From positions 62,001-126,000 of the forward strand of contig JANQKZ010000035.1 of the NCBI GenBank assembly GCA_028280845.1: a DNA stretch of 64,000 bases. Direction: 5' to 3'. Shown piece after piece: positions 1 to 64,000 of this stretch. The number at the start of each line of letters is the position of its first letter. Position 1 is the first letter of the stretch. The translations under genes were made by a program, and so were the position numbers. The DNA comes from Opitutales bacterium (GTDB lineage Bacteria > Verrucomicrobiota > Verrucomicrobiia > Opitutales > JABSRG01). Below the pieces are notes generated by a model. The model ran no database searches. It was given only the letters and a program-made list of their open reading frames with translations, and had not been told where the DNA came from.

Positions 1-1
1 G

Positions 2-658
2 CCTTTGAAGGAGTTCAGTGAGTCCCAAGCAGCGGTACTCCAGCGAGCCTTGTATCCCACAACCCTGGAAATGGGAACCCTGTCTTCCATCGGAGGGTTA
101 ATGCAGTATAGTAAGGTAAAGGGCTTGCTCTCCCCGACTCTGTTGCTCGAGATCACGGGGGAATCTTCGAATGTCTTTATTTTCCGTGATGATATGCTGG
201 ATGTTTCCCGTCCCATTTCATTCGGGTTAAACAGCATGTTCCCGATAATCCAGGCTGAGCTCGGCTTAAAGGATGAGGGATCCGCCAAGAAAATTTTCTA
301 TTCCAATACCTTCGACTTTACGGAGATGGGGCCGAAGCTCCTCCGGAAGATGTTGAAAGAGCTCCAGGCCTCGACCGGTTTTTATGAAGTACAGACCGGC
401 CAAACGATCGGGCAGATCTTTTTAAGCCTGCTACCGAAGAATCTGAATTGGGTGGGGCAGGCCCTGGCGAGATCACTGGGAGTGGATGTGTTGGAAGTAG
501 ATTTTCCCGCATGGGTAAAGAGTCAGGGGATTACTCTGGCTGATGATGTCGACGTCGCGAGCCTCGATAACCGGTGGCTTGGGCTTTTTGGTTTAATGGG
601 CAATTATTCAAAAGAGGAAGCGCAAGGTGAAGCGGTCAAAGAAGGAAGTAACTCCTAA
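2..658 (+). CDS. PilM-like pilus assembly protein, C-terminal part (cut by window edge)
   Basis: The reading frame is open from base 2 and has no convincing start, so the gene begins to the left of the window; the TTG at base 5 is probably internal. The visible 217 residues alternate strands and helices in the style of the second half of an actin-like PilM/GspL protein (for example LLLEITGESSNVFIF). In pilus machines PilM is the cytoplasmic ring protein that binds the N-terminus of PilN. The assignment rests mainly on position: it is followed by PilN-, PilO- and PilP-like proteins and a secretin, and its end overlaps the next gene by 32 bases, which suggests translational coupling. A GspL-type homologue is the alternative. 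Confidence 0.6.
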   Translation, partial: PLKEFSESQAAVLQRALYPTTLEMGTLSSIGGLMQYSKVKGLLSPTLLLEITGESSNVFIFRDDMLDVSRPISFGLNSMFPIIQAELGLKDEGSAKKIFYSNTFDFTEMGPKLLRKMLKELQASTGFYEVQTGQTIGQIFLSLLPKNLNWVGQALARSLGVDVLEVDFPAWVKSQGITLADDVDVASLDNRWLGLFGLMGNYSKEEAQGEAVKEGSNS

Positions 659-1241
659 CTGGCATCCGAACTTTCGGGTCGCCGACTCACTGCCGGATAT
701 CAAACCGATCCGGACAGGGTTCCTCATTAACGTAGCGGCAGTCTCTATTTGCCTTGGCTTGATTTACATGTTTGGACAGCAGGAGATGACTCGGCTCTCC
801 CTCGGAGGGAAGTTGAAGGAGCTCGAAACAGTGAAACAGGCGAGTGGTGCGCTCAACACAGCCAATCTGGCGAAGAGCAACGAATTTATCAATAATGCCA
901 AGAAGCTTCAGGACCTCATGAGTTTTTACGGGGGCCCGGTTACCGGATATGACTTTCTGATCCAACTGGCCGGCATCCGTCCCGAGGGGCTCATCTTTGA
1001 TAATTTAACCTTTACGGAAAGCACTACGATTGAGCGACGCCGGCCGGTGACGACTTACACACTCAGGATCTCGGGTGACACCAAGGACCTGACCACTCTC
1101 GATAATTTCAAAGCAGCGCTAAACAGCATGCCGGTCATCGAGAAGTCTGGCGGGACCGTCGATGAAACCATTTTCCAGCGCGATGAACGGATGGGGATCT
1201 TCCCCTACAGCATCGATGTGATACTCCAACCTACCGGCTAA
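627..1241 (+). CDS. PilN-like inner-membrane pilus assembly protein
   Basis: This 204-residue protein has a short basic cytoplasmic tail, one membrane segment at about residues 31-50, a coiled-coil-prone stretch (about 55-95) and a periplasmic alpha/beta domain. That is the architecture of PilN, which with PilO forms the periplasmic alignment complex of type IV pili. The GTG start at 627 is preceded by GAGGAAG seven bases upstream, inside the end of the PilM-like gene. The next gene starts five bases after the stop. Sequence identity is low in this family, so the call relies on topology and gene order. Confidence 0.62.
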   Translation: MKRSKKEVTPNWHPNFRVADSLPDIKPIRTGFLINVAAVSICLGLIYMFGQQEMTRLSLGGKLKELETVKQASGALNTANLAKSNEFINNAKKLQDLMSFYGGPVTGYDFLIQLAGIRPEGLIFDNLTFTESTTIERRRPVTTYTLRISGDTKDLTTLDNFKAALNSMPVIEKSGGTVDETIFQRDERMGIFPYSIDVILQPTG

Positions 1242-1245
1242 CCCG

Positions 1246-1848
1246 ATGGACGTACAATTTATACTATCCAAGATAAAGCAGTTCCCGGTAGCGGTGGGCT
1301 CGGTGGTTCTGGCCATTCTGTTGTTGGTGGGCTGGTATGTCCGTGGAAGAGGGCTGCCTGAAATGCAGGCCACCATGGAGGAGCTGGAAAAGGAAGTACG
1401 CTTAATCCGGGCCAATGCGGACCAGGCAACTGGCCTAGAGGATGATCTGACCGCTTTGCAAGAACTGGTTGGCCAAATCGACGATCGCCTCATGGTGCGC
1501 GAAGAGCGCGCGATCAATGTGCAGTATTTTTATAACTTCGACCTGGAAGAAGGCCTGGTCGATATCATATCTGTCAATCAAATGGCGGTTCAGGGCGGAG
1601 GACCTGGACGGGGGGCTCCGGGCCAACCGGGTGCACCGACCAATTATGAACTCATTACATTTTCTGCTCAGGCTCAGGGTACCTGGGACGAGGTTTTGCA
1701 GCTTCTCTATCGCCTACGCAATGGGGATAAGATCATGAGAATCTCGAGCTTTTCGATGACTCCGAAGGGAACCGTGGGCCCCGACGCTGACATTTTAATC
1801 GTTGATTTAAGAATTGAGGCGGTAGGCCGGTTGCCGGACGCCAACTAA
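1246..1848 (+). CDS. PilO-like inner-membrane pilus assembly protein
   Basis: The 200-residue product has a membrane segment at about residues 15-31, then a strongly charged coiled coil (about 38-85, containing MEELEKEVRLI) and a C-terminal ferredoxin-like region. This is the bitopic plan of PilO, which pairs with PilN through the coiled coil. A Gly/Pro-rich loop (GGGPGRGAPGQPGAP) interrupts the periplasmic part and is unusual. It lies four bases after the PilN-like gene and eight bases before the PilP-like gene, so all are probably cotranscribed. Confidence 0.6.
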   Translation: MDVQFILSKIKQFPVAVGSVVLAILLLVGWYVRGRGLPEMQATMEELEKEVRLIRANADQATGLEDDLTALQELVGQIDDRLMVREERAINVQYFYNFDLEEGLVDIISVNQMAVQGGGPGRGAPGQPGAPTNYELITFSAQAQGTWDEVLQLLYRLRNGDKIMRISSFSMTPKGTVGPDADILIVDLRIEAVGRLPDAN

Positions 1849-1856
1849 GACTCATC

Positions 1857-2486
1857 ATGGCAAAGATTTTCCAAATTCTCCTTGCTGGCTCTATGTCGCT
1901 TTTAGGGTCGGGGCTTGCGTTGGCCCAGGGTGCTGCTGCTGGTGAGGGAGAGGCCGCTCCCGAAGAAGAAGCCCTTCCTCTCGAAATTCGGATCACGACC
2001 GCTCCTGGTTCGGTTCTATTGAAAACCAATCGGGAGATCACTCTGAATACGGGAGCTTATCTGCTGGCACCTGGTGGGGAGGATTTTGATGAGCGCCGCG
2101 AAGCTTCGATTACCCCTTTCAAATTTAAAGTAGAAGAAGTCGTCGAGGAGGTCTTAGAAGATACGGGGGAATCGGTGGAAGATACCCCCGAGGCTATCCG
2201 TTATTCTGAGCAAGAAATCCTGGGCTTGGTTGCCAGTGGCTTACAACGCCAGATTACTGGAACGATGATTATGGGAGATCGCCGCATTCTCCTCCGCAGT
2301 AATGGTAAACCCTTGAGAATCGGGGACTCCTTTGGGACCCGGGTATCTTCTGACGACCCTACCACTTACACCATCCGGATCACGGGTATCCAGCAGAAAA
2401 CTTTTTCAATTGCCCTGAATGACACCGAAGTGGTGGTGCCTATTGGCGAGCCGCTAGGCGGTTCCTCCATTACCCCTGGGCAGTAA
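1857..2486 (+). CDS. PilP-like exported pilus assembly protein
   Basis: The 209-residue protein starts with a signal peptide (cleavage near ALA-QG, about residue 23), then an acidic Glu-rich stretch and a C-terminal beta-rich domain (about 120-200) with LVASGLQRQITGTMIMGDRR and LRIGDSF. Such a small periplasmic beta domain just before the secretin gene is the place and shape of PilP, which links the PilN/PilO complex to the secretin. No lipobox cysteine is visible, unlike classical PilP lipoproteins. The call is by context and fold-like pattern. Confidence 0.55.
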   Translation: MAKIFQILLAGSMSLLGSGLALAQGAAAGEGEAAPEEEALPLEIRITTAPGSVLLKTNREITLNTGAYLLAPGGEDFDERREASITPFKFKVEEVVEEVLEDTGESVEDTPEAIRYSEQEILGLVASGLQRQITGTMIMGDRRILLRSNGKPLRIGDSFGTRVSSDDPTTYTIRITGIQQKTFSIALNDTEVVVPIGEPLGGSSITPGQ

Positions 2487-2583
2487 GCCTTTTTCTCGTT
2501 ACAGCATATCCAAATCAATACATTCCAACAATCTACAACCGACCAGCATTACGCTTTCCAACTCATATAACAGGAGACCCATC

Positions 2584-4338
2584 ATGAACCGCAACCTCAC
2601 CAAACTGCTTATCCTCCTGGTTTTTCCTTACCTTGGCTTAATTGGGCAACCGTTGGATAACCTATCCACGGGAACTATGTCCGCCCCCGCAGGCGACGAC
2701 GTTGACCTGTCTTTTGATGATGATATGGGAATGCCTAACGGTGATTCCATCGAATTCGATTTTCCCGATGAGGGAGGCGATGCCGGCTCTGCTTCATTCG
2801 GCTCCGACGAAACTATTTCTGTCGATTTCCCGGATGAAGAGATTCGCACCATCCTTCGGAATGTGGCTGATCTCTACGACTTGAACCTGGTTATTCCGGA
2901 CACCTTGGAAGGCAACACCTCGATTAAGCTTCGCAATGTTACCTGGCGTGAAGTGTTTGATGTGATCCTGGAGCCGATTCAGTACACGTATGTGGAGGAT
3001 CGGAATATCATCAAGGTGAAGAGCCAGGAAGAACTTGCACTTGAACCGGTCGATACCCGGGTGTTTCTGGTAAACTATGCAGACGCCGCCGTCTTACAGG
3101 AGTCCGTTGGGATTTTGGTGGATCAGGCCATTGGTGGACGCATCCAGGTGGATGCCCGGACCAACGCCCTGGTTATTACGGAGCGCCCCTCCCGGATGAA
3201 TAGTATTCAGGAGATTATCGAGCGGCTGGACCGCCCCACGGAGCAGGTGATGATTGAGTCCAAGTTTGTGGAAGTGTCCAATACGGATACAAAGAATCTG
3301 GGGGTTCGCTGGTCTTCACTGGATGGCTATGAAGTTTCCACCGGCCCTCACACCAACTCCGTATCCCGTAGCCGGGTAGATACTGAAGATTTCACGAGCA
3401 CCCGGACCGTATCCGATGATTTTACCGGAGTAGGGAATGTACCTCCGGTGGGCCCGACCCGGAATTCGGATATTCGTAGCCAGCTTTTTAACTTCGGTAA
3501 TGCCATTACGCAATCCAGCGCCCAGACCACGACCGTCCTTGATGTCGATGCCTTTAATGTGGTCATCAGTGCTTTGGAAAGTCTAGATGATGTGAAACTG
3601 GTGTCGAACCCAACGGTTGTCACGCTGAACAATACCGAAGCGCTGATCTCCATTGGCGAACGCTTTCCGGTTCCCCAGTACACCTACAACGATGAGCGGG
3701 GCACGTTCGAAGTGAGTGGATTTGAATACCAGGACATCGGTATTAACCTGAACGTGACTCCGCAGGTGAATTCCGCTGGCTTCATCAATCTCGACATCCG
3801 TCCGGAGGTATCCACCCGTCAGGGAACGGTTGGGTTCGGGGGGGCTTCAGGCGCGTCTATTCCGATTATCGGTTCCCGCCGGACTGAAACTCAGATCACG
3901 ATTAAGGATGGGTTTACGCTCGCGATCGGTGGTTTGATTGAGAACAACATCCAAAAGGATTGGACTAAGGTGCCATGGATCGGTGATGTTCCCGGTCTGG
4001 GACGCCTGTTCCGCTCCAAGAGTGATTCAGTCAATCAACGGAATCTCATCATCTTTATTACGGCTCAAACGCTCAACCCCGACGGGTCAACCTACAAGGA
4101 TATCATCGATCCTCGTATGATAGCCGAAATGGGCATTGTGGATCGTGACCTTCCGGGATTCGATCTTCCCCCCGAAGAGCTGGAGCTACTCCAGCGCATC
4201 CAGGCTGAGCGGAGCGATTTTCTGAACTCCAACGCATTGGACGATCTCCAGAACCTGTTGGATAACCTCAATCAGGGCAATTACAACACCCGGACTGGTA
4301 TGGAAACCTACAAGTCTGGTTTCGATATCAACAACTAG
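2584..4338 (+). CDS. Type IV pilus / type II secretion secretin
   Basis: The 584-residue outer-membrane secretin forms the gated ring through which the pilus or a secreted substrate passes. It has a signal peptide (about 1-21), an Asp/Glu-rich linker (35-75), an N0/STN-like domain (80-145), a NolW/N1 domain (155-215) and the secretin core (about 320-500). The core includes the family signature VPWIGDVPGLGRLFRS at about 463-478. An AGGAGA ribosome site precedes the ATG. Upstream PilMNOP-like genes favour a PilQ role over GspD. A strong terminator follows 25 bases after the stop, so this is the last gene of the operon. Confidence 0.88.
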   Translation: MNRNLTKLLILLVFPYLGLIGQPLDNLSTGTMSAPAGDDVDLSFDDDMGMPNGDSIEFDFPDEGGDAGSASFGSDETISVDFPDEEIRTILRNVADLYDLNLVIPDTLEGNTSIKLRNVTWREVFDVILEPIQYTYVEDRNIIKVKSQEELALEPVDTRVFLVNYADAAVLQESVGILVDQAIGGRIQVDARTNALVITERPSRMNSIQEIIERLDRPTEQVMIESKFVEVSNTDTKNLGVRWSSLDGYEVSTGPHTNSVSRSRVDTEDFTSTRTVSDDFTGVGNVPPVGPTRNSDIRSQLFNFGNAITQSSAQTTTVLDVDAFNVVISALESLDDVKLVSNPTVVTLNNTEALISIGERFPVPQYTYNDERGTFEVSGFEYQDIGINLNVTPQVNSAGFINLDIRPEVSTRQGTVGFGGASGASIPIIGSRRTETQITIKDGFTLAIGGLIENNIQKDWTKVPWIGDVPGLGRLFRSKSDSVNQRNLIIFITAQTLNPDGSTYKDIIDPRMIAEMGIVDRDLPGFDLPPEELELLQRIQAERSDFLNSNALDDLQNLLDNLNQGNYNTRTGMETYKSGFDINN

Positions 4339-4363
4339 TTCTGGTTGATGATGAATCTTTATG

Positions 4364-4392
4364 GGTCACCCCTCCGGGGTGACCTTTTTTTT
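4364..4392 (+). terminator. Rho-independent terminator of the pilus operon
   Basis: A perfect 9-bp stem (GGTCACCCC pairing with GGGGTGACC) with a three-base loop is followed directly by eight T. It lies 25 bases after the secretin stop codon. Confidence 0.93.
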
Positions 4393-4483
4393 GGAAGGAC
4401 AGAGGGGGAAGCAATCGATGCGAGGTTTAAATTGCCATGTAGGCGCAGCAGATCTGCGCCCGAAATCATGAAAGCAATTTGCG

Positions 4484-5113
4484 CTATATCACGACAAATC
4501 CCTGGAAGGCTTTCACAAGATAGACCAGCAGGTTGCTCATTGTATGGGCAACAAAGCAGGGAAGAAGCGAGCGGTGAGGGTTTCCGGGAGCCACGCGAAG
4601 GCAATAAAAGAAAAGGGAGTTGAGAAAAAGGAAGGTCGTTGTGAACCAGGCTTTGACCCCGAAATCGAAGATGAGGCGACCCTCCAGCCAGGAGCCGTCC
4701 TCGGGGGATTCGAATTGCCATAAGTATGGGTGGAGCACGGCAAAGAGTAGCGAAAATCCAACCACGCTGGCCCACATCATGAACGGGCCCCGTTTCAACG
4801 AAATGAGATAACCCCGGAAAACCACTTCCTCAATGATCCCGGCGGCAAGCATAGCGATGAGGAACCACCACTGAATGGTCGTTTGTTCATCGTGGATCCC
4901 AAGAAGCCCTTCTCCCGCTGTTTCGAGGGCTACGAGGATGGCTGCGCCAATTCCTGCGATCCAGAGCCAGCCTGTGGACACGGGGGTCGCCCCTGGTAGC
5001 GGGGCAGGGGGAGGGGTATCCGTTTGTTTAAGTTTGTAATCCTGCAGCCAGATATGAAGGAGATATCCGGCTGCACCGGCATAGAGAAGCACGACTAAAG
5101 GGTTTTCGTTCAT
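4484..5113 (-). CDS. CPBP-family intramembrane glutamic protease
   Basis: This 209-residue polytopic membrane protein belongs to the CPBP/Abi family of intramembrane proteases related to Rce1. Family motifs are present: EEVVFRG (Glu95, Glu96, Arg100), a His in FAVLHP (His128) and HTMSN (His190, Asn194). I chose the ATG at 5113 over one 51 bases upstream because it gives a clean hydrophobic first segment. A proline-rich loop lies at about residues 32-45. It stands alone on the minus strand between the pilus operon and the divergent prenyltransferase. The substrate is unknown. Confidence 0.85.
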   Translation of the reverse strand: MNENPLVVLLYAGAAGYLLHIWLQDYKLKQTDTPPPAPLPGATPVSTGWLWIAGIGAAILVALETAGEGLLGIHDEQTTIQWWFLIAMLAAGIIEEVVFRGYLISLKRGPFMMWASVVGFSLLFAVLHPYLWQFESPEDGSWLEGRLIFDFGVKAWFTTTFLFLNSLFFYCLRVAPGNPHRSLLPCFVAHTMSNLLVYLVKAFQGFVVI

Positions 5114-5187
5114 TGTTGGAGAATAGCGGGATGGGACCAGAATCGACGGGTACTTGCAAATCAAAGGAGAAACCGTAGCGTGAAGCT

Positions 5188-6231
5188 ATGCCTATCCCCG
5201 CAAATACAGATCCCTCCCAAAGCCCAGTTGTCGGGTTTGAGTCGATCTATTTACCCGTCCAACCCTATTTAAATGAGTTGAATACCTTCCTGTCGGGCCA
5301 GGTGAATGATTTTGAACCCGGAATTCGCGAGCTGGTCAAGTATACCCTGGAAAATAGCGGCAAACGGATACGGCCCATTTTGTTATACTACAGTGCATGG
5401 ACCGATGGCGAAGCCCTGGGGGCCGATATCATCAAAGCTGCAGCGGTTCTGGAACTGGTTCATTTGGCCACCCTGGTTCATGACGATATTCTGGATGACG
5501 CTTCGGTTCGCCATAAGCAGCAAACCATCAGCCAGCGATACGGGCCTGCGGTTGCGGTCCTCTTTGGAGATGCCCTTTTTGCCCATTCATTGAAATTAGC
5601 AGCGGAATTTCCGACTGCTGAAATTTGTAGAAATGTATCGCTGGCTACCCGGCGGGTGTGTGCCGGGGAAATTGAGCAGACTTTGCAGAAAGGCACGACT
5701 GACCTCGAGCTGAACCAGTATTTCCGCATTATTGAGTTGAAGACCGCTGAATTGTTTTGGCTCGCCTGTCGCTTGGGATCCCTGTTATCCGATCACCCCC
5801 AGGATCTCGGCAAAGCCCTGGAAACCTATGCCCGGCACCTTGGAATTGCCTACCAGATCTTTGATGATGTGGCCGACCTCTTTGGGGCTGAGGCCAAAAT
5901 CGGCAAAACCCTGGGAACTGATCTGGCCAATGGCAAGTATACCTTACCCTTGCTCCTGCTGTTTAAACAACTCGATGGAGAGCAGAAGATGTCTGTTGTC
6001 CAACGTCTTAAAGAAGGGGATCCGGCGATCCACCAGGATCTGTTGCTCATGCTCGAGTCCGGAAACATCCTTCAGGAGGTTCTCAACATTTTCTTTCAAC
6101 ATATCAGTGAGGCGGAGGCGGTGCTCCTGCCTCATGAAGATCGATCTGGGGTCACTAAATTGTTGCAGATCAACACATTCGTCAGTCAGCAGATGGATAA
6201 GTTGATGGCCCCTTTTCAGGTCGGAACCTAA
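5188..6231 (+). CDS. Trans-polyprenyl diphosphate synthase (octaprenyl/heptaprenyl type)
   Basis: This 347-residue enzyme elongates allylic diphosphates with isopentenyl diphosphate to give the long chain used for quinone side chains. The first aspartate-rich motif is DDILDD at about residues 99-104, preceded by the usual GKRIRP at 58-63. The second is DDVAD at about 225-229. Length and motif spacing fit the IspB/HepT class. Isoprenoid precursor genes ispD, ispF and ispE lie elsewhere in the window (32.4-35.4 kb). Chain length cannot be fixed from sequence inspection. Confidence 0.88.
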   Translation: MPIPANTDPSQSPVVGFESIYLPVQPYLNELNTFLSGQVNDFEPGIRELVKYTLENSGKRIRPILLYYSAWTDGEALGADIIKAAAVLELVHLATLVHDDILDDASVRHKQQTISQRYGPAVAVLFGDALFAHSLKLAAEFPTAEICRNVSLATRRVCAGEIEQTLQKGTTDLELNQYFRIIELKTAELFWLACRLGSLLSDHPQDLGKALETYARHLGIAYQIFDDVADLFGAEAKIGKTLGTDLANGKYTLPLLLLFKQLDGEQKMSVVQRLKEGDPAIHQDLLLMLESGNILQEVLNIFFQHISEAEAVLLPHEDRSGVTKLLQINTFVSQQMDKLMAPFQVGT

Positions 6232-6384
6232 AATATCACCGTTTGTCCTCATGTATCGGTGAAAAACCCCGGTTTTTCTCGTTATTTCTTAGGTGACGGG
6301 CAATTGTCCCGATTTTTATCGAAAGAAACGGGGAATTCTGTTGCCGAATCTATCATCTTACACTAGTTATTCCCTGACTGAACT

Positions 6385-7035
6385 ATGATAAAATCTCGCC
6401 AGCACGCCGAGGTCCTGCCACCTCAGGTTTCTGAGGCCAGCGAGGCCGCCGAAGGCCTGTCCAGCGCAGATCTGGACCGGCTCTGGGTAGACCGCGTTCA
6501 ACATGGGGATGTGGCTGCTTTCGACCATTTGACTCGAAAATATCGCCAGCGGGTTTATTCAGTCATTTATAACCTGACCTCTAACAGGGAAGATGCTGCT
6601 GATCTTACGCAAGATACTTTCATTAAAGCATTTACGAGTATTTCCCGATTCAGGGGGAAGTCATCCTTTTTTACCTGGCTTTACCGCATTGCAGTAAATA
6701 CGACCCTCAGCCATCTGAAAAAGAACCGGATGCGGCGTTTCTTCAGCTTTGAGAATATCAACGAAGAGGCCTCATCGAGCGAAATCCTGGAGTTGCTCAG
6801 CACCAAAACCGGGGCAGAAAAACCCGCCCTAATGAACGAACTTCAGGAAAAATTGAACGATGCGCTGCAAACTCTGTCTTTTAAACATAGAACCGTTGTT
6901 ATTCTTTTCGAAATTGAAGGTCTGAGCCATGCTGAGATCGCCAAAATCATGAACATTTCGGAAGGAACTGTGCGGTCCCGCCTACATTACGCCAAGCAAC
7001 AGCTCCAAAGTATTTTGCAGGATTACATCCGCTAA
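6385..7035 (+). CDS. ECF-type RNA polymerase sigma factor (RpoE-like)
   Basis: The 216-residue protein has sigma-70 region 2 (about 45-110, with DLTQDTFIKAF and FTWLYRIAVNT) and region 4 (about 150-210, with LSHAEIAKIMNISEGTVRSR, a helix-turn-helix). An N-terminal extension of about 35 residues precedes region 2. A small membrane protein gene begins ten bases after the stop and an HtrA-like PDZ protein follows. That resembles a sigma-E style envelope-stress module: sigma, membrane partner, periplasmic PDZ protein. Confidence 0.9.
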   Translation: MIKSRQHAEVLPPQVSEASEAAEGLSSADLDRLWVDRVQHGDVAAFDHLTRKYRQRVYSVIYNLTSNREDAADLTQDTFIKAFTSISRFRGKSSFFTWLYRIAVNTTLSHLKKNRMRRFFSFENINEEASSSEILELLSTKTGAEKPALMNELQEKLNDALQTLSFKHRTVVILFEIEGLSHAEIAKIMNISEGTVRSRLHYAKQQLQSILQDYIR

Positions 7036-7045
7036 TCTTTCATAT

Positions 7046-7630
7046 ATGGATCCTCATCCAGATCAAGATCATCAAGACAAGGTCAGCTTAGAAGACCTCC
7101 TTCGCCTGAAGCGAATGGAGGAGCCTGGCCCAGAATTCTGGGACAAGTTCGACCGTGATTTAGAAAGAAAACGCCTCAAAACCCTCGTTGCCAAGGAATC
7201 GTGGGCGGTTCGTTTCGTGCATTGGACCGTTCATCGTGCATTTCCGGTTTTGGCCTTGGGAGGTGCCGCTGCCGCAGTCTTGACCCTTGCCTTGTATTTT
7301 CAGCCCACTTCTACGGGAAATCCCTTGGCTGATGACTCTGGCTTTGCCAGTCAGAATCCAGTTGAGCCGACCGCGGAGGGGGGGATTCAGGATGCGTTGC
7401 TCATCGCGGTGGAGTCTCCTGCCCTGGTGACGCCGCTGGACGTATCGCGGTCCGATTTTGGAGTCGATGTAATTGCTCCCCAGCCACAATCCTACCGTTT
7501 CAATCGTTATACTACGGACATGTCACCCAAGGTATTTCGAGCATCGAGCGACAGTTCTGTGGTTTATCTTCCGGATACCTTCTCTGCGAAATCCGGAGAT
7601 TTAGTGGAGATGAATTCGCCGTTGTTCTAA
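7046..7630 (+). CDS. Membrane protein, probable anti-sigma partner
   Basis: This 194-residue protein has an acidic/charged cytoplasmic part of about 60 residues, one membrane segment (about 64-85) and a periplasmic tail of about 105 residues. I see no zinc-binding ZAS motif. The call as anti-sigma factor is inferred only from its topology and from its position ten bases after the ECF sigma gene. It could instead be an unrelated envelope protein. Confidence 0.5.
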   Translation: MDPHPDQDHQDKVSLEDLLRLKRMEEPGPEFWDKFDRDLERKRLKTLVAKESWAVRFVHWTVHRAFPVLALGGAAAAVLTLALYFQPTSTGNPLADDSGFASQNPVEPTAEGGIQDALLIAVESPALVTPLDVSRSDFGVDVIAPQPQSYRFNRYTTDMSPKVFRASSDSSVVYLPDTFSAKSGDLVEMNSPLF

Positions 7631-7636
7631 GGGTCA

Positions 7637-7683
7637 ATGAGCATACGCCTCCATAGCAGCCTTCTGGCTGTGTGTTTTTTTTT
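7637..7683 (+). other. Possible slippage site: T9 tract joining signal peptide to HtrA-like ORF
   Basis: The ATG at 7637, just after AAGGG, reads MSIRLHSSLLAVCFF, a textbook basic-plus-hydrophobic signal start, then hits TGA two codons past the run of nine T at 7675-7683. One extra T would fuse it in frame to NLTLALGQGAG of the downstream ORF, giving a normal signal peptide. Either RNA polymerase slippage on T9 makes the full protein, or the tract is one base short through mutation or sequencing error. Confidence 0.5.
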
Positions 7684-8799
7684 AATCTGACTCTGGCACT
7701 GGGCCAGGGTGCTGGTGATTTCCTCTCACTTCAGGAACGGCTAATCGAAGTCTTCGATGAAAACGAAGATGCCATCGTTCGGGTTAAGGGGGCCTTCGAG
7801 GAAGAGAACGAATCCGGTGAGGAGGAGGTGGTCCTCAAAATTGGCACGGGGTTCTTTATCAGCAGAGAGGGGCATATTCTCGCGAGTGCGACCCGCACTT
7901 ACGGAGCGATTCGTATCTGGGTTGAGCATCGGGGAGTGGATTACTCTGCAGAATTACTGGGCAGCGATAACGTGAATAATCTGGCTTTGCTCCGGTTGGT
8001 AACCCTTCCGCCGGACTTCTCTGTCATTCGCATGGGAGAAACTCCGGATTTACCAGAGATCGGCACCATGGCCGTTTCCCTCGCCTACTACCTGGACTTT
8101 GATGTCGCGCCCTCGATAGGTTACGTCCAGAACTACGCCCGTCGCTATGGGAATCGAATCTTTCCGACCACCTTCCTGCGGGTCAGTATATCCAACGATC
8201 TTGGGGAAAACGGCGCACCCATTCTTGATCTTAACGGCCGGTTGATTGGGATGAAGATTGCCGCCTTGCCCGATATCGGGGCATCTTTTGCCTTACCCTC
8301 GCGGGCGGTGATGCGCATTCGGGACGATCTGCTGTTTGAAGGAGAAGTGAAATACAGTTGGATCGGGATTGAAATTGATCCAGAGCGGGATTGGGAGACA
8401 GGCCGGGTAAAGATTGCCCGGGTGTTTGAAGGTACCCCCGCGGCGGAGGCGGGAATAAAAGCGGGGGATGTTTTACTGCAGGTGGGTGAGTTCCCGATAC
8501 ATCGGATCGAGGACTATCCCAACGCATCATTTTTTACCCGTCCCGGGCAGTTCATCACCGTACGAATCGAACGATCAGGAGAACAACTCGCCTACACCCT
8601 GCGTGTGGAAGACCGACCCAAGGATGAACCTCTTATTGTGACTAACGATCCGGGAGAACCCAATACGCCTCCTCTGAGCCCACCGGATGGGGTGGAGATT
8701 CAACAGATGCCGGATCCTTCTCCCCGGCTTCCCAAGGCAACTCCAGCCCCGGTTGACCCGGATCCGGTAGGCCCTCCGGCTCCTGAGGGTAGAGGATAA
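7672..8799 (+). CDS. HtrA-like trypsin-fold protein with PDZ domain, catalytic triad lost
   Basis: The 375-residue product has an S1C/HtrA-like domain (about 25-215), a PDZ domain (about 225-315) and a proline-rich tail. Alignment to the HtrA pattern shows all three catalytic residues replaced: Thr74 stands for His (GHILASAT against GYILTNxH), Asn103 for Asp (VNNLAL against TDLAV) and Asn180 for Ser (GENGAP against GNSGGP). It is therefore likely a non-proteolytic sensor or chaperone. The GTG start at 7672 gives a signal peptide with no basic end. An ATG at 7637 gives a complete signal sequence but lies in another frame, joined only through a run of nine T (see the slippage entry). Confidence 0.7.
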   Translation: MFFFNLTLALGQGAGDFLSLQERLIEVFDENEDAIVRVKGAFEEENESGEEEVVLKIGTGFFISREGHILASATRTYGAIRIWVEHRGVDYSAELLGSDNVNNLALLRLVTLPPDFSVIRMGETPDLPEIGTMAVSLAYYLDFDVAPSIGYVQNYARRYGNRIFPTTFLRVSISNDLGENGAPILDLNGRLIGMKIAALPDIGASFALPSRAVMRIRDDLLFEGEVKYSWIGIEIDPERDWETGRVKIARVFEGTPAAEAGIKAGDVLLQVGEFPIHRIEDYPNASFFTRPGQFITVRIERSGEQLAYTLRVEDRPKDEPLIVTNDPGEPNTPPLSPPDGVEIQQMPDPSPRLPKATPAPVDPDPVGPPAPEGRG

Positions 8800-8837
8800 G
8801 CCCACTTCTTATCGGTGTAGGAGGGCCGACCGCAACG

Positions 8838-9257
8838 ATGTCTATGTATCAGGAAGAACTGCTCGTGCATACCCGAGGAAAAGGGACCTACGAAATTACC
8901 CGCGAAGTCGTGAGGGTGCTCGAAACCAGTGGATTCAACCAGGGGCAGGTTACGGTCTTCTGCTGTCACACCAGTTGCAGCCTCGTTATTATGGAAAATG
9001 CGGATCCGAGTGCGCGAGTTGACCTGGAGGGTTTTTTTGAGCGGCTGGTGCCCGAACAAGATTCTCATTTTACGCATACCCTTGAAGGGCCAGACGATAT
9101 GCCCAGCCATATCAAGATGGCGTTGACGCGGACCTCGGAGGTCATCCCGTTTTCAAAGGGCCGGTTGTGTTTGGGAACCTGGCAAGGGGTGTTTTTGTGG
9201 GAACACCGGGCTCATCCGCATAGCCGACGTCTGGTGGTTTCTATTCTGGGCGATTGA
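8838..9257 (+). CDS. yjbQ: YjbQ/UPF0047 family protein
   Basis: The 139-residue protein is a single YjbQ domain. It shows the conserved core CCHTSCSLVIMEN (about 42-54), DPSARVDL, LEGPDDMPSHIK and GRLCLGTWQGVFLWEHR. Members of this family have weak thiamine-phosphate synthase activity in E. coli, but their physiological role is unsettled. An AGGAGG site lies upstream. It follows the HtrA-like gene by 38 bases. Confidence 0.88.
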   Translation: MSMYQEELLVHTRGKGTYEITREVVRVLETSGFNQGQVTVFCCHTSCSLVIMENADPSARVDLEGFFERLVPEQDSHFTHTLEGPDDMPSHIKMALTRTSEVIPFSKGRLCLGTWQGVFLWEHRAHPHSRRLVVSILGD

Positions 9258-9432
9258 CGGGTGGGAAATTGCTCGGGTATGGGTCGGGATTTAAGCTATT
9301 CCGGAGTCGGATTACCCCACCCGATGGTAATGGCTTTCGAGGATGGCGTTCAGCCGCCGTGCCATGTTTGGATTTTTAATTCTCACTCGCTTTCCTTTCG
9401 GCCGCTCCTCATGCTAATTGTTTTGAAGTTAT

Positions 9433-10212
9433 ATGGTTCAGATTAAGGTATTCATCAGTTTCGCCTCCCTTTTGATTCTCTTTTCCTTCTTCCTGGGATG
9501 TGGAGGGGATCAGGTTCAGATCATTCCCGAAACGGATGAAAAAATGTACCAGCGTGGAAAGCTTCGTTTGTCCCAGGGGCGTTACGAAGAGGCATTAACT
9601 TCCTTTTTAAATGTGATAGATCGGAGAAAGACTGCCCCTGAATCGCACTTTGAGGTGGCGGAGATCTACCTGGAGTATCTGAAGGATCCGATTTCTGCCA
9701 TTTACCACTATCGTCGATACCTCGAGTTCCTGCCCGATTCCCCCGAAGCGGCTGTGGTACGACAGCGTATCGACTCGGCACAGAAAGATTTTGCTAAGCA
9801 GCTTCCGGCGGAGCCATTCCAGGGGGCATTGGATCGCCTGGACCTGATGGAACTCCTGGATAGCGTCCGTGAGGAAAATACGAATTTGAAACGGCAACTG
9901 ATCGCTTCCCAGGAGCGTATCCGTTCCCTGGAAGTCCGCCTGGGTGTCGCTCCGAGCGAGGCCACTACGGTGGCTGGAGGCCCCCAGTTGCAAAGCCCCC
10001 GGCGTCCTGCGGATACCCCGGATGGAGGCAGCGCGGATGCAGCGCCTGCAGCCGGACGTACCTATACGGTGGTATCGGGAGACACCCTCGTTCGGATCAG
10101 TCAGAAAGTGTACGATACCCAGGGACGATGGATGGATATTTTTCAAGCGAACCGCGACACGCTCGACAGTCCGAACGCCTTGCGTCCTGGCCAGGTTCTT
10201 CGAATCCCCTGA
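9433..10212 (+). CDS. LysM lipoprotein with TPR-like repeat and coiled coil
   Basis: The 259-residue protein begins with a lipoprotein signal (lipobox FFLGC, Cys23). It continues with TPR-like helices (about 37-115, YQRGKLRLSQGRYEEAL), a short coiled coil (about 138-170) and a C-terminal LysM peptidoglycan-binding module (about 211-259, YTVVSGDTLVRISQKVYD). It should be anchored in the envelope and hold on to murein. The 175 bases before it contain no recognisable gene. The plan resembles cell-division and pilus-assembly scaffold lipoproteins, but no precise role can be named. Confidence 0.8.
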   Translation: MVQIKVFISFASLLILFSFFLGCGGDQVQIIPETDEKMYQRGKLRLSQGRYEEALTSFLNVIDRRKTAPESHFEVAEIYLEYLKDPISAIYHYRRYLEFLPDSPEAAVVRQRIDSAQKDFAKQLPAEPFQGALDRLDLMELLDSVREENTNLKRQLIASQERIRSLEVRLGVAPSEATTVAGGPQLQSPRRPADTPDGGSADAAPAAGRTYTVVSGDTLVRISQKVYDTQGRWMDIFQANRDTLDSPNALRPGQVLRIP

Positions 10213-10217
10213 TGGTT

Positions 10218-11201
10218 TTACACGTTTAACGGAAGTGAATTCGTAAGAAAGTCTAGCGCCCGCAGTTCGGACCAGTAACTTCCTTTTTTTTCAAATTGCA
10301 CGAAGCCGGCATGTCCCCCGTGCTTGGGCGTTTCGAGAAATACGTGCTCACTTTGTTCAGCCTCTGCTGCCGGATAGCAGCTCTGCCCAAGAAAGGGGTC
10401 ATCGAGGGCGTTTATTATAAGTGTGGGGACAGAAACATCCGGTATAAACTGCTTGGAACTGCAGCGGTTCCAGTAATCGATTGCACTGGAAAATCCATGG
10501 ATGGGAGCGGTGTAGGCGTTATCAAACTCGCGGAAGCTCCGCATGGCTTCGAGTCCAATAATGTCGAGCTGGTCCGGGTATTGTTTCTGTTTCGCCCGGA
10601 TTTTTTGCCGCAGGGTTTTCATAAAACGAAGCATGTAAATGCGGTTAACAGGATGCTCCAAGCGCTCGGCGCTGTTTTGCAGATCACAGGGAACGGAGAT
10701 CACCGTGCAGGCTTTAACGGACGGTGACAGGTGGGCGCCCTGCTCACCCAGGTATTTCAAAGTCAGGTTCCCTCCCAAGCTGAACCCTGCCAAGACCACG
10801 AGAGGGTATTTCCTGGATTGGTCGACATGTTTTATGACCACATCGAGATCAGCCGAGGCTCCGGAGTGGTAGGTTTGAAGGGATCGATTCACTTCACCAC
10901 TGCACCCGCGAAAATTCCAGGCCAGGACGTTCCATCCCGCCTGGAAGAAAGTACGGGCCAGGCCCTGGATGTAGGCCTGTCGCGAATTTCCTTCCAACCC
11001 GTGAGATATGACGATCAGCGGGGCTTGGGATCCCTGGTCAGCCCAATCGAGGTCAAGGAAGTCACGGTCCGGAGTATCAATACGTTCACGCCGCAACGTG
11101 ATTGGCTTCACGCGCCGGCATATTGCGGGAAAGATGGTCTGTCGGTGGGGACCCTTAAAGCCATAAGGTGGCCGGTAGCTGGAATCCCGGATAATTGGCA
11201 T
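10218..11201 (-). CDS. yheT: YheT-type alpha/beta hydrolase
   Basis: The 327-residue protein is an alpha/beta hydrolase of the YheT (UPF0017) family. It has VISHGLEGN (oxyanion region), the nucleophile elbow GFSLGG, the acid in NALDDPFLG and the His in GGHAGF near the C-terminus. The natural substrate is not settled; homologues are described as carboxylesterases. It converges on the LysM lipoprotein gene with only five bases between the stops and is divergent from recF. Confidence 0.86.
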   Translation of the reverse strand: MPIIRDSSYRPPYGFKGPHRQTIFPAICRRVKPITLRRERIDTPDRDFLDLDWADQGSQAPLIVISHGLEGNSRQAYIQGLARTFFQAGWNVLAWNFRGCSGEVNRSLQTYHSGASADLDVVIKHVDQSRKYPLVVLAGFSLGGNLTLKYLGEQGAHLSPSVKACTVISVPCDLQNSAERLEHPVNRIYMLRFMKTLRQKIRAKQKQYPDQLDIIGLEAMRSFREFDNAYTAPIHGFSSAIDYWNRCSSKQFIPDVSVPTLIINALDDPFLGQSCYPAAEAEQSEHVFLETPKHGGHAGFVQFEKKGSYWSELRALDFLTNSLPLNV

Positions 11202-11290
11202 ACATGGTCTGTAGGGAGGAAGGAGGGCCAGGTCGAGCTATTCGGAATCATCTTGTTTTCTGAGGATCTGCCACTGCTAATAGAAGCTGT

Positions 11291-12394
11291 ATGCGTATTC
11301 AGCGTGTAGCGCTCCAGTCTTTTCGAAATATCAAAGCTCTCCGCTTGGATTTGCCCGGTAACCGTCTTTTCCTGACCGGGAAAAATGGCCAAGGGAAATC
11401 CAATTTATTGGAAGCCCTGGGCTATATTACCGCTCTGCGCTCATTCCGGGTGAATGAGACCAGCGCTTTAATTGAGGAAGGGCAAAAGGAGGCGGTCATC
11501 CTCGTTGAACTGGAACACGAACATATGGGAGGGGTTCCTTTCGAGGTGCGTTTGAGACGTGGAGGCAAACAGGTGGTCCTGGATGGTGAACGAGTTTCAG
11601 CCCTATCTTCAATTATCGGTCAATTTCCCACCGTAGTGTTGTCCGCAGAGGATTTGGAACTGTTGCGTGGAAACCCGGGGCGACGCCGGGAGTTTCTGGA
11701 CCTGCTCTGTTCCTCGGTAGATGCCGAGTATCTCCGCCAATTGAAAGCCTACAACCTGGGCTTAAAATCCAGAAACTTATTGCTGAAAGGCGAAGCCGGT
11801 GCTGGTCTCCGTGCGCAAGCCAGGGCGTTTGAACAGCAGATGGCCCATCCAGCCGCCTTTCTGGTGCAGCGGCGACGATCCGTTTTACACACCCTGTTCC
11901 AAGGGGTAGAGCCCATTTATAAGCAGATCAGTCAAGTGGAGGAACGCCCGGTGGTGGATTATAGACCGAACTTAGCACCTGACACAGCGGACGGCTTTTT
12001 AGCGGCCTGGAAAGAGGGGTTTGAGCGAGACGTGGTCATGGGATCGACCCGGATAGGTCCTCAGCGTGATGATTTTATGATCCAGATCCTGGGACGCCGG
12101 GCCAAGGTCCATGCCTCAGAAGGACAAAAGCGAGGTCTGGTCACTGCGATTAAGTTGGCCGAATGCCGCATGATTCAGGACCAAACCGGACTTCAGCCGG
12201 TTTTGCTGGCGGATGATATTGTAGGCGAGTTGGATCCGAACCGCCGCCGAGGGTTGTGGGAAAGTATGGATCAGGATTGGCAGGTAATCGCCACGGGAAC
12301 GGATCTCCCCGATGATCGGTTTAAGTCATGGCAGGTGATTGAGGTGGCGGACGGGCAATTCACCGCGAAAGGTGGAAAAGAACGCGCTTTATGA
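11291..12394 (+). CDS. recF: DNA replication and repair protein RecF
   Basis: The 367-residue RecF is an SMC-like ATPase that loads RecA at gapped DNA with RecO and RecR. It has the Walker A GKNGQGKS (about 30-37), the ABC signature ASEGQKR and Walker B VLLADDIVGELD, plus the family's LLRGNPGRRREFLD and STRIGPQRDD. The length is normal. It is not next to dnaA, dnaN or gyrB here. Its last four bases overlap the next gene. Confidence 0.94.
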   Translation: MRIQRVALQSFRNIKALRLDLPGNRLFLTGKNGQGKSNLLEALGYITALRSFRVNETSALIEEGQKEAVILVELEHEHMGGVPFEVRLRRGGKQVVLDGERVSALSSIIGQFPTVVLSAEDLELLRGNPGRRREFLDLLCSSVDAEYLRQLKAYNLGLKSRNLLLKGEAGAGLRAQARAFEQQMAHPAAFLVQRRRSVLHTLFQGVEPIYKQISQVEERPVVDYRPNLAPDTADGFLAAWKEGFERDVVMGSTRIGPQRDDFMIQILGRRAKVHASEGQKRGLVTAIKLAECRMIQDQTGLQPVLLADDIVGELDPNRRRGLWESMDQDWQVIATGTDLPDDRFKSWQVIEVADGQFTAKGGKERAL

Positions 12395-13185
12395 TCGACC
12401 TTACCCCAGAACAGTGGGCTCTTGGCCTGATTGGTGCCTTTCTCATTGGATTGAGTAAGGGGGGAATACCGGGAATTGGCAATCTGACGGCCGGCATTTA
12501 TGCTACCATCTTTCCGGCCAAAGCCTCAGTGGGCATCCTGCTTCCTGTTTTGATTTGCGGCGATATCGTGGCCGTTTTGGTCTATCGGCGTCATGCCCTC
12601 TGGCCTTATATCGCTAAGCTGGCTCCCTGGACTGCCATTGGAGTCATCATTGGCTGGTTGCTCTTTGGGGCCGTATCCGACCGGCAAATACAAGTGATCA
12701 TTGGTGTGATCCTGGTGGGGATGACCGTAGTCCATTTCTGGCGAATCCGTTATCTTCAGAAGGGTGGAGAATCCCAGGAGTCGGACTTTGTCCACTCCCT
12801 TCCTTTTGCGATTGCAGCCGGTATCCTTGTCGGTTTCTCCACTATGATGGCAAATGCTGCGGGTCCTGTGGCAGCCCTTTACCTCATGGCCATGGGGCTT
12901 CCGAAATACGCGTTCATCGGGACGTCGGCCTGGTTCTTCTTCCTCGTCAACCTGTTCAAAATACCCTTCATGATTGAGCAGGAGGTCATCACGGGGACGA
13001 GTATCTGGTTGAGTCTTTCTCTTGGCGTTATGGCTATATTGGGCGGGCTGGCCGCCCCGAAAATGGTGAAGCACATCAACCAGAAATGGTTTGGTGGGTT
13101 AGTCTGGTTCTTTATCGTAGTGGCCGGGGTTGGGCTTCTCATCAAGCCGGATTGGCCGCGCCTGCTGTTGTCACTGTTTGTTTAG
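12391..13185 (+). CDS. TSUP (TauE/SafE) family membrane transporter
   Basis: This 264-residue protein has about eight hydrophobic segments in two similar halves, each opening with the small-residue pattern of the sulfite exporter TauE/SafE family (LIGLSKGGIPGIGNLTAG in the first, VGFSTMMANAAGPVAALYL in the second). Members move sulfite, sulfoacetate or other organosulfur anions. It overlaps recF by four bases and so is probably cotranslated with it, although the functions look unrelated. Confidence 0.88.
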   Translation: MIDLTPEQWALGLIGAFLIGLSKGGIPGIGNLTAGIYATIFPAKASVGILLPVLICGDIVAVLVYRRHALWPYIAKLAPWTAIGVIIGWLLFGAVSDRQIQVIIGVILVGMTVVHFWRIRYLQKGGESQESDFVHSLPFAIAAGILVGFSTMMANAAGPVAALYLMAMGLPKYAFIGTSAWFFFLVNLFKIPFMIEQEVITGTSIWLSLSLGVMAILGGLAAPKMVKHINQKWFGGLVWFFIVVAGVGLLIKPDWPRLLLSLFV

Positions 13186-13266
13186 AGGCTGGTTGCCGTA
13201 CATCGAAATCGATCCATATGGTTGGTCTGGCTTGCCGCGGGGCCTGCTTCGCTTTTGGATTTCACT

Positions 13267-13848
13267 ATGGCGCGAAAAAGTTCCAGGGCCGAATGGACCG
13301 AGTTTGTCAAGCATGGTAAGTCAAGGAAGGTCGCTTCGATACCCTCCGGCCTGATGGGGAACAAGTTCTCGGGAGTCGTTTTGGGGATTGATCCGAGTTT
13401 ACGGGGAACGGGCCTTGCGGTAGTGGAGGTAACCGCCCCATCTGCGCCCCCGAAGCTGCTGGAAGCACGGACTTTGAAGCTGAAGAAAAGCCTGGGGTTT
13501 CCTGAATGCCTCGGTGAGATCTCCAAGGCGGTGAATAGCCTGATTGGGGCCTTCCCGGTGGAGCATGTCGCTCTAGAGCAGACGATTTATGTTCAGAATT
13601 TCCAAACGGCCCAGATCCTGGGGGCCGCCCGCGGGGCAGCCATTGCACCCGCAGCAGTCAAGGGAAAGGCCGTGTTTGAATATCCACCTCTGCGAATCAA
13701 ACAGGCAGTTGTTGGATTTGGTCGGGCCAGTAAAGAGCAGGTTTCCCGTACGATTGCCCAACTTTTACGTGTGAATGAGCTAGAGACCTTTGATGAGAGC
13801 GATGCCTCCGCCGTGGCGTTATGCCATATCCTCACATATCGGGAGTAA
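13267..13848 (+). CDS. ruvC: Crossover junction endodeoxyribonuclease RuvC
   Basis: RuvC resolves Holliday junctions together with RuvAB. The RNase H-fold acidic residues are visible: Asp42 in GIDPSLRGTG, Glu104 in ALEQTIY, and Asp176/Asp179 in DESDASAVALCH. The start at 13267 gives a basic N-terminal extension of about 35 residues before the first strand. An ATG at 13354 would give the standard length of about 164. I prefer the longer form because MARKSSRAEW looks like coding sequence, but the start is not decided by a ribosome site. Confidence 0.88.
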   Translation: MARKSSRAEWTEFVKHGKSRKVASIPSGLMGNKFSGVVLGIDPSLRGTGLAVVEVTAPSAPPKLLEARTLKLKKSLGFPECLGEISKAVNSLIGAFPVEHVALEQTIYVQNFQTAQILGAARGAAIAPAAVKGKAVFEYPPLRIKQAVVGFGRASKEQVSRTIAQLLRVNELETFDESDASAVALCHILTYRE

Positions 13849-13923
13849 AAGTATTTGGGCGCAGCCTTCGACTGACTCATGGACTTTGTCCAGTCTGCCA
13901 TGAACCATCTCAAAAAATAGACA

Positions 13924-14400
13924 TCAAGGCCTTTCCAGCCACCAGACCATTACGCCACTGGGAGAGTAAGTGAAATCACCGAAACCCGCGAAACCATCAT
14001 CGAGGGTCCCATCAATAATCTGCATTTGTTCGGCGGTAGCTGTAGAGTTAATGACGGCCAGAATGGCACCGACTCCATCGAAGTAGTACCAGTAATATTG
14101 ACCGCCGGTGACGGGTCCGTCGTTCCAGACCCTTATCTGGATTGCCCCAGCAAGTTCTGGAGGCATGGTTGTCGTGGACATGGCGGGCCAGGCCCCGTTA
14201 TCTAATGACACCTGTTCAAGGGTATTGGCCAGGGTTTGCAGGTCGCGTGCAGTAATGGTTGCCTGGGTCTTCTGACGAATCGAGTGGATACTCGGGATCG
14301 TGAGGGAAACGAGGATACCCGTAATGACTACGACCACCATGATTTCGACCAAGGTGAAGCCCATGGGTCGCTCACAGCGGGGGAAATGTGTTAGGGGCAT
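13924..14400 (-). CDS. Type IV pilin-like / pseudopilin protein
   Basis: The 158-residue protein carries a class III prepilin signal: a 14-residue basic leader ending in PMG, cleavage before FTLVEIMVVVVI, Glu at +5 and then a hydrophobic helix. The C-terminal domain is small and rich in Gly and aromatic residues (GGQYYWYYFDG). It begins immediately after the stop of the upstream gene (TAAATG), so the two are an operon. It could be a pilus subunit or pseudopilin used by the secretin machine at 0-4.3 kb. Confidence 0.85.
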   Translation of the reverse strand: MPLTHFPRCERPMGFTLVEIMVVVVITGILVSLTIPSIHSIRQKTQATITARDLQTLANTLEQVSLDNGAWPAMSTTTMPPELAGAIQIRVWNDGPVTGGQYYWYYFDGVGAILAVINSTATAEQMQIIDGTLDDGFAGFGDFTYSPSGVMVWWLERP

Positions 14401-15348
14401 TTAGCCGGTAGTATTCGTGTTAAGGACAGCGTGGAAATAGAGTCGGTTTAAAGATTCATCGAAGGCCCCTTCAATTTCAATTTCATCAGGACTGCCGCCC
14501 GATTTAAAGTAGAATCCTGATGCAATTTTAGCTTCGGGAGCATATTGAAGCGGGCCTACGGTTTGGCCGGTATTCGGTACGCCGTCCGGGCCAATGGGGA
14601 AAGAGGTATAATGACAATAGCGGGTAACCGATACCGGCTCATGCTCTATTGGATTGGCAGCAACGCCTTTCAAGCTGGTCCAGAGGGCAAATTCATCCCG
14701 GTCCATTTCCAACTCGAAAGCACGGACCCGCCCATCAAAGAAGAAGGAAATGCCTCGAGCGGATTGAGGAAGTGGGCCGAGTCTTTGTACCCCGGCGATC
14801 ATTTCAGGAAACTCTACATTCTCCTCGGTGATTTGTGGCTGAGGCGTAGAGAAGTAGCGGTAGTTGTGCCATATGGAGAAGGCACCAAGCAGCACGGTAA
14901 TGGTTAAGAGCATCAATTTCCGGTTGTGCCGGCTGCGTAGCCCACTCTCCCGACGCTTGCCGGGTTCTATCATCGGGGTCGTGTTCTTGGTATCGATCTC
15001 AACTGTGGCCTCTGCTTTCCGGATCACGTCTTGTAGCACCTCGGGATCCGGGCAATCCACGACCAGTTCTCGAGAAAAGCCTTCTCCTTCGAGGGAGAGC
15101 TGAGCTTTGAACTTCTGTTCAAACAGGTTGACGATGCGAAAGGCTCCCCCGCTAATGGGTTTATGCGTACAGTGCAATTTGGGGACTGGATCTTCGCTCG
15201 CCAAAGTGAAGGCTTGAACCGACAAATCACTCAACTCGCTTTGCTGGACAAACGTGTCTGCTGCTCCCTGGGACGAAAACACCGCGACGGCCTGCTGTGA
15301 ACCGCGTACGGTAGAGATGACTAGGAAATACTGCGAACTGCCAGACAT
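14401..15348 (-). CDS. Unknown single-pass membrane protein upstream of pilin-like gene
   Basis: I do not recognise this 315-residue protein. The N-terminal 150 residues look cytoplasmic and mixed alpha/beta, a basic stretch (GKRRESGLRSRHNRK) precedes one membrane segment at about residues 157-173, and the rest is a beta-rich extracytoplasmic domain. It is fused to the pilin-like gene with no spacer, so a role in a pseudopilus or its regulation is possible, but this is inference from position only. Confidence 0.6.
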   Translation of the reverse strand: MSGSSQYFLVISTVRGSQQAVAVFSSQGAADTFVQQSELSDLSVQAFTLASEDPVPKLHCTHKPISGGAFRIVNLFEQKFKAQLSLEGEGFSRELVVDCPDPEVLQDVIRKAEATVEIDTKNTTPMIEPGKRRESGLRSRHNRKLMLLTITVLLGAFSIWHNYRYFSTPQPQITEENVEFPEMIAGVQRLGPLPQSARGISFFFDGRVRAFELEMDRDEFALWTSLKGVAANPIEHEPVSVTRYCHYTSFPIGPDGVPNTGQTVGPLQYAPEAKIASGFYFKSGGSPDEIEIEGAFDESLNRLYFHAVLNTNTTG

Positions 15349-15534
15349 GAATAAGCTTAGCTTTGAAAGGTAAGCGATTCTATTTGTTGGAAATAGCAGG
15401 TCGAGCTTTACCTACAAAATAGTCCTGATCCTACCTTTTTGCTTGGGTTGGAATTTACATAGTATCTCATCCGGTCAATTTGCTAATCCCCAAGTGCTGG
15501 AATAGGTTCGTGGATGCCTGATAGCGGTTCCGGG

Positions 15535-15975
15535 CTATTCGAATTGACTGAGCCGCGGATGATATTCCTGGAGTAAGGCCTGCAGGAGAACAGCAAACTC
15601 ATTTTGTTTACTGAGGAAGGCAGGTATGTAGAGATGTGCTTCCGATTTTCCCTTGAGACAGATAAAAGGGAGGAACAGGAGGTGGCGGATTCGCACCGAT
15701 TCGATGGCCGAGTAGGGGAGGTAGTGTTTGCGTAGCTTCACTGAAGCACCGGTTAAGCCTTGTGGATGCAACTCGAACTTCCATCCAAATTTAGCGAGGG
15801 TCGACAAGGCCAGAATAGCCCACAGGACCGGTTGATACGCGCTCAAATAGGCCTGTCCCGAGGGTGCAGGATGAAAGAGCAAAAATCCTCCCAGAAAGAT
15901 AGGAAAACTGACTGCGGCGAGCCAAAAGAACACGAAGGTAAAGCTCATCCGGTAGGACTGATTTTCGGCAATCAT
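15535..15975 (-). CDS. Small membrane protein with PH-like C-terminal region
   Basis: This 146-residue protein has two membrane segments (about 11-33 and 46-62) followed by a soluble beta-rich domain (FELHPQGLTGASVKLRKHYLPYSAIESVRI). The pattern resembles bacterial PH-like (DUF304/YdbT-type) membrane proteins. A second ATG eight codons in is also possible as the start. The 186 bases upstream toward the 315-residue gene and the 196 bases on the other side hold no recognisable feature. Confidence 0.55.
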   Translation of the reverse strand: MIAENQSYRMSFTFVFFWLAAVSFPIFLGGFLLFHPAPSGQAYLSAYQPVLWAILALSTLAKFGWKFELHPQGLTGASVKLRKHYLPYSAIESVRIRHLLFLPFICLKGKSEAHLYIPAFLSKQNEFAVLLQALLQEYHPRLSQFE

Positions 15976-16171
15976 GAATCGCTCAAGGTAGGTCGGAAAT
16001 CGGTACCGAGCAAGGCGACATTACCAATCGAAAACCCGAAGTAGGAATCTTCGCTTAACTAGGAGAAACGCGGTATCTCATGAATGGGGAGATAAGCACA
16101 AATGGAATCAGATGAACATGAAAAATCTTACCTCGTGAGCTCTGTGTCTCTATGAGAGCATCCAACGCGCG

Positions 16172-16969
16172 TTAGAGAAAGTCGAGGGGGCTGGCCTTGA
16201 AGTCGATGCCGAGGTCGGACTGGTCGTTGATGCCCCAGTTATAGGGGAGGTATTTGATGGAGAGGCGCTTGGCGGCGAAGAGCTCGGCATGTTCCGGGGG
16301 TCCGTAGCGTTGAAGGACTTCCTGAAGGGTGGGGTCCTTGCGGTAATCTTTTTTATACCACTGGAAAATCCTGGAGAGGTGGACCCGGTTTTTTTCGGGT
16401 TCATAGCGAGTGAGATCTTCGCGGGCAAACCAATCCCGGTAGGCTTCTTCCATGAGCGTCTGCCAGTTTTCCGCCGTGAAGGCCACTTGCCGGAGCGGTG
16501 GGCAGCTGCGGGCGGCACAGACCACAATGGAGTGGACTTTCCATCCGATGAGAGGAATCAAGGTGTCTTTTTCAATTTCATCCAGTGTGACCAGGCGCCC
16601 TCCCACCTGATGTCGTTTGGCTCTCCACGGGTTGTCCGTTTTTAAAATACTTACCACCGGATAGTTCTGCAGCATCCACTGGATCGTGAAGGCGTTGTAG
16701 GCGTTGACCAGACCCGCTATGTTTTCATCCGCATCTATGGATGGGTCATGCGGTCGATCAAACTGCTTGAGGTAGTTGTCGAGTGCTGTGAGATCCCCCG
16801 CGTTGGTCTTCCAGGCTGCGTAATCGACGAAGCCGCGGTCATCGACGTATTTACGAAGCAGGGTGTCCAAGGCACTGTGATCAATGCCGGAAGGGAGTTC
16901 GACGGGGTCCGCCACGGCGACAAAGGGAATGGCCAGGGTGAGCAAGAAGGTGGGGAGGAGGGTGTTCAT
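16172..16969 (-). CDS. Exported DUF547 protein
   Basis: The 265-residue protein has a signal peptide (cleavage near VAVADP) and a DUF547 domain with its typical motifs NAYNAFTI, CAARSCPPL and KRLSIKYLPYNW. The family function is unknown. It shares orientation with the TVP38, disulfide reductase and TIGR04283 glycosyltransferase genes further right. That is a combination I know from clusters that also carry a radical SAM selenodomain protein linked to arsenosugar synthesis, which is absent here. Confidence 0.85.
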   Translation of the reverse strand: MNTLLPTFLLTLAIPFVAVADPVELPSGIDHSALDTLLRKYVDDRGFVDYAAWKTNAGDLTALDNYLKQFDRPHDPSIDADENIAGLVNAYNAFTIQWMLQNYPVVSILKTDNPWRAKRHQVGGRLVTLDEIEKDTLIPLIGWKVHSIVVCAARSCPPLRQVAFTAENWQTLMEEAYRDWFAREDLTRYEPEKNRVHLSRIFQWYKKDYRKDPTLQEVLQRYGPPEHAELFAAKRLSIKYLPYNWGINDQSDLGIDFKASPLDFL

Positions 16970-16977
16970 GGGGGAAG

Positions 16978-17085
16978 TGTTTAGTGTCTGGTGTCTAGTG
17001 TCTGGAGGTCAGAGGTCGGCTGTTGTTTGGGGTTCCTGAAAACTGAAAACTGATGTCTGGTCTCTGGTGTCTAAGATTGAGGGCA
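16978..17085. repeat. Degenerate 7-bp tandem repeat (agtgtct family)
   Basis: The gap upstream of the DUF547 gene can be read for about 15 units with a strict 7-bp step, starting with agtgtct/ggtgtct and drifting through ggaggtc, aaaactg (twice) and gtctctg. The same agtgtct-type unit reappears at 23417. Confidence 0.75.
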
Positions 17086-17105
17086 GGAGTAAGAGGAGGG
17101 GGAGG

Positions 17106-17900
17106 TCAGGAGTTTGACTGCTGATTGGTAATGTCGCCTTGCTCGGGACCGATTTCCGACTTTTGGGAGTCTTCCACCTCTTTCAGGGCTTTCCGGGCGA
17201 TTCGGGTGATTACTATGGTTACCGCAACGATAGCGATGAGAGCAATCACTTGAACAATGAGTTTCCCGGTGTCGGCTGAGCCGGAGGCGGTTTCCAGACC
17301 CGCTTTTCCGAGAGAGCCCAGATAGACGTAGAGGATGGTGCCGGGGATCATCCCGATCCAGCTGGCTAGGGTATAGGGAAGAAATTTAACAGCGGTGAGT
17401 CCAAACAGGTAATTTCCGAGACTAAAGGGCATGACCGGGGTCAGGCGGAGAAGAAACACAATTTTGCCTCCCTCCTTTCCGATTGCTTTATCCACCGCCT
17501 TGAACTTGGCGTTGCCCTCTATTTTGGCCTCAAATTTGTCGCGCAGCAGGTAACGGGAAATGAGAAAAGCCAGGGCGGCGGCAGTGGTGGCAGCCAGGGA
17601 AACGGCGATACTTCCTCCGACTAGACCGAAGGTGAATCCTGCCCCAAGGGTCAATACGGATCCGGGGATAAAGAGGACCGCGGCCAAGACATAGACGCCA
17701 ACGAAGAGGACGTAGCCCAGGAGTCCCAAGTTTCCGACCCATATATTGAAGGACTCGAGGTACTGGGGGATCGGGAGAAACCGTACGGCGGCGACAAGGC
17801 CACCGAGAAGCAGAAGGCTCCCGATGATTTTGGGCAGGCTGGAGCTGGACTTGGCAGGAGGGTTGGCCTGGCTTTCGGGAATCGGGGAGGAGGTATTCAT
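17106..17900 (-). CDS. TVP38/TMEM64 (VTT-domain) membrane protein
   Basis: This 264-residue polytopic protein has the VTT/SNARE-associated core FIPGSVLTLGAGFTFGLVGG (about 77-96) and the later MPFSLGNYLFGLTAVK. Related DedA-superfamily proteins act in lipid or ion movement across the membrane. The N-terminus is proline/serine-rich and cytoplasmic, and the C-terminus is charged. It is separated by 68 bases from the disulfide reductase gene upstream and probably cotranscribed with it. Confidence 0.88.
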   Translation of the reverse strand: MNTSSPIPESQANPPAKSSSSLPKIIGSLLLLGGLVAAVRFLPIPQYLESFNIWVGNLGLLGYVLFVGVYVLAAVLFIPGSVLTLGAGFTFGLVGGSIAVSLAATTAAALAFLISRYLLRDKFEAKIEGNAKFKAVDKAIGKEGGKIVFLLRLTPVMPFSLGNYLFGLTAVKFLPYTLASWIGMIPGTILYVYLGSLGKAGLETASGSADTGKLIVQVIALIAIVAVTIVITRIARKALKEVEDSQKSEIGPEQGDITNQQSNS

Positions 17901-17968
17901 TTTCGTGTTTACGATGTGACCGCCTGCGGGTTCTATGGCGTGTCAAGCGGTTGCTCCCACAGGAGGTT

Positions 17969-19429
17969 TTATTTGCTGCGGCGTTGTTTGAATAGCCAAG
18001 TCAGGATATTTTTGGCACGCGGAGTGAGGCGGGTGCGGTTGTAGGTATCGCCGATTTTACGGGCGACTTCAGCATAGGTCGGGTAGGCATGAATGGTAGC
18101 GGCTACCTTGCTCAGGCCAATTCCATGCTTCATGGCGAGGACAAATTCGTGCAAGATATCTCCTCCATTTTCCCCCACAATGGTGACCCCGATGATTTTG
18201 TCAGTTCCTTTGGCGGTCAGGACTTTGATAAAGCCATCCGTTTTTCGGTCGGTGATGGCCCGGTCCAGGTCTGCGAATTCAGATTGGAATAGATCGTACT
18301 CAACCCCCGCTTTCCGGGCTGTCTTTTCGTTATGGCCCACACGGGCCACCTCAGGGGCGGTGTAAGTGGACCAAGGTACCACGGAGTCATCAAATTCGGA
18401 ATGTAGAAAACTGAAGGGCTTCGTGATGTTGCCCACGACGGTGCGAGCCATGAAATCGGCCACATGGGTGAATTGCAGGCCACCGGCGATATCCCCTGCA
18501 GCCCAGATGTGGGGCTGGGATGACTGGAGCTTTTTGTTGACGATGATGCCGCGTTGGTTGGTCTTCACCCCGGCGGCTTCCAGATTGAGGCTTTTCAGGT
18601 TGGGGACGCGCCCGGCGGCCAGTAAAAGGGTATCGCCGACGATGGTGTGAGGCTCCCCATCCTCCTCGATCTCCAGATGGATCCTGCCGCCTGTCTGGTA
18701 GATCTTTTGAGAAATCGTGTTGCAGTGGAGATGGACCCCTTCCTGCTCCAAAACTTCTTGGAGGAGTTCAATGACGTCCTGATCCTCTCGCTCTAATATC
18801 TGGGGACCGCGCTGCACCTGGTGGACCTCTACTCCCAGTCGATTGAAGACCTGGGACAATTCCGTCCCGATAGGGCCGCCACCGATAACGATCATGGATT
18901 TTGGTTTGTCATTCAGGTGATCGAAAATCGTTTCATTGGTGAAGTAGGGGATGTCTTCTATACCTGGGATCGCTGGGACTGCGGCTCGACTACCGGCTGA
19001 GATTACGAAGTGTTTCGCCCGGAGGACCTCCCCGGTGGACAGCTCAATTTCGTAAGGAGAGATGAATCTGGCGGCAGCCTCAAACACGTCCACCCCGAGA
19101 CCTTCAAAACGGTCTTTGGAGTCATTCGGTTCAATCACGGCCCGCTGATTCCGCATGGAGGCAAACACCCTGCCAAAATCAAAACTCGGGTCCTGACGAT
19201 CGATGCCCCATTTTTCGGCATCGCGCATATTTTGAAGGAGTTTGGCCGAGGCAATGAGGCCTTTACTGGGGACACAGCCAAAGTTGAGGCAATCTCCCCC
19301 CATTTTGTTTCTTTCGATCAAGGCTGCGCGTCCACCCAGGCCGGCAATGGCAGCCGTGGTGACCAAGCCGGCAGTGCCCGCCCCGATGGCGATGACGTTA
19401 TAGATCCCTTTTCCCTTTTCTTCTTTCAT
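17969..19429 (-). CDS. FAD-dependent pyridine nucleotide-disulfide oxidoreductase (mercuric-reductase-like)
   Basis: The 486-residue flavoprotein has the N-terminal FAD site GAGTAG, the redox-active pair Cys47/Cys52 in GGDCLNFGCVPSKG, the NAD(P) site GGGPIGTE and a C-terminal dimerisation domain with HAYPTYAEV, giving the His-Glu proton relay. No N-terminal metal-binding domain and no C-terminal cysteine pair are seen, so true mercuric reductase activity is unlikely. It lies between the TVP38 gene and the glycosyltransferase, the neighbourhood expected for the reductase of selenodomain/arsenosugar-type clusters. Confidence 0.88.
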   Translation of the reverse strand: MKEEKGKGIYNVIAIGAGTAGLVTTAAIAGLGGRAALIERNKMGGDCLNFGCVPSKGLIASAKLLQNMRDAEKWGIDRQDPSFDFGRVFASMRNQRAVIEPNDSKDRFEGLGVDVFEAAARFISPYEIELSTGEVLRAKHFVISAGSRAAVPAIPGIEDIPYFTNETIFDHLNDKPKSMIVIGGGPIGTELSQVFNRLGVEVHQVQRGPQILEREDQDVIELLQEVLEQEGVHLHCNTISQKIYQTGGRIHLEIEEDGEPHTIVGDTLLLAAGRVPNLKSLNLEAAGVKTNQRGIIVNKKLQSSQPHIWAAGDIAGGLQFTHVADFMARTVVGNITKPFSFLHSEFDDSVVPWSTYTAPEVARVGHNEKTARKAGVEYDLFQSEFADLDRAITDRKTDGFIKVLTAKGTDKIIGVTIVGENGGDILHEFVLAMKHGIGLSKVAATIHAYPTYAEVARKIGDTYNRTRLTPRAKNILTWLFKQRRSK

Positions 19430-19510
19430 GGAGTCAGATGTAAGTGAGTCTCCGATCTTGGATACCCGAGAATAATTGCTGGTTTAGGATTAGAGGAATG
19501 GGTGTCCTGC

Positions 19511-20164
19511 TTATTCCCAGCCCTTGCGCCGGAAATATTGACAGGTCATTTGGAAATCGACCCAGGTCTGTTTCCAGGGACCCAGCCGATTAAACCTGCG
19601 GGCGGAAGACAGGACTGGGGGGTGGAGTGTAGTGGTTTTTCCGATACGCCTGAGATCTCTTGCGAATTGTGGATCCTCAAAGGCCTGCCATTCCCGATAG
19701 CCTCCGACCGAGTTAAAAGCCGCTTGAGTCGCAAAAAGGGTCTGGTCCCCGAGGAAGTATCCCCACCAACGGCTCCGGAAATCGGAAAACCAACAAGTAA
19801 TCCTGAGCCAGGTGGATCGACTGTCGAATCGACGGAGAAAGCCGCCACCGTCATAGCCAGCTTGGACCGCCGATGCAATCCTGGCGATGGCTGAGGGAGG
19901 AATGATCGTGTCGGCGTGAACAAAATACAACACATCACCGGTCGCGGCTTTCGCGCCAAGATTCATTTGAGCTCCTCGTCCCCGATGCGCTGATGATAGG
20001 ACCCTGGCCTGCATGCTGCGGGCGAGGACGGTCGTCCGGTCTGTACTTCCGCCATCTACGACAATCACCTCATATGGAGCAGGAACACAGCATGCGATGG
20101 CAGTCAGGGTAGCGGGCAAAGCAGCTTCCTCGTTGAGGGTCGGAATGATGATGCTGACTTTCAC
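19511..20164 (-). CDS. TIGR04283-type family 2 glycosyltransferase
   Basis: The 217-residue GT-A enzyme has IIPTLNEEAALP, VDGGSTD, GRGAQMNLG, FVHADTIIP and GDQTLFA. The RGRGAQMNxG box and the short length are typical of the family named rSAM/selenodomain-associated transferase 2 (TIGR04283). No rSAM partner is present in this window. The gene ends 81 bases before the disulfide reductase gene and likely heads the leftward cluster. Confidence 0.85.
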   Translation of the reverse strand: MKVSIIIPTLNEEAALPATLTAIACCVPAPYEVIVVDGGSTDRTTVLARSMQARVLSSAHRGRGAQMNLGAKAATGDVLYFVHADTIIPPSAIARIASAVQAGYDGGGFLRRFDSRSTWLRITCWFSDFRSRWWGYFLGDQTLFATQAAFNSVGGYREWQAFEDPQFARDLRRIGKTTTLHPPVLSSARRFNRLGPWKQTWVDFQMTCQYFRRKGWE

Positions 20165-20210
20165 CTGTATATTGTTCAGGAAACTACGGGACCGAGGGGA
20201 AAGCTTCTAT

Positions 20211-20235
20211 AAAAAAAGCCTCCCGACGGGGAGGC
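20211..20235 (-). terminator. Terminator of the yceI-like gene
   Basis: On the minus strand, 7-bp arms GCCTCCC/GGGAGGC are followed by seven T. It lies 28 bases beyond the stop of the YceI gene. Confidence 0.88.
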
Positions 20236-20263
20236 CTTAAAAGCTAAACTGAAAAGGGCCGAG

Positions 20264-20848
20264 TTATTGTTTGTCGGCTTCAATGTTAATCGTGAGTTTC
20301 ACCTTTCGACCGAGAGGGGCGTTACCTTCGCCGCCCAGTCCAAAGGCATAGCGGTCGATCTCGGTCGTTGCGGAAAACCCGGCCTTGGTGACTGTTCGAC
20401 CTCGCATGGTCATTTCCTGGGCGCCGTAGAATTCGACATCCAGCACCACTTCCTTGGTGACTCCCATAAGGGTAAGGTTTCCGGTAACAGTATACATCAT
20501 ATCGCCGGCCTTTTTCCACTTCGTGGACTTGAAGGTCGCCACCGGAAATTCGCTTGTGTTGAAGTAATCGGGCTGATTCAGATGGTTGTCGCGGTCGGCG
20601 TTATTTGTGTTGATGGAGGAGACTTGAATGGTCGCTTCCGTCATGGCCTTCTCCGGCATTTCCGGGTCGAAGTTGATGGTTCCGTTGAAGGAGCCAAAAC
20701 TGCCGGTCACATTGGCTATGCCAAGGTGGCGAATGGAAAAGTTCAGATTAGAATGGGCTCCGTCGATCGCCCATTTTGCTCCAAAGGCAGGAGCGGTAAT
20801 GAGGGTGGCGAGAAGTCCAATGCGAATGAATTTAGATAGATGTTTCAT
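20264..20848 (-). CDS. yceI: YceI-family exported lipocalin-like protein
   Basis: The 194-residue protein has a signal peptide (cleavage near APAFGA) and the YceI beta-barrel pattern: WAIDGAHSNLNFSIRHLGIANVTGSF, SINTNNADRDNHLNQPDYFN, FKSTKW and GNLTLMGVTKEV. YceI proteins bind isoprenoid-type lipids in the periplasm. It has its own terminator and lies 43 bases downstream of an anti-sigma-like gene on the same strand. Confidence 0.92.
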   Translation of the reverse strand: MKHLSKFIRIGLLATLITAPAFGAKWAIDGAHSNLNFSIRHLGIANVTGSFGSFNGTINFDPEMPEKAMTEATIQVSSINTNNADRDNHLNQPDYFNTSEFPVATFKSTKWKKAGDMMYTVTGNLTLMGVTKEVVLDVEFYGAQEMTMRGRTVTKAGFSATTEIDRYAFGLGGEGNAPLGRKVKLTINIEADKQ

Positions 20849-20891
20849 GTGGTCGTGCGATTCGGTGTATTGCGGGTAGCGAGACCTCGGA

Positions 20892-21713
20892 CTAATAAAA
20901 GCTCTTAAGCTGTTCGACGTCTCCCTTGCGGGACAGAATATTCACATTTTCGTTATCTGTCCACACCTTGTATGCATTTTTCCCGTCAGCGTAGTAGACC
21001 GGCATCTCCTCGATGGTGACATTCGGCAGGATGTCGGCGAGTCCTTCCAAGTTGGTGGTGAAGAGGTGGTAGACCACGCTGCCTTCCTTGAAACACATCA
21101 TGCCGATGAGAGCATCTTCAAACTGAATTGCTTTACAGCCGATGGGACTCATTTCAATCAAGCCCGGAGGGATTTCCCGGGCGACCGCAACATTCTGTCT
21201 GGCGAGGAAAGCCTGAAGTTCACCGACGTCGCGGCTCTTCCGGTCAAGGCTGATTCCGCTGGAGTAATTGTCTGAGAGGTAGGCAATCAATTGGGGGACA
21301 TCCCCTCGATCGATGTTGGTCTCATTGTCGCCCAAAAAGGTGGGCAGGCTGGCACCGATTGCGATCAACACGGCAGCTGCGGCGGCCATAGGAATCCATT
21401 GCGAAAAGATGGATTTTCTTGGAGTGGACCCTTCAGCTTGGGTTTGGAAATCAACGATATTGTCCTCGCGAGGGTCTGCGGCGGCGGTGGCTCTCATTCC
21501 AGCCAGGATCTGGTCTTTCAAGCCGGCGGGAGGCTGAATGGAACCGACATGCTGCTGCATGGCCCGGTCAAAGGCTTTTTCCTGCTCAAACCATGCCTGT
21601 AAGTCGGCATCTTGAGCCAGCAACTCCATGGCTTCGGCGAATACGGGATCCGCCGCGTCCTGGTCATCAGGACGATACGATTGGAGAATAATCTGTGCTT
21701 CTTCGCGAGTCAT
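20892..21713 (-). CDS. Membrane-anchored probable anti-sigma factor
   Basis: The 273-residue protein has a helical cytoplasmic part (about 1-100), a membrane segment at about 106-128 (IPMAAAAAVLIAIGASL) and a periplasmic domain with an MCF cysteine and a second Cys (SPIGCKA). It lies 51 bases downstream of an ECF sigma gene. Topology and pairing suggest it restrains that sigma factor, and a pair of periplasmic cysteines could sense redox state. No HxxxCxxC zinc motif is seen in the cytoplasmic part. Confidence 0.65.
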   Translation of the reverse strand: MTREEAQIILQSYRPDDQDAADPVFAEAMELLAQDADLQAWFEQEKAFDRAMQQHVGSIQPPAGLKDQILAGMRATAAADPREDNIVDFQTQAEGSTPRKSIFSQWIPMAAAAAVLIAIGASLPTFLGDNETNIDRGDVPQLIAYLSDNYSSGISLDRKSRDVGELQAFLARQNVAVAREIPPGLIEMSPIGCKAIQFEDALIGMMCFKEGSVVYHLFTTNLEGLADILPNVTIEEMPVYYADGKNAYKVWTDNENVNILSRKGDVEQLKSFY

Positions 21714-21764
21714 AAGGGGAAATCTGGACTTAACTGCATAGGTTGAGAGGTGCTGAAAGCGGGC

Positions 21765-22265
21765 TTATTCCCATGATTTCACTTTTTCTTTTTCTAAAAA
21801 TATTTGTTTTAATTGGTTTTTCCCCCGAGAGAGTCGAGACATGACGGTGCCGATGGGGACATCCAGGATCGCGGCAATTTCCTTGTAGGAGTGATTTTGC
21901 AGGTAAAAGAGGGTCAACGGGGTGCGGTAGACCTCATCCACTTCTTGTAGGGCCTCCACAGCCATCCCGCTATCCATGGATTGGGCTACCTCGGGTTCGA
22001 CGGGCGCAGATTCGACCTCGAGGAGTTCATGCTCATAGGAATCCATGCGGCTTCCCCGTTTCCTCAGGCGAAGAAACTCGCGGTACAGCGTGGTAAAGAG
22101 CCAGGACTTGATTTTGGACTTATCCTTTAAGGAAGAACCTTTCTCGGCGTAAATGTAGAAGGTTTGCTGGGTTAAGTCTCCAGCTTCATGCTCATTTTTG
22201 GCTAAGCTGTAGGCGAACCGATAAAGCCCGGTGTAATAGGTATCGACTATTTCCTGAAAGTTCAA
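21765..22265 (-). CDS. ECF-type sigma factor
   Basis: The 166-residue protein contains sigma region 2 (about 8-75: GLYRFAYSLAKNEHEAGDLTQQTF and IKSWLFTTLYREFLRL) and region 4 (about 105-160: YKEIAAILDVPIGTVMSRLSRG). It is followed by a membrane anti-sigma-like gene and then a YceI gene, which may be the regulated envelope target. Its upstream gap toward queA is 53 bases and AT-rich. Confidence 0.9.
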   Translation of the reverse strand: MNFQEIVDTYYTGLYRFAYSLAKNEHEAGDLTQQTFYIYAEKGSSLKDKSKIKSWLFTTLYREFLRLRKRGSRMDSYEHELLEVESAPVEPEVAQSMDSGMAVEALQEVDEVYRTPLTLFYLQNHSYKEIAAILDVPIGTVMSRLSRGKNQLKQIFLEKEKVKSWE

Positions 22266-22318
22266 AGCAGGTGAGGTAAGATGGATAAAATAACGTAAAT
22301 AACTCTAAAATCAGAAAG

Positions 22319-23407
22319 TTAAAGAATTAACATTGCATCACCGTAACTGAAAAAGCGGTATTTTTTTTCTACGGCAACTGCGTAAATTTCCTTTATCCAC
22401 TCTATTCCGTCCGTGGATCCCGGGGTCAGGTATGCGCCGACCAGGCTGAGGAGGGTAGACTTGGGTAAGTGGAAATTAGTCACCAGCGCATCCAACTGCA
22501 GAAATTCAAAGGGGGGGATGATGAATAAGTCGGCTTCCCGCACGAATGGCCGGTCTTTGGCCGCGGCTTGGCTTTCTGGCTGGTTGAAGTAATCCTGAGT
22601 CGCTCTTACCGTGGTGGTGCCAATGGCAACCTTGTTGGAGTGAGGGTCATGGAGGGCCTGCCGAGTCTCTACAGGGAGCTCATACAACTCTGCGTGGATC
22701 GGGTGATCCTCCAGCTTTTCAGTTTGAACAGGCAAGAAGGTGCCAAGGCCCACATGAAGCGTGAGGTCGAAATATTGAAACCCTCGGCAGAGTCCTCTTT
22801 GGATGATGTCAGGCGTAAAGTGAAGCCCGGCTGTGGGGGCGGCGGCGGCTACCATCTTTGCAGGATCTGCGTAGACAGTCTGGTATCGACCTTCATCTTC
22901 GGGGCCCGGATGAGTCTCATCTCTGTGGATGTAGGGGGGGAGGGGGACTTCCCCGACGGCGTTGGCCATTTCGACAACCGAATGATAGGAGGCCAGCTCT
23001 TTGAAATGAACCTGGACTCTTCCGTCGGCAGTTTTCGCTAGGACTTCAGCGGTGAAGGCAGGCTTCAGGGCAAAAGTCGACCCGACCGGGCTCTTTTTGC
23101 CCGGCTTAAGCAGACATTCCCACGTTTCTCCTTTTTCCGGGGTTGAATCCAGTTGGCGAAGGAGCAGGCATTCCAGTTGTCCACCGGTAGGGCGGGATGC
23201 TTTTAGCCGGGCTTTGAAAACGGAAGCATTGTTCCTAAAGAGGCAGGATCCAGGCGGCAGTAAGTCAGGCAGGTCAAAAAAGTGTTGGTGTTGAAGTTCG
23301 CCTGAGTCCCGATCCACGACCAGCAGGCGGGACTTTTCACGATTGGGTGTGGGATGCTGGGCAATCAGCTCGCGGGGAAGGGGATAATCGAGATCGGACA
23401 GGTTCAT
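22319..23407 (-). CDS. queA: S-adenosylmethionine:tRNA ribosyltransferase-isomerase QueA
   Basis: QueA transfers and isomerises the ribose of SAM onto preQ1 in tRNA to give epoxyqueuosine. The 362-residue protein begins SDLDYPLPRELIAQHP, contains RLLVVDR, AAPTAGLHF and HVGLGTFLPV, and ends in the usual LPKSTLLSLVGA region. Length is normal. No tgt or other queuosine genes are nearby. Confidence 0.94.
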   Translation of the reverse strand: MNLSDLDYPLPRELIAQHPTPNREKSRLLVVDRDSGELQHQHFFDLPDLLPPGSCLFRNNASVFKARLKASRPTGGQLECLLLRQLDSTPEKGETWECLLKPGKKSPVGSTFALKPAFTAEVLAKTADGRVQVHFKELASYHSVVEMANAVGEVPLPPYIHRDETHPGPEDEGRYQTVYADPAKMVAAAAPTAGLHFTPDIIQRGLCRGFQYFDLTLHVGLGTFLPVQTEKLEDHPIHAELYELPVETRQALHDPHSNKVAIGTTTVRATQDYFNQPESQAAAKDRPFVREADLFIIPPFEFLQLDALVTNFHLPKSTLLSLVGAYLTPGSTDGIEWIKEIYAVAVEKKYRFFSYGDAMLIL

Positions 23408-23416
23408 GGGGACATA

Positions 23417-23466
23417 AAGTGTCTCGTGTCTATTGTTTAGTGGCTAGTGCTTAATGGGATTGGAAT
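23417..23466. repeat. Degenerate 7-bp tandem repeat (agtgtct family)
   Basis: Between the divergent queA and aminotransferase genes, units of 7 bp follow each other: aagtgtc/tcgtgtc, then tattgtt, tagtggc and tagtgct. The consensus resembles the array at 16978. Confidence 0.65.
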
Positions 23467-23563
23467 GCAACCCCAGACCTTAGTCCTGAGACGCTTTTCA
23501 CTAAATTGGCTAAGCTATGAAAAACCATTGAAAGGTGGAAAAATTCTGTCCACGTTAGGCCGG

Positions 23564-24430
23564 ATGAAGGTATATCTCAATGGTGGGTTCGTCGATGAGG
23601 CTGAGGCAAAGATCTCAGTTTTTGATCACGGCCTGTTGTACGGTGACGGGATTTTCGAGGGCATTCGCCTTTACGATCGTTGTGTCTTCAAGCTGGATGA
23701 ACACTTGGAGCGGCTGGAGTATTCTGCCAAAGCCCTGCTGCTCGACATGCCTTGGAGCCGGGAGACTATTAGCGAGGCGACGTGTGAATCCTGTCGGATT
23801 AATGGCCTCACCGATGGGTATATCCGCCTTCTGGTTACCCGGGGGGTCGGCACTCTTGGGCTATCACCCAATACCTGCAAGGAACCTCAGCTCATTATTA
23901 TAGCAGACAAGATCCAACTGTATCCGGACTCGTTTTATGAGGAGGGGTTGAAAATTATCACGGTCCCCACGCGGCGGATGAATCCAGCCACCCTGCCGCC
24001 CATGATCAAATCCCTGAACTATGTGAACAACATTCTGGCTAAGATCGAGGCCCAGCATGTGGGCTACCAGGAAGCCATTATGCTGAATGATCAGGGCTAT
24101 GTGGCCGAGTGCACCGGTGATAACATTTTTATCCTGCACAAAGGAAAAGTCATTACCCCGAAAACAAGCTCGGGAGCCCTCAAGGGAATTACCCGCCAGG
24201 TGGCTGTAGAGATTGCCGATGACCTCGGCTTACCCCTGGTCGAGGAAAACCTGACTCGCTACGATATCTGGAATGCCGACGAGTGTTTCCTCACCGGGAC
24301 CGCGGCTGAAATCATTCCGGTGGTCGAGGTCGACGCTCGAGTAGTGGGAGATGGAAAGCCCGGGCCGGTCACGGCGCAGTTCCTTCAACGCTTTCGTGAA
24401 AAGGCCACACGGGAAGGCACCTTTATCTAA
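23564..24430 (+). CDS. ilvE: Class IV branched-chain amino acid aminotransferase
   Basis: This 288-residue PLP enzyme has the fold-type IV pattern: KVYLNGGFVDEAEAKISVFDHG, YGDGIFEGIR, PLP lysine in MIKSLNYVNN, EAIMLNDQGYVAECTGDNIF and the phosphate-binding GITRQ. The most likely role is the last step of valine, leucine and isoleucine synthesis. I start it at the ATG at 23564; a start 117 bases upstream would add an unrelated segment partly made of the heptamer repeat. D-amino acid or aminodeoxychorismate relatives are less likely. Confidence 0.88.
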   Translation: MKVYLNGGFVDEAEAKISVFDHGLLYGDGIFEGIRLYDRCVFKLDEHLERLEYSAKALLLDMPWSRETISEATCESCRINGLTDGYIRLLVTRGVGTLGLSPNTCKEPQLIIIADKIQLYPDSFYEEGLKIITVPTRRMNPATLPPMIKSLNYVNNILAKIEAQHVGYQEAIMLNDQGYVAECTGDNIFILHKGKVITPKTSSGALKGITRQVAVEIADDLGLPLVEENLTRYDIWNADECFLTGTAAEIIPVVEVDARVVGDGKPGPVTAQFLQRFREKATREGTFI

Positions 24431-24575
24431 AGCCAGAACCCCAAGGTGGACGGTTCCGGTTTGTAAGCTGCTGCTCTTGATCTACGGTTCTCATCAGAGA
24501 GCGTAGCGCACCTTGCAAGTCTGCTCCAATGTATCAGAGATCCAGCTCGTCATCGGGGCTTGCCTATCTGAACGA

Positions 24576-24606
24576 TTGATTATTCCAGATTTGGCGGTAG
24601 TATGAT
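24576..24606 (+). promoter_or_regulatory. Possible sigma-70 promoter of mcsA-mcsB-clpC
   Basis: TTGATT at 24576 is followed by TAGTAT (16-base spacing) or TATGAT (19-base spacing) ending at 24606, about 50 bases before the mcsA start. No CtsR-like direct heptad repeat is evident. The rest of the 227-base gap shows nothing recognisable. Confidence 0.3.
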
Positions 24607-24657
24607 CAAAAACCCACTTGCTTCATGTATTGGGTTTGAGAACATTCATAGCTGCCA

Positions 24658-25167
24658 ATGTCCAAAGAAATTGAGTGCGACGTCTGCAAGAAGAACGCCA
24701 CAGTACATCTTACACAAATCATTAATGGTAAGGTACATAAAGTGGATTTATGTGAGGAGTGTGCTCAAAATCTGGGGGTAACGGATCCCAACGGGTTTTC
24801 CGTGGCGGATTTGTTGACGAAGGACCTGGTCGACGCGGAGGGCAAGGCAGGGGAGGCTGTGGTGTGCGAGCATTGCGGCTGTACGAAAGCGCAATTCAAA
24901 AAGACCGGGCGTTTTGGATGCTCACATTGCTATGAGGCGTTCTCAGATGTGTTGGGACCCTTGTTAAAAAAAATGCACACGGGAACCGATCATATTGGAA
25001 AGGTGCCTGTCTTAAGCATAAAAAGACAGGAGCGTATGGAAATTTTGAGTAAATTGGAACTAGACCTGCATGATGCAGTTAAATCTGAGAACTACGAAGA
25101 AGCCGCGAAAATCCGGGATCATATTGCAGATTTGAGTCGGGAGGCCACGGATTCGGACGATATTTAA
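24658..25167 (+). CDS. mcsA: McsA-like zinc-finger/UVR protein, activator of McsB
   Basis: The 169-residue protein has four CxxC pairs (CDVC, CEEC, CEHC, CSHC) forming two zinc fingers in the first half, and a C-terminal UVR motif (YEEAAKIRDHIADL). That is the McsA plan; McsA activates the arginine kinase McsB and links it to ClpC. The next gene starts seven bases after its stop. Confidence 0.92.
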   Translation: MSKEIECDVCKKNATVHLTQIINGKVHKVDLCEECAQNLGVTDPNGFSVADLLTKDLVDAEGKAGEAVVCEHCGCTKAQFKKTGRFGCSHCYEAFSDVLGPLLKKMHTGTDHIGKVPVLSIKRQERMEILSKLELDLHDAVKSENYEEAAKIRDHIADLSREATDSDDI

Positions 25168-25174
25168 ACCATAA

Positions 25175-26260
25175 ATGATCATAGATCCCTTAATTGAAGC
25201 GCGTTCGGAGCTGATCCAGGGGACCACTTCCTACCCGGTGGTATTGACCTCTCGGGTGAGATTAGCTCGGAATTTGCGCGATTATAGCTTTCCCGGGTGG
25301 GCCAAATCGGCTCAGCGGCGGGAAGTTTTGGCACTATGCCAGGAGGCGATTGAGTCACTCGATACGATGAAATCGAGTACGACGGTGCCAATTTCTGAAC
25401 TTTCCGATCTGGAGAAGCAGGTATTAGTTGAGCGCCATTTGATTAGCCGGGAGCTCACTCAGGAGGAGGAAGGGGCTGGTGTTATCATCAATGGCGACCA
25501 ATCGGTGGCCGTGATGGTGAATGAAGAGGACCATCTGAGGATTCAAGTTCTGCGCAACGGGTTCAGCCTGAATCGCGTTTGGAAGACCATCAATACCCTC
25601 GATTCCGCCTTGGAATCCCACCTGGATTTTGCGTTCAACTCGAATCTTGGTTATTTGACCGCGTGTCCCACCAACGTGGGTACGGGGTTGCGAGGCAGCA
25701 TGATGATGCACTTGCCGGGCTTGGTTATGGCCGGCCAGATGGAAAAAGTCATCCGGGCCGTGAACCAGCTTGGCATTGCGGTGCGGGGTCTCTTTGGCGA
25801 GGGATCGGATGCCAGCGGGAGTATTTTTCAAATTTCCAATCAACAGACGTTAGGAGAGACGGAAGACGACATCATCCGACGTCTGTCCAATGTACTGAAA
25901 ACGGTGATCGAACAGGAGACAAATGCGCGACTGCGGATTCGCGAGTCGGATGAATCGAAATTATTCGATAAAATCGGCCGTGCATATGGCATTTTGCGAA
26001 ATGCGCATATGTTAAGTTCCTCGGAAGCCATGAATCTATTATCGCTGATTCGCCTCGCGGTGGATTTCAGCATTCTACCGGAAACGGTAAGATCTTTGGT
26101 GGATCGGTATTTTATCGAAGCTCAACCTGGGCATATTCAATTCGCCGCACGCGATGTTGTTGAATCGAAACAACGAGATGTGCAGCGGGCTTTTATTGTA
26201 CGCGAAGAGTTCGGTAAACTACCGGCGCTTAATTTTGACAACGTAAATTTAGAAACATAA
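25175..26260 (+). CDS. mcsB: Protein arginine kinase McsB
   Basis: The 361-residue phosphagen-kinase-fold protein begins with the diagnostic SRVRLARN and has the catalytic-loop TACPTNVGTGLRGS with its conserved Cys, plus GLFGEGSDASG. McsB phosphorylates arginines on damaged proteins and so marks them for ClpCP. Genes for its activator McsA and for ClpC flank it directly, so the operon is a complete marking and unfolding module. The usual Firmicutes repressor gene ctsR is missing. Confidence 0.94.
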   Translation: MIIDPLIEARSELIQGTTSYPVVLTSRVRLARNLRDYSFPGWAKSAQRREVLALCQEAIESLDTMKSSTTVPISELSDLEKQVLVERHLISRELTQEEEGAGVIINGDQSVAVMVNEEDHLRIQVLRNGFSLNRVWKTINTLDSALESHLDFAFNSNLGYLTACPTNVGTGLRGSMMMHLPGLVMAGQMEKVIRAVNQLGIAVRGLFGEGSDASGSIFQISNQQTLGETEDDIIRRLSNVLKTVIEQETNARLRIRESDESKLFDKIGRAYGILRNAHMLSSSEAMNLLSLIRLAVDFSILPETVRSLVDRYFIEAQPGHIQFAARDVVESKQRDVQRAFIVREEFGKLPALNFDNVNLET

Positions 26261-26282
26261 CCCCTTTCAAAGGACACATCAG

Positions 26283-28799
26283 ATGGAACCCATGAACAAC
26301 TTTACCCCCCGGGCCCAGCAGGTGCTGGCGCTTGCCCGCAAGGAGGCCGACCGGTTTCACCACAACTACGTGGGGACGGAGCACTTACTGCTTGGATTAA
26401 TCAACCTTGGGCAAGGTGTAGCAGTAAACGTATTGCAGAAAATGGGGCTCGACCTGGAAACGGTGCGTAGTGCTGTGGAGAAGCAGGTGGGCACTGGTCC
26501 TGAAACGAAACCTTCGGGAAATATTCCTTACACACCCCGGGTGAAAAAGGTGTTGGCTTTGGCCGGCAAGGAAGCTAAAGCCCTCAACCACAGCTATGTG
26601 GGTACCGAGCATATCCTCCTTGGTTTGCTGCGGGAAGGGGAAGGCGTGGCCGCCCGCGTATTGAAAAGTCTCGACGTGGATATCGAGCGTTGCCGCAACG
26701 AGATTCTTTCCGAACTGGATCCGAATTTCTCTGGCGAACCTGAAGAATCGGGTGTTGGTTCCGGTGGAGTCAGCGCGGAACTGGGCGAAAAGAAGGATGT
26801 AAAAACCCCCGCCCTCAAAGCCTTTGGGCGGGATCTGACCGAGTTGGCCCGCAAGGGCGAGTTGGACCCGGTGATTGGCCGAAAACAGGAGATTCGTCGG
26901 GTGATTCAAATTCTTTGCCGTCGGACGAAAAACAACCCGGTGCTGATCGGGGAAGCCGGCGTGGGTAAAACAGCCATCGTCGAGGGCTTGGCCCTGGAAA
27001 TTGCCAGCGGCGTAGTTCCTGAAATCATCGCGGACAAGCGGGTCGTCACCTTAGACCTGGCCCTTATGGTCGCCGGGACGAAGTATCGCGGCCAATTTGA
27101 GGAACGGATCAAAGCTGTCATGGATGAAATCCGTCGCTCCAAAAACGTGATTATCTTTATCGACGAGCTCCACACGATCGTAGGAGCGGGCGCAGCCGAA
27201 GGCGCGATGGATGCGTCGAATATTTTCAAACCGGCGTTGAGCCGGGGTGAGCTCCAGTGCATTGGCGCCACCACGCTGGCCGAATACCGCAAGTATATTG
27301 AAAAGGATAGTGCGTTGGATCGCCGCTTTCAGTCGGTCAAAGTGGAGCCGCCCAGCGTCGACGACTCTTTCACCATCCTGAAAGGGATACGCCATAAATA
27401 CGAGGAACACCACAAAGTGGTGTATACGGACAAGGCTCTTGAATCAGCGGTAAAGTTGTCCGATCGCTATGTGAATGGGCGCTTTCTGCCGGATAAGGCG
27501 ATCGATGTTCTGGACGAAGCTGGCTCCCGGGCTCGTATCGAGTCCTTGAAACGCCCTCCTGAAATCGAGGAGCTGAGCGCGGAAATCGATTCGATTTGCT
27601 CCAAAAAAGAAGAGGCTATTTCCCAACAGAACTTCGAAGAAGCTGCCCGTTTTCGTGACAACGAGAAACAGCTCCGCGCGAAACGCGAGCAGACCCTTGA
27701 GGATTGGAAGCGCAACCGCGAAGAGCAGCAGATCACGGTAGGTGATGACGAGATGATGCGCGTGGTGTCCGATTGGACCGGCATTCCCCTCAACCGCATG
27801 GAGGAGAAAGACAACATCAAACTGCTGGAACTCGAAAAGGACCTGCAGCGCGAGGTGGTTGGCCAGGACTTCGCCACCGAGGTCATTTCCAAGGCACTGC
27901 GTCGTAGTCGGGCAGATCTGAAAGATCCTCGCCGGCCAATCGGGTCGTTTATGTTCCTCGGGCCCACCGGGGTGGGTAAAACGCATTTGGCCAAGATTCT
28001 GGCCGAACGGATGTTTGGAGAGCAGGACGCCCTCATTCAAATCGATATGTCGGAATATATGGAGAAATTCTCCGTTTCCCGGCTTATCGGATCGCCCCCC
28101 GGCTATGTTGGTTATGAGGAAGGGGGACAACTGACCGAGGCGGTGCGTCGGAAGCCGTACTCTGTCATCCTTTTCGATGAGATCGAAAAAGCCCACCCGG
28201 ATGTGGTGCAACTGTTGCTCCAGGTCCTTGAGGATGGTCGGTTGACCGATTCCCTGGGCCGCCGCGTCGATTTCCGCAATACCATCCTCATCATGACCTC
28301 AAATGTAGGAGCTGAGATCCTGCAACGGGACAACACGATGGGCTTTGCTATCGATCCGACCGGCTTCTCGGATTTTGAAATGATCAAAGGAAAGATTCTG
28401 GATGAAACCAAGCGTGTCTTTAAGCCGGAATTCTTAAATCGACTGACCGAAATCGTCATCTTCCAGAAGCTGTCCCGCGAGCATATGCACCAGATTGTAG
28501 ATATCGAACTAGCCAAAGTCGAAAAACGCATGAAGGAGCAGAAGTTCACCCTGCAGATCACCGACGAAGCTAAGGAATTCCTCATCGATAACGGGTATGA
28601 CGATAAGTTTGGCGCCCGTCCGCTCCGCCGTGCGGTGGAGAAATTCCTCGAGGATAGCCTGGCGGAGTCCATCCTTCGTGGTGACGTGAAGGCTGGCGAA
28701 CCAGTCAAGGTAATCCTTGCGGAAGACGGCAAGGGATTGGATTTCACCCACACAGATACCCCGGAGGAAGTGTCCCCCGGCGGAGAGGAAGTGGAATAA
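26283..28799 (+). CDS. clpC: AAA+ unfoldase ClpC
   Basis: The 838-residue chaperone has two N-terminal Clp repeats (each with [12 protein letters not shown] or [12 protein letters not shown]), AAA1 with Walker A GEAGVGKT, a middle domain with a UVR-like [15 protein letters not shown]2 with Walker A GPTGVGKT and the sensor/arginine-finger region GARPLRR near the end. ClpC unfolds McsB-marked or adaptor-bound substrates for ClpP. It starts 22 bases after mcsB behind AAAGGA and is followed by a terminator. Confidence 0.96.
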
Positions 28800-28829
28800 G
28801 GTTCAGGAAGCTCTCAGATTTGAAATCAG

Positions 28830-28854
28830 GGGCGCCGGTGACGGCGCCCTTTTT
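28830..28854 (+). terminator. Terminator of the clpC operon
   Basis: An 8-bp GC stem (GGGCGCCG/CGGCGCCC) with a GTGA loop is followed by five T, 30 bases after the clpC stop. Confidence 0.88.
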
Positions 28855-29040
28855 GGGGGGGATGTTGAGCCACGTGCCCACCTTTGCCAAGGCTATGGCG
28901 GGGCAAGCAAGCGCGGGCCATCCGTCTGTATCCGGTGTTTCGGTCCTGGATCAGGGGGAGAGTAAGGATATGGGAGGATTGGGGGGGATGAAAAAAATCG
29001 TGACAGCGGGGAGGGGGTAGCCCAATGATTACCGGGATAT

Positions 29041-30018
29041 ATGGTGACCGCAGCTGGCCAAACGGAGTATGCTCTGGAGACGCGTGATTTGCGTGTGGAT
29101 TATGGAGATTTTACCGCGGTCCGTGATATCTCCTTGAAAATTCCGAAAGGCGAAATCTATGGGTTGGTGGGGCCGAACGGGGCTGGGAAGACCTCGACCA
29201 TTAAGGTGGTGGCCACCTTGATGGAACCGACGTACGGGGATGTGTTTATTGAAGGCCTGGACATAGAGGAGAAGCGGCAGGCGGTTCACCGCCTACTCGG
29301 GTATATGCCGGATCTTGCGCCCACCACTCCGGAGATGAGAGTATGGGAATTTCTCGATATGTTTGCGGGCGCATATGGGTTGGCCCCGGGGCCCGGGCGC
29401 AAACGCTGGGAGGAATGCCTTGAACTGGTGCAATTGACCGAGAGTCGAGATGTCCTTTGCGGATCCTTGTCCCGCGGAATGACCCAGCGCTTGATTTTAG
29501 CCAAGACCTTGATCCCCCATCCGTCTGTTTTGCTGCTTGACGAACCCGCCAGCGGGATGGACCCGATGGCCCGGATCAGTTTAAGGAATATTCTGCAGGA
29601 GCTTGTCCGAGAACAACAGGTGACGGTATTGATTTCTTCCCACATCCTGACCGAGCTCGCGGATATGTGCACCTCGGTGGGCATCATGAGTAAGGGGAGT
29701 CTCCTTTTTAGCGGAGATATCGATGAGGTGGCTGAGAGCGTGGCCAAACCTCACCGCGAAGTAGAGCTCACCTGGATAACAGACGCGGTGCCGGCCGACT
29801 TGGATGTGCCCGGACTTCTGCAACGTGACCAAGTAATGGACCTCTCCATGCAAAGCGGCGGAGCCTCCTTCCAGTTTTACGGGGAGGACGGAAACCTGAA
29901 TACCTTCCTCAGGGAGTTGGTGGAGGCCGGTCTGCCCCTGGTCCGGTTTGCCCCGAAAAAGGCAGGGATCGAAGACGTCCTCCTTGATATTGAACAAAAG
30001 GAAAAGGCCAATGGGTGA
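29041..30018 (+). CDS. ABC transporter ATP-binding protein
   Basis: The 325-residue ATPase has Walker A GPNGAGKT (about 48-55), signature LSRGMTQRL, Walker B VLLLDEPASGMDP and the switch SSHILTEL. It has an extra C-terminal domain of about 100 residues, as in CcmA/NatA-type exporters. Its end overlaps the permease start by eight bases. The substrate is unknown. The 186 bases between the clpC terminator and this gene hold only a weak hairpin around 28886-28910. Confidence 0.92.
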   Translation: MVTAAGQTEYALETRDLRVDYGDFTAVRDISLKIPKGEIYGLVGPNGAGKTSTIKVVATLMEPTYGDVFIEGLDIEEKRQAVHRLLGYMPDLAPTTPEMRVWEFLDMFAGAYGLAPGPGRKRWEECLELVQLTESRDVLCGSLSRGMTQRLILAKTLIPHPSVLLLDEPASGMDPMARISLRNILQELVREQQVTVLISSHILTELADMCTSVGIMSKGSLLFSGDIDEVAESVAKPHREVELTWITDAVPADLDVPGLLQRDQVMDLSMQSGGASFQFYGEDGNLNTFLRELVEAGLPLVRFAPKKAGIEDVLLDIEQKEKANG

Positions 30019-31678
30019 GTTGAGTCCCACTCAGGCATCCTGGATGCCAGCCTGGTGGAAGATCTGGGCGAACCCCATCTTCCTCAAGTATCGTCGGCTC
30101 CGCTTGCGCCCGAGGCCAACAGCCATCTGGGCCATCGCCATTGGGTTGCTGGCGACCTTCATCTTCACTGTCATCTATTTGCCCGCGACACAGCGCGAAA
30201 TGCTGAATCCGGTCGAGGCTGCGCGAACTACCATTATTCCCCTTTTTATCCTTCAGGGGGTGTTATTAATGTTGTTTGGAACCGGTGCGGTGGCCTCCGG
30301 GATCATTCAGGAAAAAGAGGAAGGAACCCTGGATTATCAGCGCCTGACCCCGATGCATCCGATGGCCAAAATCCTGGGCTACTTATTCGGGTTGCCGATT
30401 CGTGAATATCTGCTGGTAGGGCTGATCTCACCCTTAATGATCTTTGCCCTCATTCGTGGACAGATCCCACTGTCCGCCTCGATCTCAATCTATCTGATTT
30501 TTTTCTCGTGCGTATTACTTTACCATATGACGGGAATGGTCGCAGGCATGGTCATGAACCGGCGGAAGTTTGCGGCCCGGTTTTCTCAGGGCATGGTGAT
30601 CGTATTTTATCTCATTTTGCCCAATTTCTCGAACCTCGGGTTTTATTTCTTCGAGTATCTCACGGTTCGCCCGGTCCTTGTAAACCAGATTTTACCTCTG
30701 CTTCCCCAGGACCTGCCATCGGGATTGCGCGATAGTGTTATGCTGGGGGTGAACGATGTTCCCTTCTTTGCTTTTCAGCTTTCTCCGTTTGTTTTCTCCC
30801 TCCTCATTCAGTTGCTCTTGCTCTCCACCTTCTTCGTGGTGGTTTATCGCAAATGGGAAAATCCGGTTCGACACAGTATGGGGAAGTGGTTCGGATTGGT
30901 GTTTTACTCGGTGGTTCTGGTGCTGATCCTGGGAAATCTTCTTCCTTTGATTGAGGCTCAGGCAGAAGGAAGCATGCGGTTTGGCGTCTTGCCCAGGGAA
31001 GCGATCCCTATCGCAGTCATGCTGACGATGGGAATGCTATGTTTCAGTTTTTCTTGGTTGGTCATTTCGGTCATCACTCCGAATCAGTTTGAATATATGA
31101 CCGGGCTCCGACGGGTCCTGAAACTCCGGCTTCCCCGAATCCCTCTGTCATGGGATGCTTCGAGCAGCCTGTTTCACGCAGTGATTCTGGCTGTCCTGAC
31201 CCTCTTGTCCTCGCTCCTGGTTCTTCACTATTTATTTGAGGCTGGATTGATGGTAAGCAATGGGGTGGAAGTCAGTTGGGCTGGAATTATTCGCTTCCCC
31301 ATCATTCTGGGTCTATTGACACTGACCGTGTTTGGCATGGTGGAGTATTGGGGGAATATTCGCCTCATGTTGTTCGTCCTTCTCGGATGGGGAGTTCCCT
31401 TCTTTGCTGCCATCATCTTGATCGCCACCAGTAATTCCTTTGCCAAACCGGCGATTTACCTGGGGTCTATTTCTCCGCTCGGCTGTATGGTTTTCACCAT
31501 TGTGACGGCTTTTGAGGGTCTAGAGGACACGGAATATTTGGGTTCTATACAGAATGCGGTGCTGTTATGCATCGTCATTTACACGTTGCTCCCCGCCTAT
31601 CTGATCCTGCGCTTGAAGCGTAAACAGGCCCTCATGGCGGAGAAAGTCGCCCAACGGGCAAAGGGGAGTGTTGAGTAG
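30011..31678 (+). CDS. ABC-2-type exporter permease
   Basis: The 555-residue permease has about twelve hydrophobic segments and the conserved EKEEGTLDYQRLTP coupling motif early on, as in ABC-2 permeases that work with CcmA-like ATPases. The ATG at 30011 overlaps the ATPase gene by eight bases, which supports this start. It is about twice the usual ABC-2 permease length, so it may be a fused pair of permease halves. Function beyond export is not inferable. Confidence 0.8.
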   Translation: MGELSPTQASWMPAWWKIWANPIFLKYRRLRLRPRPTAIWAIAIGLLATFIFTVIYLPATQREMLNPVEAARTTIIPLFILQGVLLMLFGTGAVASGIIQEKEEGTLDYQRLTPMHPMAKILGYLFGLPIREYLLVGLISPLMIFALIRGQIPLSASISIYLIFFSCVLLYHMTGMVAGMVMNRRKFAARFSQGMVIVFYLILPNFSNLGFYFFEYLTVRPVLVNQILPLLPQDLPSGLRDSVMLGVNDVPFFAFQLSPFVFSLLIQLLLLSTFFVVVYRKWENPVRHSMGKWFGLVFYSVVLVLILGNLLPLIEAQAEGSMRFGVLPREAIPIAVMLTMGMLCFSFSWLVISVITPNQFEYMTGLRRVLKLRLPRIPLSWDASSSLFHAVILAVLTLLSSLLVLHYLFEAGLMVSNGVEVSWAGIIRFPIILGLLTLTVFGMVEYWGNIRLMLFVLLGWGVPFFAAIILIATSNSFAKPAIYLGSISPLGCMVFTIVTAFEGLEDTEYLGSIQNAVLLCIVIYTLLPAYLILRLKRKQALMAEKVAQRAKGSVE

Positions 31679-31806
31679 CGGGTGGGGGCTCATGATCTTC
31701 TGAAGGCCTAATACCGGTCAGTGCCTAGACTTGGGCCCTGCGTCGATTTGGCTTGTCAGTGGAGGGCCGAACTGTGGTAGACAGGTCGTTTTATCTGTTT
31801 AAACCA

Positions 31807-32208
31807 ATGACTGAACAAACGCTTATCATTTTAAAGCCCGACTGCATGGAAAAGAAAATCGCCGGTGAGGTGATTGGCCGCTTCGAGAAAGCCGGATTCG
31901 AGCTGAAGGCCGCTAAGGTTATACAGCTTTCGGCTGACGTCTTGCGTGAGCATTATGCCCACGTGGCCGACAGACCGTTCTATCCTGAAATTGAAGCCTT
32001 CATGAGCTCACGCCCGGTGATGGTGATGATCCTCGAAGGGGATGACGTGATCAACCGCGTGCGTGACCTCCTGGGCCCCACGGATTCCATGGCCGCCCCG
32101 GCAGGGACGATCCGGGGAGACCTGGGTACCGATAAGATGGTCAATGTCGTCCACGCCTCGGATGGGCCGGAGACGGCTAAGGTAGAAATCGCCCGCTTCT
32201 TTGGGTGA
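31807..32208 (+). CDS. ndk: Nucleoside diphosphate kinase
   Basis: The 133-residue enzyme balances NTP pools by phosphate transfer through a histidine. It has the start TEQTLIILKPD, RPFYPEI and GTIRGDLG, and the active-site box NVVHASDGPETA with the phosphorylated His. An upstream in-frame start would add 18 unrelated residues, so I use the ATG at 31807. It is slightly shorter than the usual 140. Confidence 0.95.
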   Translation: MTEQTLIILKPDCMEKKIAGEVIGRFEKAGFELKAAKVIQLSADVLREHYAHVADRPFYPEIEAFMSSRPVMVMILEGDDVINRVRDLLGPTDSMAAPAGTIRGDLGTDKMVNVVHASDGPETAKVEIARFFG

Positions 32209-32245
32209 GGTTCGGTTGACTGCTTGAGAGTTGGGGTGGTGCTTC

Positions 32246-32280
32246 GGGATGCGAGATACGTGATACGGGATTTGAGCTGC
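32246..32280. repeat. Degenerate 7-bp tandem repeat (gggatac family)
   Basis: Five consecutive 7-bp units lie between the convergent ndk and ispF genes. Examples are gggatgc/gagatac, then gtgatac, gggattt and gagctgc. Confidence 0.65.
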
Positions 32281-32304
32281 CCGGCGGGCGAAGCGGCCCG
32301 GCGT

Positions 32305-32346
32305 TAATCATTTTCGTAATCGTTATCGTGGTTGTGATCGATTTCG
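32305..32346. repeat. Degenerate 6-bp tandem repeat (taatcg family)
   Basis: Seven consecutive 6-bp units, most ending in tcg, lie 24 bases after the heptamer array. Examples are ttttcg/taatcg/ttatcg, then tgatcg and atttcg. Confidence 0.7.
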
Positions 32347-32391
32347 AACAGATAAACCAGTATCCCGCTACTCCAACCTCCGGCTTATCGC

Positions 32392-32877
32392 CTACAGCCT
32401 GTATACCAGCGCTGTCGCGTAGGCGGCCATGCCTTCGCCTTTGCCCAGGGGGCCGAGACCTTCATTGGTCGTGGCTTTGATGCCGATCTGTGCGGGGGCG
32501 ATTCCCAGGGAGGTGCCAATGGCCCCCTTCATCCTGGGAATATAGGGGCCGATTTTGGGAGCTTCGGCCACCAGAGTGGAATCAATGTTGCTGATTGCAT
32601 AGCCGAGCCGTTCTGCTTCGAAATGAGCTTTACGAAGAATGACCTGGGAGTCCATGTCGCGCCATTTTTCGTCTCCCGGGGGAAAAAAGTGCCCGATATC
32701 GGGTAAGCCCAAGGCGCCGAAGATGGCATCGGCAATGGCGTGGCTGAGGACATCCGCATCTGAATGTCCTTCCAGGCCGAACTGAAAGGGGACATGGATG
32801 CCCCCCAAGATAAGTTTCCGGGTTTCGCTGATACGATGGATATCGTATCCGAATCCTACTTTGAAGGCGGAGGTCAT
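32392..32877 (-). CDS. ispF: 2-C-methyl-D-erythritol 2,4-cyclodiphosphate synthase
   Basis: IspF closes the cyclic diphosphate in the MEP isoprenoid pathway. The 161-residue protein has GYDIHRI (metal ligands Asp and His), GLEGHSDADVLSHAIADA and DIGHFFPPGD, and ends with AAYATALV. It is the last gene of a pyrF-ispD-ispF leftward cluster. Confidence 0.95.
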   Translation of the reverse strand: MTSAFKVGFGYDIHRISETRKLILGGIHVPFQFGLEGHSDADVLSHAIADAIFGALGLPDIGHFFPPGDEKWRDMDSQVILRKAHFEAERLGYAISNIDSTLVAEAPKIGPYIPRMKGAIGTSLGIAPAQIGIKATTNEGLGPLGKGEGMAAYATALVYRL

Positions 32878-32881
32878 GGGG

Positions 32882-32916
32882 GATGTGAGCTGTGAATTTG
32901 GAGGAGGGAGTAAGAT
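32882..32916. repeat. Degenerate 7-bp tandem repeat between ispF and ispD
   Basis: Units of 7 bp such as gatgtga/gctgtga, atttgga and ggaggga follow the ispF start region. Confidence 0.45.
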
Positions 32917-32945
32917 GAATAAAAGAAAGAGAGCTCGAGGGATTG

Positions 32946-32985
32946 AGTTTTGGCCTTCCGATTTCCACTTTCAGGATTTCGGGCC
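32946..32985. repeat. Degenerate 7-bp tandem repeat between ispF and ispD
   Basis: Units of 7 bp including ggccttc/cgatttc, cactttc and aggattt end at the ispD stop codon. Confidence 0.55.
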
Positions 32986-33696
32986 TTATTTCAGGGTGGC
33001 GAGGAGGTATTCGAGGTAAGGGATATCTTGAGGCCTGGTGAGTTTGGGGTTGGGACAGGGATTCTCCAGCAGGGTGACGGGTTCCCCGATGAAGGCCAGG
33101 GCTGCAGTATCGTCGGTAATTGTTGCACCCTGGTGGATAACTTCCTGGTAGGCACGCAGGATGAGGTCGAGGCGGAAGACCTGGGGCGTTTCCATCGCCC
33201 AGAGTCGGTCGCGTTGCAGGTCCTCCAGGGTTTCCTGGACCGGCGCAGTCGACCCGCCCACGGAGGCCATTTTGATGGTGTCGGTTACCCGGTGAGCCAG
33301 GGTTGCATTACCCGTTCTGCTAACGGTTTCCAGGAGTTGCTCCAACATCGAAGCCTGGATGAGGGGACGGGCCGAATCGTGAATAAAGACGACCTCCACT
33401 CCCGCAGGTATCGCAGTTAAGCCGGCCATAACGGAGTCCTGCCGCTTGGAGCCACCAAAAGTCCAATGATTTTGCCAGGGCACCTGAGGCATGGCCTCGA
33501 GGGCTTCGAGGACGTGTTCGCGCTGCTCTACATCTCGAACCACCCAGACGACATGGTGGAGGAACCCCGCTTCGCGAAAGGCTTCGAGGGAGTGCTGCCA
33601 GACGGGCATGCCTGCGATTTCGGCGAGGACCTTATCGGCGACGACTCCGGCCATGCGCTGCCCACTGCCGGCACATAGGAGAATCAGTCCATTCAT
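32986..33696 (-). CDS. ispD: 2-C-methyl-D-erythritol 4-phosphate cytidylyltransferase
   Basis: IspD makes CDP-methylerythritol in the MEP pathway. The 236-residue protein has the nucleotide loop LLCAGSGQRM, the catalytic Lys in ADKVLAEIAG, VFIHDSARPL and the late TDDTAALAF. Its start overlaps the pyrF stop by four bases, suggesting translational coupling. Confidence 0.93.
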   Translation of the reverse strand: MNGLILLCAGSGQRMAGVVADKVLAEIAGMPVWQHSLEAFREAGFLHHVVWVVRDVEQREHVLEALEAMPQVPWQNHWTFGGSKRQDSVMAGLTAIPAGVEVVFIHDSARPLIQASMLEQLLETVSRTGNATLAHRVTDTIKMASVGGSTAPVQETLEDLQRDRLWAMETPQVFRLDLILRAYQEVIHQGATITDDTAALAFIGEPVTLLENPCPNPKLTRPQDIPYLEYLLATLK

Positions 33697-34412
33697 GAAT
33701 CCGTAGCTTGGGGCTGTAGGCTGGTTTTTATGTCGGTGATGGTTTTTACCGGATTTTCCGCCTTCAGGATGGGTCGGCCGACGACGATGTGGGAGGCGCC
33801 CATTTTGGCGGCGGACTCCGGAGTCTGGGTTCGTTTCTGCTCATTGGCGTCTACGCCGGCGGGGCGGATACCAGGGGTGACAAGGAGGGGAGCCACTCCG
33901 ATCTCTCCGCGGAGGAGGGTGAGCTCCAGGGGAGAGCAGACCAGTCCGTCTATGCCTGCCCGCACGGCCAACCTGGCTAGTCGCAGGACCTGAACCTCAA
34001 GGGAGTCGGCGATGCCGGTGGCGACCATTCCTTCTTCATTAAAAGAGGTTAAAACCGTGACCCCCAGGAGCTGTAGCTCGGGCCGGACCTCATCCCGGGC
34101 TTCCCGGGCAAAGGCGAGCATCTCTGACCCGCCCGAAGCGTGCAGGGTCAGCATCTGGATGGGGAGGTGGCCCAGACTCCTGACGGTGCTGCCCACCGTA
34201 TTGGGAATATCGTAGAGTTTAAGATCGAGGAAAATATTGATATGTCGTTGGGCGACTTCCTCGATAAATCCCGGACCCTCTTTAGTGAAGAGTTGGAGTC
34301 CAATTTTTACCCAGTCCAGATGGCCTTCGACTTTATCTAAAAATGTGAGTCCCTCGTCCCGAGAAGGGACATCCAGGGCAAGGATCAATTCGCATGTAGA
34401 AATCATATTCAT
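33693..34412 (-). CDS. pyrF: Orotidine 5'-phosphate decarboxylase
   Basis: PyrF makes UMP, the last step of de novo pyrimidine synthesis. The 239-residue TIM-barrel protein shows LALDVPS, the catalytic Lys-Asp network in FLDLKLYDIPNTV, TLHASGG and the phosphate-gripper end VTPGIRP followed by HIVVGRPI. It heads the leftward pyrF-ispD-ispF cluster and is divergent from ispE with 44 bases between them. Confidence 0.94.
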   Translation of the reverse strand: MNMISTCELILALDVPSRDEGLTFLDKVEGHLDWVKIGLQLFTKEGPGFIEEVAQRHINIFLDLKLYDIPNTVGSTVRSLGHLPIQMLTLHASGGSEMLAFAREARDEVRPELQLLGVTVLTSFNEEGMVATGIADSLEVQVLRLARLAVRAGIDGLVCSPLELTLLRGEIGVAPLLVTPGIRPAGVDANEQKRTQTPESAAKMGASHIVVGRPILKAENPVKTITDIKTSLQPQATDS

Positions 34413-34456
34413 CTAGCCTTTTTAACAGTCTCCCTAAACATGTTGGGAGAACGAGT

Positions 34457-35362
34457 ATGAATCAAGGCTATGGCATAACGGTTTTCTCTCCGGCCAAGGT
34501 AAATTTGTTCCTGGCTATCACCGGGCCTCGGGATGATGGGTTTCACAACCTGGTGTCCGTCGTGACCCCGCTACGGTTTGGAGATCAACTATGGATCTTT
34601 CCGCTAACCCCCGGTGAAGGAAATGACATGCTCGAGGTGGTTCCTGCCGATACGGGTATCCCCACCGATGAGCGTAATCTGATCCTGAGGGCTGTCCGGA
34701 GGATGCGAGAGGTCTGTCCGCACCTGCTGGGTCCGGTGCGGATCCGCCTGCGCAAACGGATTCCGGCGGAGGCGGGCCTGGGTGGGGGGAGTTCCAACGC
34801 CAGTGTGACCTTGCGTGCGCTCTGGCAATGGTTGGGTCGGCCCTTCACCTGGGAGCGGCTGATCGAGATGGCGGCCGAGCTGGGGTCGGATTGCCCGGTG
34901 TTCCTCAATCCCGGTCCCAGCGTGATGCGAGGGCGGGGGGAATTCCTCCAGCCTGTGGTCCCCGGTCAACGCCAGGCTTTGTCTGGCCAGCGCATTTTAC
35001 TCTTCAAACCCGCCTTTGGGGTGGAAACCGGTTGGGCTTACCGCGAAATGCGTCAGCGTGGAACCGACTATATTACGGAAGTGGAGGCAGAGGCGCATCT
35101 CGGGCGATGGCAACGTGGCGAAATAAACCATAAAACCTTGGTTATGAATAATATGGAAAGAGTGGTAGATCAAAAATTCCTTGCTCTTCCCAGCTTGCGC
35201 AAGGCGCTTAAGGTGGAGACGGGAAGTCATTTGTGCATGAGCGGAAGCGGTAGCGCGAGTTTTGTGCTTCTGGATGAGAGGTCGGATATAGTAAAAATCC
35301 GGAAGATCATAAAGGAGGCGTTAGGGACGGAAACTTTTATCATTGAAACTTCCCTCCTCTGA
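34457..35362 (+). CDS. ispE: 4-diphosphocytidyl-2-C-methyl-D-erythritol kinase
   Basis: IspE phosphorylates the product of IspD; IspF then uses it, so the three MEP steps ispD, ispE and ispF sit within 3 kb on opposite strands. The 301-residue GHMP kinase has SPAKVNLFL at the start, the ATP loop PAEAGLGGGSSNAS (about 110-123) and SGSGSASFVLL near the end. An internal Arg/Gln-rich insertion follows GPSVMRGRG. Confidence 0.94.
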   Translation: MNQGYGITVFSPAKVNLFLAITGPRDDGFHNLVSVVTPLRFGDQLWIFPLTPGEGNDMLEVVPADTGIPTDERNLILRAVRRMREVCPHLLGPVRIRLRKRIPAEAGLGGGSSNASVTLRALWQWLGRPFTWERLIEMAAELGSDCPVFLNPGPSVMRGRGEFLQPVVPGQRQALSGQRILLFKPAFGVETGWAYREMRQRGTDYITEVEAEAHLGRWQRGEINHKTLVMNNMERVVDQKFLALPSLRKALKVETGSHLCMSGSGSASFVLLDERSDIVKIRKIIKEALGTETFIIETSLL

Positions 35363-35436
35363 CCATAAATCGCAATTACTCAGGCTCCCTCCTCGCGGAG
35401 CCACTAGGAAATTGTATACTTTTTTGTTCGTTTGGC

Positions 35437-37203
35437 ATGGCATTGGATTCTCAAAACCGTGGTGAGATTGTCCTTCGTGGGATAGCAGGATCACCCGGAG
35501 TTGCCCATGGCCCAGCTTTCGTCTTTTTACAGAGTGAGCTGGATATTCCTGCATACGAACTCAAGCCGGAGGATTCCGACGGGGAAATCGCCCGACTGGA
35601 AGAGGCTCTGTTGCAGACCCGTCAGCAGATCTCCAAGATCCGGCACGAGATCGCACGGAAGCTGGGAGAGGCCGAAGCGCAAATCTTTGATGCGCACCAA
35701 CTTGTATTGGAAGACAAGGCCTTAATCGACGAGGTGATCCACGAACAGCGCACGAGCCATTACAACATAGAATTCTGTTTCCACCGGGTAGCTCAGCGCT
35801 ACATCGACTTCTTTGATACGATTGATGATGAATACCTGAAAGAGCGCGTAGCCGATATTCGTGATGTGGCCCGGCGTTTACTCCAGAATCTGATGGGTCA
35901 ACAGGAGCATGGGATTCAGAAATTAAGCGAGGGGCGAATTGTGGTGTCGCAGGATCTGACGCCTTCGGATACCGCGAGTATGGAGCGCGATAAGCTACTT
36001 GGCTTCATTACTGAGTCCGGAGGAACTACGTCCCATTCCGTCATCATGGCCCGCTCTCTACAAATCCCGGCCGTGGTCGGAGCCCACGGAGCGACTGATG
36101 AAATTTCCAGTAATGATGACCTCTTGGTCGATGGGTATGATGGGTTAGTTTACATCAATCCGAGTGAGCAGACCCTCTATCGATATGGAAAGATCGAGCG
36201 GCATCGTCGCACGCTGCAGGAGCGCTACAATACCAGTATTGGGAAGCGATCGATCACAATCGACCGACAGGAAATCACTCTTCGGGCCAACATTGATAAT
36301 GTAGCTGATGTGGACAGTGTCCGTACTGTGCAGGCTGCAGGAGTAGGGCTCTTTCGAACGGAAGGGATCTACCTTCGCGAGAATGATTTTCCGGACGAGG
36401 ATAAGCAGTTTGAGCTGTATCGGGAAGTGGTTGAATCCTTGGCCCCGAGTCCGGTGGTGATTCGTACTCTGGACCTGGGGGGTGATAAGAACTTGAAGGG
36501 CATGTTTGAGCTCGATGAGGGCAATCCGTTTATGGGATTCCGAGCCATTCGTTTTTGCCTGCAGCACCCGGATATCTTTAAGGACCAGTTGCGCGCCATC
36601 CTGCGGGCCAGCGCATATGGGAAAGTAAAAATCATGTTCCCCATGATCAGTGGAGCGGGAGAATTTCTGGAAGCCAAGCGAATTTACGAGGAAGCTCGCG
36701 ATGAATTGAATGAACGGGATCTTCCGTTTGACCCGGATATTGAAGTGGGCAGCATGATCGAAATCCCCAGTGCTGCCCTGGTCGCTGACATCCTGGCCGA
36801 ACACTGTAGCTTCTTCAGTATCGGGAGCAATGATTTGATCCAATATATGATGGCAGCCGACCGGATGAATGAGCGGGTGGCCCATCTCTTTGATGCCAGT
36901 AATCCTGCGGTGCTCCGCGCGATCAAACGCGTGATCGATGCTGGGGTGGCGAAGGGCATTCCCGTCAGCGTTTGTGGGGAAATGGCCGGCGACCCGCGCT
37001 ATACCGCACTACTCCTCGGTATGGGGGCGCATGAGTTGAGTGTGGCGGCCCCGACATTGCCTGAAATCAATTTCCTGGTGCGCATGATCGATGGTAAAGC
37101 TGCCAGGATGCTAGCCGATGAGGCCCTCGATATGCATGACCCGTTGGAGATCACGGAGCTCATTAGTTCGTTCCATAACTCCCTTTTGGCCGATATTGGT
37201 TAA
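35437..37203 (+). CDS. ptsI: Phosphoenolpyruvate-protein phosphotransferase (PTS enzyme I)
   Basis: Enzyme I takes phosphate from PEP and passes it to HPr. The 588-residue protein has the phospho-His segment GGTTSHSVIMARS (about 199-211), the PEP-binding GLFRTEGIYL, IGSNDLIQY and the active Cys in SVCGEMAGDP near the end. No HPr or EII gene lies in this window, so it may serve a regulatory PTS or partners elsewhere. It has no GAF domain, so it is not PtsP. Confidence 0.93.
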   Translation: MALDSQNRGEIVLRGIAGSPGVAHGPAFVFLQSELDIPAYELKPEDSDGEIARLEEALLQTRQQISKIRHEIARKLGEAEAQIFDAHQLVLEDKALIDEVIHEQRTSHYNIEFCFHRVAQRYIDFFDTIDDEYLKERVADIRDVARRLLQNLMGQQEHGIQKLSEGRIVVSQDLTPSDTASMERDKLLGFITESGGTTSHSVIMARSLQIPAVVGAHGATDEISSNDDLLVDGYDGLVYINPSEQTLYRYGKIERHRRTLQERYNTSIGKRSITIDRQEITLRANIDNVADVDSVRTVQAAGVGLFRTEGIYLRENDFPDEDKQFELYREVVESLAPSPVVIRTLDLGGDKNLKGMFELDEGNPFMGFRAIRFCLQHPDIFKDQLRAILRASAYGKVKIMFPMISGAGEFLEAKRIYEEARDELNERDLPFDPDIEVGSMIEIPSAALVADILAEHCSFFSIGSNDLIQYMMAADRMNERVAHLFDASNPAVLRAIKRVIDAGVAKGIPVSVCGEMAGDPRYTALLLGMGAHELSVAAPTLPEINFLVRMIDGKAARMLADEALDMHDPLEITELISSFHNSLLADIG

Positions 37204-37284
37204 GGAGGTTGGGGATTTATTGACCCGGTTTGGTTCAATAGGACCGTAGTCATCACAATAAGCGAGTGACCCGGTCAGCCGGGA

Positions 37285-38754
37285 TTAAGTGGAGAGGTCT
37301 TGCAGGGATGCCGGTTCACTACGGGGCAGAGTGACGGTGAAGAGTGTACCCACACCTACTTCGCTTTCCACTTGAATGCTTCCGCCGTGGGCATCAACGA
37401 TAGCCTTGGTGATAGCCAGACCCAGGCCGGTATTGGTTTTATCCGCTATTCGCTTGTTCTTCGAGGTCCGGTAAAAGCGATCAAAGAGGCGGGGGATAAT
37501 TTCCGGGTAGATGCCCATGCCCGAATCCTTTACCATGATGAGGCAGTTGTCCAGTTGGGTGCCTACGTTAATGCTGATCTTGCCTCCCTCCGGGGTAAAC
37601 TTAATGGCATTGCTCAATAAATTGATGAGTACCTGTTGAATCCGATAGATATCAAACATTCCCGTACAGGTGACCGCCCCCACGTAGAGTGTGATGGATT
37701 TTTCATCCGCCAGTTTTTTCAGCATTCGAACGGAAGGATTTACCGCGTCCGCAATGTCCGCCTGCGTTTTAATCAGTTCGAACTCTCCTGAATCAACCCG
37801 GGCCAACTCCAATAGGGCGTCAACCAGTCTCCGGATATGCTGGGCAGAGTGTTCGCAGGTTTGAAGGGCGTCGCGATAGGTTTCGGAATCCCGTTCGCGC
37901 AGCAGGGTGTATTGACAGCTGGCCAGGATAACGGAGATGGGGGTTCGAAGTTCGTGAGAGGCATCGGACGTGAAACGAATTTGCTGATTAATGGCATCCT
38001 CCAGCTGATCAAAGGTTTCATTGAGGACTTCAGCCATGGCTCCAAGCTCAGATTCGGTATCTGCTGTATTGATACGGTGGGAAAGGTCACCGGTAGATAT
38101 TTTTTGTGCGGTCTCTGTGATATCGCCGATGGGTCTCAGAGATATTCCGGCGAGCCACCATCCAATCCAGTGACCGGACACGACAATAAGGAGTCCTACG
38201 ATCGAGAGAATCCAACGCAACCGGGCAAGTTCCCGATAGATGATCGATTTTGATCCGCCGATGACCAAGTTGTAGCCCCTGGGACCGACATGGATGGCCT
38301 CCCGGTTATTTCCATTTTCCCGGAGAATCAAGGCATGCTCATTGGGGCGAAAGGGTCGGTCGTCAACTGCTGGTATGACGGAGGGTGCATTCTGCGACGC
38401 GTAGTTGATGGTTCCCTCTCCATCCAGAACCGCGAGATAGAGGCGGGGATCCAAATGGGTGAGCACCTGGATTTCGAAGCGTTGCCGGCGTTCCTGTGGG
38501 GTCTCGCTTACCCGGTGCATGGGGTAGCGGTCATAGGTCAGGGGAGGGGTGCCCCCGTAAAACACTTCAGGGGGCGGGGGAGGCATGAACTGGGGGATCA
38601 TGTTAGCGATCGGGGCCGCGAGCCGGGCATCCAGTTCCCGCTCCAGGATTTCACCCTGGTTTAAGTAGAAAGCAGTGAGGAGGACCGCCACGATGACGGT
38701 CAGCAGTGTCGTGTGCCAGATTTGAATCCGGCCCCGGATTGATTTAGGGATCAT
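37285..38754 (-). CDS. Sensor histidine kinase
   Basis: The 489-residue kinase has a first membrane segment (about 13-30), a periplasmic sensor region of about 150 residues rich in proline (PQFMPPPPPEVFYGGTPP), a second membrane segment (about 183-203), HAMP, HisKA with the phospho-accepting ASHELRTPIS and HATPase_c with NLLSNAIKFTPEGG and GLGLAI. Its start overlaps the stop of the response regulator gene by four bases, so the two are a pair. Its overall plan is like metal/envelope sensors of the CusS type. Confidence 0.93.
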   Translation of the reverse strand: MIPKSIRGRIQIWHTTLLTVIVAVLLTAFYLNQGEILERELDARLAAPIANMIPQFMPPPPPEVFYGGTPPLTYDRYPMHRVSETPQERRQRFEIQVLTHLDPRLYLAVLDGEGTINYASQNAPSVIPAVDDRPFRPNEHALILRENGNNREAIHVGPRGYNLVIGGSKSIIYRELARLRWILSIVGLLIVVSGHWIGWWLAGISLRPIGDITETAQKISTGDLSHRINTADTESELGAMAEVLNETFDQLEDAINQQIRFTSDASHELRTPISVILASCQYTLLRERDSETYRDALQTCEHSAQHIRRLVDALLELARVDSGEFELIKTQADIADAVNPSVRMLKKLADEKSITLYVGAVTCTGMFDIYRIQQVLINLLSNAIKFTPEGGKISINVGTQLDNCLIMVKDSGMGIYPEIIPRLFDRFYRTSKNKRIADKTNTGLGLAITKAIVDAHGGSIQVESEVGVGTLFTVTLPRSEPASLQDLST

Positions 38755-39416
38755 GCGCTGGTGTTGCTCCGAACCACGTAACCTTGCCCACGCAGGGTAG
38801 TGATGAAATTCTTCCCAAACTTCTGGCGGAGCTTGTAGATATAGACGTCCAGCATATTGGAAAGACTGTCTTCGTTTTCGTCAAAGAGATGTTCGTAGAG
38901 ATATTCTCGGGTAACGACTTCGTCCTTTTTCAAGGCGAATAATTCAACAATAGCATATTCTCGGGCGGTCAGTTCAATGAGCTCGCCATCCTTCGTAATC
39001 GTGCGTGAGGCGGTATTGACCTCAATATTATTGAGGGTGAGGACCGGATTTCCACGACCAAAACTGCGCCGGGCAATGGCGCGGGCCCTGGCCACCATCT
39101 CTAAGAGATCGAAGGGTTTGGGGAGATAATCATCTGCACCCTGATTCAGGCCCCTTACCCGGTCCTGAATCCCATCGCGGGCAGTGAGCATGAGGATGGG
39201 GGTTTCTTTTTCTGCCCGGATAGCTTCGAGCACCTGCCATCCACTCATTTTGGGCAGCATGACATCGAGGAGGATGACGTCGTAATCCCAATTTAAGGCT
39301 TTGTAGAGGCCCTCTTCTCCGTCTTCACAGTGGTCTGCGGCAAACCCCTCTTCACGCAGGGTAGCGACTATGGTTTTTCTGAGGTGGGCTTCATCTTCAA
39401 TGACAAGGGCTCTCAT
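38751..39416 (-). CDS. OmpR-family response regulator
   Basis: The 221-residue regulator has a receiver domain with the phospho-acceptor Asp in VILLDVMLPKMSGW, the switch MLTAR and Lys in LPKPFD, followed by an OmpR-type winged helix (about 125-218, with LTAREYAIVELF and VDVYIYKLRQK-like recognition helix). It is cotranscribed with the histidine kinase. Its upstream 230 bases separate it from a divergent small gene. Confidence 0.94.
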   Translation of the reverse strand: MRALVIEDEAHLRKTIVATLREEGFAADHCEDGEEGLYKALNWDYDVILLDVMLPKMSGWQVLEAIRAEKETPILMLTARDGIQDRVRGLNQGADDYLPKPFDLLEMVARARAIARRSFGRGNPVLTLNNIEVNTASRTITKDGELIELTAREYAIVELFALKKDEVVTREYLYEHLFDENEDSLSNMLDVYIYKLRQKFGKNFITTLRGQGYVVRSNTSA

Positions 39417-39579
39417 AGTTTAGATTTTCTAAAGACAGGGGACGGGTTTAGCGGGAAACTCAGGACCACTTTAAAAAATTACCATATTGCTTATGAACAG
39501 AAGATGAATCTGACAGTTCCACCGATAAGAAGTGAAGCCAAGATTCCATTTTGGAATTAAATTATCTTTTTCTCACTCA

Positions 39580-39595
39580 TTCATCTCCCGTTCAG
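39580..39595. promoter_or_regulatory. Possible OmpR-type tandem half-sites
   Basis: TTCAT and TTCAG repeat exactly 11 bases apart, one helical turn, in the gap between the response regulator gene and the divergent small gene. This is the usual geometry for OmpR-family dimers. Confidence 0.3.
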
Positions 39596-39645
39596 GTTGA
39601 AAATGATATGGTAAGGGAAAATCACTCGATTTTTCAGACCTCCAC

Positions 39646-40002
39646 ATGAAAACCAGAAACACGATACTCTTTAAGAACGATCAAGTCCTGGTCCAGAATC
39701 CACCGGTTGATGAGCCGATATTGTTTGATGTCAGCGTGCCTGAGGGCAGCTCGCATATCGATCTCACGTCTATTTTTGGTGTTCAGGATCTTGTCTTTAT
39801 CGTGACTCCGGAGTGTGGAAACGTGGTTGAAGTTACCCACTTGAGCCAATCCGGGCTGCTGACTTTGGAGACCGGTAAGGATCTGGTTTTTCCCGCCATG
39901 ACCCGGCTAGCGGTTCGGGCAACTTCTTTCGATGGCCTGAATTCGATCGCTATCTTGAACATCCACGTTCGAGATAGCAAGACTGAGGCCGCAATCGCCT
40001 GA
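39646..40002 (+). CDS. Small unknown beta-rich protein
   Basis: I do not recognise this 118-residue protein. It lacks a signal peptide or membrane segment and its residue pattern suggests mostly beta strands (EPILFDVSVPEGSSHIDLTSIFG). It has one Cys. It has its own strong terminator and lies opposite a two-component system, so it may be regulated by it. The terminator and long frame support a real gene. Confidence 0.6.
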   Translation: MKTRNTILFKNDQVLVQNPPVDEPILFDVSVPEGSSHIDLTSIFGVQDLVFIVTPECGNVVEVTHLSQSGLLTLETGKDLVFPAMTRLAVRATSFDGLNSIAILNIHVRDSKTEAAIA

Positions 40003-40065
40003 GGTCACCGTCCCACTTTTTTGATTTGGTACCTTGGTGGTGCCACTAAGCGAGTAAGTAAATAA

Positions 40066-40101
40066 AGCCTCCGGGGGAGAGAGACCCGGAGGCTTTTTTT
40101 T
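40066..40101 (+). terminator. Terminator, probably bidirectional
   Basis: A perfect 10-bp stem (AGCCTCCGGG/CCCGGAGGCT) with a purine loop is followed by seven T after the stem. On the minus strand the AT-rich left side may also end transcription of the ArsR-methyltransferase gene. Confidence 0.9.
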
Positions 40102-40117
40102 CAAATCCTGACGGTTT

Positions 40118-41056
40118 TCAGTTAGAGGGCTTAAGCCCCGTGGCCAACAAAGTTACAAAGTTGGGTTCGACTTCTTCCCGGGCCACGGGAGTGACCTCGA
40201 CCTGGGTAAAGCCGGCAGCCTGAATCAACTGGTAGAGATCATTTTCGGAGAAACCCAGCCAGATATCGGCGTAGAGCTCCCGGGCTTTTTCAAAGTCGTG
40301 TTGGAGTAGGTCGATGACGCAGAGTTGCCCGCCGGGTTTAAGGATACGAAAGGCTTCCGCGAGGCACTGGGCGGGCTTTTGGGCGTGGTGAAGCGCCTGG
40401 CTGAGGAGGGCGAGGTCGACGGATTGGTTCTCGAGGGGGATGTCTTCGATATCCCCCAGCTTATACTCCAGATTCTGAATCCCGTTTTTCTCGGCCAACT
40501 CCGACCCGATCTCGATCATCTTGGGAGAGCTATCAATGGCGACCACCTGCTCGGCATGGCGGGCCAATAGCTGACCAATGAGGCCTTCGCCTGCGCCAAG
40601 ATCCGCGACTTTGATCGACGGAACCATGTGGAGAAGAAAGTGGCCGATGGCCTCCCACGATCGCCCGGGGCAATAGTTTTTCCCGAGGCGACCGGCGACG
40701 GAGTTAAAATACTGCTCCTGAATCTGACGCCGTTTCTGGACGATTCGCTTGAGATGGTTGCGGTCCGCCTCGGCCTCCCGGGTTCCCCGAATGGAGTCGC
40801 AGGCGGCAGAAATTAATTTTGATAACTGGGTTCCCGGGGCAGGGTTCAGGGTATAGTAGGAACGCTTGCCGTCTTTGCGGTCCAGGACCAGGCCGCCCTG
40901 ACGGAGCAAGGCGAGGTGAGAGGAGATTCTGGATTGCCCCATATTGAGAATATCCTGGAGCTCGGCCACCGAGAGCTCCTCGATGGTGAGGAGGTTAATG
41001 ATTCGGAGGCGTGTTGGATCTGACAACAGCTTGAGTGTATCCCAGGGGTCCGACAT
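40118..41056 (-). CDS. ArsR-family regulator fused to SAM-dependent methyltransferase
   Basis: The 312-residue protein joins an ArsR winged helix (about 1-95: KLLSDPTRLRIINLL, MGQSRISSHLALLRQGGLV) to a class I methyltransferase (about 125-312: ADLGAGEGLIGQLL motif I, ALHHAQKP, LKPGGQLCVIDL). Such fusions are known in several phyla and are thought to sense SAM or methylation state. The start codon lies only three bases beyond the T tract of the upstream terminator and no ribosome site is visible. Confidence 0.9.
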   Translation of the reverse strand: MSDPWDTLKLLSDPTRLRIINLLTIEELSVAELQDILNMGQSRISSHLALLRQGGLVLDRKDGKRSYYTLNPAPGTQLSKLISAACDSIRGTREAEADRNHLKRIVQKRRQIQEQYFNSVAGRLGKNYCPGRSWEAIGHFLLHMVPSIKVADLGAGEGLIGQLLARHAEQVVAIDSSPKMIEIGSELAEKNGIQNLEYKLGDIEDIPLENQSVDLALLSQALHHAQKPAQCLAEAFRILKPGGQLCVIDLLQHDFEKARELYADIWLGFSENDLYQLIQAAGFTQVEVTPVAREEVEPNFVTLLATGLKPSN

Positions 41057-41059
41057 GGC

Positions 41060-41086
41060 AAAAAAAGGGCCCGGTTAGTCGGGCCC
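41060..41086 (-). terminator. Terminator of the GreA-fusion gene, abutting the next start codon
   Basis: On the minus strand 7-bp arms GGGCCCG/CGGGCCC are followed by seven T, 18 bases after the greA-like stop and three bases before the ATG of the ArsR-methyltransferase gene. Confidence 0.88.
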
Positions 41087-41103
41087 GATTGGAAGGAGAT
41101 TGG

Positions 41104-42966
41104 TTATTTCACATCGACCCAGCGATTGATCGCCTGAATGGTCCATTCCTGTTTGACCCCGTCGATCTCGGTAAAGGCCTTGTCGCCAACCTTTTTGGAA
41201 ATGAGTTCCTGGCCGAGGGGTGTTTTATAGGAGAGAACATTCTGTTCAGGGTCACTATCCCATGCCCCAAGAATGGCAAAGGTGCTCACCGATCCATTGG
41301 AAGCTTGCTTTAATTCGACGACGGAACCGATCCCGACATTGTCGGAAGGGGCGTCAGTAAAGTCGGTAACCTGGGCCCGGCCCAAATCGAGTTCCAACTG
41401 AGAACGGCGGGCCAAGAGGGTATCCTGATCCTGGCGGGCCATTTTATATTCGGAGTTTTCTTTCAGGTCACCGTGTTCGCGGGCTGTGGCGATCGCTTCC
41501 TTATTTTCGGGAATCTTCTTGGTCACGATCTCATCATACTCGGCTTTGGCCTTGTCGAAGCTGTCCTGCGAGACAATGAGGCTATCCTCGTCCTTCTTCG
41601 TTTCGGATTCACGGGAAACCAGGAGGTTCTGAATGCTGGGATAGAGCTTGATGAAGCGGGCAAGGACCGACTTTTTGGTAAGGTCTTCAAATCCCTGGTT
41701 CATCAACAGCATCTGGGCCAGATCCTGAGCGGTCTCGGTTGAGGCATCGGCCAGGAGATCGGAGATGAGGGTGTGGTCTTCACTGATAAGATCGGCCAGG
41801 GGGATCCGGCGGGTGCCGGTGCTGTGGAGGGCTTCACTGTCGATGGCAAAGAAGGCGGCGGAGAGGAGGCGCGGCTCCATCAGAGGGTCGGTCAATTTGC
41901 GAAACTTTTTGGAGCTCCGGTTTTTGATGATCCAATACAGGATAGGGCCGCGGATAGTTTGTTCGTCGAGCCATTTCCGCAGGCTGGAGTTAATGCGCTC
42001 ATCCTGCTCCCGTTCGAGGAGAAAGTTGATACACTCGTTAGTAAACTTGCCCTCACTTTTGCGGAGCAGGTCTTCGATGATGTTTTCCCACTTGTCCGGA
42101 TAGGTCCGGGTGATGAGGTCGAGGTATCGTTTATAGTAATTGGATGGAAGATCTGAGGCGAGTTGAGACAGATCGTCAGTCGCATCCAGGATGGAGGCTG
42201 AGGTAGGTTGCAGGGTTTCGACGTCCTCGTGAAGATCGCGGGCCAGGTTGTTGCGAACCCATACCCCGTGCAGGCGGTCCGCCATGGTGAGGGACTTGGA
42301 TTCTTTGATGCAGTCGGTCAGGGTTTCCAGAATGAGCGGCAATTCATCCTTCAACTCGGGTTTACCGTCGGACAGGTCGAACAGCTTCTCGGCGAGGAGG
42401 ATCTTCTCCTTGGGGTTTTTGGTCGCGAGGTAAAATTCCAGGATTTCTTCCTCGGGCTTAACCGGCTCCTCCCGCAAGACGTAAGGATCCGTCTTTTTCA
42501 TGGGGGCTCCCACGCGAGGATCTTTGACGAGCAGTTTTTTGGTGTTGGTCCACCACTTCTTATACTTTTGCGGCCCGATGAGTCGGGCGAGGATACGCTC
42601 GAGCTCCATGGTGGTGGCGGATTGATCCGGATAGTTCTTCAAAATATCCATGATCAACTCGACGGGCTGTTTTTTCATAGCCGTCGTGATCGACTCCGGA
42701 TCCTTATGTTTCCGGACGAGCACATGGTCCGCAGCGAGGAGCTCCAATTTGTCGACGCAAAAAGCCGGATCCATCGCATGGCCGGTTTTGCCTTCTTCGA
42801 AATCGATGATCAGTCGGTTGGTCGCTTCGTCGTAGTCTTTAATCTCCCCGAAGCCAAAGGTGCGGTGCACGCAGAAGGTTCCGGGGTTCATTTGTTCCAA
42901 GATTTGTCGAGCCGCTTTCAGTTTAGGCGACTTTTCAACTAAGGAGTTGATAACCTCAGGGTTCAT
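41104..42966 (-). CDS. Long GreA-family transcription elongation factor with CarD-like N-terminus
   Basis: The 620-residue protein ends in a GreA/GreB unit: a coiled coil at about 455-515 (PENKEAIATAREHGDLKENSEYKMAR in two pieces) and the FKBP-like domain at about 520-620 (VGIGSVVELKQ, TPLGQELISKKVGD). GreA rescues backtracked RNA polymerase. The first about 80 residues include GTFCVHRTFGFGEI, similar to the CarD/TRCF polymerase-binding Tudor-like fold. About 370 helical residues join the two. Ordinary GreA is only about 160 residues long. Confidence 0.85.
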   Translation of the reverse strand: MNPEVINSLVEKSPKLKAARQILEQMNPGTFCVHRTFGFGEIKDYDEATNRLIIDFEEGKTGHAMDPAFCVDKLELLAADHVLVRKHKDPESITTAMKKQPVELIMDILKNYPDQSATTMELERILARLIGPQKYKKWWTNTKKLLVKDPRVGAPMKKTDPYVLREEPVKPEEEILEFYLATKNPKEKILLAEKLFDLSDGKPELKDELPLILETLTDCIKESKSLTMADRLHGVWVRNNLARDLHEDVETLQPTSASILDATDDLSQLASDLPSNYYKRYLDLITRTYPDKWENIIEDLLRKSEGKFTNECINFLLEREQDERINSSLRKWLDEQTIRGPILYWIIKNRSSKKFRKLTDPLMEPRLLSAAFFAIDSEALHSTGTRRIPLADLISEDHTLISDLLADASTETAQDLAQMLLMNQGFEDLTKKSVLARFIKLYPSIQNLLVSRESETKKDEDSLIVSQDSFDKAKAEYDEIVTKKIPENKEAIATAREHGDLKENSEYKMARQDQDTLLARRSQLELDLGRAQVTDFTDAPSDNVGIGSVVELKQASNGSVSTFAILGAWDSDPEQNVLSYKTPLGQELISKKVGDKAFTEIDGVKQEWTIQAINRWVDVK

Positions 42967-43024
42967 ATATGTATGGGTATCGGTTGTTATTTAACCTTTT
43001 AAAGGCTCCACCGCCTTCAATTTG

Positions 43025-43129
43025 ATGGCTACAGGCAATGAGGCAAAGATAAATCTTCAGACTACCTGGGAACAGGCAGTCACGATTATCGAAGGGTTTC
43101 TTATTAACCCTGAAGAGGTTCCAAAGGGT
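43025..43129 (+). pseudogene. Stranded original 5' end of rsmB (34 codons)
   Basis: An ATG at 43025 opens a 34-codon frame that ends in IIEGFLINPEEVPKG and a stop. The intact rsmB body at 51920 carries LVLGFLTNPEEAGKV at the matching place of its NusB-like domain. The WEQAVTIIEGFL segment fits the first helix expected there. The native order would be greA divergent from rsmB. I read this as the gene start cut off by the 8.9-kb insertion. This remnant fills part of the 318-base gap after greA. Confidence 0.65.
43106..43118. repeat. Putative attL core of the island
   Basis: AACCCTGAAGAGG here is repeated exactly at 51977-51989 at the far side of the AT-rich island, in the same orientation and the same codon phase (NPEE). 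Confidence 0.65.
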
Positions 43130-43176
43130 TAATCTTTAGTTTTTTAAGTTATTGTTTATTATAATTTTAAGAATTA

Positions 43177-43236
43177 TCAGATGAATCTCTGGTTTGGTTT
43201 GATGATCAAGTTAGAGGCCTTTTCACCATCATCTGA
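43177..43236. repeat. Spaced inverted repeat near the island's left end
   Basis: TCAGATGA at 43177 and its complement TCATCTGA at 43229 are flanked by ATTA and TAAT, in AT-rich DNA just before the recombinase remnant. They may be recombinase or excisionase arm sites, or a regulatory dyad. Confidence 0.35.
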
Positions 43237-43284
43237 CAAATAATTTCAGGGTTCTATATTTCTCAGCGTAAGCTCCCGTTGCAA

Positions 43285-44493
43285 ATGTCCAAGCCAAAAA
43301 GTTACTTCACTCTCAAGGTCATCCCTTTCAAGAATCCGTCTGGAGAAGAGGTTCACAGGGGGACTGGTCAGGCCGGTTATAAGCGGGTCAGGAAGAACTT
43401 CCAGACATACGCTGAAGCAGAAGCATATCTTGAAGAGATGAGGGGCAAATATGCTGGGATGGATCAGGACAACCGTAGGGCCTGTATGACGACCCTCCCT
43501 CCGCTTCGCCTGGCAGAATCCGAATACATTTATGCGGCCCTCCTTGAGAGGGGGAGAGGGAAACACTATCCCAGGTTTTCGACTTCTTATATCAAGCACA
43601 ACAAGCCGGTTATCGGCATAAAATTGGAGGAGGCGTGGGAAAATTATGCTGAGTAGGTCAGGGACGAGATCAGCCCCGGTAAGCTCGCGATGGATAAGTC
43701 CATAGTTAAAACAAGCTCTTTGGATATTTTGGTGGCCCCGACAAGCTCACCACAGGTATCACTCTTGCCCATCTCAACCAGACTATCAACGAACTAGTCT
43801 AGAAAAAGGACTCGGTCACTAAACCCAGCGATACAACAAGGAAGGATCGCTACACTCGACTTCACCTCTGGATGAACTGGCTGGTGAAGAGGAAGTTCCA
43901 TTCTTTCAATCCTCTTAAGGATGAAGCAGCACCAAAGATCACGGCAGAGGAGCCGGGTACATTGACATTTGAACAGTGTCAGAAGCTCCTTCAAGAGGCT
44001 GCAAAGTATAAGGAAGGGGTTTATGCTGCCTTACTTCGCTGTTGGGCTGTTATCGGGCATTAGACCGGATGGAGTGAAGAGGCTTAATACATGGGAGCAC
44101 TTCTCCCTCGAAGGGGAGCAGGCTTACATCGTCGTTCCTGACCGGGCATCGAAGACCAAAAGACATTTAGCCCACATCCCAGACAACCTGAGGATCATCT
44201 TGAAAGCTTGTAAAGACAGAGACCTTTCCCCCAGCGAATACAACTATCAGGACTTCACCAACATTCGGACTAATGCTGGTGTTGTTGATCCTGAGACCTG
44301 GGTAAATGATGTGATGTGTCACACTTTTGCTTCAATGCACCACGCTGTTCACGTGAACATTACCTACCTCGCTAACATAATGGGGACTTCAGAGGCTGTC
44401 CTGCGCAGAAACTATATAGCCCCAATTGATCCTAATGAGGCTAAGAAGTTTTCCCTGTTTTATGTGATAACAGGGACGGGGGAAATCAAGTAG
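43285..44493 (+). pseudogene. Decayed tyrosine recombinase (integrase)
   Basis: Three frames together encode one phage-type integrase. The N-terminal part (SKPKSYFTLKVIPF onward) ends at a TAG at 43654. The frame shifts near 43730 and meets a second TAG at 43800, then runs through the core-binding domain (WMNWLVKRKFHSFNP). A further shift near 44035 leads into the catalytic domain with GIRPDGVKRL, the first catalytic Arg. The HxxR box reads NDVMCHTFAS, so its His and Arg are lost. A Tyr remains in RRNYIAP. The enzyme must be inactive. Confidence 0.85.
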
Positions 44494-44672
44494 TTAGAGG
44501 TTGCCTAAGAAGTTTGGTTTTACCTTCACCAATAGTCGAAAGAATAAATAATGAGCATTAACTGGCACATAGTTCAACCGGAAACTTATTTCATTAAGGT
44601 TGTGAGTGTGAAGTGTTAGCGGATTTTCGCATTTTAAACAAAAATCGGGCAATAATGACTTTGTGGTATTCT

Positions 44673-46031
44673 CTACCAAACTAAAAAATCATAAAAAAAG
44701 GAATATGGATCCCACCGGAAGGAATTTGTAGAATGATCAAAATGAACTATATTTATAAAGTTATTAGTAAAAGGGTAAATCCTTCTCGCATTGAAAAGCT
44801 CTGAATTGGTCCATCCAATTAGGGATTCTGCTAGTTCATCGCTTTCCAGTAGCTCAAAAACTAATATAAATTCCCCATAACGTGAAAACAGTTCTTCAGG
44901 GGCAGAGTTTAATTCGGCGGGAGGGACACTTACAAAGTCTAGTTTTCGCCGCGCAATTAGGGGTCTAATACCCGTATTTCCCTTTGATAGGTAGGTTAAA
45001 AATAACCCCATGCTCTCAGTCAATAGTTCTTCTTTTCTTAAGAAATCTGCCTTAGATATTTCTTGGCCGTAATTGAATATTTCGTCAAAAGGGAAGGTCT
45101 TTTTGGTGTTATAAGATTTGAGGACCCCAATAAAGAAAGAATTAGCATGTCCCCAGATTGGGTTATCCTTGGAAATTTGATTCATATTGCTCCAGGAATT
45201 AAATCTTATTTGAGCCTCCTTGATGTTGTCTTCAAGATAGGAAAATCCTCTAGAGTAAATCGGGTTTTCTGGATCATTGTCTGGAATCAAATGAAATCCA
45301 GACTCCACGCTGTGAGTGGCGTATAACATGCCTAGACCGTATAAATATTCACGGTCCCCAGCAGTAAGCTTTGCGAGTGGCGTATTTGAAATACTATAAC
45401 TTGGTAGATGTTTCTGAAGGAACTCGATATGAATTTCATCTTTAAACTGGTTGGAAAGAAATTGGCTCCAATCCATTTGTAAAAGAATATAATTGTCCCC
45501 GATTGATTTGAAGAAATTTAATAGTATCGATCTATATACTCTCTCAGTAGTAAATTTTGGAATAGTATTCTTGGAGAGCCCCTGTTTTGACCAAAAATCA
45601 GCTTCCATGAATGATATTAATTCATCCTCAGTAATCACCTTTCTTTTGCACAAGGCACAGATGAGATTTATAAACTGAATTATCCTTCTGAACTCTGGGG
45701 TGGAGATTTCTGAACTAATGTCGGGGATTAAAATTTCTTGGGCCTTATCAGCCATTTCGACACTGTCAATCATACGACTCAAATGAACTAGAACTTCTTC
45801 GTGTACACGTGAAAAATTTTCCTCCTTAAGAATGTTAAAGTAGAAATCTGCTTCATGAGAATCGCTATGTGTTTCGTATGCTAATGCTGAGTAGTGGGGG
45901 CTGAAAATCAGCCCCACATTAATAATTGAATCTTCAACGCTCTTGGGGTTGTGGCTAACTAACGCTGCAGTGGTGGCCAAGAAAATGGCTGCAATGAGGG
46001 TTGTTTTAAAAATCGGAGCTGTTGTCCTCAT
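44673..46031 (-). CDS. Unknown exported or membrane-anchored protein (island)
   Basis: I do not recognise this protein of about 452 residues. It begins with a hydrophobic segment (FKTTLIAAIFLATTAALV) that should export or anchor it, and the rest is mostly helical with many aromatic and charged residues. The ATG at 46031 overlaps the protease gene upstream by 26 bases; an ATG at 46085 is also in frame. It is the last gene of the leftward protease operon. The 179 bases after it show nothing clear. Confidence 0.6.
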   Translation of the reverse strand: MRTTAPIFKTTLIAAIFLATTAALVSHNPKSVEDSIINVGLIFSPHYSALAYETHSDSHEADFYFNILKEENFSRVHEEVLVHLSRMIDSVEMADKAQEILIPDISSEISTPEFRRIIQFINLICALCKRKVITEDELISFMEADFWSKQGLSKNTIPKFTTERVYRSILLNFFKSIGDNYILLQMDWSQFLSNQFKDEIHIEFLQKHLPSYSISNTPLAKLTAGDREYLYGLGMLYATHSVESGFHLIPDNDPENPIYSRGFSYLEDNIKEAQIRFNSWSNMNQISKDNPIWGHANSFFIGVLKSYNTKKTFPFDEIFNYGQEISKADFLRKEELLTESMGLFLTYLSKGNTGIRPLIARRKLDFVSVPPAELNSAPEELFSRYGEFILVFELLESDELAESLIGWTNSELFNARRIYPFTNNFINIVHFDHSTNSFRWDPYSFFYDFLVW

Positions 46032-47238
46032 TGTATAATTTAAAGGCTTGAGATTCGGAAATATATTCACCGCCGGAGTATCCAAACATTAACTCATTTG
46101 GATCTGATGAGTGACCAACATTGGCAATCCCATGGATTAGTTCATGGGCGAATGTAAGCCAAACTGGGTTTGATGATTGGCCAACTTCAACAATGTTTTT
46201 CTTATAACTAAAATTCACATTTACCCCTCTTACATCCGTGCCGAAAGCTGATAGGTCGCCGACAAACGAGACATCAGCTGTATTATATGTACTTGCATAA
46301 TTTGCCGGAGTTACTGGATCAGGTCTAGAGGGGATGGATGTATCGCCGTAAAAAACTACCGGCCCGCTACGTGAAAATTGAGCCGTGCTCCGAAAGTCTA
46401 CACTGGCATCTTTCTTCAATAAATTCGTATTTGCATCACTCATCGTAGAGTCAACTTGTGGTGTTGTCCAAGTAAGAGTAGGAACTCTTTCAAAAATGTG
46501 ATCTGAAACTTGGGTTGAGAGAGCCCAATTTACCTTTGGATATGCGAAAAAGGAGGGAGAAACATTAATAGCCTCTCCAAGGTCAACATATGTATTGGAA
46601 TTGCTGTCCACCCAAAACATCACCGCCACAGGGCCAGAATTCGAACTACTAAAATTATGGGTATAAGGAGAGCTTGCGTCATATGACCCCGAAATTACGG
46701 TAGCAGGGGGGGGCATATCATATACTATCATTTTAGTATTAGCTGGGACGGACCCACCCCCAGCGGGGGTAATTTTGAACTCAAAAGTGGACCCCGTTTC
46801 GACAATTTCATCGTTGTTGGGGCTCAAGTTGAAAAATGAAGCCTCTGCGGGAGATGAATTTCTCTTATGTGAAATAGTTCCTGTTGAAAAGTTTGGATTT
46901 GGTATGGCAAATTTAACCACCTTCATTAACATATTGTCGTCACTCCCCACTGTATGGCAAATTTGTAGTCCTAAGCCTGTTAGGATTCCACTTACCGGTA
47001 AGAATGGAGAATTATCGTAGGCTCGGTATTGTATGCCAGATTCACCTATGAAACAAACTGTCGTGAGCCAAGTGGGCGGTAATGTGTCACACAATTCCCA
47101 TGTTACAACGTATCCCCCTTCATTTGCCGAGTAAATAGAATCAGTATACCCATCTCCATTGATATCTTGATATGTGACCCCCGATAGACTAGCATGGCCG
47201 AAGAGAGTGATCATAATTATAAACAAATTAGTTTTCAT
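46006..47238 (-). CDS. Exported metzincin-like zinc metalloprotease with shared N-terminal domain
   Basis: The 410-residue protein has a signal peptide (about 1-20), an N-terminal domain (21-110) opening with the calcium-type loop DINGDGYTDSIYS, a middle beta-rich region and a C-terminal zinc motif HELIHGIANVGH (His365, Glu366, His369, His376) followed by SSDPNELMF with a Met-turn-like Met384. That matches matrixin-type proteases except for one extra residue before the third His. The start at 47238 is set by a strong AAGGAGGAGG seven bases upstream. Residues 24-74 align without gaps to the exported protein at 49991. Confidence 0.75.
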   Translation of the reverse strand: MKTNLFIIMITLFGHASLSGVTYQDINGDGYTDSIYSANEGGYVVTWELCDTLPPTWLTTVCFIGESGIQYRAYDNSPFLPVSGILTGLGLQICHTVGSDDNMLMKVVKFAIPNPNFSTGTISHKRNSSPAEASFFNLSPNNDEIVETGSTFEFKITPAGGGSVPANTKMIVYDMPPPATVISGSYDASSPYTHNFSSSNSGPVAVMFWVDSNSNTYVDLGEAINVSPSFFAYPKVNWALSTQVSDHIFERVPTLTWTTPQVDSTMSDANTNLLKKDASVDFRSTAQFSRSGPVVFYGDTSIPSRPDPVTPANYASTYNTADVSFVGDLSAFGTDVRGVNVNFSYKKNIVEVGQSSNPVWLTFAHELIHGIANVGHSSDPNELMFGYSGGEYISESQAFKLYNEDNSSDF

Positions 47239-47291
47239 TACTTTCCTCCTCCTTATTAATTTCATTTTTATTTTCGTTAAAATGGTTGGAT

Positions 47292-47322
47292 TTTATAGGG
47301 CCTCAGGGTGGGGATTTGTCAA
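47292..47322 (-). promoter_or_regulatory. Sigma-70-like promoter of the protease operon with dyad over the -35 box
   Basis: On the minus strand TTGACA (47317-47322) and TATAAA (47292-47297) are 19 bases apart, about 50 bases before the start at 47238. Inverted arms GGGATTT/AAATCCC (47311-47329) cover the -35 box and could be an operator. The remainder of this 228-base gap is AT-rich without other signals. Confidence 0.5.
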
Positions 47323-47466
47323 AAATCCCTCAATCTATTGGCAAATATACCAAACTTAGCCGGTTGTGCATTCCTAAGTGAGCATTCGAAAGAATTCCAC
47401 TTATGCGCGTATGACCGGCTATTTTATGCAAATTGAAGGCTGAACCAAGGCGTATACCTGTTCATC

Positions 47467-47853
47467 CTACCACCTCTTCCTAAGGATCACGAAAGTATTA
47501 AGGAAGACATAGACCCTCTTTCCTTCCACATAATCCCATATTTCTCCTTTCCTATCGTTTAAGTCTGTCAAAATGTTGAAAAGCTCTGAGTCGTGAGGAA
47601 CTTTCCGAAGCTGCCAATTCAAAATGGGTCGCTCTCCCACTGGTGATATCCGGTCAACCTCGCGCTTGTTTATGCTCACCTTTTTTCCGCCCATTATTCC
47701 ATCAGACAGATACATTTGGAGGCCATCTAATACAGTCACATAGGCAGACCGAATTATGTCCCGCCTTCGGATTGATTCCAGTTCTTCAAAAAACTCAATC
47801 GTAAGGTCCTCTTTCAGGTCTGACAGCTTTAAGTGTAACCAAGGATAGTCCAT
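47467..47853 (-). CDS. Unknown small cytoplasmic protein (island)
   Basis: I do not recognise this 128-residue protein. It is soluble, highly charged and ends in a hydrophobic beta strand (KRVYVFLNTFVILRKRW). It starts 13 bases after the gene for the tail-anchored protein, so the two are probably expressed together with the YHYH gene. Confidence 0.55.
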   Translation of the reverse strand: MDYPWLHLKLSDLKEDLTIEFFEELESIRRRDIIRSAYVTVLDGLQMYLSDGIMGGKKVSINKREVDRISPVGERPILNWQLRKVPHDSELFNILTDLNDRKGEIWDYVEGKRVYVFLNTFVILRKRW

Positions 47854-47866
47854 TTGCTAAATCCCG

Positions 47867-48508
47867 TTACTGCGCCTTCGCTACCCACCAAACCACTATC
47901 CCAATAACTATCGCTACCATTATGAACCAAGCCAAGCTAAGTTGCTTATCTTTTTGCTCTACCAAGTCTCCATACAGAAGCTCTTCGATAAGGTAGGAAG
48001 CGTCCAGCATAGACGCCCTGTCTGACAGGGAGCCCCCCAACTCTGATATAAATTCCCGCTGGGCCTCTGAGGCGGGCTCTTCCCTCCACTCCTCGGCATA
48101 CCTTCTCCTAAGCTCAGCTGACTCTCTCATCTTCTGCCTCCGTCTGGCTTCTCTTTGGGGGGCGTCCTTTTCGATTTCGTCAGCTATGGCTTCTCGCCTC
48201 GCGGCCTTTGCTACGTCTCGTTCCTCCTTTGGGACAACTCTGAGTAGGGCGCGGTGGATTCGGCCATAGTCAGTAGGCCATTTATCTGACAACTCAATCA
48301 CGTCTTCGACCTCCTCCTTTAAAAAGTCAGTAGCTGGGAGTGCTCCCGTAGGGACAGATTCCAACCAGTTCTCTAACTCTTCTAGCTCGTGCTCTTCAAA
48401 CTTTCCGTCCTCTAGCCACTCAACACAGATCTCTAGCAATGACTTCCCAACGCCCCCGGAAGCTTGTTTCTTTGTGAGGGTTACCCTAGCAGATTTCTTT
48501 TCCGCCAT
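47867..48508 (-). CDS. Tail-anchored helical protein (island)
   Basis: The product of about 213 residues has a helical N-terminal segment (LLEICVEWLEDGKFEEHELEELENWL) like the short helical units seen beside BRCT domains, then a very charged coiled coil (EIEKDAPQREARRRQKMRES), the motif ASEAQREFISELGG and a C-terminal membrane anchor (WFIMVAIVIGIVVWWVAK). I chose the ATG at 48508, which follows GGAGG and sits eight bases after the upstream stop; an earlier ATG overlaps that gene. Function is unknown. Confidence 0.55.
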   Translation of the reverse strand: MAEKKSARVTLTKKQASGGVGKSLLEICVEWLEDGKFEEHELEELENWLESVPTGALPATDFLKEEVEDVIELSDKWPTDYGRIHRALLRVVPKEERDVAKAARREAIADEIEKDAPQREARRRQKMRESAELRRRYAEEWREEPASEAQREFISELGGSLSDRASMLDASYLIEELLYGDLVEQKDKQLSLAWFIMVAIVIGIVVWWVAKAQ

Positions 48509-48515
48509 AAGTCGC

Positions 48516-49250
48516 CTATCCTCCACAGATTCCACAGGCTTTCCCTGTCTTGTTGGTCGTCAGTATACCCTTGCTAGTGTTGTTGAACCAGCGACATGAG
48601 CGGTTGTGCCTGACGTTCGTTCCAGTATTAATCCAATAAACTGTAGAGCTGGCTTTGGATGCTCCCGCCGAGGCCGCTGAGGTAGAAGAAGTTCCCCGAA
48701 GGTTCACCAAGTCATTTATACTGACGTGATTGTTTATCAGCCAAATATCAATGTCCCTTTTAAAGCAGATCTCTTGGGCTGCTCTGAAAAGTTCGTAGCC
48801 GTTCGACTCTCCGTCTATATAAAGGGCCAGTCCTGCTCTCTTCTCTGTGGCTGACGCATACTTCAAGACCTGGGCAATTCCCTCCTGGTATTTGGACACC
48901 TTGTCTACCTCAATGGCGTGGGTGTCAGTCACGATATCAACCGTACCTCCAGTTACTGTTACTTCGAGTTTACCTTTTGTTACCTTGTTATTGAAGGCAG
49001 TCTGCCAGTGATTCTCGGTGTATGAAGTTGGTTGAGAGGTGCTGGGGTTTGTAGTTGATGAATAGGAGGAGGACCGAGGTTTACTAGAGCTAGTGGAACT
49101 CTTCTTGGGTGCCCCGTGGTAGTGATATTCCCCAGTCTTCCGGTTGTAGTGTCCCCCGTTTGAGTCGGTCCTGCCTCCGTGAGGTAGTAAAATACTCGAA
49201 ATCCCAATTAGAAGCCCAAGACAAAGGGACAGTGCTTTAACTCTTTTCAT
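48516..49250 (-). CDS. Exported YHYH protein with nuclease-like core and Cys/His tail (island)
   Basis: The 244-residue protein has a signal peptide (about 1-22), a YHYH module (GGHYNRKTGEYHYH, His34, 43 and 45), a Ser/Pro/Thr linker (50-78), a core at 80-172 (VDIVTDTHAIEVDKVSKYQEG as a guide) resembling PD-(D/E)XK-type nuclease folds, and a C-terminal tail with His215, Cys219, Cys239 and Cys242 (RHNRSCRWF, CGICGG) that should bind metal. A strong AAAGGAGG precedes the ATG. The usual catalytic Lys is not obvious (EVD instead of EVK), so activity is uncertain. Confidence 0.65.
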   Translation of the reverse strand: MKRVKALSLCLGLLIGISSILLPHGGRTDSNGGHYNRKTGEYHYHGAPKKSSTSSSKPRSSSYSSTTNPSTSQPTSYTENHWQTAFNNKVTKGKLEVTVTGGTVDIVTDTHAIEVDKVSKYQEGIAQVLKYASATEKRAGLALYIDGESNGYELFRAAQEICFKRDIDIWLINNHVSINDLVNLRGTSSTSAASAGASKASSTVYWINTGTNVRHNRSCRWFNNTSKGILTTNKTGKACGICGG

Positions 49251-49399
49251 GTTTCCTCCTTTACATTATGGCTTGCCTAAGCAGGAATGCATTATCTGGA
49301 GGTAATGTATGCAGGGGAATAAATCCAGCTAAAACGATGAAGATTAGAATCAGGGAGAACGTTGAGAGGCAGTACACGTTGGCGGGAACTGGGTGTGAA

Positions 49400-49981
49400 T
49401 TAGAGGTTGGAAAACCGCAGCTCAATTTCTTGTTTTATCTCAGATATCACACCCTCAGAGAACCCACACTGCATAGCGTATAGATAAACTTCCTCGATGT
49501 TTAGATAATTTAGGAAGTCAATTACTGAGTTTTCACAGCGATCTCTCACTTTGACTAATGCCCTATATTCTCTCTTTGTTTGGAGTTGCTGGCTCAGCTT
49601 CTCGCTGTGCTTTTCATAAATAACCTCATACTCCTTCCTGAGCTTTTCATCTTTGATGGATTCAATGCTGACTCCTGATGGATAGCCCGGGGGGGCAGGT
49701 GGTGTTATTATGATTAGCTCATCCTCATTATAATTTAATTCGTCCAATTCAGCGCTAATGAGATTGGACAGCTTTGAATATGAGAGGACTAACGATTTTA
49801 GACTTATCAGAGTCTCAGAACGTGGGGTGTTCCTTGATAGATTTGATAGATCACTGTAAAGAGACTCTAATTTAGCGAGATCTGGTTCCTCTACCTCAGT
49901 TATTGTTTGAGATATTTCATCGATAGATGGTATGGTGGCGCCTATCGAAAAAGAACAAATTGCAATAAATAGTAAGTTCAT
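49400..49981 (-). CDS. Unknown exported helical protein (island)
   Basis: I do not recognise this 193-residue protein. It begins with a short hydrophobic segment (LLFIAICSFSIGA) like a signal peptide and is otherwise helical, with a proline-rich break (PPAPPGYPSG) in the middle. It starts nine bases after the 367-residue gene and is probably cotranscribed with it. The 149 bases that follow, before the YHYH gene, hold only that gene's ribosome site. Confidence 0.5.
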   Translation of the reverse strand: MNLLFIAICSFSIGATIPSIDEISQTITEVEEPDLAKLESLYSDLSNLSRNTPRSETLISLKSLVLSYSKLSNLISAELDELNYNEDELIIITPPAPPGYPSGVSIESIKDEKLRKEYEVIYEKHSEKLSQQLQTKREYRALVKVRDRCENSVIDFLNYLNIEEVYLYAMQCGFSEGVISEIKQEIELRFSNL

Positions 49982-49990
49982 CGAATTAAA

Positions 49991-51094
49991 TTATGGAGTG
50001 AACCACCCCGGGATACTTGTTGGCGAATTAAGTTCTACTGACATAAAGGAGCCAGTTTTGAAGCGATCCGTTGTTCCAGTGGTTGAGCAGTTCGCTCCTG
50101 AGTTTATTGTTCCAAACTGCTTGGAGTTTCCTGTTCCCACTCTGAACAACAACTCTATGTCCCAGTTCCAGGTTCCCAATCCGTAATAGGGGGGGCCTTG
50201 GGGCTTAACTGTGACTTCGTCTGTGCCGTCCAATTCATTCGGTCTCTGCGAAGTGCCGGCTTTTATGTCGATCCATTGAGATGTCGGGGTGTGAGTAATC
50301 CCGTTGTAGTTGCTATAAAAGTCAAAACCAACCGCAGTTCCGCCGCCCTCTTTAAATTGCACATTATAGAAGGATACATCTTCGGGTGTGAAATAGTATT
50401 TGGCGAGGAACCCTGCGCTTGCTTTTCCTTGAATATGGTAAATCCCCTCGCCGGGCTGGTTTATAACATAAGCCCCAGCAGGCTCGACGACATCAAAGGA
50501 AACGCTATATTGGCGCCCATCATAGGTGGCATAAATTGTTGGGTCTGATGCTCGTTCATGGGCGGTAAAAACTACCTGATTCCCTGTGGGCGCTGATAGA
50601 CTTCCACTTCCAGAAACAACCCAGGATACGTTGGAAGGAGATGACGCCCCAGGATTTAAAGTCAGCTCTACTTCCTCACCAACTCCAATTTTCTTTCTAG
50701 TTTTATCAGTGGGATACGAGGCGAAGGTCTCAGTATCAATTTCTCTGCCTCCCATTTTCGCAACTCGCATATTAGGGCCTATATAAATCGACCTAGAAAC
50801 CGTATACGATAGCTGAGAACCGGTGCCATATATGTAGTAGGATAGGGCAATATATGATCCATAGTATAACTCATAGACTCGGTAAATCTCGCCGCCAATC
50901 CCAGTCCAAATTATTGTAGACAGAAATTCGGGAGGCATCCCGTCACAGAATTCCCCACTAATTGTGAAGCCAGGGTCTGTATAGCTATATATTGTATCGT
51001 TGATGGAATCGCCATCGACATCTAGGGTTACGGAACCGCTTAAAAATAAGGAGCTTATGATTAATGTTGATATTAGAATTGATACCAATTTCAT
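49991..51094 (-). CDS. Exported multidomain protein sharing the protease's N-terminal domain (island)
   Basis: The 367-residue protein has a signal peptide (about 1-20), an N-terminal domain (21-115) whose residues 24-74 align gap-free to the metzincin-like protein (shared D25, GD, D33, IYS, E48, CD, PP, YR), an Ig-like segment (about 130-215, VSWVVSGSGSL) and a beta-rich C-terminal domain (215-367) with WNWDIELLFRVGTG and one Cys. GAGGAGGG lies nine bases before the ATG, inside the end of the upstream gene. Function is unknown; an adhesive or effector role is possible. Confidence 0.65.
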   Translation of the reverse strand: MKLVSILISTLIISSLFLSGSVTLDVDGDSINDTIYSYTDPGFTISGEFCDGMPPEFLSTIIWTGIGGEIYRVYELYYGSYIALSYYIYGTGSQLSYTVSRSIYIGPNMRVAKMGGREIDTETFASYPTDKTRKKIGVGEEVELTLNPGASSPSNVSWVVSGSGSLSAPTGNQVVFTAHERASDPTIYATYDGRQYSVSFDVVEPAGAYVINQPGEGIYHIQGKASAGFLAKYYFTPEDVSFYNVQFKEGGGTAVGFDFYSNYNGITHTPTSQWIDIKAGTSQRPNELDGTDEVTVKPQGPPYYGLGTWNWDIELLFRVGTGNSKQFGTINSGANCSTTGTTDRFKTGSFMSVELNSPTSIPGWFTP

Positions 51095-51096
51095 TT

Positions 51097-51756
51097 TTAT
51101 CCCTCCTCTTTCTCTACGGCTACCTGTTTATATATTTTGCTTTCAAGCACTTGAATGAAGGCGTCTTGGTCGCAAGATACACTGATAGATAAATCTTGGT
51201 TTTTAATGTCTAAATTGCCGGTGATGTCCAAGAGATCTAAATATACTTCTAGTAGTTGAGATTCGCCCTCTTGCTTTACTTCGAATATATAGTCCAAAAA
51301 GACAAACGAGGCCACCTGTGCTGTTTCAGTGTCAACAGAGTAATAGCTACCGGAGTGAATCCACTGCTCTCCGCCTTGGATTCTTTCAGGAGTGTTGAAG
51401 ATTAATTCCGCATCCTTTTGATCTATGCCAGTTAGGCTTAGGCCCACCACAAGGTTATTAATGTAAAGGCGGGTTGACCCGGCTGCCTGCAGTTTGATGG
51501 GCATCCTAACCAAGTATGTCCCAAGATCGTCTGGGTATTGGGGGAGGATAAAACTTACTGTCCCCTTTTCCAAAAACTTTAGTTGAGATTGTCCCCCAAG
51601 GGGGCGATCAATCACCTCTATCAGATTGGAAGTTTCTGAAGTGACTTTACTCTTACGGCTTTCTAGAAGTTCCCACTCAAAAACTTCTGATTCTGCGATT
51701 AATAAAGAGGGCAGCCCCGCACAGATCAGGACCCCAATAATTAACTTTCCTGACAT
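51097..51756 (-). CDS. Unknown exported beta-rich protein (island)
   Basis: I do not recognise this 219-residue protein. It has a signal peptide (IIGVLICAGLPSLLIA) and a beta-sandwich-like pattern (STRLYINNLVVGLSLTGI). Its stop is two bases before the next start, so it heads an operon with the 367- and 193-residue genes. No ribosome site precedes its ATG, which fits the leaderless promoter described next to it. Confidence 0.55.
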   Translation of the reverse strand: MSGKLIIGVLICAGLPSLLIAESEVFEWELLESRKSKVTSETSNLIEVIDRPLGGQSQLKFLEKGTVSFILPQYPDDLGTYLVRMPIKLQAAGSTRLYINNLVVGLSLTGIDQKDAELIFNTPERIQGGEQWIHSGSYYSVDTETAQVASFVFLDYIFEVKQEGESQLLEVYLDLLDITGNLDIKNQDLSISVSCDQDAFIQVLESKIYKQVAVEKEEG

Positions 51757-51762
51757 AAATTT

Positions 51763-51791
51763 ATCTTATAGTGATATGTTCTCGGTATCAA
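51763..51791 (-). promoter_or_regulatory. Promoter of the right-hand island operon, probably leaderless
   Basis: On the minus strand TTGATA (51786-51791) and TAAGAT (51763-51768) are 17 bases apart. The expected first transcribed base falls at or next to the A of the ATG at 51756. Confidence 0.45.
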
Positions 51792-51919
51792 TGAAATTAA
51801 TATATTATTTTCTATAAGCTCTACATAAAAGACACCCAGCGTCCTTCACTCTCCTTCGGTGTCAGATTCCCTGTGATCCACCTCTCTCCGCTGCCGTCCA
51901 GACCTTAAATATTTGCCAT

Positions 51920-53197
51920 TTGAATAAAATATTCGACAAAGACCCCTCTATAGCCCTAGTTTTAGGCTTCTTAACGAACCCTGAAGAGGCTGGTAAGGTA
52001 TTGCAAGACTTGGACCAGTCTTTGATAGCCGGAGATTTCCGGCGTTGCCAATACCTTTTTTTTGGTGTGCTGCGGAATTACCCCCTGATGGACCGGGTTT
52101 TAGGGAATTTGATGAAGAGACCGCCGCGGCCCCTCCTGAAGGCCATTCTCCTCGTGGGTGGGTTTGAAATTCTGGATAATCTGCAGGAAAAGGAACGTCA
52201 TCCGAAGGTGGTCGATTTTGCGGTAGAAAAAGCCAAACACATGACGAGTCCACGGGAAGCCGGGTTGGTGAACGCTGTTTTGCGTAAATTCCCTCATGCC
52301 TGGCTGGAAGCCAGGCAGGCATTGGACCCGAGTCGCGGGTCAGACCTGGCCCTGGCCCTCGGGCATCCCGAATGGCTCGTGGCCCGCTGGGTGGATCACT
52401 TCGGTATGGAAATCACGCAAGCGTTGTTGCAGTGGAACCAGCGCCTCCCGGAGGCCTATCTCCACATCCATAAGTCGGCATTCCAAGCGGAGAGTCGATG
52501 GCCTGGATTTATGCGGGTGGATGATATCGGGTGGGAAGTAGCCATCCAACAAGTGAAAGCGGGGACGGCGTATATTCAGGACCCGGCAACGCGTCTGGCG
52601 ATCGAGTTGGCAAATGTTCAACCGGAGGACACGGTGTTGGATTTGTGTTCCGCCCCCGGCGGAAAATCCTGGGCTCTCATGCAGGGTAAACCGAAGCGAC
52701 TTGTATCGGCGGATAAAGTGAACGAGGGATCGCCGCGATTCAAGAAATGGTCTGAGAATTTAAGCCGACTGGGTGAAGGGGTGATCCGCCTCCAGGTCGA
52801 TCTTCTGCACTCGGATGCACCATCCCGAATCCTGGCGGTTAACGAGGATCAAGCCTTCAGTCTGGTCTTTATCGATGTTCCCTGTTCGAACACCGGCGTC
52901 ATCCGAAAGCATCCGGATATCCGCTGGCGTTTGCAGCCGGAGGATGTGTCCAGGCTGACATCTCTCCAGGGGCGACTGCTAGTCGTTGCCGCGAGCCTGG
53001 TCGGGCCGGGGGGGCGGTTGGTGTATTCGACCTGTAGTTTGGAGGAGGAGGAAAATGCCGGGGTGGTGCATCGCTTTCTGGAGAGCCCGACGGGAGGAGT
53101 GTTCCGGTTGGTGGACCACCGCCATGGATTCCCCTGGAGGGATGGGCACGACGGAGCCGGCGCGTTCCTATTGGAGCGTTTATCCCGCAGCGATTAA
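51920..53197 (+). CDS. rsmB: 16S rRNA m5C967 methyltransferase RsmB (5' end replaced by island)
   Basis: The 425-residue protein has an N-terminal NusB-like RNA-binding domain (about 10-140) and a C-terminal Rossmann methyltransferase domain: VLDLCSAPGGKSW, FIDVPCSNTGVIRKHPDIRW with the first Cys, and YSTCSLEEEEN with the catalytic Cys. It methylates C967 of 16S rRNA. The only plausible start is TTG at 51920, without a ribosome site; no in-frame ATG lies upstream. The true original start appears stranded at 43025. Confidence 0.9.
   Translation: MNKIFDKDPSIALVLGFLTNPEEAGKVLQDLDQSLIAGDFRRCQYLFFGVLRNYPLMDRVLGNLMKRPPRPLLKAILLVGGFEILDNLQEKERHPKVVDFAVEKAKHMTSPREAGLVNAVLRKFPHAWLEARQALDPSRGSDLALALGHPEWLVARWVDHFGMEITQALLQWNQRLPEAYLHIHKSAFQAESRWPGFMRVDDIGWEVAIQQVKAGTAYIQDPATRLAIELANVQPEDTVLDLCSAPGGKSWALMQGKPKRLVSADKVNEGSPRFKKWSENLSRLGEGVIRLQVDLLHSDAPSRILAVNEDQAFSLVFIDVPCSNTGVIRKHPDIRWRLQPEDVSRLTSLQGRLLVVAASLVGPGGRLVYSTCSLEEEENAGVVHRFLESPTGGVFRLVDHRHGFPWRDGHDGAGAFLLERLSRSD
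51977..51989. repeat. Putative attR core of the island
   Basis: Exact 13-bp copy (AACCCTGAAGAGG) of the sequence at 43106, in the NPEE codons of rsmB. The two copies are 8871 bp apart. Confidence 0.65.
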
Positions 53198-53234
53198 GAC
53201 GTCTGCGGCACGGACTCACTATTCCTCAGATTTC

Positions 53235-54584
53235 CTAAGACCGTTCGGGTTTCGGCAGGCGTAAGGCCAGGGCGGTCGGAATCAGCAAGACAACGGCGCA
53301 CACGAGATAGGCGACGGAGGCTCCCAGATTGAAATAGATTAAGGCTCCGAGAAAGGGACCGAAAGCACGCGCGAGGGCACCGGCCGAGCGTTGCAATCCC
53401 AGGTTCTGCCCCTGTTCTTCGTCGGAGGAGTAAAGCGAGACGAGTCCCTGGAGAGTGGGGGAGGTAAACCCGATGCAACAGGCCATGGCCAACAAGCCGA
53501 GGTAAAACAGAAACTGGTGGTTCCCGGTGAATCCGATCAGACAAAACGCAAAGATTCCGGAAATCAGGCCAAATTTGATGAGGGGCAGTTCTCCCAGTTT
53601 GGGTGCCAATCGGCGAACCAAACCGCCCTGGATGAGCGCCAGGGACACGCCAATGAAGACAAACATCAGCCCATTGTTCATGGGGGTGTATTGGAAACGT
53701 TCTACGGCAAAGAAGGTGAGCGTAAATTCCATCCCACTGAAGGCGAGAATGAGAAGAAAGTAGATGCGGTTCGTCTGCCCAATGATGGATCTTTCCAGGA
53801 GGGATAGGGGTGAATAACGCGGCCGGGGCGAGGCCTTGGCGATGGCACGCCTTTTTTCTGACAGGGTTTCAGGAAAACGGAGGGCGACCCATATACAGTT
53901 CAAAAGGGCGAGGCCGCCGGCCAGGAGGGCAGGAATCGAAAACGGATGGAGCCCGAAGGTTTGCTCAGGGGGGGCGAGGTTGGGCGGCACCCAGTTGCTG
54001 GCGATGCCTCCAATGGCGGGGCCAAGGATGAAGCCCAGGCCAAAGGCAACGCCCACGATAGCCAATCCACTTGAGCGTTTTTTCCGGTCCGAGATATCGG
54101 CGACCGCCGCGCTGGCTACACTGATGTTGCCAGCCATCATCCCACCCAGAAGACGCGACAGGATGAGCCACTCGAAGGAAGCACTCACGGCCCAGATAAG
54201 GTAACTCACACAGATCCCGGCGGTGGTTATGAGGAGGGTGTTTCGGCGGCCGTGCCGGTCGGAAAACGCACCCCACAGGGGACTGAAAATATATTGCAGC
54301 ACGCTATAGAGTGAGCCGAGAATTCCGCCGAACAGGACGGTGACGAGGAAGAGATTCCCGGAATCCCCGGTAACCTGATAAAGCCACTCGATGAGCCGGG
54401 AGGCCCAACCTCCCCCGGAACTGGTTTCCCGAGCCAGATAAAAGTCCAGCATGGCTGGAAAGAGGGGAAAGATGATGGAAAACCCGACTAAGTCGATGAA
54501 GAGGGTGAGGAAAATGATCCCAAGGATTGATTTCCGCTTGGGATGATCTCCTGGAGGGGCCACCTGAGTTTCCGGATCGGGCAT
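53235..54584 (-). CDS. MFS multidrug/tetracycline-type transporter
   Basis: The 449-residue protein has about twelve membrane segments, the MFS loop 2-3 signature GAFSDRHGRRNTLL, and GLILGPAIGG-like motif C (VGVAFGLGFILGPAIGG in part), typical of drug:proton antiporters. A hydrophilic N-terminal tail of about 20 residues and an insertion after the first segment are unusual. It converges on rsmB with 37 bases between stops. Substrate is not inferable. Confidence 0.85.
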   Translation of the reverse strand: MPDPETQVAPPGDHPKRKSILGIIFLTLFIDLVGFSIIFPLFPAMLDFYLARETSSGGGWASRLIEWLYQVTGDSGNLFLVTVLFGGILGSLYSVLQYIFSPLWGAFSDRHGRRNTLLITTAGICVSYLIWAVSASFEWLILSRLLGGMMAGNISVASAAVADISDRKKRSSGLAIVGVAFGLGFILGPAIGGIASNWVPPNLAPPEQTFGLHPFSIPALLAGGLALLNCIWVALRFPETLSEKRRAIAKASPRPRYSPLSLLERSIIGQTNRIYFLLILAFSGMEFTLTFFAVERFQYTPMNNGLMFVFIGVSLALIQGGLVRRLAPKLGELPLIKFGLISGIFAFCLIGFTGNHQFLFYLGLLAMACCIGFTSPTLQGLVSLYSSDEEQGQNLGLQRSAGALARAFGPFLGALIYFNLGASVAYLVCAVVLLIPTALALRLPKPERS

Positions 54585-54625
54585 CCGGTTTCCATCGTGT
54601 AAAATGGGACCGAGGTCAAGGGAAC

Positions 54626-54671
54626 GATTGGGAATTTCCGATTCCCGGGAAGCGGTCGGGGTCGGAAGGCG
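54626..54671. repeat. Degenerate 7-bp tandem repeat (gattccc family)
   Basis: Between coaD and the MFS gene, 7-bp units run on: gattggg/aatttcc, then gattccc, gggaagc, ggtcggg and gtcggaa. Confidence 0.55.
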
Positions 54672-55163
54672 CTATTCCTTTTCGCCATTTTCGAATTTAT
54701 GCCGGAGGGCGGCGAGGACGTTGGCCGGGACAAATTTCGTATCGCGAACGGAGTAGCGGGATACTTGCTTCACCATGGTAGAGGAGGTGAAGAAGAACTT
54801 TTCATTCGTCATGAGGAAAACCGTTTCAATCGACGAATTGAGGTGGCGGTTCATTTGAGCCATTTCGAACTCGTATTCAAAATCACCTAAAGCCCGCAGT
54901 CCCCGGATGAGGGCAACGGCTCCAATTTCTTTGGCGATATCGACAATCAAGCCTTCGAAGGATATGATAGAAATGGCGGGATGGTCCTTTACATTTTCTT
55001 TGATCAGCTCCATCCGTTCATCGGCAGAAAACAAGGTTTTTTTGTAAGGGGCTTTAGGGGTAGCCACGATGACTTTATCGAAGAGATGCGTGGCGCGTTC
55101 CATAATATCTATATGGCCATTGGTCACCGGGTCAAAGGTGCCAGGGTATAAGGCAGTTTTCAT
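54672..55163 (-). CDS. coaD: Phosphopantetheine adenylyltransferase
   Basis: CoaD makes dephospho-CoA from 4'-phosphopantetheine and ATP. The 163-residue protein has YPGTFDPVTNGHIDI (with the TxGH motif), LIRGLRALGDFEYE and the family's SSTMVKQVSRY. Length is normal. It is divergent from pgsA across 122 bases, in which I see no clear promoter. Confidence 0.96.
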   Translation of the reverse strand: MKTALYPGTFDPVTNGHIDIMERATHLFDKVIVATPKAPYKKTLFSADERMELIKENVKDHPAISIISFEGLIVDIAKEIGAVALIRGLRALGDFEYEFEMAQMNRHLNSSIETVFLMTNEKFFFTSSTMVKQVSRYSVRDTKFVPANVLAALRHKFENGEKE

Positions 55164-55285
55164 GACAACAAATTTGGGTGGAGCCTAACCCAAGGTTGAC
55201 TTTCGGCTGGTTGATTTGCGTTCTGGAAGCATGTTATGCCCCCAATCGTCGGGGCAAATCAATTCGGAATTAAATCCCTGTCCTG

Positions 55286-55909
55286 GTGAACCTTGCCAAC
55301 CTGCTATCCTTTTCCCGCGTTCCCTTTCTGTTTGTGATCGTGATTCTGCTACATACCCGTCCGCAAACGATGGGAGCTACGCTGGCCTTTGTGCTGTTCA
55401 TCATCGCGGCATTAACGGACTACTTGGACGGGTATGTGGCGCGGAAATACAAGATGGTGACGGACCTGGGGAAGTTTATGGATGCACTGACGGATAAGGT
55501 GCTGACCATTGGGCTGTTTGTGACCTTTCTCTCTATGGGGATCCTGCCCGCATGGACCCTGTTGTTGGTGTTGTTTATACTCACACGGGAGTTTCTGATA
55601 ACTGGCCTCCGCCTGGTAGCCGTTCGTGAGGGAATTGTCCTGGCGGCCGAAAAGTCGGGAAAAATCAAGACCGTCTTTCAGATGGTGAGTATTATCGCCT
55701 TGTTACTTTCCAACATGATGTTGATGGACTTCCAGGGCCATTTGCCTGAGCCCTATTTTTCCTTCGTCTATGAATATCTCGGGATCGGGATGTTTACGGT
55801 ATCCGCGGCTCTCACTATTTATTCGGGTTCGCTCTATATGATTAAGTATGGAGCCCTCTTTGTACAGGCTCGCACACAGGAGGAAGAAGGGGACCAAGAC
55901 GAGGCATGA
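55286..55909 (+). CDS. pgsA: CDP-diacylglycerol-glycerol-3-phosphate 3-phosphatidyltransferase
   Basis: PgsA makes phosphatidylglycerol phosphate. The 207-residue membrane protein has the CDP-alcohol phosphotransferase signature DGYVARKY, eight residues later GKFMDALTDK, with all conserved Asp. The GTG start at 55286 fits the usual NLANLLSFSRVP opening. It overlaps pgpA by four bases, giving synthase and phosphatase in one operon. Confidence 0.93.
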   Translation: MNLANLLSFSRVPFLFVIVILLHTRPQTMGATLAFVLFIIAALTDYLDGYVARKYKMVTDLGKFMDALTDKVLTIGLFVTFLSMGILPAWTLLLVLFILTREFLITGLRLVAVREGIVLAAEKSGKIKTVFQMVSIIALLLSNMMLMDFQGHLPEPYFSFVYEYLGIGMFTVSAALTIYSGSLYMIKYGALFVQARTQEEEGDQDEA

Positions 55910-56415
55910 AACGAAGTTTCTGGTTTATGCGGTTTCTGCCCACCGCCTGGGTAGTGTATGCCGCTACGCTTGGACCGATCGGTTTAATTAAAAAGGCTCC
56001 AGGTACCTGGGGCAGTCTAGCCGGGCTCCTGTTTTATGCGGTTGTCTATCACTTTCAACCAATCCCGCTCTACGTGATTACTACCGGGCTTTTGGTCTAT
56101 ATTGGGACGGCTGTATGCGATGAGGCAGAGATCCGCCTGCAGCAACGCGATCCGGGCAAAGTGGTGATTGATGAATTTGCCGCGATGCCGATCTGCTTCC
56201 TCTTTCTTCAGCCGGCGATTGACGCCATGGGTGGGTGGCCGTTGCTGTTAGCAGGCTTTCTCCTGTTCCGATTGTTTGATATATGGAAACCCTGGCCGAT
56301 TGAACCTTTACAGAAGATTCCCGGCGGTCTGGGCGTCATGCTCGACGACATAGCCGCGGCGGCGGTCACCTGTGGAATCCTCCATCTTGGGGTGATTCTC
56401 ACAGGGATGGTATGA
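55906..56415 (+). CDS. pgpA: Phosphatidylglycerophosphatase A
   Basis: PgpA removes phosphate from phosphatidylglycerol phosphate, the product of PgsA. The 169-residue membrane protein has KKAPGTWGSLAGLL, VIDEFAAMPICF, FRLFDIWKPWPI and GVMLDDIAAAA, all typical of the family. It overlaps pgsA by four bases. Confidence 0.94.
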   Translation: MKRSFWFMRFLPTAWVVYAATLGPIGLIKKAPGTWGSLAGLLFYAVVYHFQPIPLYVITTGLLVYIGTAVCDEAEIRLQQRDPGKVVIDEFAAMPICFLFLQPAIDAMGGWPLLLAGFLLFRLFDIWKPWPIEPLQKIPGGLGVMLDDIAAAAVTCGILHLGVILTGMV

Positions 56416-56478
56416 TCCTGTAGAGAAGAAGCGGGACCACAGCAGGCTGAGCACCCGGCGGTCCACTCATTGCTTCCC

Positions 56479-56721
56479 TCAAGTGATCACTAATAGAACC
56501 ACCCACGGAGTGGCAAAAAAGAGCATAACCATGAGTTTGTAAAATGCCAGCAGGGCAAACATCTGATTGTTCCAGCTTTCCCGGCTCAGCTTGACGAAAC
56601 GGATGTGCGCCCGATAAGCGAACTCGGGCATGAGGCCGAGCACGAGGGTCCATATGGCAAGCAGGCCAAAATTTAGAACAGTGGCCCACATGAAGAACTG
56701 TTTGAGGATTTCGATATTCAT
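56479..56721 (-). CDS. DUF6868-like small membrane protein
   Basis: The 80-residue protein has two membrane segments (about 9-30 and 56-78) separated by a loop with YRAHIRFVKLS. This matches my recollection of the DUF6868 pattern, found in many aquatic bacteria, function unknown. It converges on pgpA and is followed upstream by a 118-base gap before aroQ. Confidence 0.7.
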   Translation of the reverse strand: MNIEILKQFFMWATVLNFGLLAIWTLVLGLMPEFAYRAHIRFVKLSRESWNNQMFALLAFYKLMVMLFFATPWVVLLVIT

Positions 56722-56839
56722 GATTCATCCTTGGTGGGATAGAAATGATATCGGAATATCGGCCAAAAAGAGAATCTAAAACCGACTTTGGACTCGTCCG
56801 GGCTTCCCCGGCGATCCAACGGAGCTCCGTAGAGCGAAT

Positions 56840-57277
56840 CTAGGCCTCCAGCTGACTGAGGTAATGCAGGGCCAGGTAGTAGCCATGGAATCCCATGCCG
56901 CTGATCAGGGCACGACAGGCGCCAGCGGTGATGGATTTCTGGCGAAACGCTTCCCGGGCGTGAATATTGGAAATGTGAACTTCCACGGTGGGCTTGCCGG
57001 TGGCGGTAATCGCGTCTCGGAGGGCCACGCTCGTGTGGGTGAGACCGCCCGGGTTGATGATAAAGGCGTGCATGCCGGCATCGGTCCATGCTGCCAACTG
57101 GTCAATGATGGCTCCTTCGTGATTGGATTGCAGGTGCTGGACGGACAGGCCGAGGTGGTCGGCCAGGCGGTTTAATTCTTCCACCAGGCCATCGAGGGTG
57201 CCATGCCCGTAGATTTCCGGTTCCCGTTTTCCGAGCCGGTCCAGGTTGGGTCCATTGATGATGCCAATCTTTTGCAC
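56840..57277 (-). CDS. aroQ: Type II 3-dehydroquinate dehydratase
   Basis: AroQ converts 3-dehydroquinate to 3-dehydroshikimate in aromatic amino acid synthesis. The 145-residue protein has INGPNLDRLGKREPEIYG with the catalytic Arg and Tyr, QSNHEGAIID, FIINPGGLTHTSVALRDA and EVHISNIHAREAFR. I start it at the GTG at 57277, which gives the standard length; an ATG upstream would run back through the Nif3-like gene. It follows that gene by ten bases. Confidence 0.94.
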   Translation of the reverse strand: MQKIGIINGPNLDRLGKREPEIYGHGTLDGLVEELNRLADHLGLSVQHLQSNHEGAIIDQLAAWTDAGMHAFIINPGGLTHTSVALRDAITATGKPTVEVHISNIHAREAFRQKSITAGACRALISGMGFHGYYLALHYLSQLEA

Positions 57278-57287
57278 GAGGATAGGA

Positions 57288-58040
57288 TTAAAGTGGACAG
57301 GGGGTATCCACAAATACCCAATCCAGATTAAAAGCCTTTGCAAGCTCTGCAGCAAGGGCTTTTACGCCAAAGACCTCGGTGGCGTAGTGGCCACAGGGGT
57401 AGAGGTTGAGGGCGAGTTCCTGGGCCATATTGAAGTGGTGCTGCCGCAGCTCTCCTGTGATGAGCGTGTTGATCCCCGAGGGTAGGTTGCCGACTGCGCT
57501 GGCACCACTCCCGGTGCAGATGGCAACGGCTTCCGGCTCGACGGACCCATACTCCATCGCGGTGTAGGTGTCGGGGAAGAGTGCTTTCAATTTTTCCCGG
57601 CTATGGTTCCAGGATGTCTTTGGGCGTGTGATGAGACCGATGTTAATTCCCTCGTAGGGGAGAAAGCTGTCGATGGGGTCGAGGTCAATCTGTTCGGCCA
57701 AGATAGCGCTGTTACCGATTTCGGGATGAGCATCGAGGGGGAGGTGGGAGCCGTAGACTGCCAGGTTGGAATCCATGGCGAGCTTTACTTTCTGGAAGTT
57801 TGAGCCAGTCAAAGGGGTGGGAGGATTCCAGAATAGCCCGTGGTGGCAGATGAGGAAATCGATACCCGCTTCACGCGCGAGGCGGAAGGGTTCGATACCG
57901 GCGTCCACGGAAGCACCGATTTTGGATACTGTGCCATCGTTTTCCACCTGGAGGCCATTAAAGGCTCCATTGAAGTCTTTGAATTCCTTTTGCCGGGTAC
58001 GCTCGTCGCAGAAGGCTACGATATCTTTCAGAGAGGCCAT
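57288..58040 (-). CDS. Nif3-like dinuclear metal centre protein
   Basis: The 250-residue NIF3/YbgI-family protein has NGLQVEN, the metal-binding CHHGLFW, HLPLDAHPEIGNS and the C-terminal GELRQHHFNMAQE, with GHYATEVFG. The metal site is clear but the cellular role of the family is not settled. The ATG at 58040 is preferred over a TTG 12 bases upstream. The gene sits between the polyketide synthase gene and aroQ on the same strand. Confidence 0.9.
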   Translation of the reverse strand: MASLKDIVAFCDERTRQKEFKDFNGAFNGLQVENDGTVSKIGASVDAGIEPFRLAREAGIDFLICHHGLFWNPPTPLTGSNFQKVKLAMDSNLAVYGSHLPLDAHPEIGNSAILAEQIDLDPIDSFLPYEGINIGLITRPKTSWNHSREKLKALFPDTYTAMEYGSVEPEAVAICTGSGASAVGNLPSGINTLITGELRQHHFNMAQELALNLYPCGHYATEVFGVKALAAELAKAFNLDWVFVDTPCPL

Positions 58041-58049
58041 ACTGGGATT

Positions 58050-58082
58050 CAAAAATGAAAATCCAAAATTGAAAATGGAAAA
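58050..58082. repeat. Degenerate 7-bp tandem repeat (gaaaatc family)
   Basis: Five 7-bp units, for example gaaaatc/caaaatt, then gaaaatg and gaaaact, fill the gap between the polyketide synthase stop and the Nif3-like start. Confidence 0.7.
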
Positions 58083-59132
58083 CTATGCCCCGTGGCGGAG
58101 GAAGCAGGAGTGGGCGGAAAAGCCGGCTCCGAAGGATACGAGCCAAAGCGGGGGGAGAGGATCGCCGTCACGCTGCGATAAATAATCCTCGAGGGCGAAT
58201 AAGACCGAAGGGCTACTCATGTTGCCATAGTCTCTCAAGGTTTTGAGACTGGGGGAAAAATCCTGGTCCGGGAAATGAGATTCGAGTTCCTGGAGGACAT
58301 CTTTGCCGCCCCCATGGGAGATCATGATATCCTGGTGGGAGGGCATGTTTCGTCTGGACCAGAGCTGGTGAACGGCGTCCCGGGCGTGAATGGGAACCGA
58401 ACGGTGCAGGCGATTACGCAGCTTGCCGTCTTTGTTTTCAAACCGCAGGTAGCCGCGGTTCTCGGGAACGTGTAAGGTATCGAATCCGCTGGCCCGCAGG
58501 CCGATGGGTCCGGGTTCGTTGCCCCAGATGGTGGCGGCCGCTCCATCTCCAAAAATACAGGCACTGATGATGACCCCCACATCGTCATCGAGGTAAAAAG
58601 CGGCCGAACAGATTTCGACGGCAACCATGGCTACGCGTGTACCTGGTTTATCATGTAAGGCAGCCAGCATGTGGGAGACGCTGCGCAGAGTGGGGATGGC
58701 GGCTCCGCACCCCAGGCCGACGATATCCTGCAAAAAGCGATCCGACGGAATGCCCAGTTGTTCGGAAACATGGCTGGAGATTCCCGGGCAGATATATCCG
58801 GTGCAGGTGCAGATGAATAAGCCATCCAGGTCTTTAGGGTTTAGCTTAGCCGACTTGAGCGCGTTCTCCAACGCCTGACTGGCCAGCTTGGGGGCCTCCG
58901 CTTCAAAGGCGTGGTTCAAGTGTTCAGCGGAAAGGTCGAAGACTGCATTCACATCATTGATGGCGAAGTGTCGCTTATCGATACCATTGGGCCCGAGCAC
59001 AATCTTCTTTATCAGCGTGTTGCTTCGATCTTTCAAGTGAGCGCGCTTTTCCGATCGGGAATAGATATCCCAGCACTGTTGCTGTGTAAAAGCATCGGGC
59101 GGGACTGCTGTGGCGATAGCGTGTAAATACAT
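58083..59132 (-). CDS. Type III polyketide synthase
   Basis: The 349-residue chalcone/stilbene-synthase-type enzyme condenses malonyl-CoA onto an acyl starter. The Cys-His-Asn triad is visible: Cys in GLGCGAAIP, His in ISHGGGKD and Asn in YGNMSSPSV. FGDGAAATI is also conserved. It shares an operon with an FAD oxygenase and a methyltransferase, a content like that of the Streptomyces srsABC phenolic-lipid pathway, so an alkylresorcinol or alkylpyrone that is then methylated and oxidised is the likely product. Confidence 0.92.
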   Translation of the reverse strand: MYLHAIATAVPPDAFTQQQCWDIYSRSEKRAHLKDRSNTLIKKIVLGPNGIDKRHFAINDVNAVFDLSAEHLNHAFEAEAPKLASQALENALKSAKLNPKDLDGLFICTCTGYICPGISSHVSEQLGIPSDRFLQDIVGLGCGAAIPTLRSVSHMLAALHDKPGTRVAMVAVEICSAAFYLDDDVGVIISACIFGDGAAATIWGNEPGPIGLRASGFDTLHVPENRGYLRFENKDGKLRNRLHRSVPIHARDAVHQLWSRRNMPSHQDIMISHGGGKDVLQELESHFPDQDFSPSLKTLRDYGNMSSPSVLFALEDYLSQRDGDPLPPLWLVSFGAGFSAHSCFLRHGA

Positions 59133-59138
59133 AAGTTC

Positions 59139-60164
59139 CTAGTGCGTTAATGAATAGATGGATTGGAACGGAAGGATTCTGAAACGAGCCATGGTGGCCA
59201 GCAGGGGCTGGAACCCCGGGGTGTAGAGCAGGGGATGTACCCACTGTGCAACCTGCAATCGGGTAGTGAACCTCTGGCGGATCTGTCGATGAATGATCTG
59301 GAGGCACTGTTCCCAGGATAGGTGGTCCCGGGACCATTTCACTAAAGGATCCCACGCCAGCCATGCGCACTCCAGGGCCATGGACATACCGTTTCCGGTA
59401 AAGGGAGGAATCGCGGTGTAATGGTCCCCCAGGTGACACTTGCCATCGGGAAGGTGCTGCGGCCCGAACCGAATGGAGCTGACTCCGATAGCACTGGCCG
59501 GGTCCGGCTTGGCGGCTTGCAGACGCTCAGCGAGGTAGCTTAAGCCAGAGGCTTTTAAATATTCAAAGAAGAGGGTTTCTTTGCGGGCCCGAATACCGGG
59601 CCGCTTTCGAAACAGCCCGCAGGCATTCATGCGGTTTGACTCTACAGCTGAGAGGCCGGCGTATGCATGGTTGCCCAGGTGGAGCTCCAGATCGTTGAGG
59701 GGAGCGAGGTCGGTCAGGTGGATTTTCAATCCGATCCAAGGGCTCGATTCTACAACTCGACCGTTTGCCCAAACGAGACCCGGAGTGCCCGAGGACTCGT
59801 TTCGCCATTCAAAAGGGGTATCATCATGCAGCGTTCCTCCAAGTTTGGTGAAGCGGCGGGCCAGGCGTTGATCCAGCAAGTAGCGTGACATGCCCAGGGC
59901 TGGAACGGGCAGGTCTGCCTGAAATACCGGCTTACCCTGATAGTGCCACGACGTAGAGGAGTGACGGTGGGCATCGGAGAAGATATCCTCGATATGGAGG
60001 TCTCGGTAGACTTCATCCGTGGCGCCACAAATGAATTCTCCACATACCCGGTGGCGCGGGTAGGTCCCGGAGTCATACAGCTTGGTGGGGACATCGTGAT
60101 GACGCAGGGCTATGCCAAGGGCCAGCCCACAGATGCCACCGCCGACTATGGTGATGGGTTTCAT
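59139..60164 (-). CDS. FAD-dependent oxygenase/reductase of the polyketide operon
   Basis: The 341-residue flavoprotein opens with the FAD site TIVGGGICGLALG and has RVCGEFICG and a later GDHYTAIPPFTGNGMSMALE, matching the PHBH/geranylgeranyl-reductase-like group. Its ATG overlaps the methyltransferase stop as ATGA and has GGAGGAAGGA upstream, so it is translationally coupled. It probably hydroxylates or oxidises the polyketide product. It ends six bases before the polyketide synthase start. Confidence 0.88.
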   Translation of the reverse strand: MKPITIVGGGICGLALGIALRHHDVPTKLYDSGTYPRHRVCGEFICGATDEVYRDLHIEDIFSDAHRHSSTSWHYQGKPVFQADLPVPALGMSRYLLDQRLARRFTKLGGTLHDDTPFEWRNESSGTPGLVWANGRVVESSPWIGLKIHLTDLAPLNDLELHLGNHAYAGLSAVESNRMNACGLFRKRPGIRARKETLFFEYLKASGLSYLAERLQAAKPDPASAIGVSSIRFGPQHLPDGKCHLGDHYTAIPPFTGNGMSMALECAWLAWDPLVKWSRDHLSWEQCLQIIHRQIRQRFTTRLQVAQWVHPLLYTPGFQPLLATMARFRILPFQSIYSLTH

Positions 60165-60820
60165 GAGTCCTTCCTCCATGCGATCAGCCGATAAGCTCCC
60201 GCCCAGGTGGTGTGGACGGACCATTCCCAGGTGGAGGAATCCAGGCCCAGTAGGTCCGCCAGCTCAGTGCCTAGGAATCCTGCGCGGATGGAAACGGCAG
60301 AATCATGTTGAGTGACGGCATTGAACTTCAGGATGAGTCCGATTTTAGCTTGCAGCAAATGGACCAATCGGCGGGCGGGTTCGGAGATGATAAGGAGTCT
60401 GGCAGTGGTGAGGAGCCGCGGCCCCAGCTCTCTCAATTCCTTGTCGCTGAACTGGTGAAGGATGAGATTGGCCAGGATGACCGAATAGTTGGCATAACCG
60501 GAATAGTGGAGGGCATCTTCCTGGTGCCATGGCCAGGCGTCAGGCCAGGTGGGTGGACGGCTCCAGAAATCTAATCCGGTGATTGTATCAAAACATCCGG
60601 TACAGCTTTGATGTAGACGAAGGCCGAGTTCGCCGGAGCCCGCACCGATCTCGAGGATGGAATCCTCCGCCTGGCCATATCGCCGAATATGTTTCTCGAT
60701 CCAGGCCGGATTTCCCATGAGTCGGTTGATCCACCGCAGATCCCGGCGATTGTGAAGGGCATCCGGATGATTTTCTGGAAGGGAGTCCAGAATCTCGGGT
60801 TGGACGATACGGGGGATCAT
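60161..60820 (-). CDS. SAM-dependent methyltransferase of the polyketide operon
   Basis: The 219-residue class I methyltransferase has motif I ILEIGAGSGELGLRL and later ANLILHQFSDKELRELG. The ATG at 60820 is preferred because GAGGT lies just upstream; an ATG at 60853 lacks a site. It is the first gene of the polyketide operon and likely methylates the product. It is divergent from the CrtI-like gene across 110 bases. Confidence 0.85.
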   Translation of the reverse strand: MIPRIVQPEILDSLPENHPDALHNRRDLRWINRLMGNPAWIEKHIRRYGQAEDSILEIGAGSGELGLRLHQSCTGCFDTITGLDFWSRPPTWPDAWPWHQEDALHYSGYANYSVILANLILHQFSDKELRELGPRLLTTARLLIISEPARRLVHLLQAKIGLILKFNAVTQHDSAVSIRAGFLGTELADLLGLDSSTWEWSVHTTWAGAYRLIAWRKDS

Positions 60821-60930
60821 GTGTGACCTCAAAGTATTAGGATAGCTGCTCATATATCAATGCCGGTCGGCGTGTTTTCTTAGGGTTGTCCTTTCCATAC
60901 AGGTGAAAATGGATCAGATTGGCGGGATCT

Positions 60931-62553
60931 ATGTATGATGTCATCGTCATTGGATCGGGTCACAACGGTATGATTGCGGCGGCCTACCTCGCACGCGCGG
61001 GTTACAAAGTGGCTGTCTTTGAGCGGCGCGAGCATATTGGCGGGGCGGTTTGCACTCAGGCCGATTTGATTCCCGGTTACCGGATCGATGTCGGCAGTTC
61101 CGCCCATGTCATGATCCATTCCACCCCAGTCCTGGATGACCTGCGCCTGGGTGAGCACGGATTAGAATATCTGGACATGGACCCCTGGGGTATTGTCCCG
61201 GAGACGACAAGCCATATCCACGGGGCGGTTCAGAGGGGGGCTGACTTTGACCCGACGGGTCGCTTTTTGATGTTTTTCAAAGACCTGGATCGCACCTGTG
61301 AAAGTATTGCGCGGATTCATCCGGGAGATGCGGAGGCCTACCGGAAGTTTGTCAAACAATGGGGAGACCTGAATGAGGGGGTGTTTGAAGCCTTTTTAAA
61401 ACCGCCCACCCCCTTCAACCTGGTGCGAACCATGGCCGGGCGCCAGCTCGGAGGAGAGAACCGGGTGGATATGGTTCGCAAGCTGATGGGGCCCTATGGG
61501 CAGTTGGTATTGGAGGCTTTTGAAAGTGAACAGGTTCGCAACGGGATCCTGTGGCTGGCTGCGCAAAGCGGACCGCCACCCATGGAGATGGCGAGCGGCG
61601 ATTTCGCCGGTTGGCACGCCATGTATCACCAGAGCGGAATGAAACGGGCCAAGGGGGGGAGTGGTATGCTGACCCAGGCCCTGAAGTCTTACATTGAAGC
61701 TGCGGGTGGGGAGGTATTTGCCGGGCGGCCAATCCAGCAGATCCTGACTGACCACTCCGGTTACCGGGTGCGTGGAGTGGAACTGGCTGACGGAGAGAAG
61801 GTCGAAGGAAAAGCTGTGGTGGCGGCCTGCCATATAAAAACGACCATCGAGCAGCTTCTGGTGAATGCTCCTTTGAGCCGGGATATCCGTGACCGGTGCA
61901 GGCACCTGCGGATCGGAAACGGCTTTGGTATGATTGTGCGCTGTGCCATGAAAGGATTGCCCCGTTATCATGGAGCGGAACTTAATGCAGCCGGGGTTGG
62001 CGATTGCCATCAGGGCCTGCAGTTGCTCTGTCCCAGCCGGGAATATTTAGATATGGCTTACGCTGATTTCCTGCGCGGCCGCCCCCCCGAGCACCCGGTT
62101 CCTCTAGTCATGACGTTTTCTGCCCTAGATGAATCCCTCGCTCCTGAAGGGAAACATGTAATGTTTGTCTGGGGGCAGTATCACCCCTACGAGCTGAAGA
62201 ACGGGGAACGCTGGGAAGACATCGAAGAGCGGGAGGCTGAAAAGCTAATTTCTGTCGTCGATCAATATGCTCCCGGAACCCGGGATATGGTGGAAGACTG
62301 GTATATCCAGACCCCGCTCGGCATTGAGCAGCTCCACGGGATGTATCGGGGTAACGTCATGCACCTGGAAATGAGCTTCGACCAGATGTTCCTTTTCAGG
62401 CCGATGCCGGAGCTGTCGGGTTATAAGATACCTTCTCTAAAAGGTTTATATTTAACAGGTTCCAGCACTCACCCCGGGGGAGGTGTGTGGGGTGCTAGTG
62501 GATACAATACCGCTCACCTGATGGTCAAAGAACGCAGGGTCTGGGCAAAGTAG
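60931..62553 (+). CDS. CrtI/phytoene-dehydrogenase-like FAD oxidoreductase
   Basis: The 540-residue flavoprotein has the dinucleotide fold VIVIGSGHNGMIAAAYL, the ERREHIGG continuation typical of the phytoene desaturase superfamily, and a C-terminal LYLTGSSTHPGGGVWGASGYN FAD-closing motif (in pieces). The TTG 12 bases upstream is less likely than this ATG. It is divergent from the polyketide operon and could act on its product, or on a lipid or carotenoid-like substrate; no phytoene synthase is in view. Confidence 0.85.
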   Translation: MYDVIVIGSGHNGMIAAAYLARAGYKVAVFERREHIGGAVCTQADLIPGYRIDVGSSAHVMIHSTPVLDDLRLGEHGLEYLDMDPWGIVPETTSHIHGAVQRGADFDPTGRFLMFFKDLDRTCESIARIHPGDAEAYRKFVKQWGDLNEGVFEAFLKPPTPFNLVRTMAGRQLGGENRVDMVRKLMGPYGQLVLEAFESEQVRNGILWLAAQSGPPPMEMASGDFAGWHAMYHQSGMKRAKGGSGMLTQALKSYIEAAGGEVFAGRPIQQILTDHSGYRVRGVELADGEKVEGKAVVAACHIKTTIEQLLVNAPLSRDIRDRCRHLRIGNGFGMIVRCAMKGLPRYHGAELNAAGVGDCHQGLQLLCPSREYLDMAYADFLRGRPPEHPVPLVMTFSALDESLAPEGKHVMFVWGQYHPYELKNGERWEDIEEREAEKLISVVDQYAPGTRDMVEDWYIQTPLGIEQLHGMYRGNVMHLEMSFDQMFLFRPMPELSGYKIPSLKGLYLTGSSTHPGGGVWGASGYNTAHLMVKERRVWAK

Positions 62554-62590
62554 GGTCACAACAACAACTAATTCAGTGCCCTGAAGTTAT

Positions 62591-62638
62591 TAGGGTATTT
62601 ACCCTATTTATGACTGTTAAAATAAGGTAAACACCCTA
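62591..62638. promoter_or_regulatory. Long inverted repeat upstream of unknown gene
   Basis: Arms of 18 bases (62591-62608 and 62621-62638) match at 16 positions across a 12-base centre. The left arm is itself a near-perfect palindrome, TAGGGTA-TT-TACCCTA. It ends ten bases before the next start codon, has no T tract and so looks like an operator or leader hairpin rather than a terminator. Confidence 0.6.
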
Positions 62639-62648
62639 TATTCATGAA

Positions 62649-63260
62649 ATGGGCATTGGTATCAGTCTCTCTCTCGCCCCCTTCGAAGACCCTCTCCTCG
62701 CCGTGAGCATCGAAGGGTATTTGTGGGAAGATATGATGGAGGAACTGGACCGGGTAGCCTTTGAACTGGGGTATACGGACTATTCGATGGTTCGGGATCG
62801 TCTGGAGGATCGGTGCCTTGTCCAATCCATGGCCATTGAACAGGAGGTGGTTGGCATGGTCCGTCTCTATATGGAGGCGGGCAACGGTCAGATCTCCGAA
62901 TTTGATGCGCTGGAGCTGGTCAATCACATCGTGATGGCCCGGGATTATTTCCAGCTTACTCCGCAGGAGTTTAAGGATGGTTCCCCTAAAAAGATAATTG
63001 GCGATCATGGAGCGGAGTATGGAACGCTGACGGAAATGTTGGGAGAATGGAAAGCTCAGGCCCTGCGCAGCACGATTTCTAAGATGACCCGGGACTGTTA
63101 CATTGGGGACATCCGCATGCATGTCGAAAGTCCAGGCTCCGAAGCATCCGAGGACGTGAAGGATAGCAAAACCGCCTTCGAGACGAAGGTGGTCAAAGCC
63201 ACGCGGTCCAATTTCCGCCAAAGTATCTCTGCCTTATTCAAAACGGCAAAGACAGGGTAG
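62649..63260 (+). CDS. Unknown cytoplasmic protein
   Basis: I do not recognise this 203-residue protein. It is soluble and acidic in the first two thirds, mostly helical (EELDRVAFELGYTDYSM, EFDALELVNHIVMARDY), with a basic Ser/Lys-rich C-terminal tail. No ribosome site is visible at the ATG; the long inverted repeat ends ten bases upstream, so its translation or transcription may be controlled there. Confidence 0.6.
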   Translation: MGIGISLSLAPFEDPLLAVSIEGYLWEDMMEELDRVAFELGYTDYSMVRDRLEDRCLVQSMAIEQEVVGMVRLYMEAGNGQISEFDALELVNHIVMARDYFQLTPQEFKDGSPKKIIGDHGAEYGTLTEMLGEWKAQALRSTISKMTRDCYIGDIRMHVESPGSEASEDVKDSKTAFETKVVKATRSNFRQSISALFKTAKTG

Positions 63261-63392
63261 ATCCGGCGATCGGGCCAGGGAACTGTAAAAATTTAACAGG
63301 GTCCAAAGTGGAACGCAACTTGCGGCAAGGGCCAATAAAATGGGAATAAGAACCCATTGCCAAAACCATCAGTGGAACTCAGGATAAGAATT

Positions 63393-63959
63393 ATGCGAGA
63401 TATTCAACAGGCGGATACTCAAAATTTATCAGGACAACTGCTCATTGCACATCCCTCTCTTCACGATCCAAACTTCAATAAGACTGTTGTGCTTATTAGT
63501 GCCCATACCGAAGAAGAGGGCACCCTTGGAGTGATATTGAACCGGCCGATCGGGAAAACCCTGGGTGAATTAAACGCGGAGTATACCTACAGTCCACTTT
63601 CTGATGTCCCTATCTTTACCGGGGGCCCAGTCCGGGATGAGGAAATTATCCTCACGGCCTGGTTCTGGGAAGAAGACTCCCAGGTGTTTCGTCTGTATTT
63701 CGGGATCGATGAATCGAAAGCCTTGGAAATCAAGATGATGAACCCAGAGGCGGAATTTCGCGCCTTTCTCGGCTATGCCGGATGGGATGGTGGACAACTG
63801 GAGGATGAGCTCTCCCAGGATGCCTGGGTGATGGCTCATATCGGGCATTCCGTGATGGATTCTTCGGAAGGGGAGTGGTTTTGGAAAAAGGTCATTAGCG
63901 GCGTGAGTCCCGAGCTTGGATTCCTGGCGGATCTCCCGGAAGACCCTTCCCTGAACTGA
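63393..63959 (+). CDS. yqgE: YqgE/AlgH-family protein
   Basis: The 188-residue protein has the UPF0301 core GQLLIAHPSLHDPNFNKTVV, GVILNRPIG, FTGGPV and GYAGWDGGQLEDEL. Its cellular function is not established. I use the ATG at 63393 because the frame's upstream TTG at 63357 would add 12 residues not expected in this family. The 132-base gap before it shows no clear promoter. Confidence 0.93.
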   Translation: MRDIQQADTQNLSGQLLIAHPSLHDPNFNKTVVLISAHTEEEGTLGVILNRPIGKTLGELNAEYTYSPLSDVPIFTGGPVRDEEIILTAWFWEEDSQVFRLYFGIDESKALEIKMMNPEAEFRAFLGYAGWDGGQLEDELSQDAWVMAHIGHSVMDSSEGEWFWKKVISGVSPELGFLADLPEDPSLN

Positions 63960-64000
63960 AGTGGCCTGATCATGAGGAGCCATCTCCAGGAGGCTCGGCC

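What the first reader, a model, noticed from the sequence alone, without database searches (positions are those of the whole stretch)
48516..49250. Secreted YHYH - nuclease-like core - Cys/His tail protein
Three modules lie behind a signal peptide: a His-rich YHYH box, a core with the VDIVTDTHAIEVDK and QEGIAQVLKYA pattern reminiscent of PD-(D/E)XK enzymes, and a RHNRSCRW...CGICGG metal-binding tail. An exported protein with this core on a mobile element may act on extracellular DNA or on competitors. The next gene is a tail-anchored coiled-coil protein that could be an immunity or anchoring partner (inference).
Basis: partly seen in the sequence, partly recalled or inferred. Interest (0 to 1): 0.55.

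Follow-up and report, generated by a model that had tools for sequence, protein, structure and literature searches.

The report
Exported nuclease-fold protein on genomic island
A bacterium carries, on a small inserted piece of DNA, a protein that appears to be shipped out of the cell and looks like a DNA-cutting enzyme; some of its uncatalogued relatives sit in phages and beside phage control genes, so they may destroy foreign DNA as it enters the cell envelope.

Summary
ORF 48516-49250 (minus strand, 244 aa) has a signal segment, a YHYH box (NF033223, above cut-off), a compact core and a conserved H-x3-C...C-x2-C tail. AlphaFold2 models the core confidently (pLDDT 92.9); its best solved matches are EndoMS/NucS nucleases (Z 10.0), then Can2, CdiA-CT, PaqCI, Card1, EcoT38I. 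The core belongs to a widespread family that no Pfam, NCBIfam, PHROGs or PADLOC model covers (176 relatives in one genome scan, 28 viral contigs, 8 phage records). E, E, D, ExD/E, E, QxxxY are nearly invariant; the usual ExK lysine is replaced. Two cysteines covary (65 both, 29 neither, 0 single of 94) and 99 of 106 members have an N-terminal hydrophobic segment, which argues for export. Other proteins with the tail are mostly SNase nucleases (12 of 19 tail proteins). A minority of members lie near integrases (15 of 108 loci) or phage repressors. The window copy lies on an 8.9-kb island with a broken integrase, between genes that adjoin in 8 of 9 relatives. Best reading: an exported metal-dependent nuclease attacking incoming or extracellular DNA. 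The immunity-partner idea is unsupported. Activity is untested.

The parts
48516..49250 (-). Exported YHYH - nuclease-fold core - Cys/His tail protein, 244 aa
   Evidence: ORF; family and fold evidence
49182..49250 (-). Signal segment (residues 1 to about 23)
   Evidence: Hydrophobic stretch in the sequence; helix 3-20 in the model; a hydrophobic segment also precedes 99 of 106 relatives' cores versus 73 of 258 neighbour ORFs
49116..49181 (-). YHYH box (residues 24-45)
   Evidence: NF033223 above cut-off
48717..49031 (-). Nuclease-fold core (residues 74-178); conserved E79, E96, D105, E114, D116, K120, E123, Q127, Y131
   Evidence: Core-only model pLDDT 92.9; EndoMS/NucS Z 10.0; conservation
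48519..48638 (-). Cys/His tail (residues 205-244), H215, C219, C239, C242
   Evidence: 23-row alignment of tails; 12 of 19 tail proteins match SNase
47867..48508 (-). Next gene, 213 aa, C-terminal hydrophobic segment; orphan, role unknown
   Evidence: ORF; no match in 287 other genomes
42967..51919 (.). Inserted island between the greA-like gene and rsmB
   Evidence: 8953 bp between matched ends here versus 98-359 bp in 8 of 9 relatives with both genes on one contig; G+C 0.435 versus 0.535 and 0.546 in the flanks
43237..44493 (+). Broken tyrosine-integrase-like gene, three open pieces in two frames (the middle piece assigned by eye)
   Evidence: Pieces; relatives of the last piece mostly have open frames of about 340-500 aa; no integrase Pfam match for the pieces

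Best explanation
It is an exported member of an uncatalogued family of restriction-endonuclease-fold proteins, most likely a metal-dependent nuclease. The signal segment sends it across the inner membrane. The core binds divalent metal through D105, E114 and D116, helped by E79/E96 and by K120, and cuts DNA. The YHYH box and the Cys/His tail bind metal and probably hold the protein at the envelope or stabilise it outside the cell. Because some relatives are carried by temperate phages and sit near repressor or integrase genes, the likeliest benefit is to destroy foreign DNA (superinfecting phage, transforming DNA) before or while it enters the cell, protecting the resident element. The copy in the window lies on an island whose integrase is broken, but the nuclease gene is kept. 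Shown by computation: fold, conservation, export signature, domain swapping, island, phage context of some members. Inferred: catalysis, substrate, location, benefit. I put exported nuclease at about 0.8 and the exclusion benefit lower; the figure below is for the whole statement.
For: Core-only model, pLDDT 92.9, pTM 0.85, order H-E-E-E-H-E-H-E. VIA-align: EndoMS/NucS Z 10.0 twice (90 and 93 residues, rmsd 2.4 and 2.6), then Can2, CdiA-CT, PaqCI, Cdn1, SfsA, Card1, EcoT38I. The residue string E,E,D,E,D,K,E,Q,Y is identical in 85 of 94 rows and differs only by D116E in 4 more. It is kept in the window copy although that core has the longest end branch of the tree. In A1, 13 rows retrieved without the later scan patterns, the positions of E96, D105, E114, E123, Q127 and Y131 are invariant. 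An ExD plus K residue set is also listed for a known restriction-endonuclease-fold toxin family, Tox-REase-3 (PMC3482391, passages). Cys87 and Cys106: both in 65, neither in 29, single in 0 of 94. A hydrophobic segment precedes 99 of 106 cores versus 73 of 258 neighbour ORFs. The tail is fused to SNase in 12 of 19 proteins, lies in a gene annotated 'DNA/RNA non-specific endonuclease' in one plasmid, and follows other members of this core (L002, L045, L046, L113). In Roseibacillus, core and tail are separate neighbouring genes between a repressor-like gene and an integrase-like gene (L086, read by eye). Annotated phage records: the core gene is one base from 'repressor LexA' in NrS-4, one small gene from 'repressor protein CI' in Dulem virus 31, about 1.1 kb from the repressor in NrS-2, and next to a 'recombinase' in RR1-A. 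Integrase-like ORFs occur in 15 of 108 loci, 14 of them within 2 kb.
Against: No activity data. Foldseek against the PDB gave no match at E 0.001 or better for either model. The full-length model gave Z 6.8 at most and did not list EndoMS/NucS, and the tool warns that Z under 8 can be a common arrangement; only EndoMS/NucS rows pass 8. The canonical ExK lysine is D or E, and K120 is N in L086 and L007. In 93 of 108 loci no integrase-like ORF was found; seven Campylobacterota loci share chromosomal neighbours, one read by eye as ATP synthase subunit a. PADLOC has no model that matches any of 94 members. The window copy lacks the cysteine pair. Scan patterns favoured part of the conserved residues. 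Several integrase seeds were chosen because they were near, and L069 and L126 look like the same element.
Confidence: 0.45

Rival explanations
1. Exported nuclease for scavenging extracellular DNA as nutrient or remodelling biofilm DNA, with no role in defence.
For: 12 of 19 tail proteins match SNase, a family that includes secreted nucleases (recalled). Some members share chromosomal neighbours across Campylobacterota.
Against: Position near repressors and integrases in some phages and elements and patchy distribution, 8 of 286 genomes of the class, fit a gene of mobile elements.
Confidence: 0.25
2. Toxin aimed at competitors (CdiA-CT-like nuclease), with 47867-48508 as immunity or anchor.
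For: CdiA-CT toxins are among the structural matches (Z 7.5 and 7.0); weak Tox-REase-3 matches in 3 of 13 core rows (best E 0.055).
Against: No delivery domain found in the island proteins scanned; the neighbour is an orphan and does not recur beside other members; the cysteine pair of relatives suggests folding outside the cytoplasm.
Confidence: 0.06
3. Non-catalytic metal- or DNA-binding envelope protein (for example a DNA receptor) that kept the fold but lost nuclease chemistry.
For: The ExK lysine is missing and two members have N at position 120.
Against: A near-invariant acidic set and QxxxY across 94 divergent rows, of the kind expected for a metal site.
Confidence: 0.12

Closest known systems
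EndoMS/NucS C-terminal nuclease domain (PDB 2vld, 5gke)
   Same: Same arrangement of helices and strands over 90-93 residues, Z 10.0; RecB-like nuclease motifs are reported for it (PMC8228993, passages)
   Different: [quoted passage not shown] this protein carries an export signal, lacks that domain, and has ExD instead of ExK (ExK in NucS is recalled)
Tox-REase-3 (restriction-endonuclease-fold toxin domain, PF15647)
   Same: Restriction-endonuclease fold with listed residues [KR]ExD, K, ExQxK (PMC3482391, passages), so an ExD set is known in this fold; weak matches of 3 of 13 core rows
   Different: All matches are weak (best E 0.055); in that paper it is a polymorphic-toxin domain with immunity partners, which are not found here
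CdiA-CT nuclease toxins (4g6u, 4zqu)
   Same: Similar fold, Z 7.5 and 7.0
   Different: CdiA-CT/CdiI toxin and immunity complexes (entry titles); here a stand-alone protein without a recurrent partner
BamHI (1bhm)
   Same: Fold match Z 5.3, no better than unrelated rows at that rank; BamHI also lacks the lysine, having ExE (recalled)
   Different: Intracellular sequence-specific restriction enzyme (recalled)
Prophage DNases of Campylobacter (dns, dns2, dns3 of CJIE1-, CJIE2- and CJIE4-like phages)
   Same: Nucleases carried by integrated phages; strains with broken dns or dns2 were transformable (PMC10893306, passages)
   Different: No sequence comparison was made here; I recall them as DNA/RNA non-specific endonucleases, a different fold
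SNase proteins with the same tail
   Same: Same C-terminal Cys/His tail
   Different: SNase catalytic domain instead of this core

Membership tests
PD-(D/E)XK (restriction-endonuclease-like) superfamily | alpha-beta-beta-beta-alpha-beta core | tested here: met
   H6-18 E21-26 E29-34 E38-44 H45-62 E65-71 in the core model
PD-(D/E)XK (restriction-endonuclease-like) superfamily | Structural match to known members | tested here: met
   EndoMS/NucS Z 10.0 with the core-only model; Foldseek alone gave nothing at E 0.001 or better
PD-(D/E)XK (restriction-endonuclease-like) superfamily | Conserved acidic metal ligands (D in strand 2, E in strand 3) | tested here: met
   Position 105 is D in all 93 relatives; position 114 is E in 92 and D in 1
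PD-(D/E)XK (restriction-endonuclease-like) superfamily | Canonical lysine two residues after the E (ExK) | tested here: not met
   That position is D in 85 and E in 8 of 93 relatives; a lysine six residues after the E is present in 92 of 93. Hence described as a fold relative with a variant active site, not as a canonical member
PD-(D/E)XK (restriction-endonuclease-like) superfamily | Metal-dependent nuclease activity | not testable with these tools
   Needs purified protein
NCBIfam NF033223 YHYH_alt domain | Score above curated cut-off | tested here: met
   40.9 bits, cut-off 30
Pfam YHYH protein (PF14240) | Score above gathering cut-off | tested here: not met
   11.7 bits, cut-off 25
Pfam Tox-REase-3 (PF15647) | Score above gathering cut-off | tested here: not met
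   Window protein not listed; best core row E 0.055; not listed for 94 rows at E 0.01
EndoMS/NucS | N-terminal DNA-binding domain before the nuclease domain | tested here: not met
   Only the signal segment, YHYH box and a low-confidence linker precede the core
SNase (PF00565) | Pfam match | tested here: not met
   No match for the window protein, while 12 of 19 tail proteins match
CDI toxin/immunity system | CdiA delivery domains and a linked immunity gene | tested here: not met
   No Pfam match to such domains in the eight island proteins scanned; neighbour orphan
Known anti-phage defence proteins (PADLOC-DB 2.0.0) | Match to any model at E 0.01 or better | tested here: not met
   0 families for 94 members

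The most novel reading that the evidence does not exclude
A widespread, uncatalogued family of exported, often disulfide-bearing nuclease-fold proteins forms part of the lysogeny region of temperate phages and islands and acts as an envelope-located DNA-entry barrier (superinfection or transformation exclusion); the window protein is a domain-shuffled, metal-box-bearing version kept by a chromosome after the element lost its integrase.
Probability: 0.3. Interest if true: 0.75.

Novelty: new variant of a known kind. Interest (0 to 1): 0.52.

Why it matters
Known prophage exclusion proteins mostly block DNA entry or act in the cytoplasm (recalled); an exported nuclease near the repressor would be a different way to keep rivals out, and it could be tested with isolated temperate phages such as Nitratiruptor NrS-2 to NrS-5 or with host deletions. 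No model in the four family libraries searched covers the family (three members match phrog_5928, unknown function, best E 1.6e-4), so a family of small proteins found in at least 176 places of one genome scan could receive a testable function.

Tried and rejected
Pfam, NCBIfam, PHROGs and PADLOC gave no family for the core: on 94 members there were only weak or few matches (Tox-REase-9, 1 member, E 0.0057; phrog_6497, 4 members, best 0.0036; phrog_5928, unknown function, 3 members, best 1.6e-4; PADLOC none). phrog_5928 may hold a viral branch of the family; not followed up. Sequence searches of solved structures with the protein, core profiles and tail profile gave nothing convincing. Foldseek with the full-length model was uninformative, and the core-only model still gave nothing at E 0.001 or better in the PDB. 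The immunity-partner idea was rejected. A CDK5_activator match (E 0.014, below cut-off) was taken as chance. No direct repeats of useful length were found between the two ends of the island (longest shared word 10 bases). In the clustering of neighbours the second-largest cluster was taken, by position, for ORFs on the opposite strand of the core itself and ignored.

Limits: the conservation counts in A2 are partly biased by the scan patterns; only the best 80 of 176 genome relatives were kept by the tool. Rows dropped before A2: 111 core ORFs from the scans, 98 with a near-complete core, 93 after a 90% identity filter and an X filter. Five partial core ORFs of 111 were left out of the hydrophobicity count. 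The 19 tail proteins come from the 30 loci listed for the window protein, of 42 matches, and from a motif that demands a CGG end. Two tail pattern matches were left out of A7. The neighbour scans used a greedy ORF choice without a gene finder, and one of 151 neighbours was cut to fit 150. Literature: the terms tried gave no paper describing such a family (listings seen, passages read only where cited); subscription journals are mostly not held.

Full report
What is there. The minus-strand ORF 48516-49250 encodes 244 aa. From its N-terminus: a hydrophobic signal segment, a YHYH box (NF033223, 40.9 bits, cut-off 30), a Ser/Pro-rich linker, a core (about residues 74-178), a second low-confidence linker, and a Cys/His tail (205-244). 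There is one copy in the genome. Pfam gives nothing above its cut-offs.

The core is a family. The whole protein matched 31 of 387 genomes of the phylum, many through the tail or YHYH box only. Thirteen core sequences from that search were aligned (A1). A profile-guided scan of one genome per species found 176 relatives, of which the best 80 were kept; 28 loci came from viral contigs. Members come from Verrucomicrobiota, Thermodesulfobacteriota, Campylobacterota, Pseudomonadota, Bacteroidota, Nitrospinota and others. By profile search 8 of 286 genomes of the window's class have it (the window's own genome included; one of the eight only at E 9.5e-4), some with several copies: a patchy distribution. 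In the tree the window core has the longest end branch (2.51) and falls among Opitutales rows without strong support. That the window genome is Verrucomicrobiota is my inference from this.

Active-site residues. In 94 aligned rows the string E79 E96 D105 E114 D116 K120 E123 Q127 Y131 is identical in 85, and 4 more differ only by E at 116. The window copy keeps all nine although it has lost the family's W121 and G126. The scan patterns cover part of this stretch, so those counts are inflated; in A1, which did not use the patterns, the positions of E96, D105, E114, E123, Q127 and Y131 are still invariant. Four phage sequences (NrS-2, NrS-4, RR1-A, Dulem virus 31) found by tblastn with one relative's core and read keep D, ExD, K, E, Q and Y by eye, while the two from the related NrS phages lack the W. 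The position of the usual lysine of (D/E)XK enzymes is D or E here; a lysine follows six residues after the ExD glutamate. Two members have N there (L007, L086), both with E at 116. An ExD plus K set is listed for the restriction-endonuclease-fold toxin domain Tox-REase-3 (PMC3482391, passages), which 3 of 13 core rows match weakly (best E 0.055). BamHI, recalled, also lacks the lysine (ExE).

Fold. The full-length model has core pLDDT of about 94-97 for residues 81-140 and 81-83 for 141-170; the core-only model has mean pLDDT 92.9, pTM 0.85. With the core-only model VIA-align ranks EndoMS/NucS entries 2vld and 5gke first (Z 10.0; 90 and 93 residues; rmsd 2.4 and 2.6), then EndoMS apo (7.8), Can2 (7.5), CdiA-CT (7.5), PaqCI (7.4), a second CdiA-CT (7.0), Cdn1, SfsA, Card1 and EcoT38I. 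By my knowledge of these entries, ranks 1-17 are restriction-endonuclease-fold proteins except AF2093, whose nature I do not know; ERCC1 (a nuclease-like fold) is at rank 18, and the first clearly unrelated row (Rab5a) is at rank 21 with Z 5.4. The full-length model gave an overlapping group (CdiA-CT, Can2, BsoBI, YaeQ, BamHI, SfsA, EcoT38I, Card1, Hjc) at Z up to 6.8, without EndoMS/NucS. Against this, Foldseek found no PDB match at E 0.001 or better with either model, and Z under 8 may be a common arrangement by the tool's own note. In the viral model library Foldseek found ten matches at E 0.001 or better, several of them KilA-N proteins of giant viruses.

Export. Cysteines at 87 and 106 are both present in 65 rows, both absent in 29 and never single. 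The four phage sequences also have both. I take this as a disulfide (inference; no coordinates were measured). A hydrophobic N-terminal segment precedes 99 of 106 cores with enough upstream sequence; the same test is positive for 73 of 258 neighbouring ORFs. The window copy lacks the cysteine pair but has the signal segment.

The tail and domain shuffling. W, H, C, G, G, C, C, G are invariant in 23 tails. Of 19 tail-bearing proteins among the loci match SNase and 1 DUF3465 (by elimination L028); L015 has YHYH plus tail, the window protein and L002 have this core, and L020, L022 and L029 (87-115 aa) are little more than signal plus tail. A Thiospirochaeta plasmid gene with the tail is annotated as a DNA/RNA non-specific endonuclease. 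Core plus tail recurs in L045 (two tails), L046 and L113. YHYH plus core recurs in L003/L037, L038 and L039. In Roseibacillus (L086) a repressor-like gene, the core gene, a separate small tail protein with a signal segment, and an integrase-like gene lie together (first and third read by eye): separate there, fused here. The three modules together were seen only in the window. The YHYH box itself has no tested role; a larger YHYH domain of jumbo phages has been predicted to be a metal-dependent hydrolase with a zinc site (PMC7824862, passage), but the window box fits the short NCBIfam model, not the Pfam one.

Mobile elements. The island: the greA-like gene and rsmB, divergent neighbours, have matched ends 98 to 359 bp apart in 8 of the 9 relatives that have both on one contig (17 relatives were searched); here they are 8953 bp apart, and one relative (G393) has 5456 bp there with other genes. 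The island is lower in G+C (0.435 versus 0.535 and 0.546 in the flanks) and holds an integrase-like gene in three open pieces, while most relatives of its last piece have open frames of about 340-500 aa. In other genomes an integrase-like ORF was found in 15 of 108 loci (10 of 80 genome, 5 of 28 viral), 14 within 2 kb, although about half of the flanking bases lie farther. Several seeds of that profile were chosen because they were near, and L069 and L126 look like one element, so this is suggestive only. In phage records the core gene is one base from the 'repressor LexA' gene (NrS-4), about 1.1 kb from the repressor (NrS-2), one small gene downstream of 'repressor protein CI' (Dulem virus 31) and next to a 'recombinase' (RR1-A). 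The NrS paper, searched for six terms, does not mention this gene in the passages shown (PMC9723563).

How it most likely works. An exported metal-dependent nuclease that meets foreign DNA in the periplasm or outside. Phage-encoded DNases that make Campylobacter non-transformable give a precedent for the benefit (PMC10893306, passages). Nutrient scavenging is the main rival; seven Campylobacterota loci with shared chromosomal neighbours show that the family is not only mobile, and PADLOC matches no member. Fold and export are well supported; catalysis, substrate and benefit are inferred.

The neighbour 47867-48508 has no match in 287 other genomes and none in the fetched loci other than the window's own; nothing supports immunity, and an exported enzyme may not need it.

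Noticed in passing
window 46006-47265 (-) and 49991-51094 (-): Two island proteins with signal-like N-termini share a similar start region by eye; the first ends with an HELIHGIANVGH stretch like a zinc metalloprotease motif (motif recalled; no Pfam match above cut-off).
   Followed up: no
L086 3183-5909: Roseibacillus mini-cluster: repressor-like gene, nuclease-fold gene, separate tail-only gene with a signal segment, integrase-like gene. A natural split version of the window protein.
   Followed up: partly
core model maf52468e5346 versus BFVD: KilA-N proteins of giant viruses (moumouvirus, mimivirus and others) match the core fold at E 3e-6 to 7e-4 with TMq 0.64-0.80, suggesting the domain also occurs in viruses of eukaryotes.
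   Followed up: no
L149 (G393:C132:7800-13500): A relative carries other genes over about 5.4 kb at the same greA-like/rsmB site, some with signal-like N-termini: a possible insertion hot spot.
   Followed up: partly
L031-L036: Proteins on viral contigs with a YHYH box, some followed by a hydrophobic segment and another H..C...C..C tail, but without the nuclease core.
   Followed up: no
L028: The same tail follows a DUF3465 domain (member inferred by elimination), a family of unknown function that may therefore belong with exported nucleic-acid enzymes.
   Followed up: no
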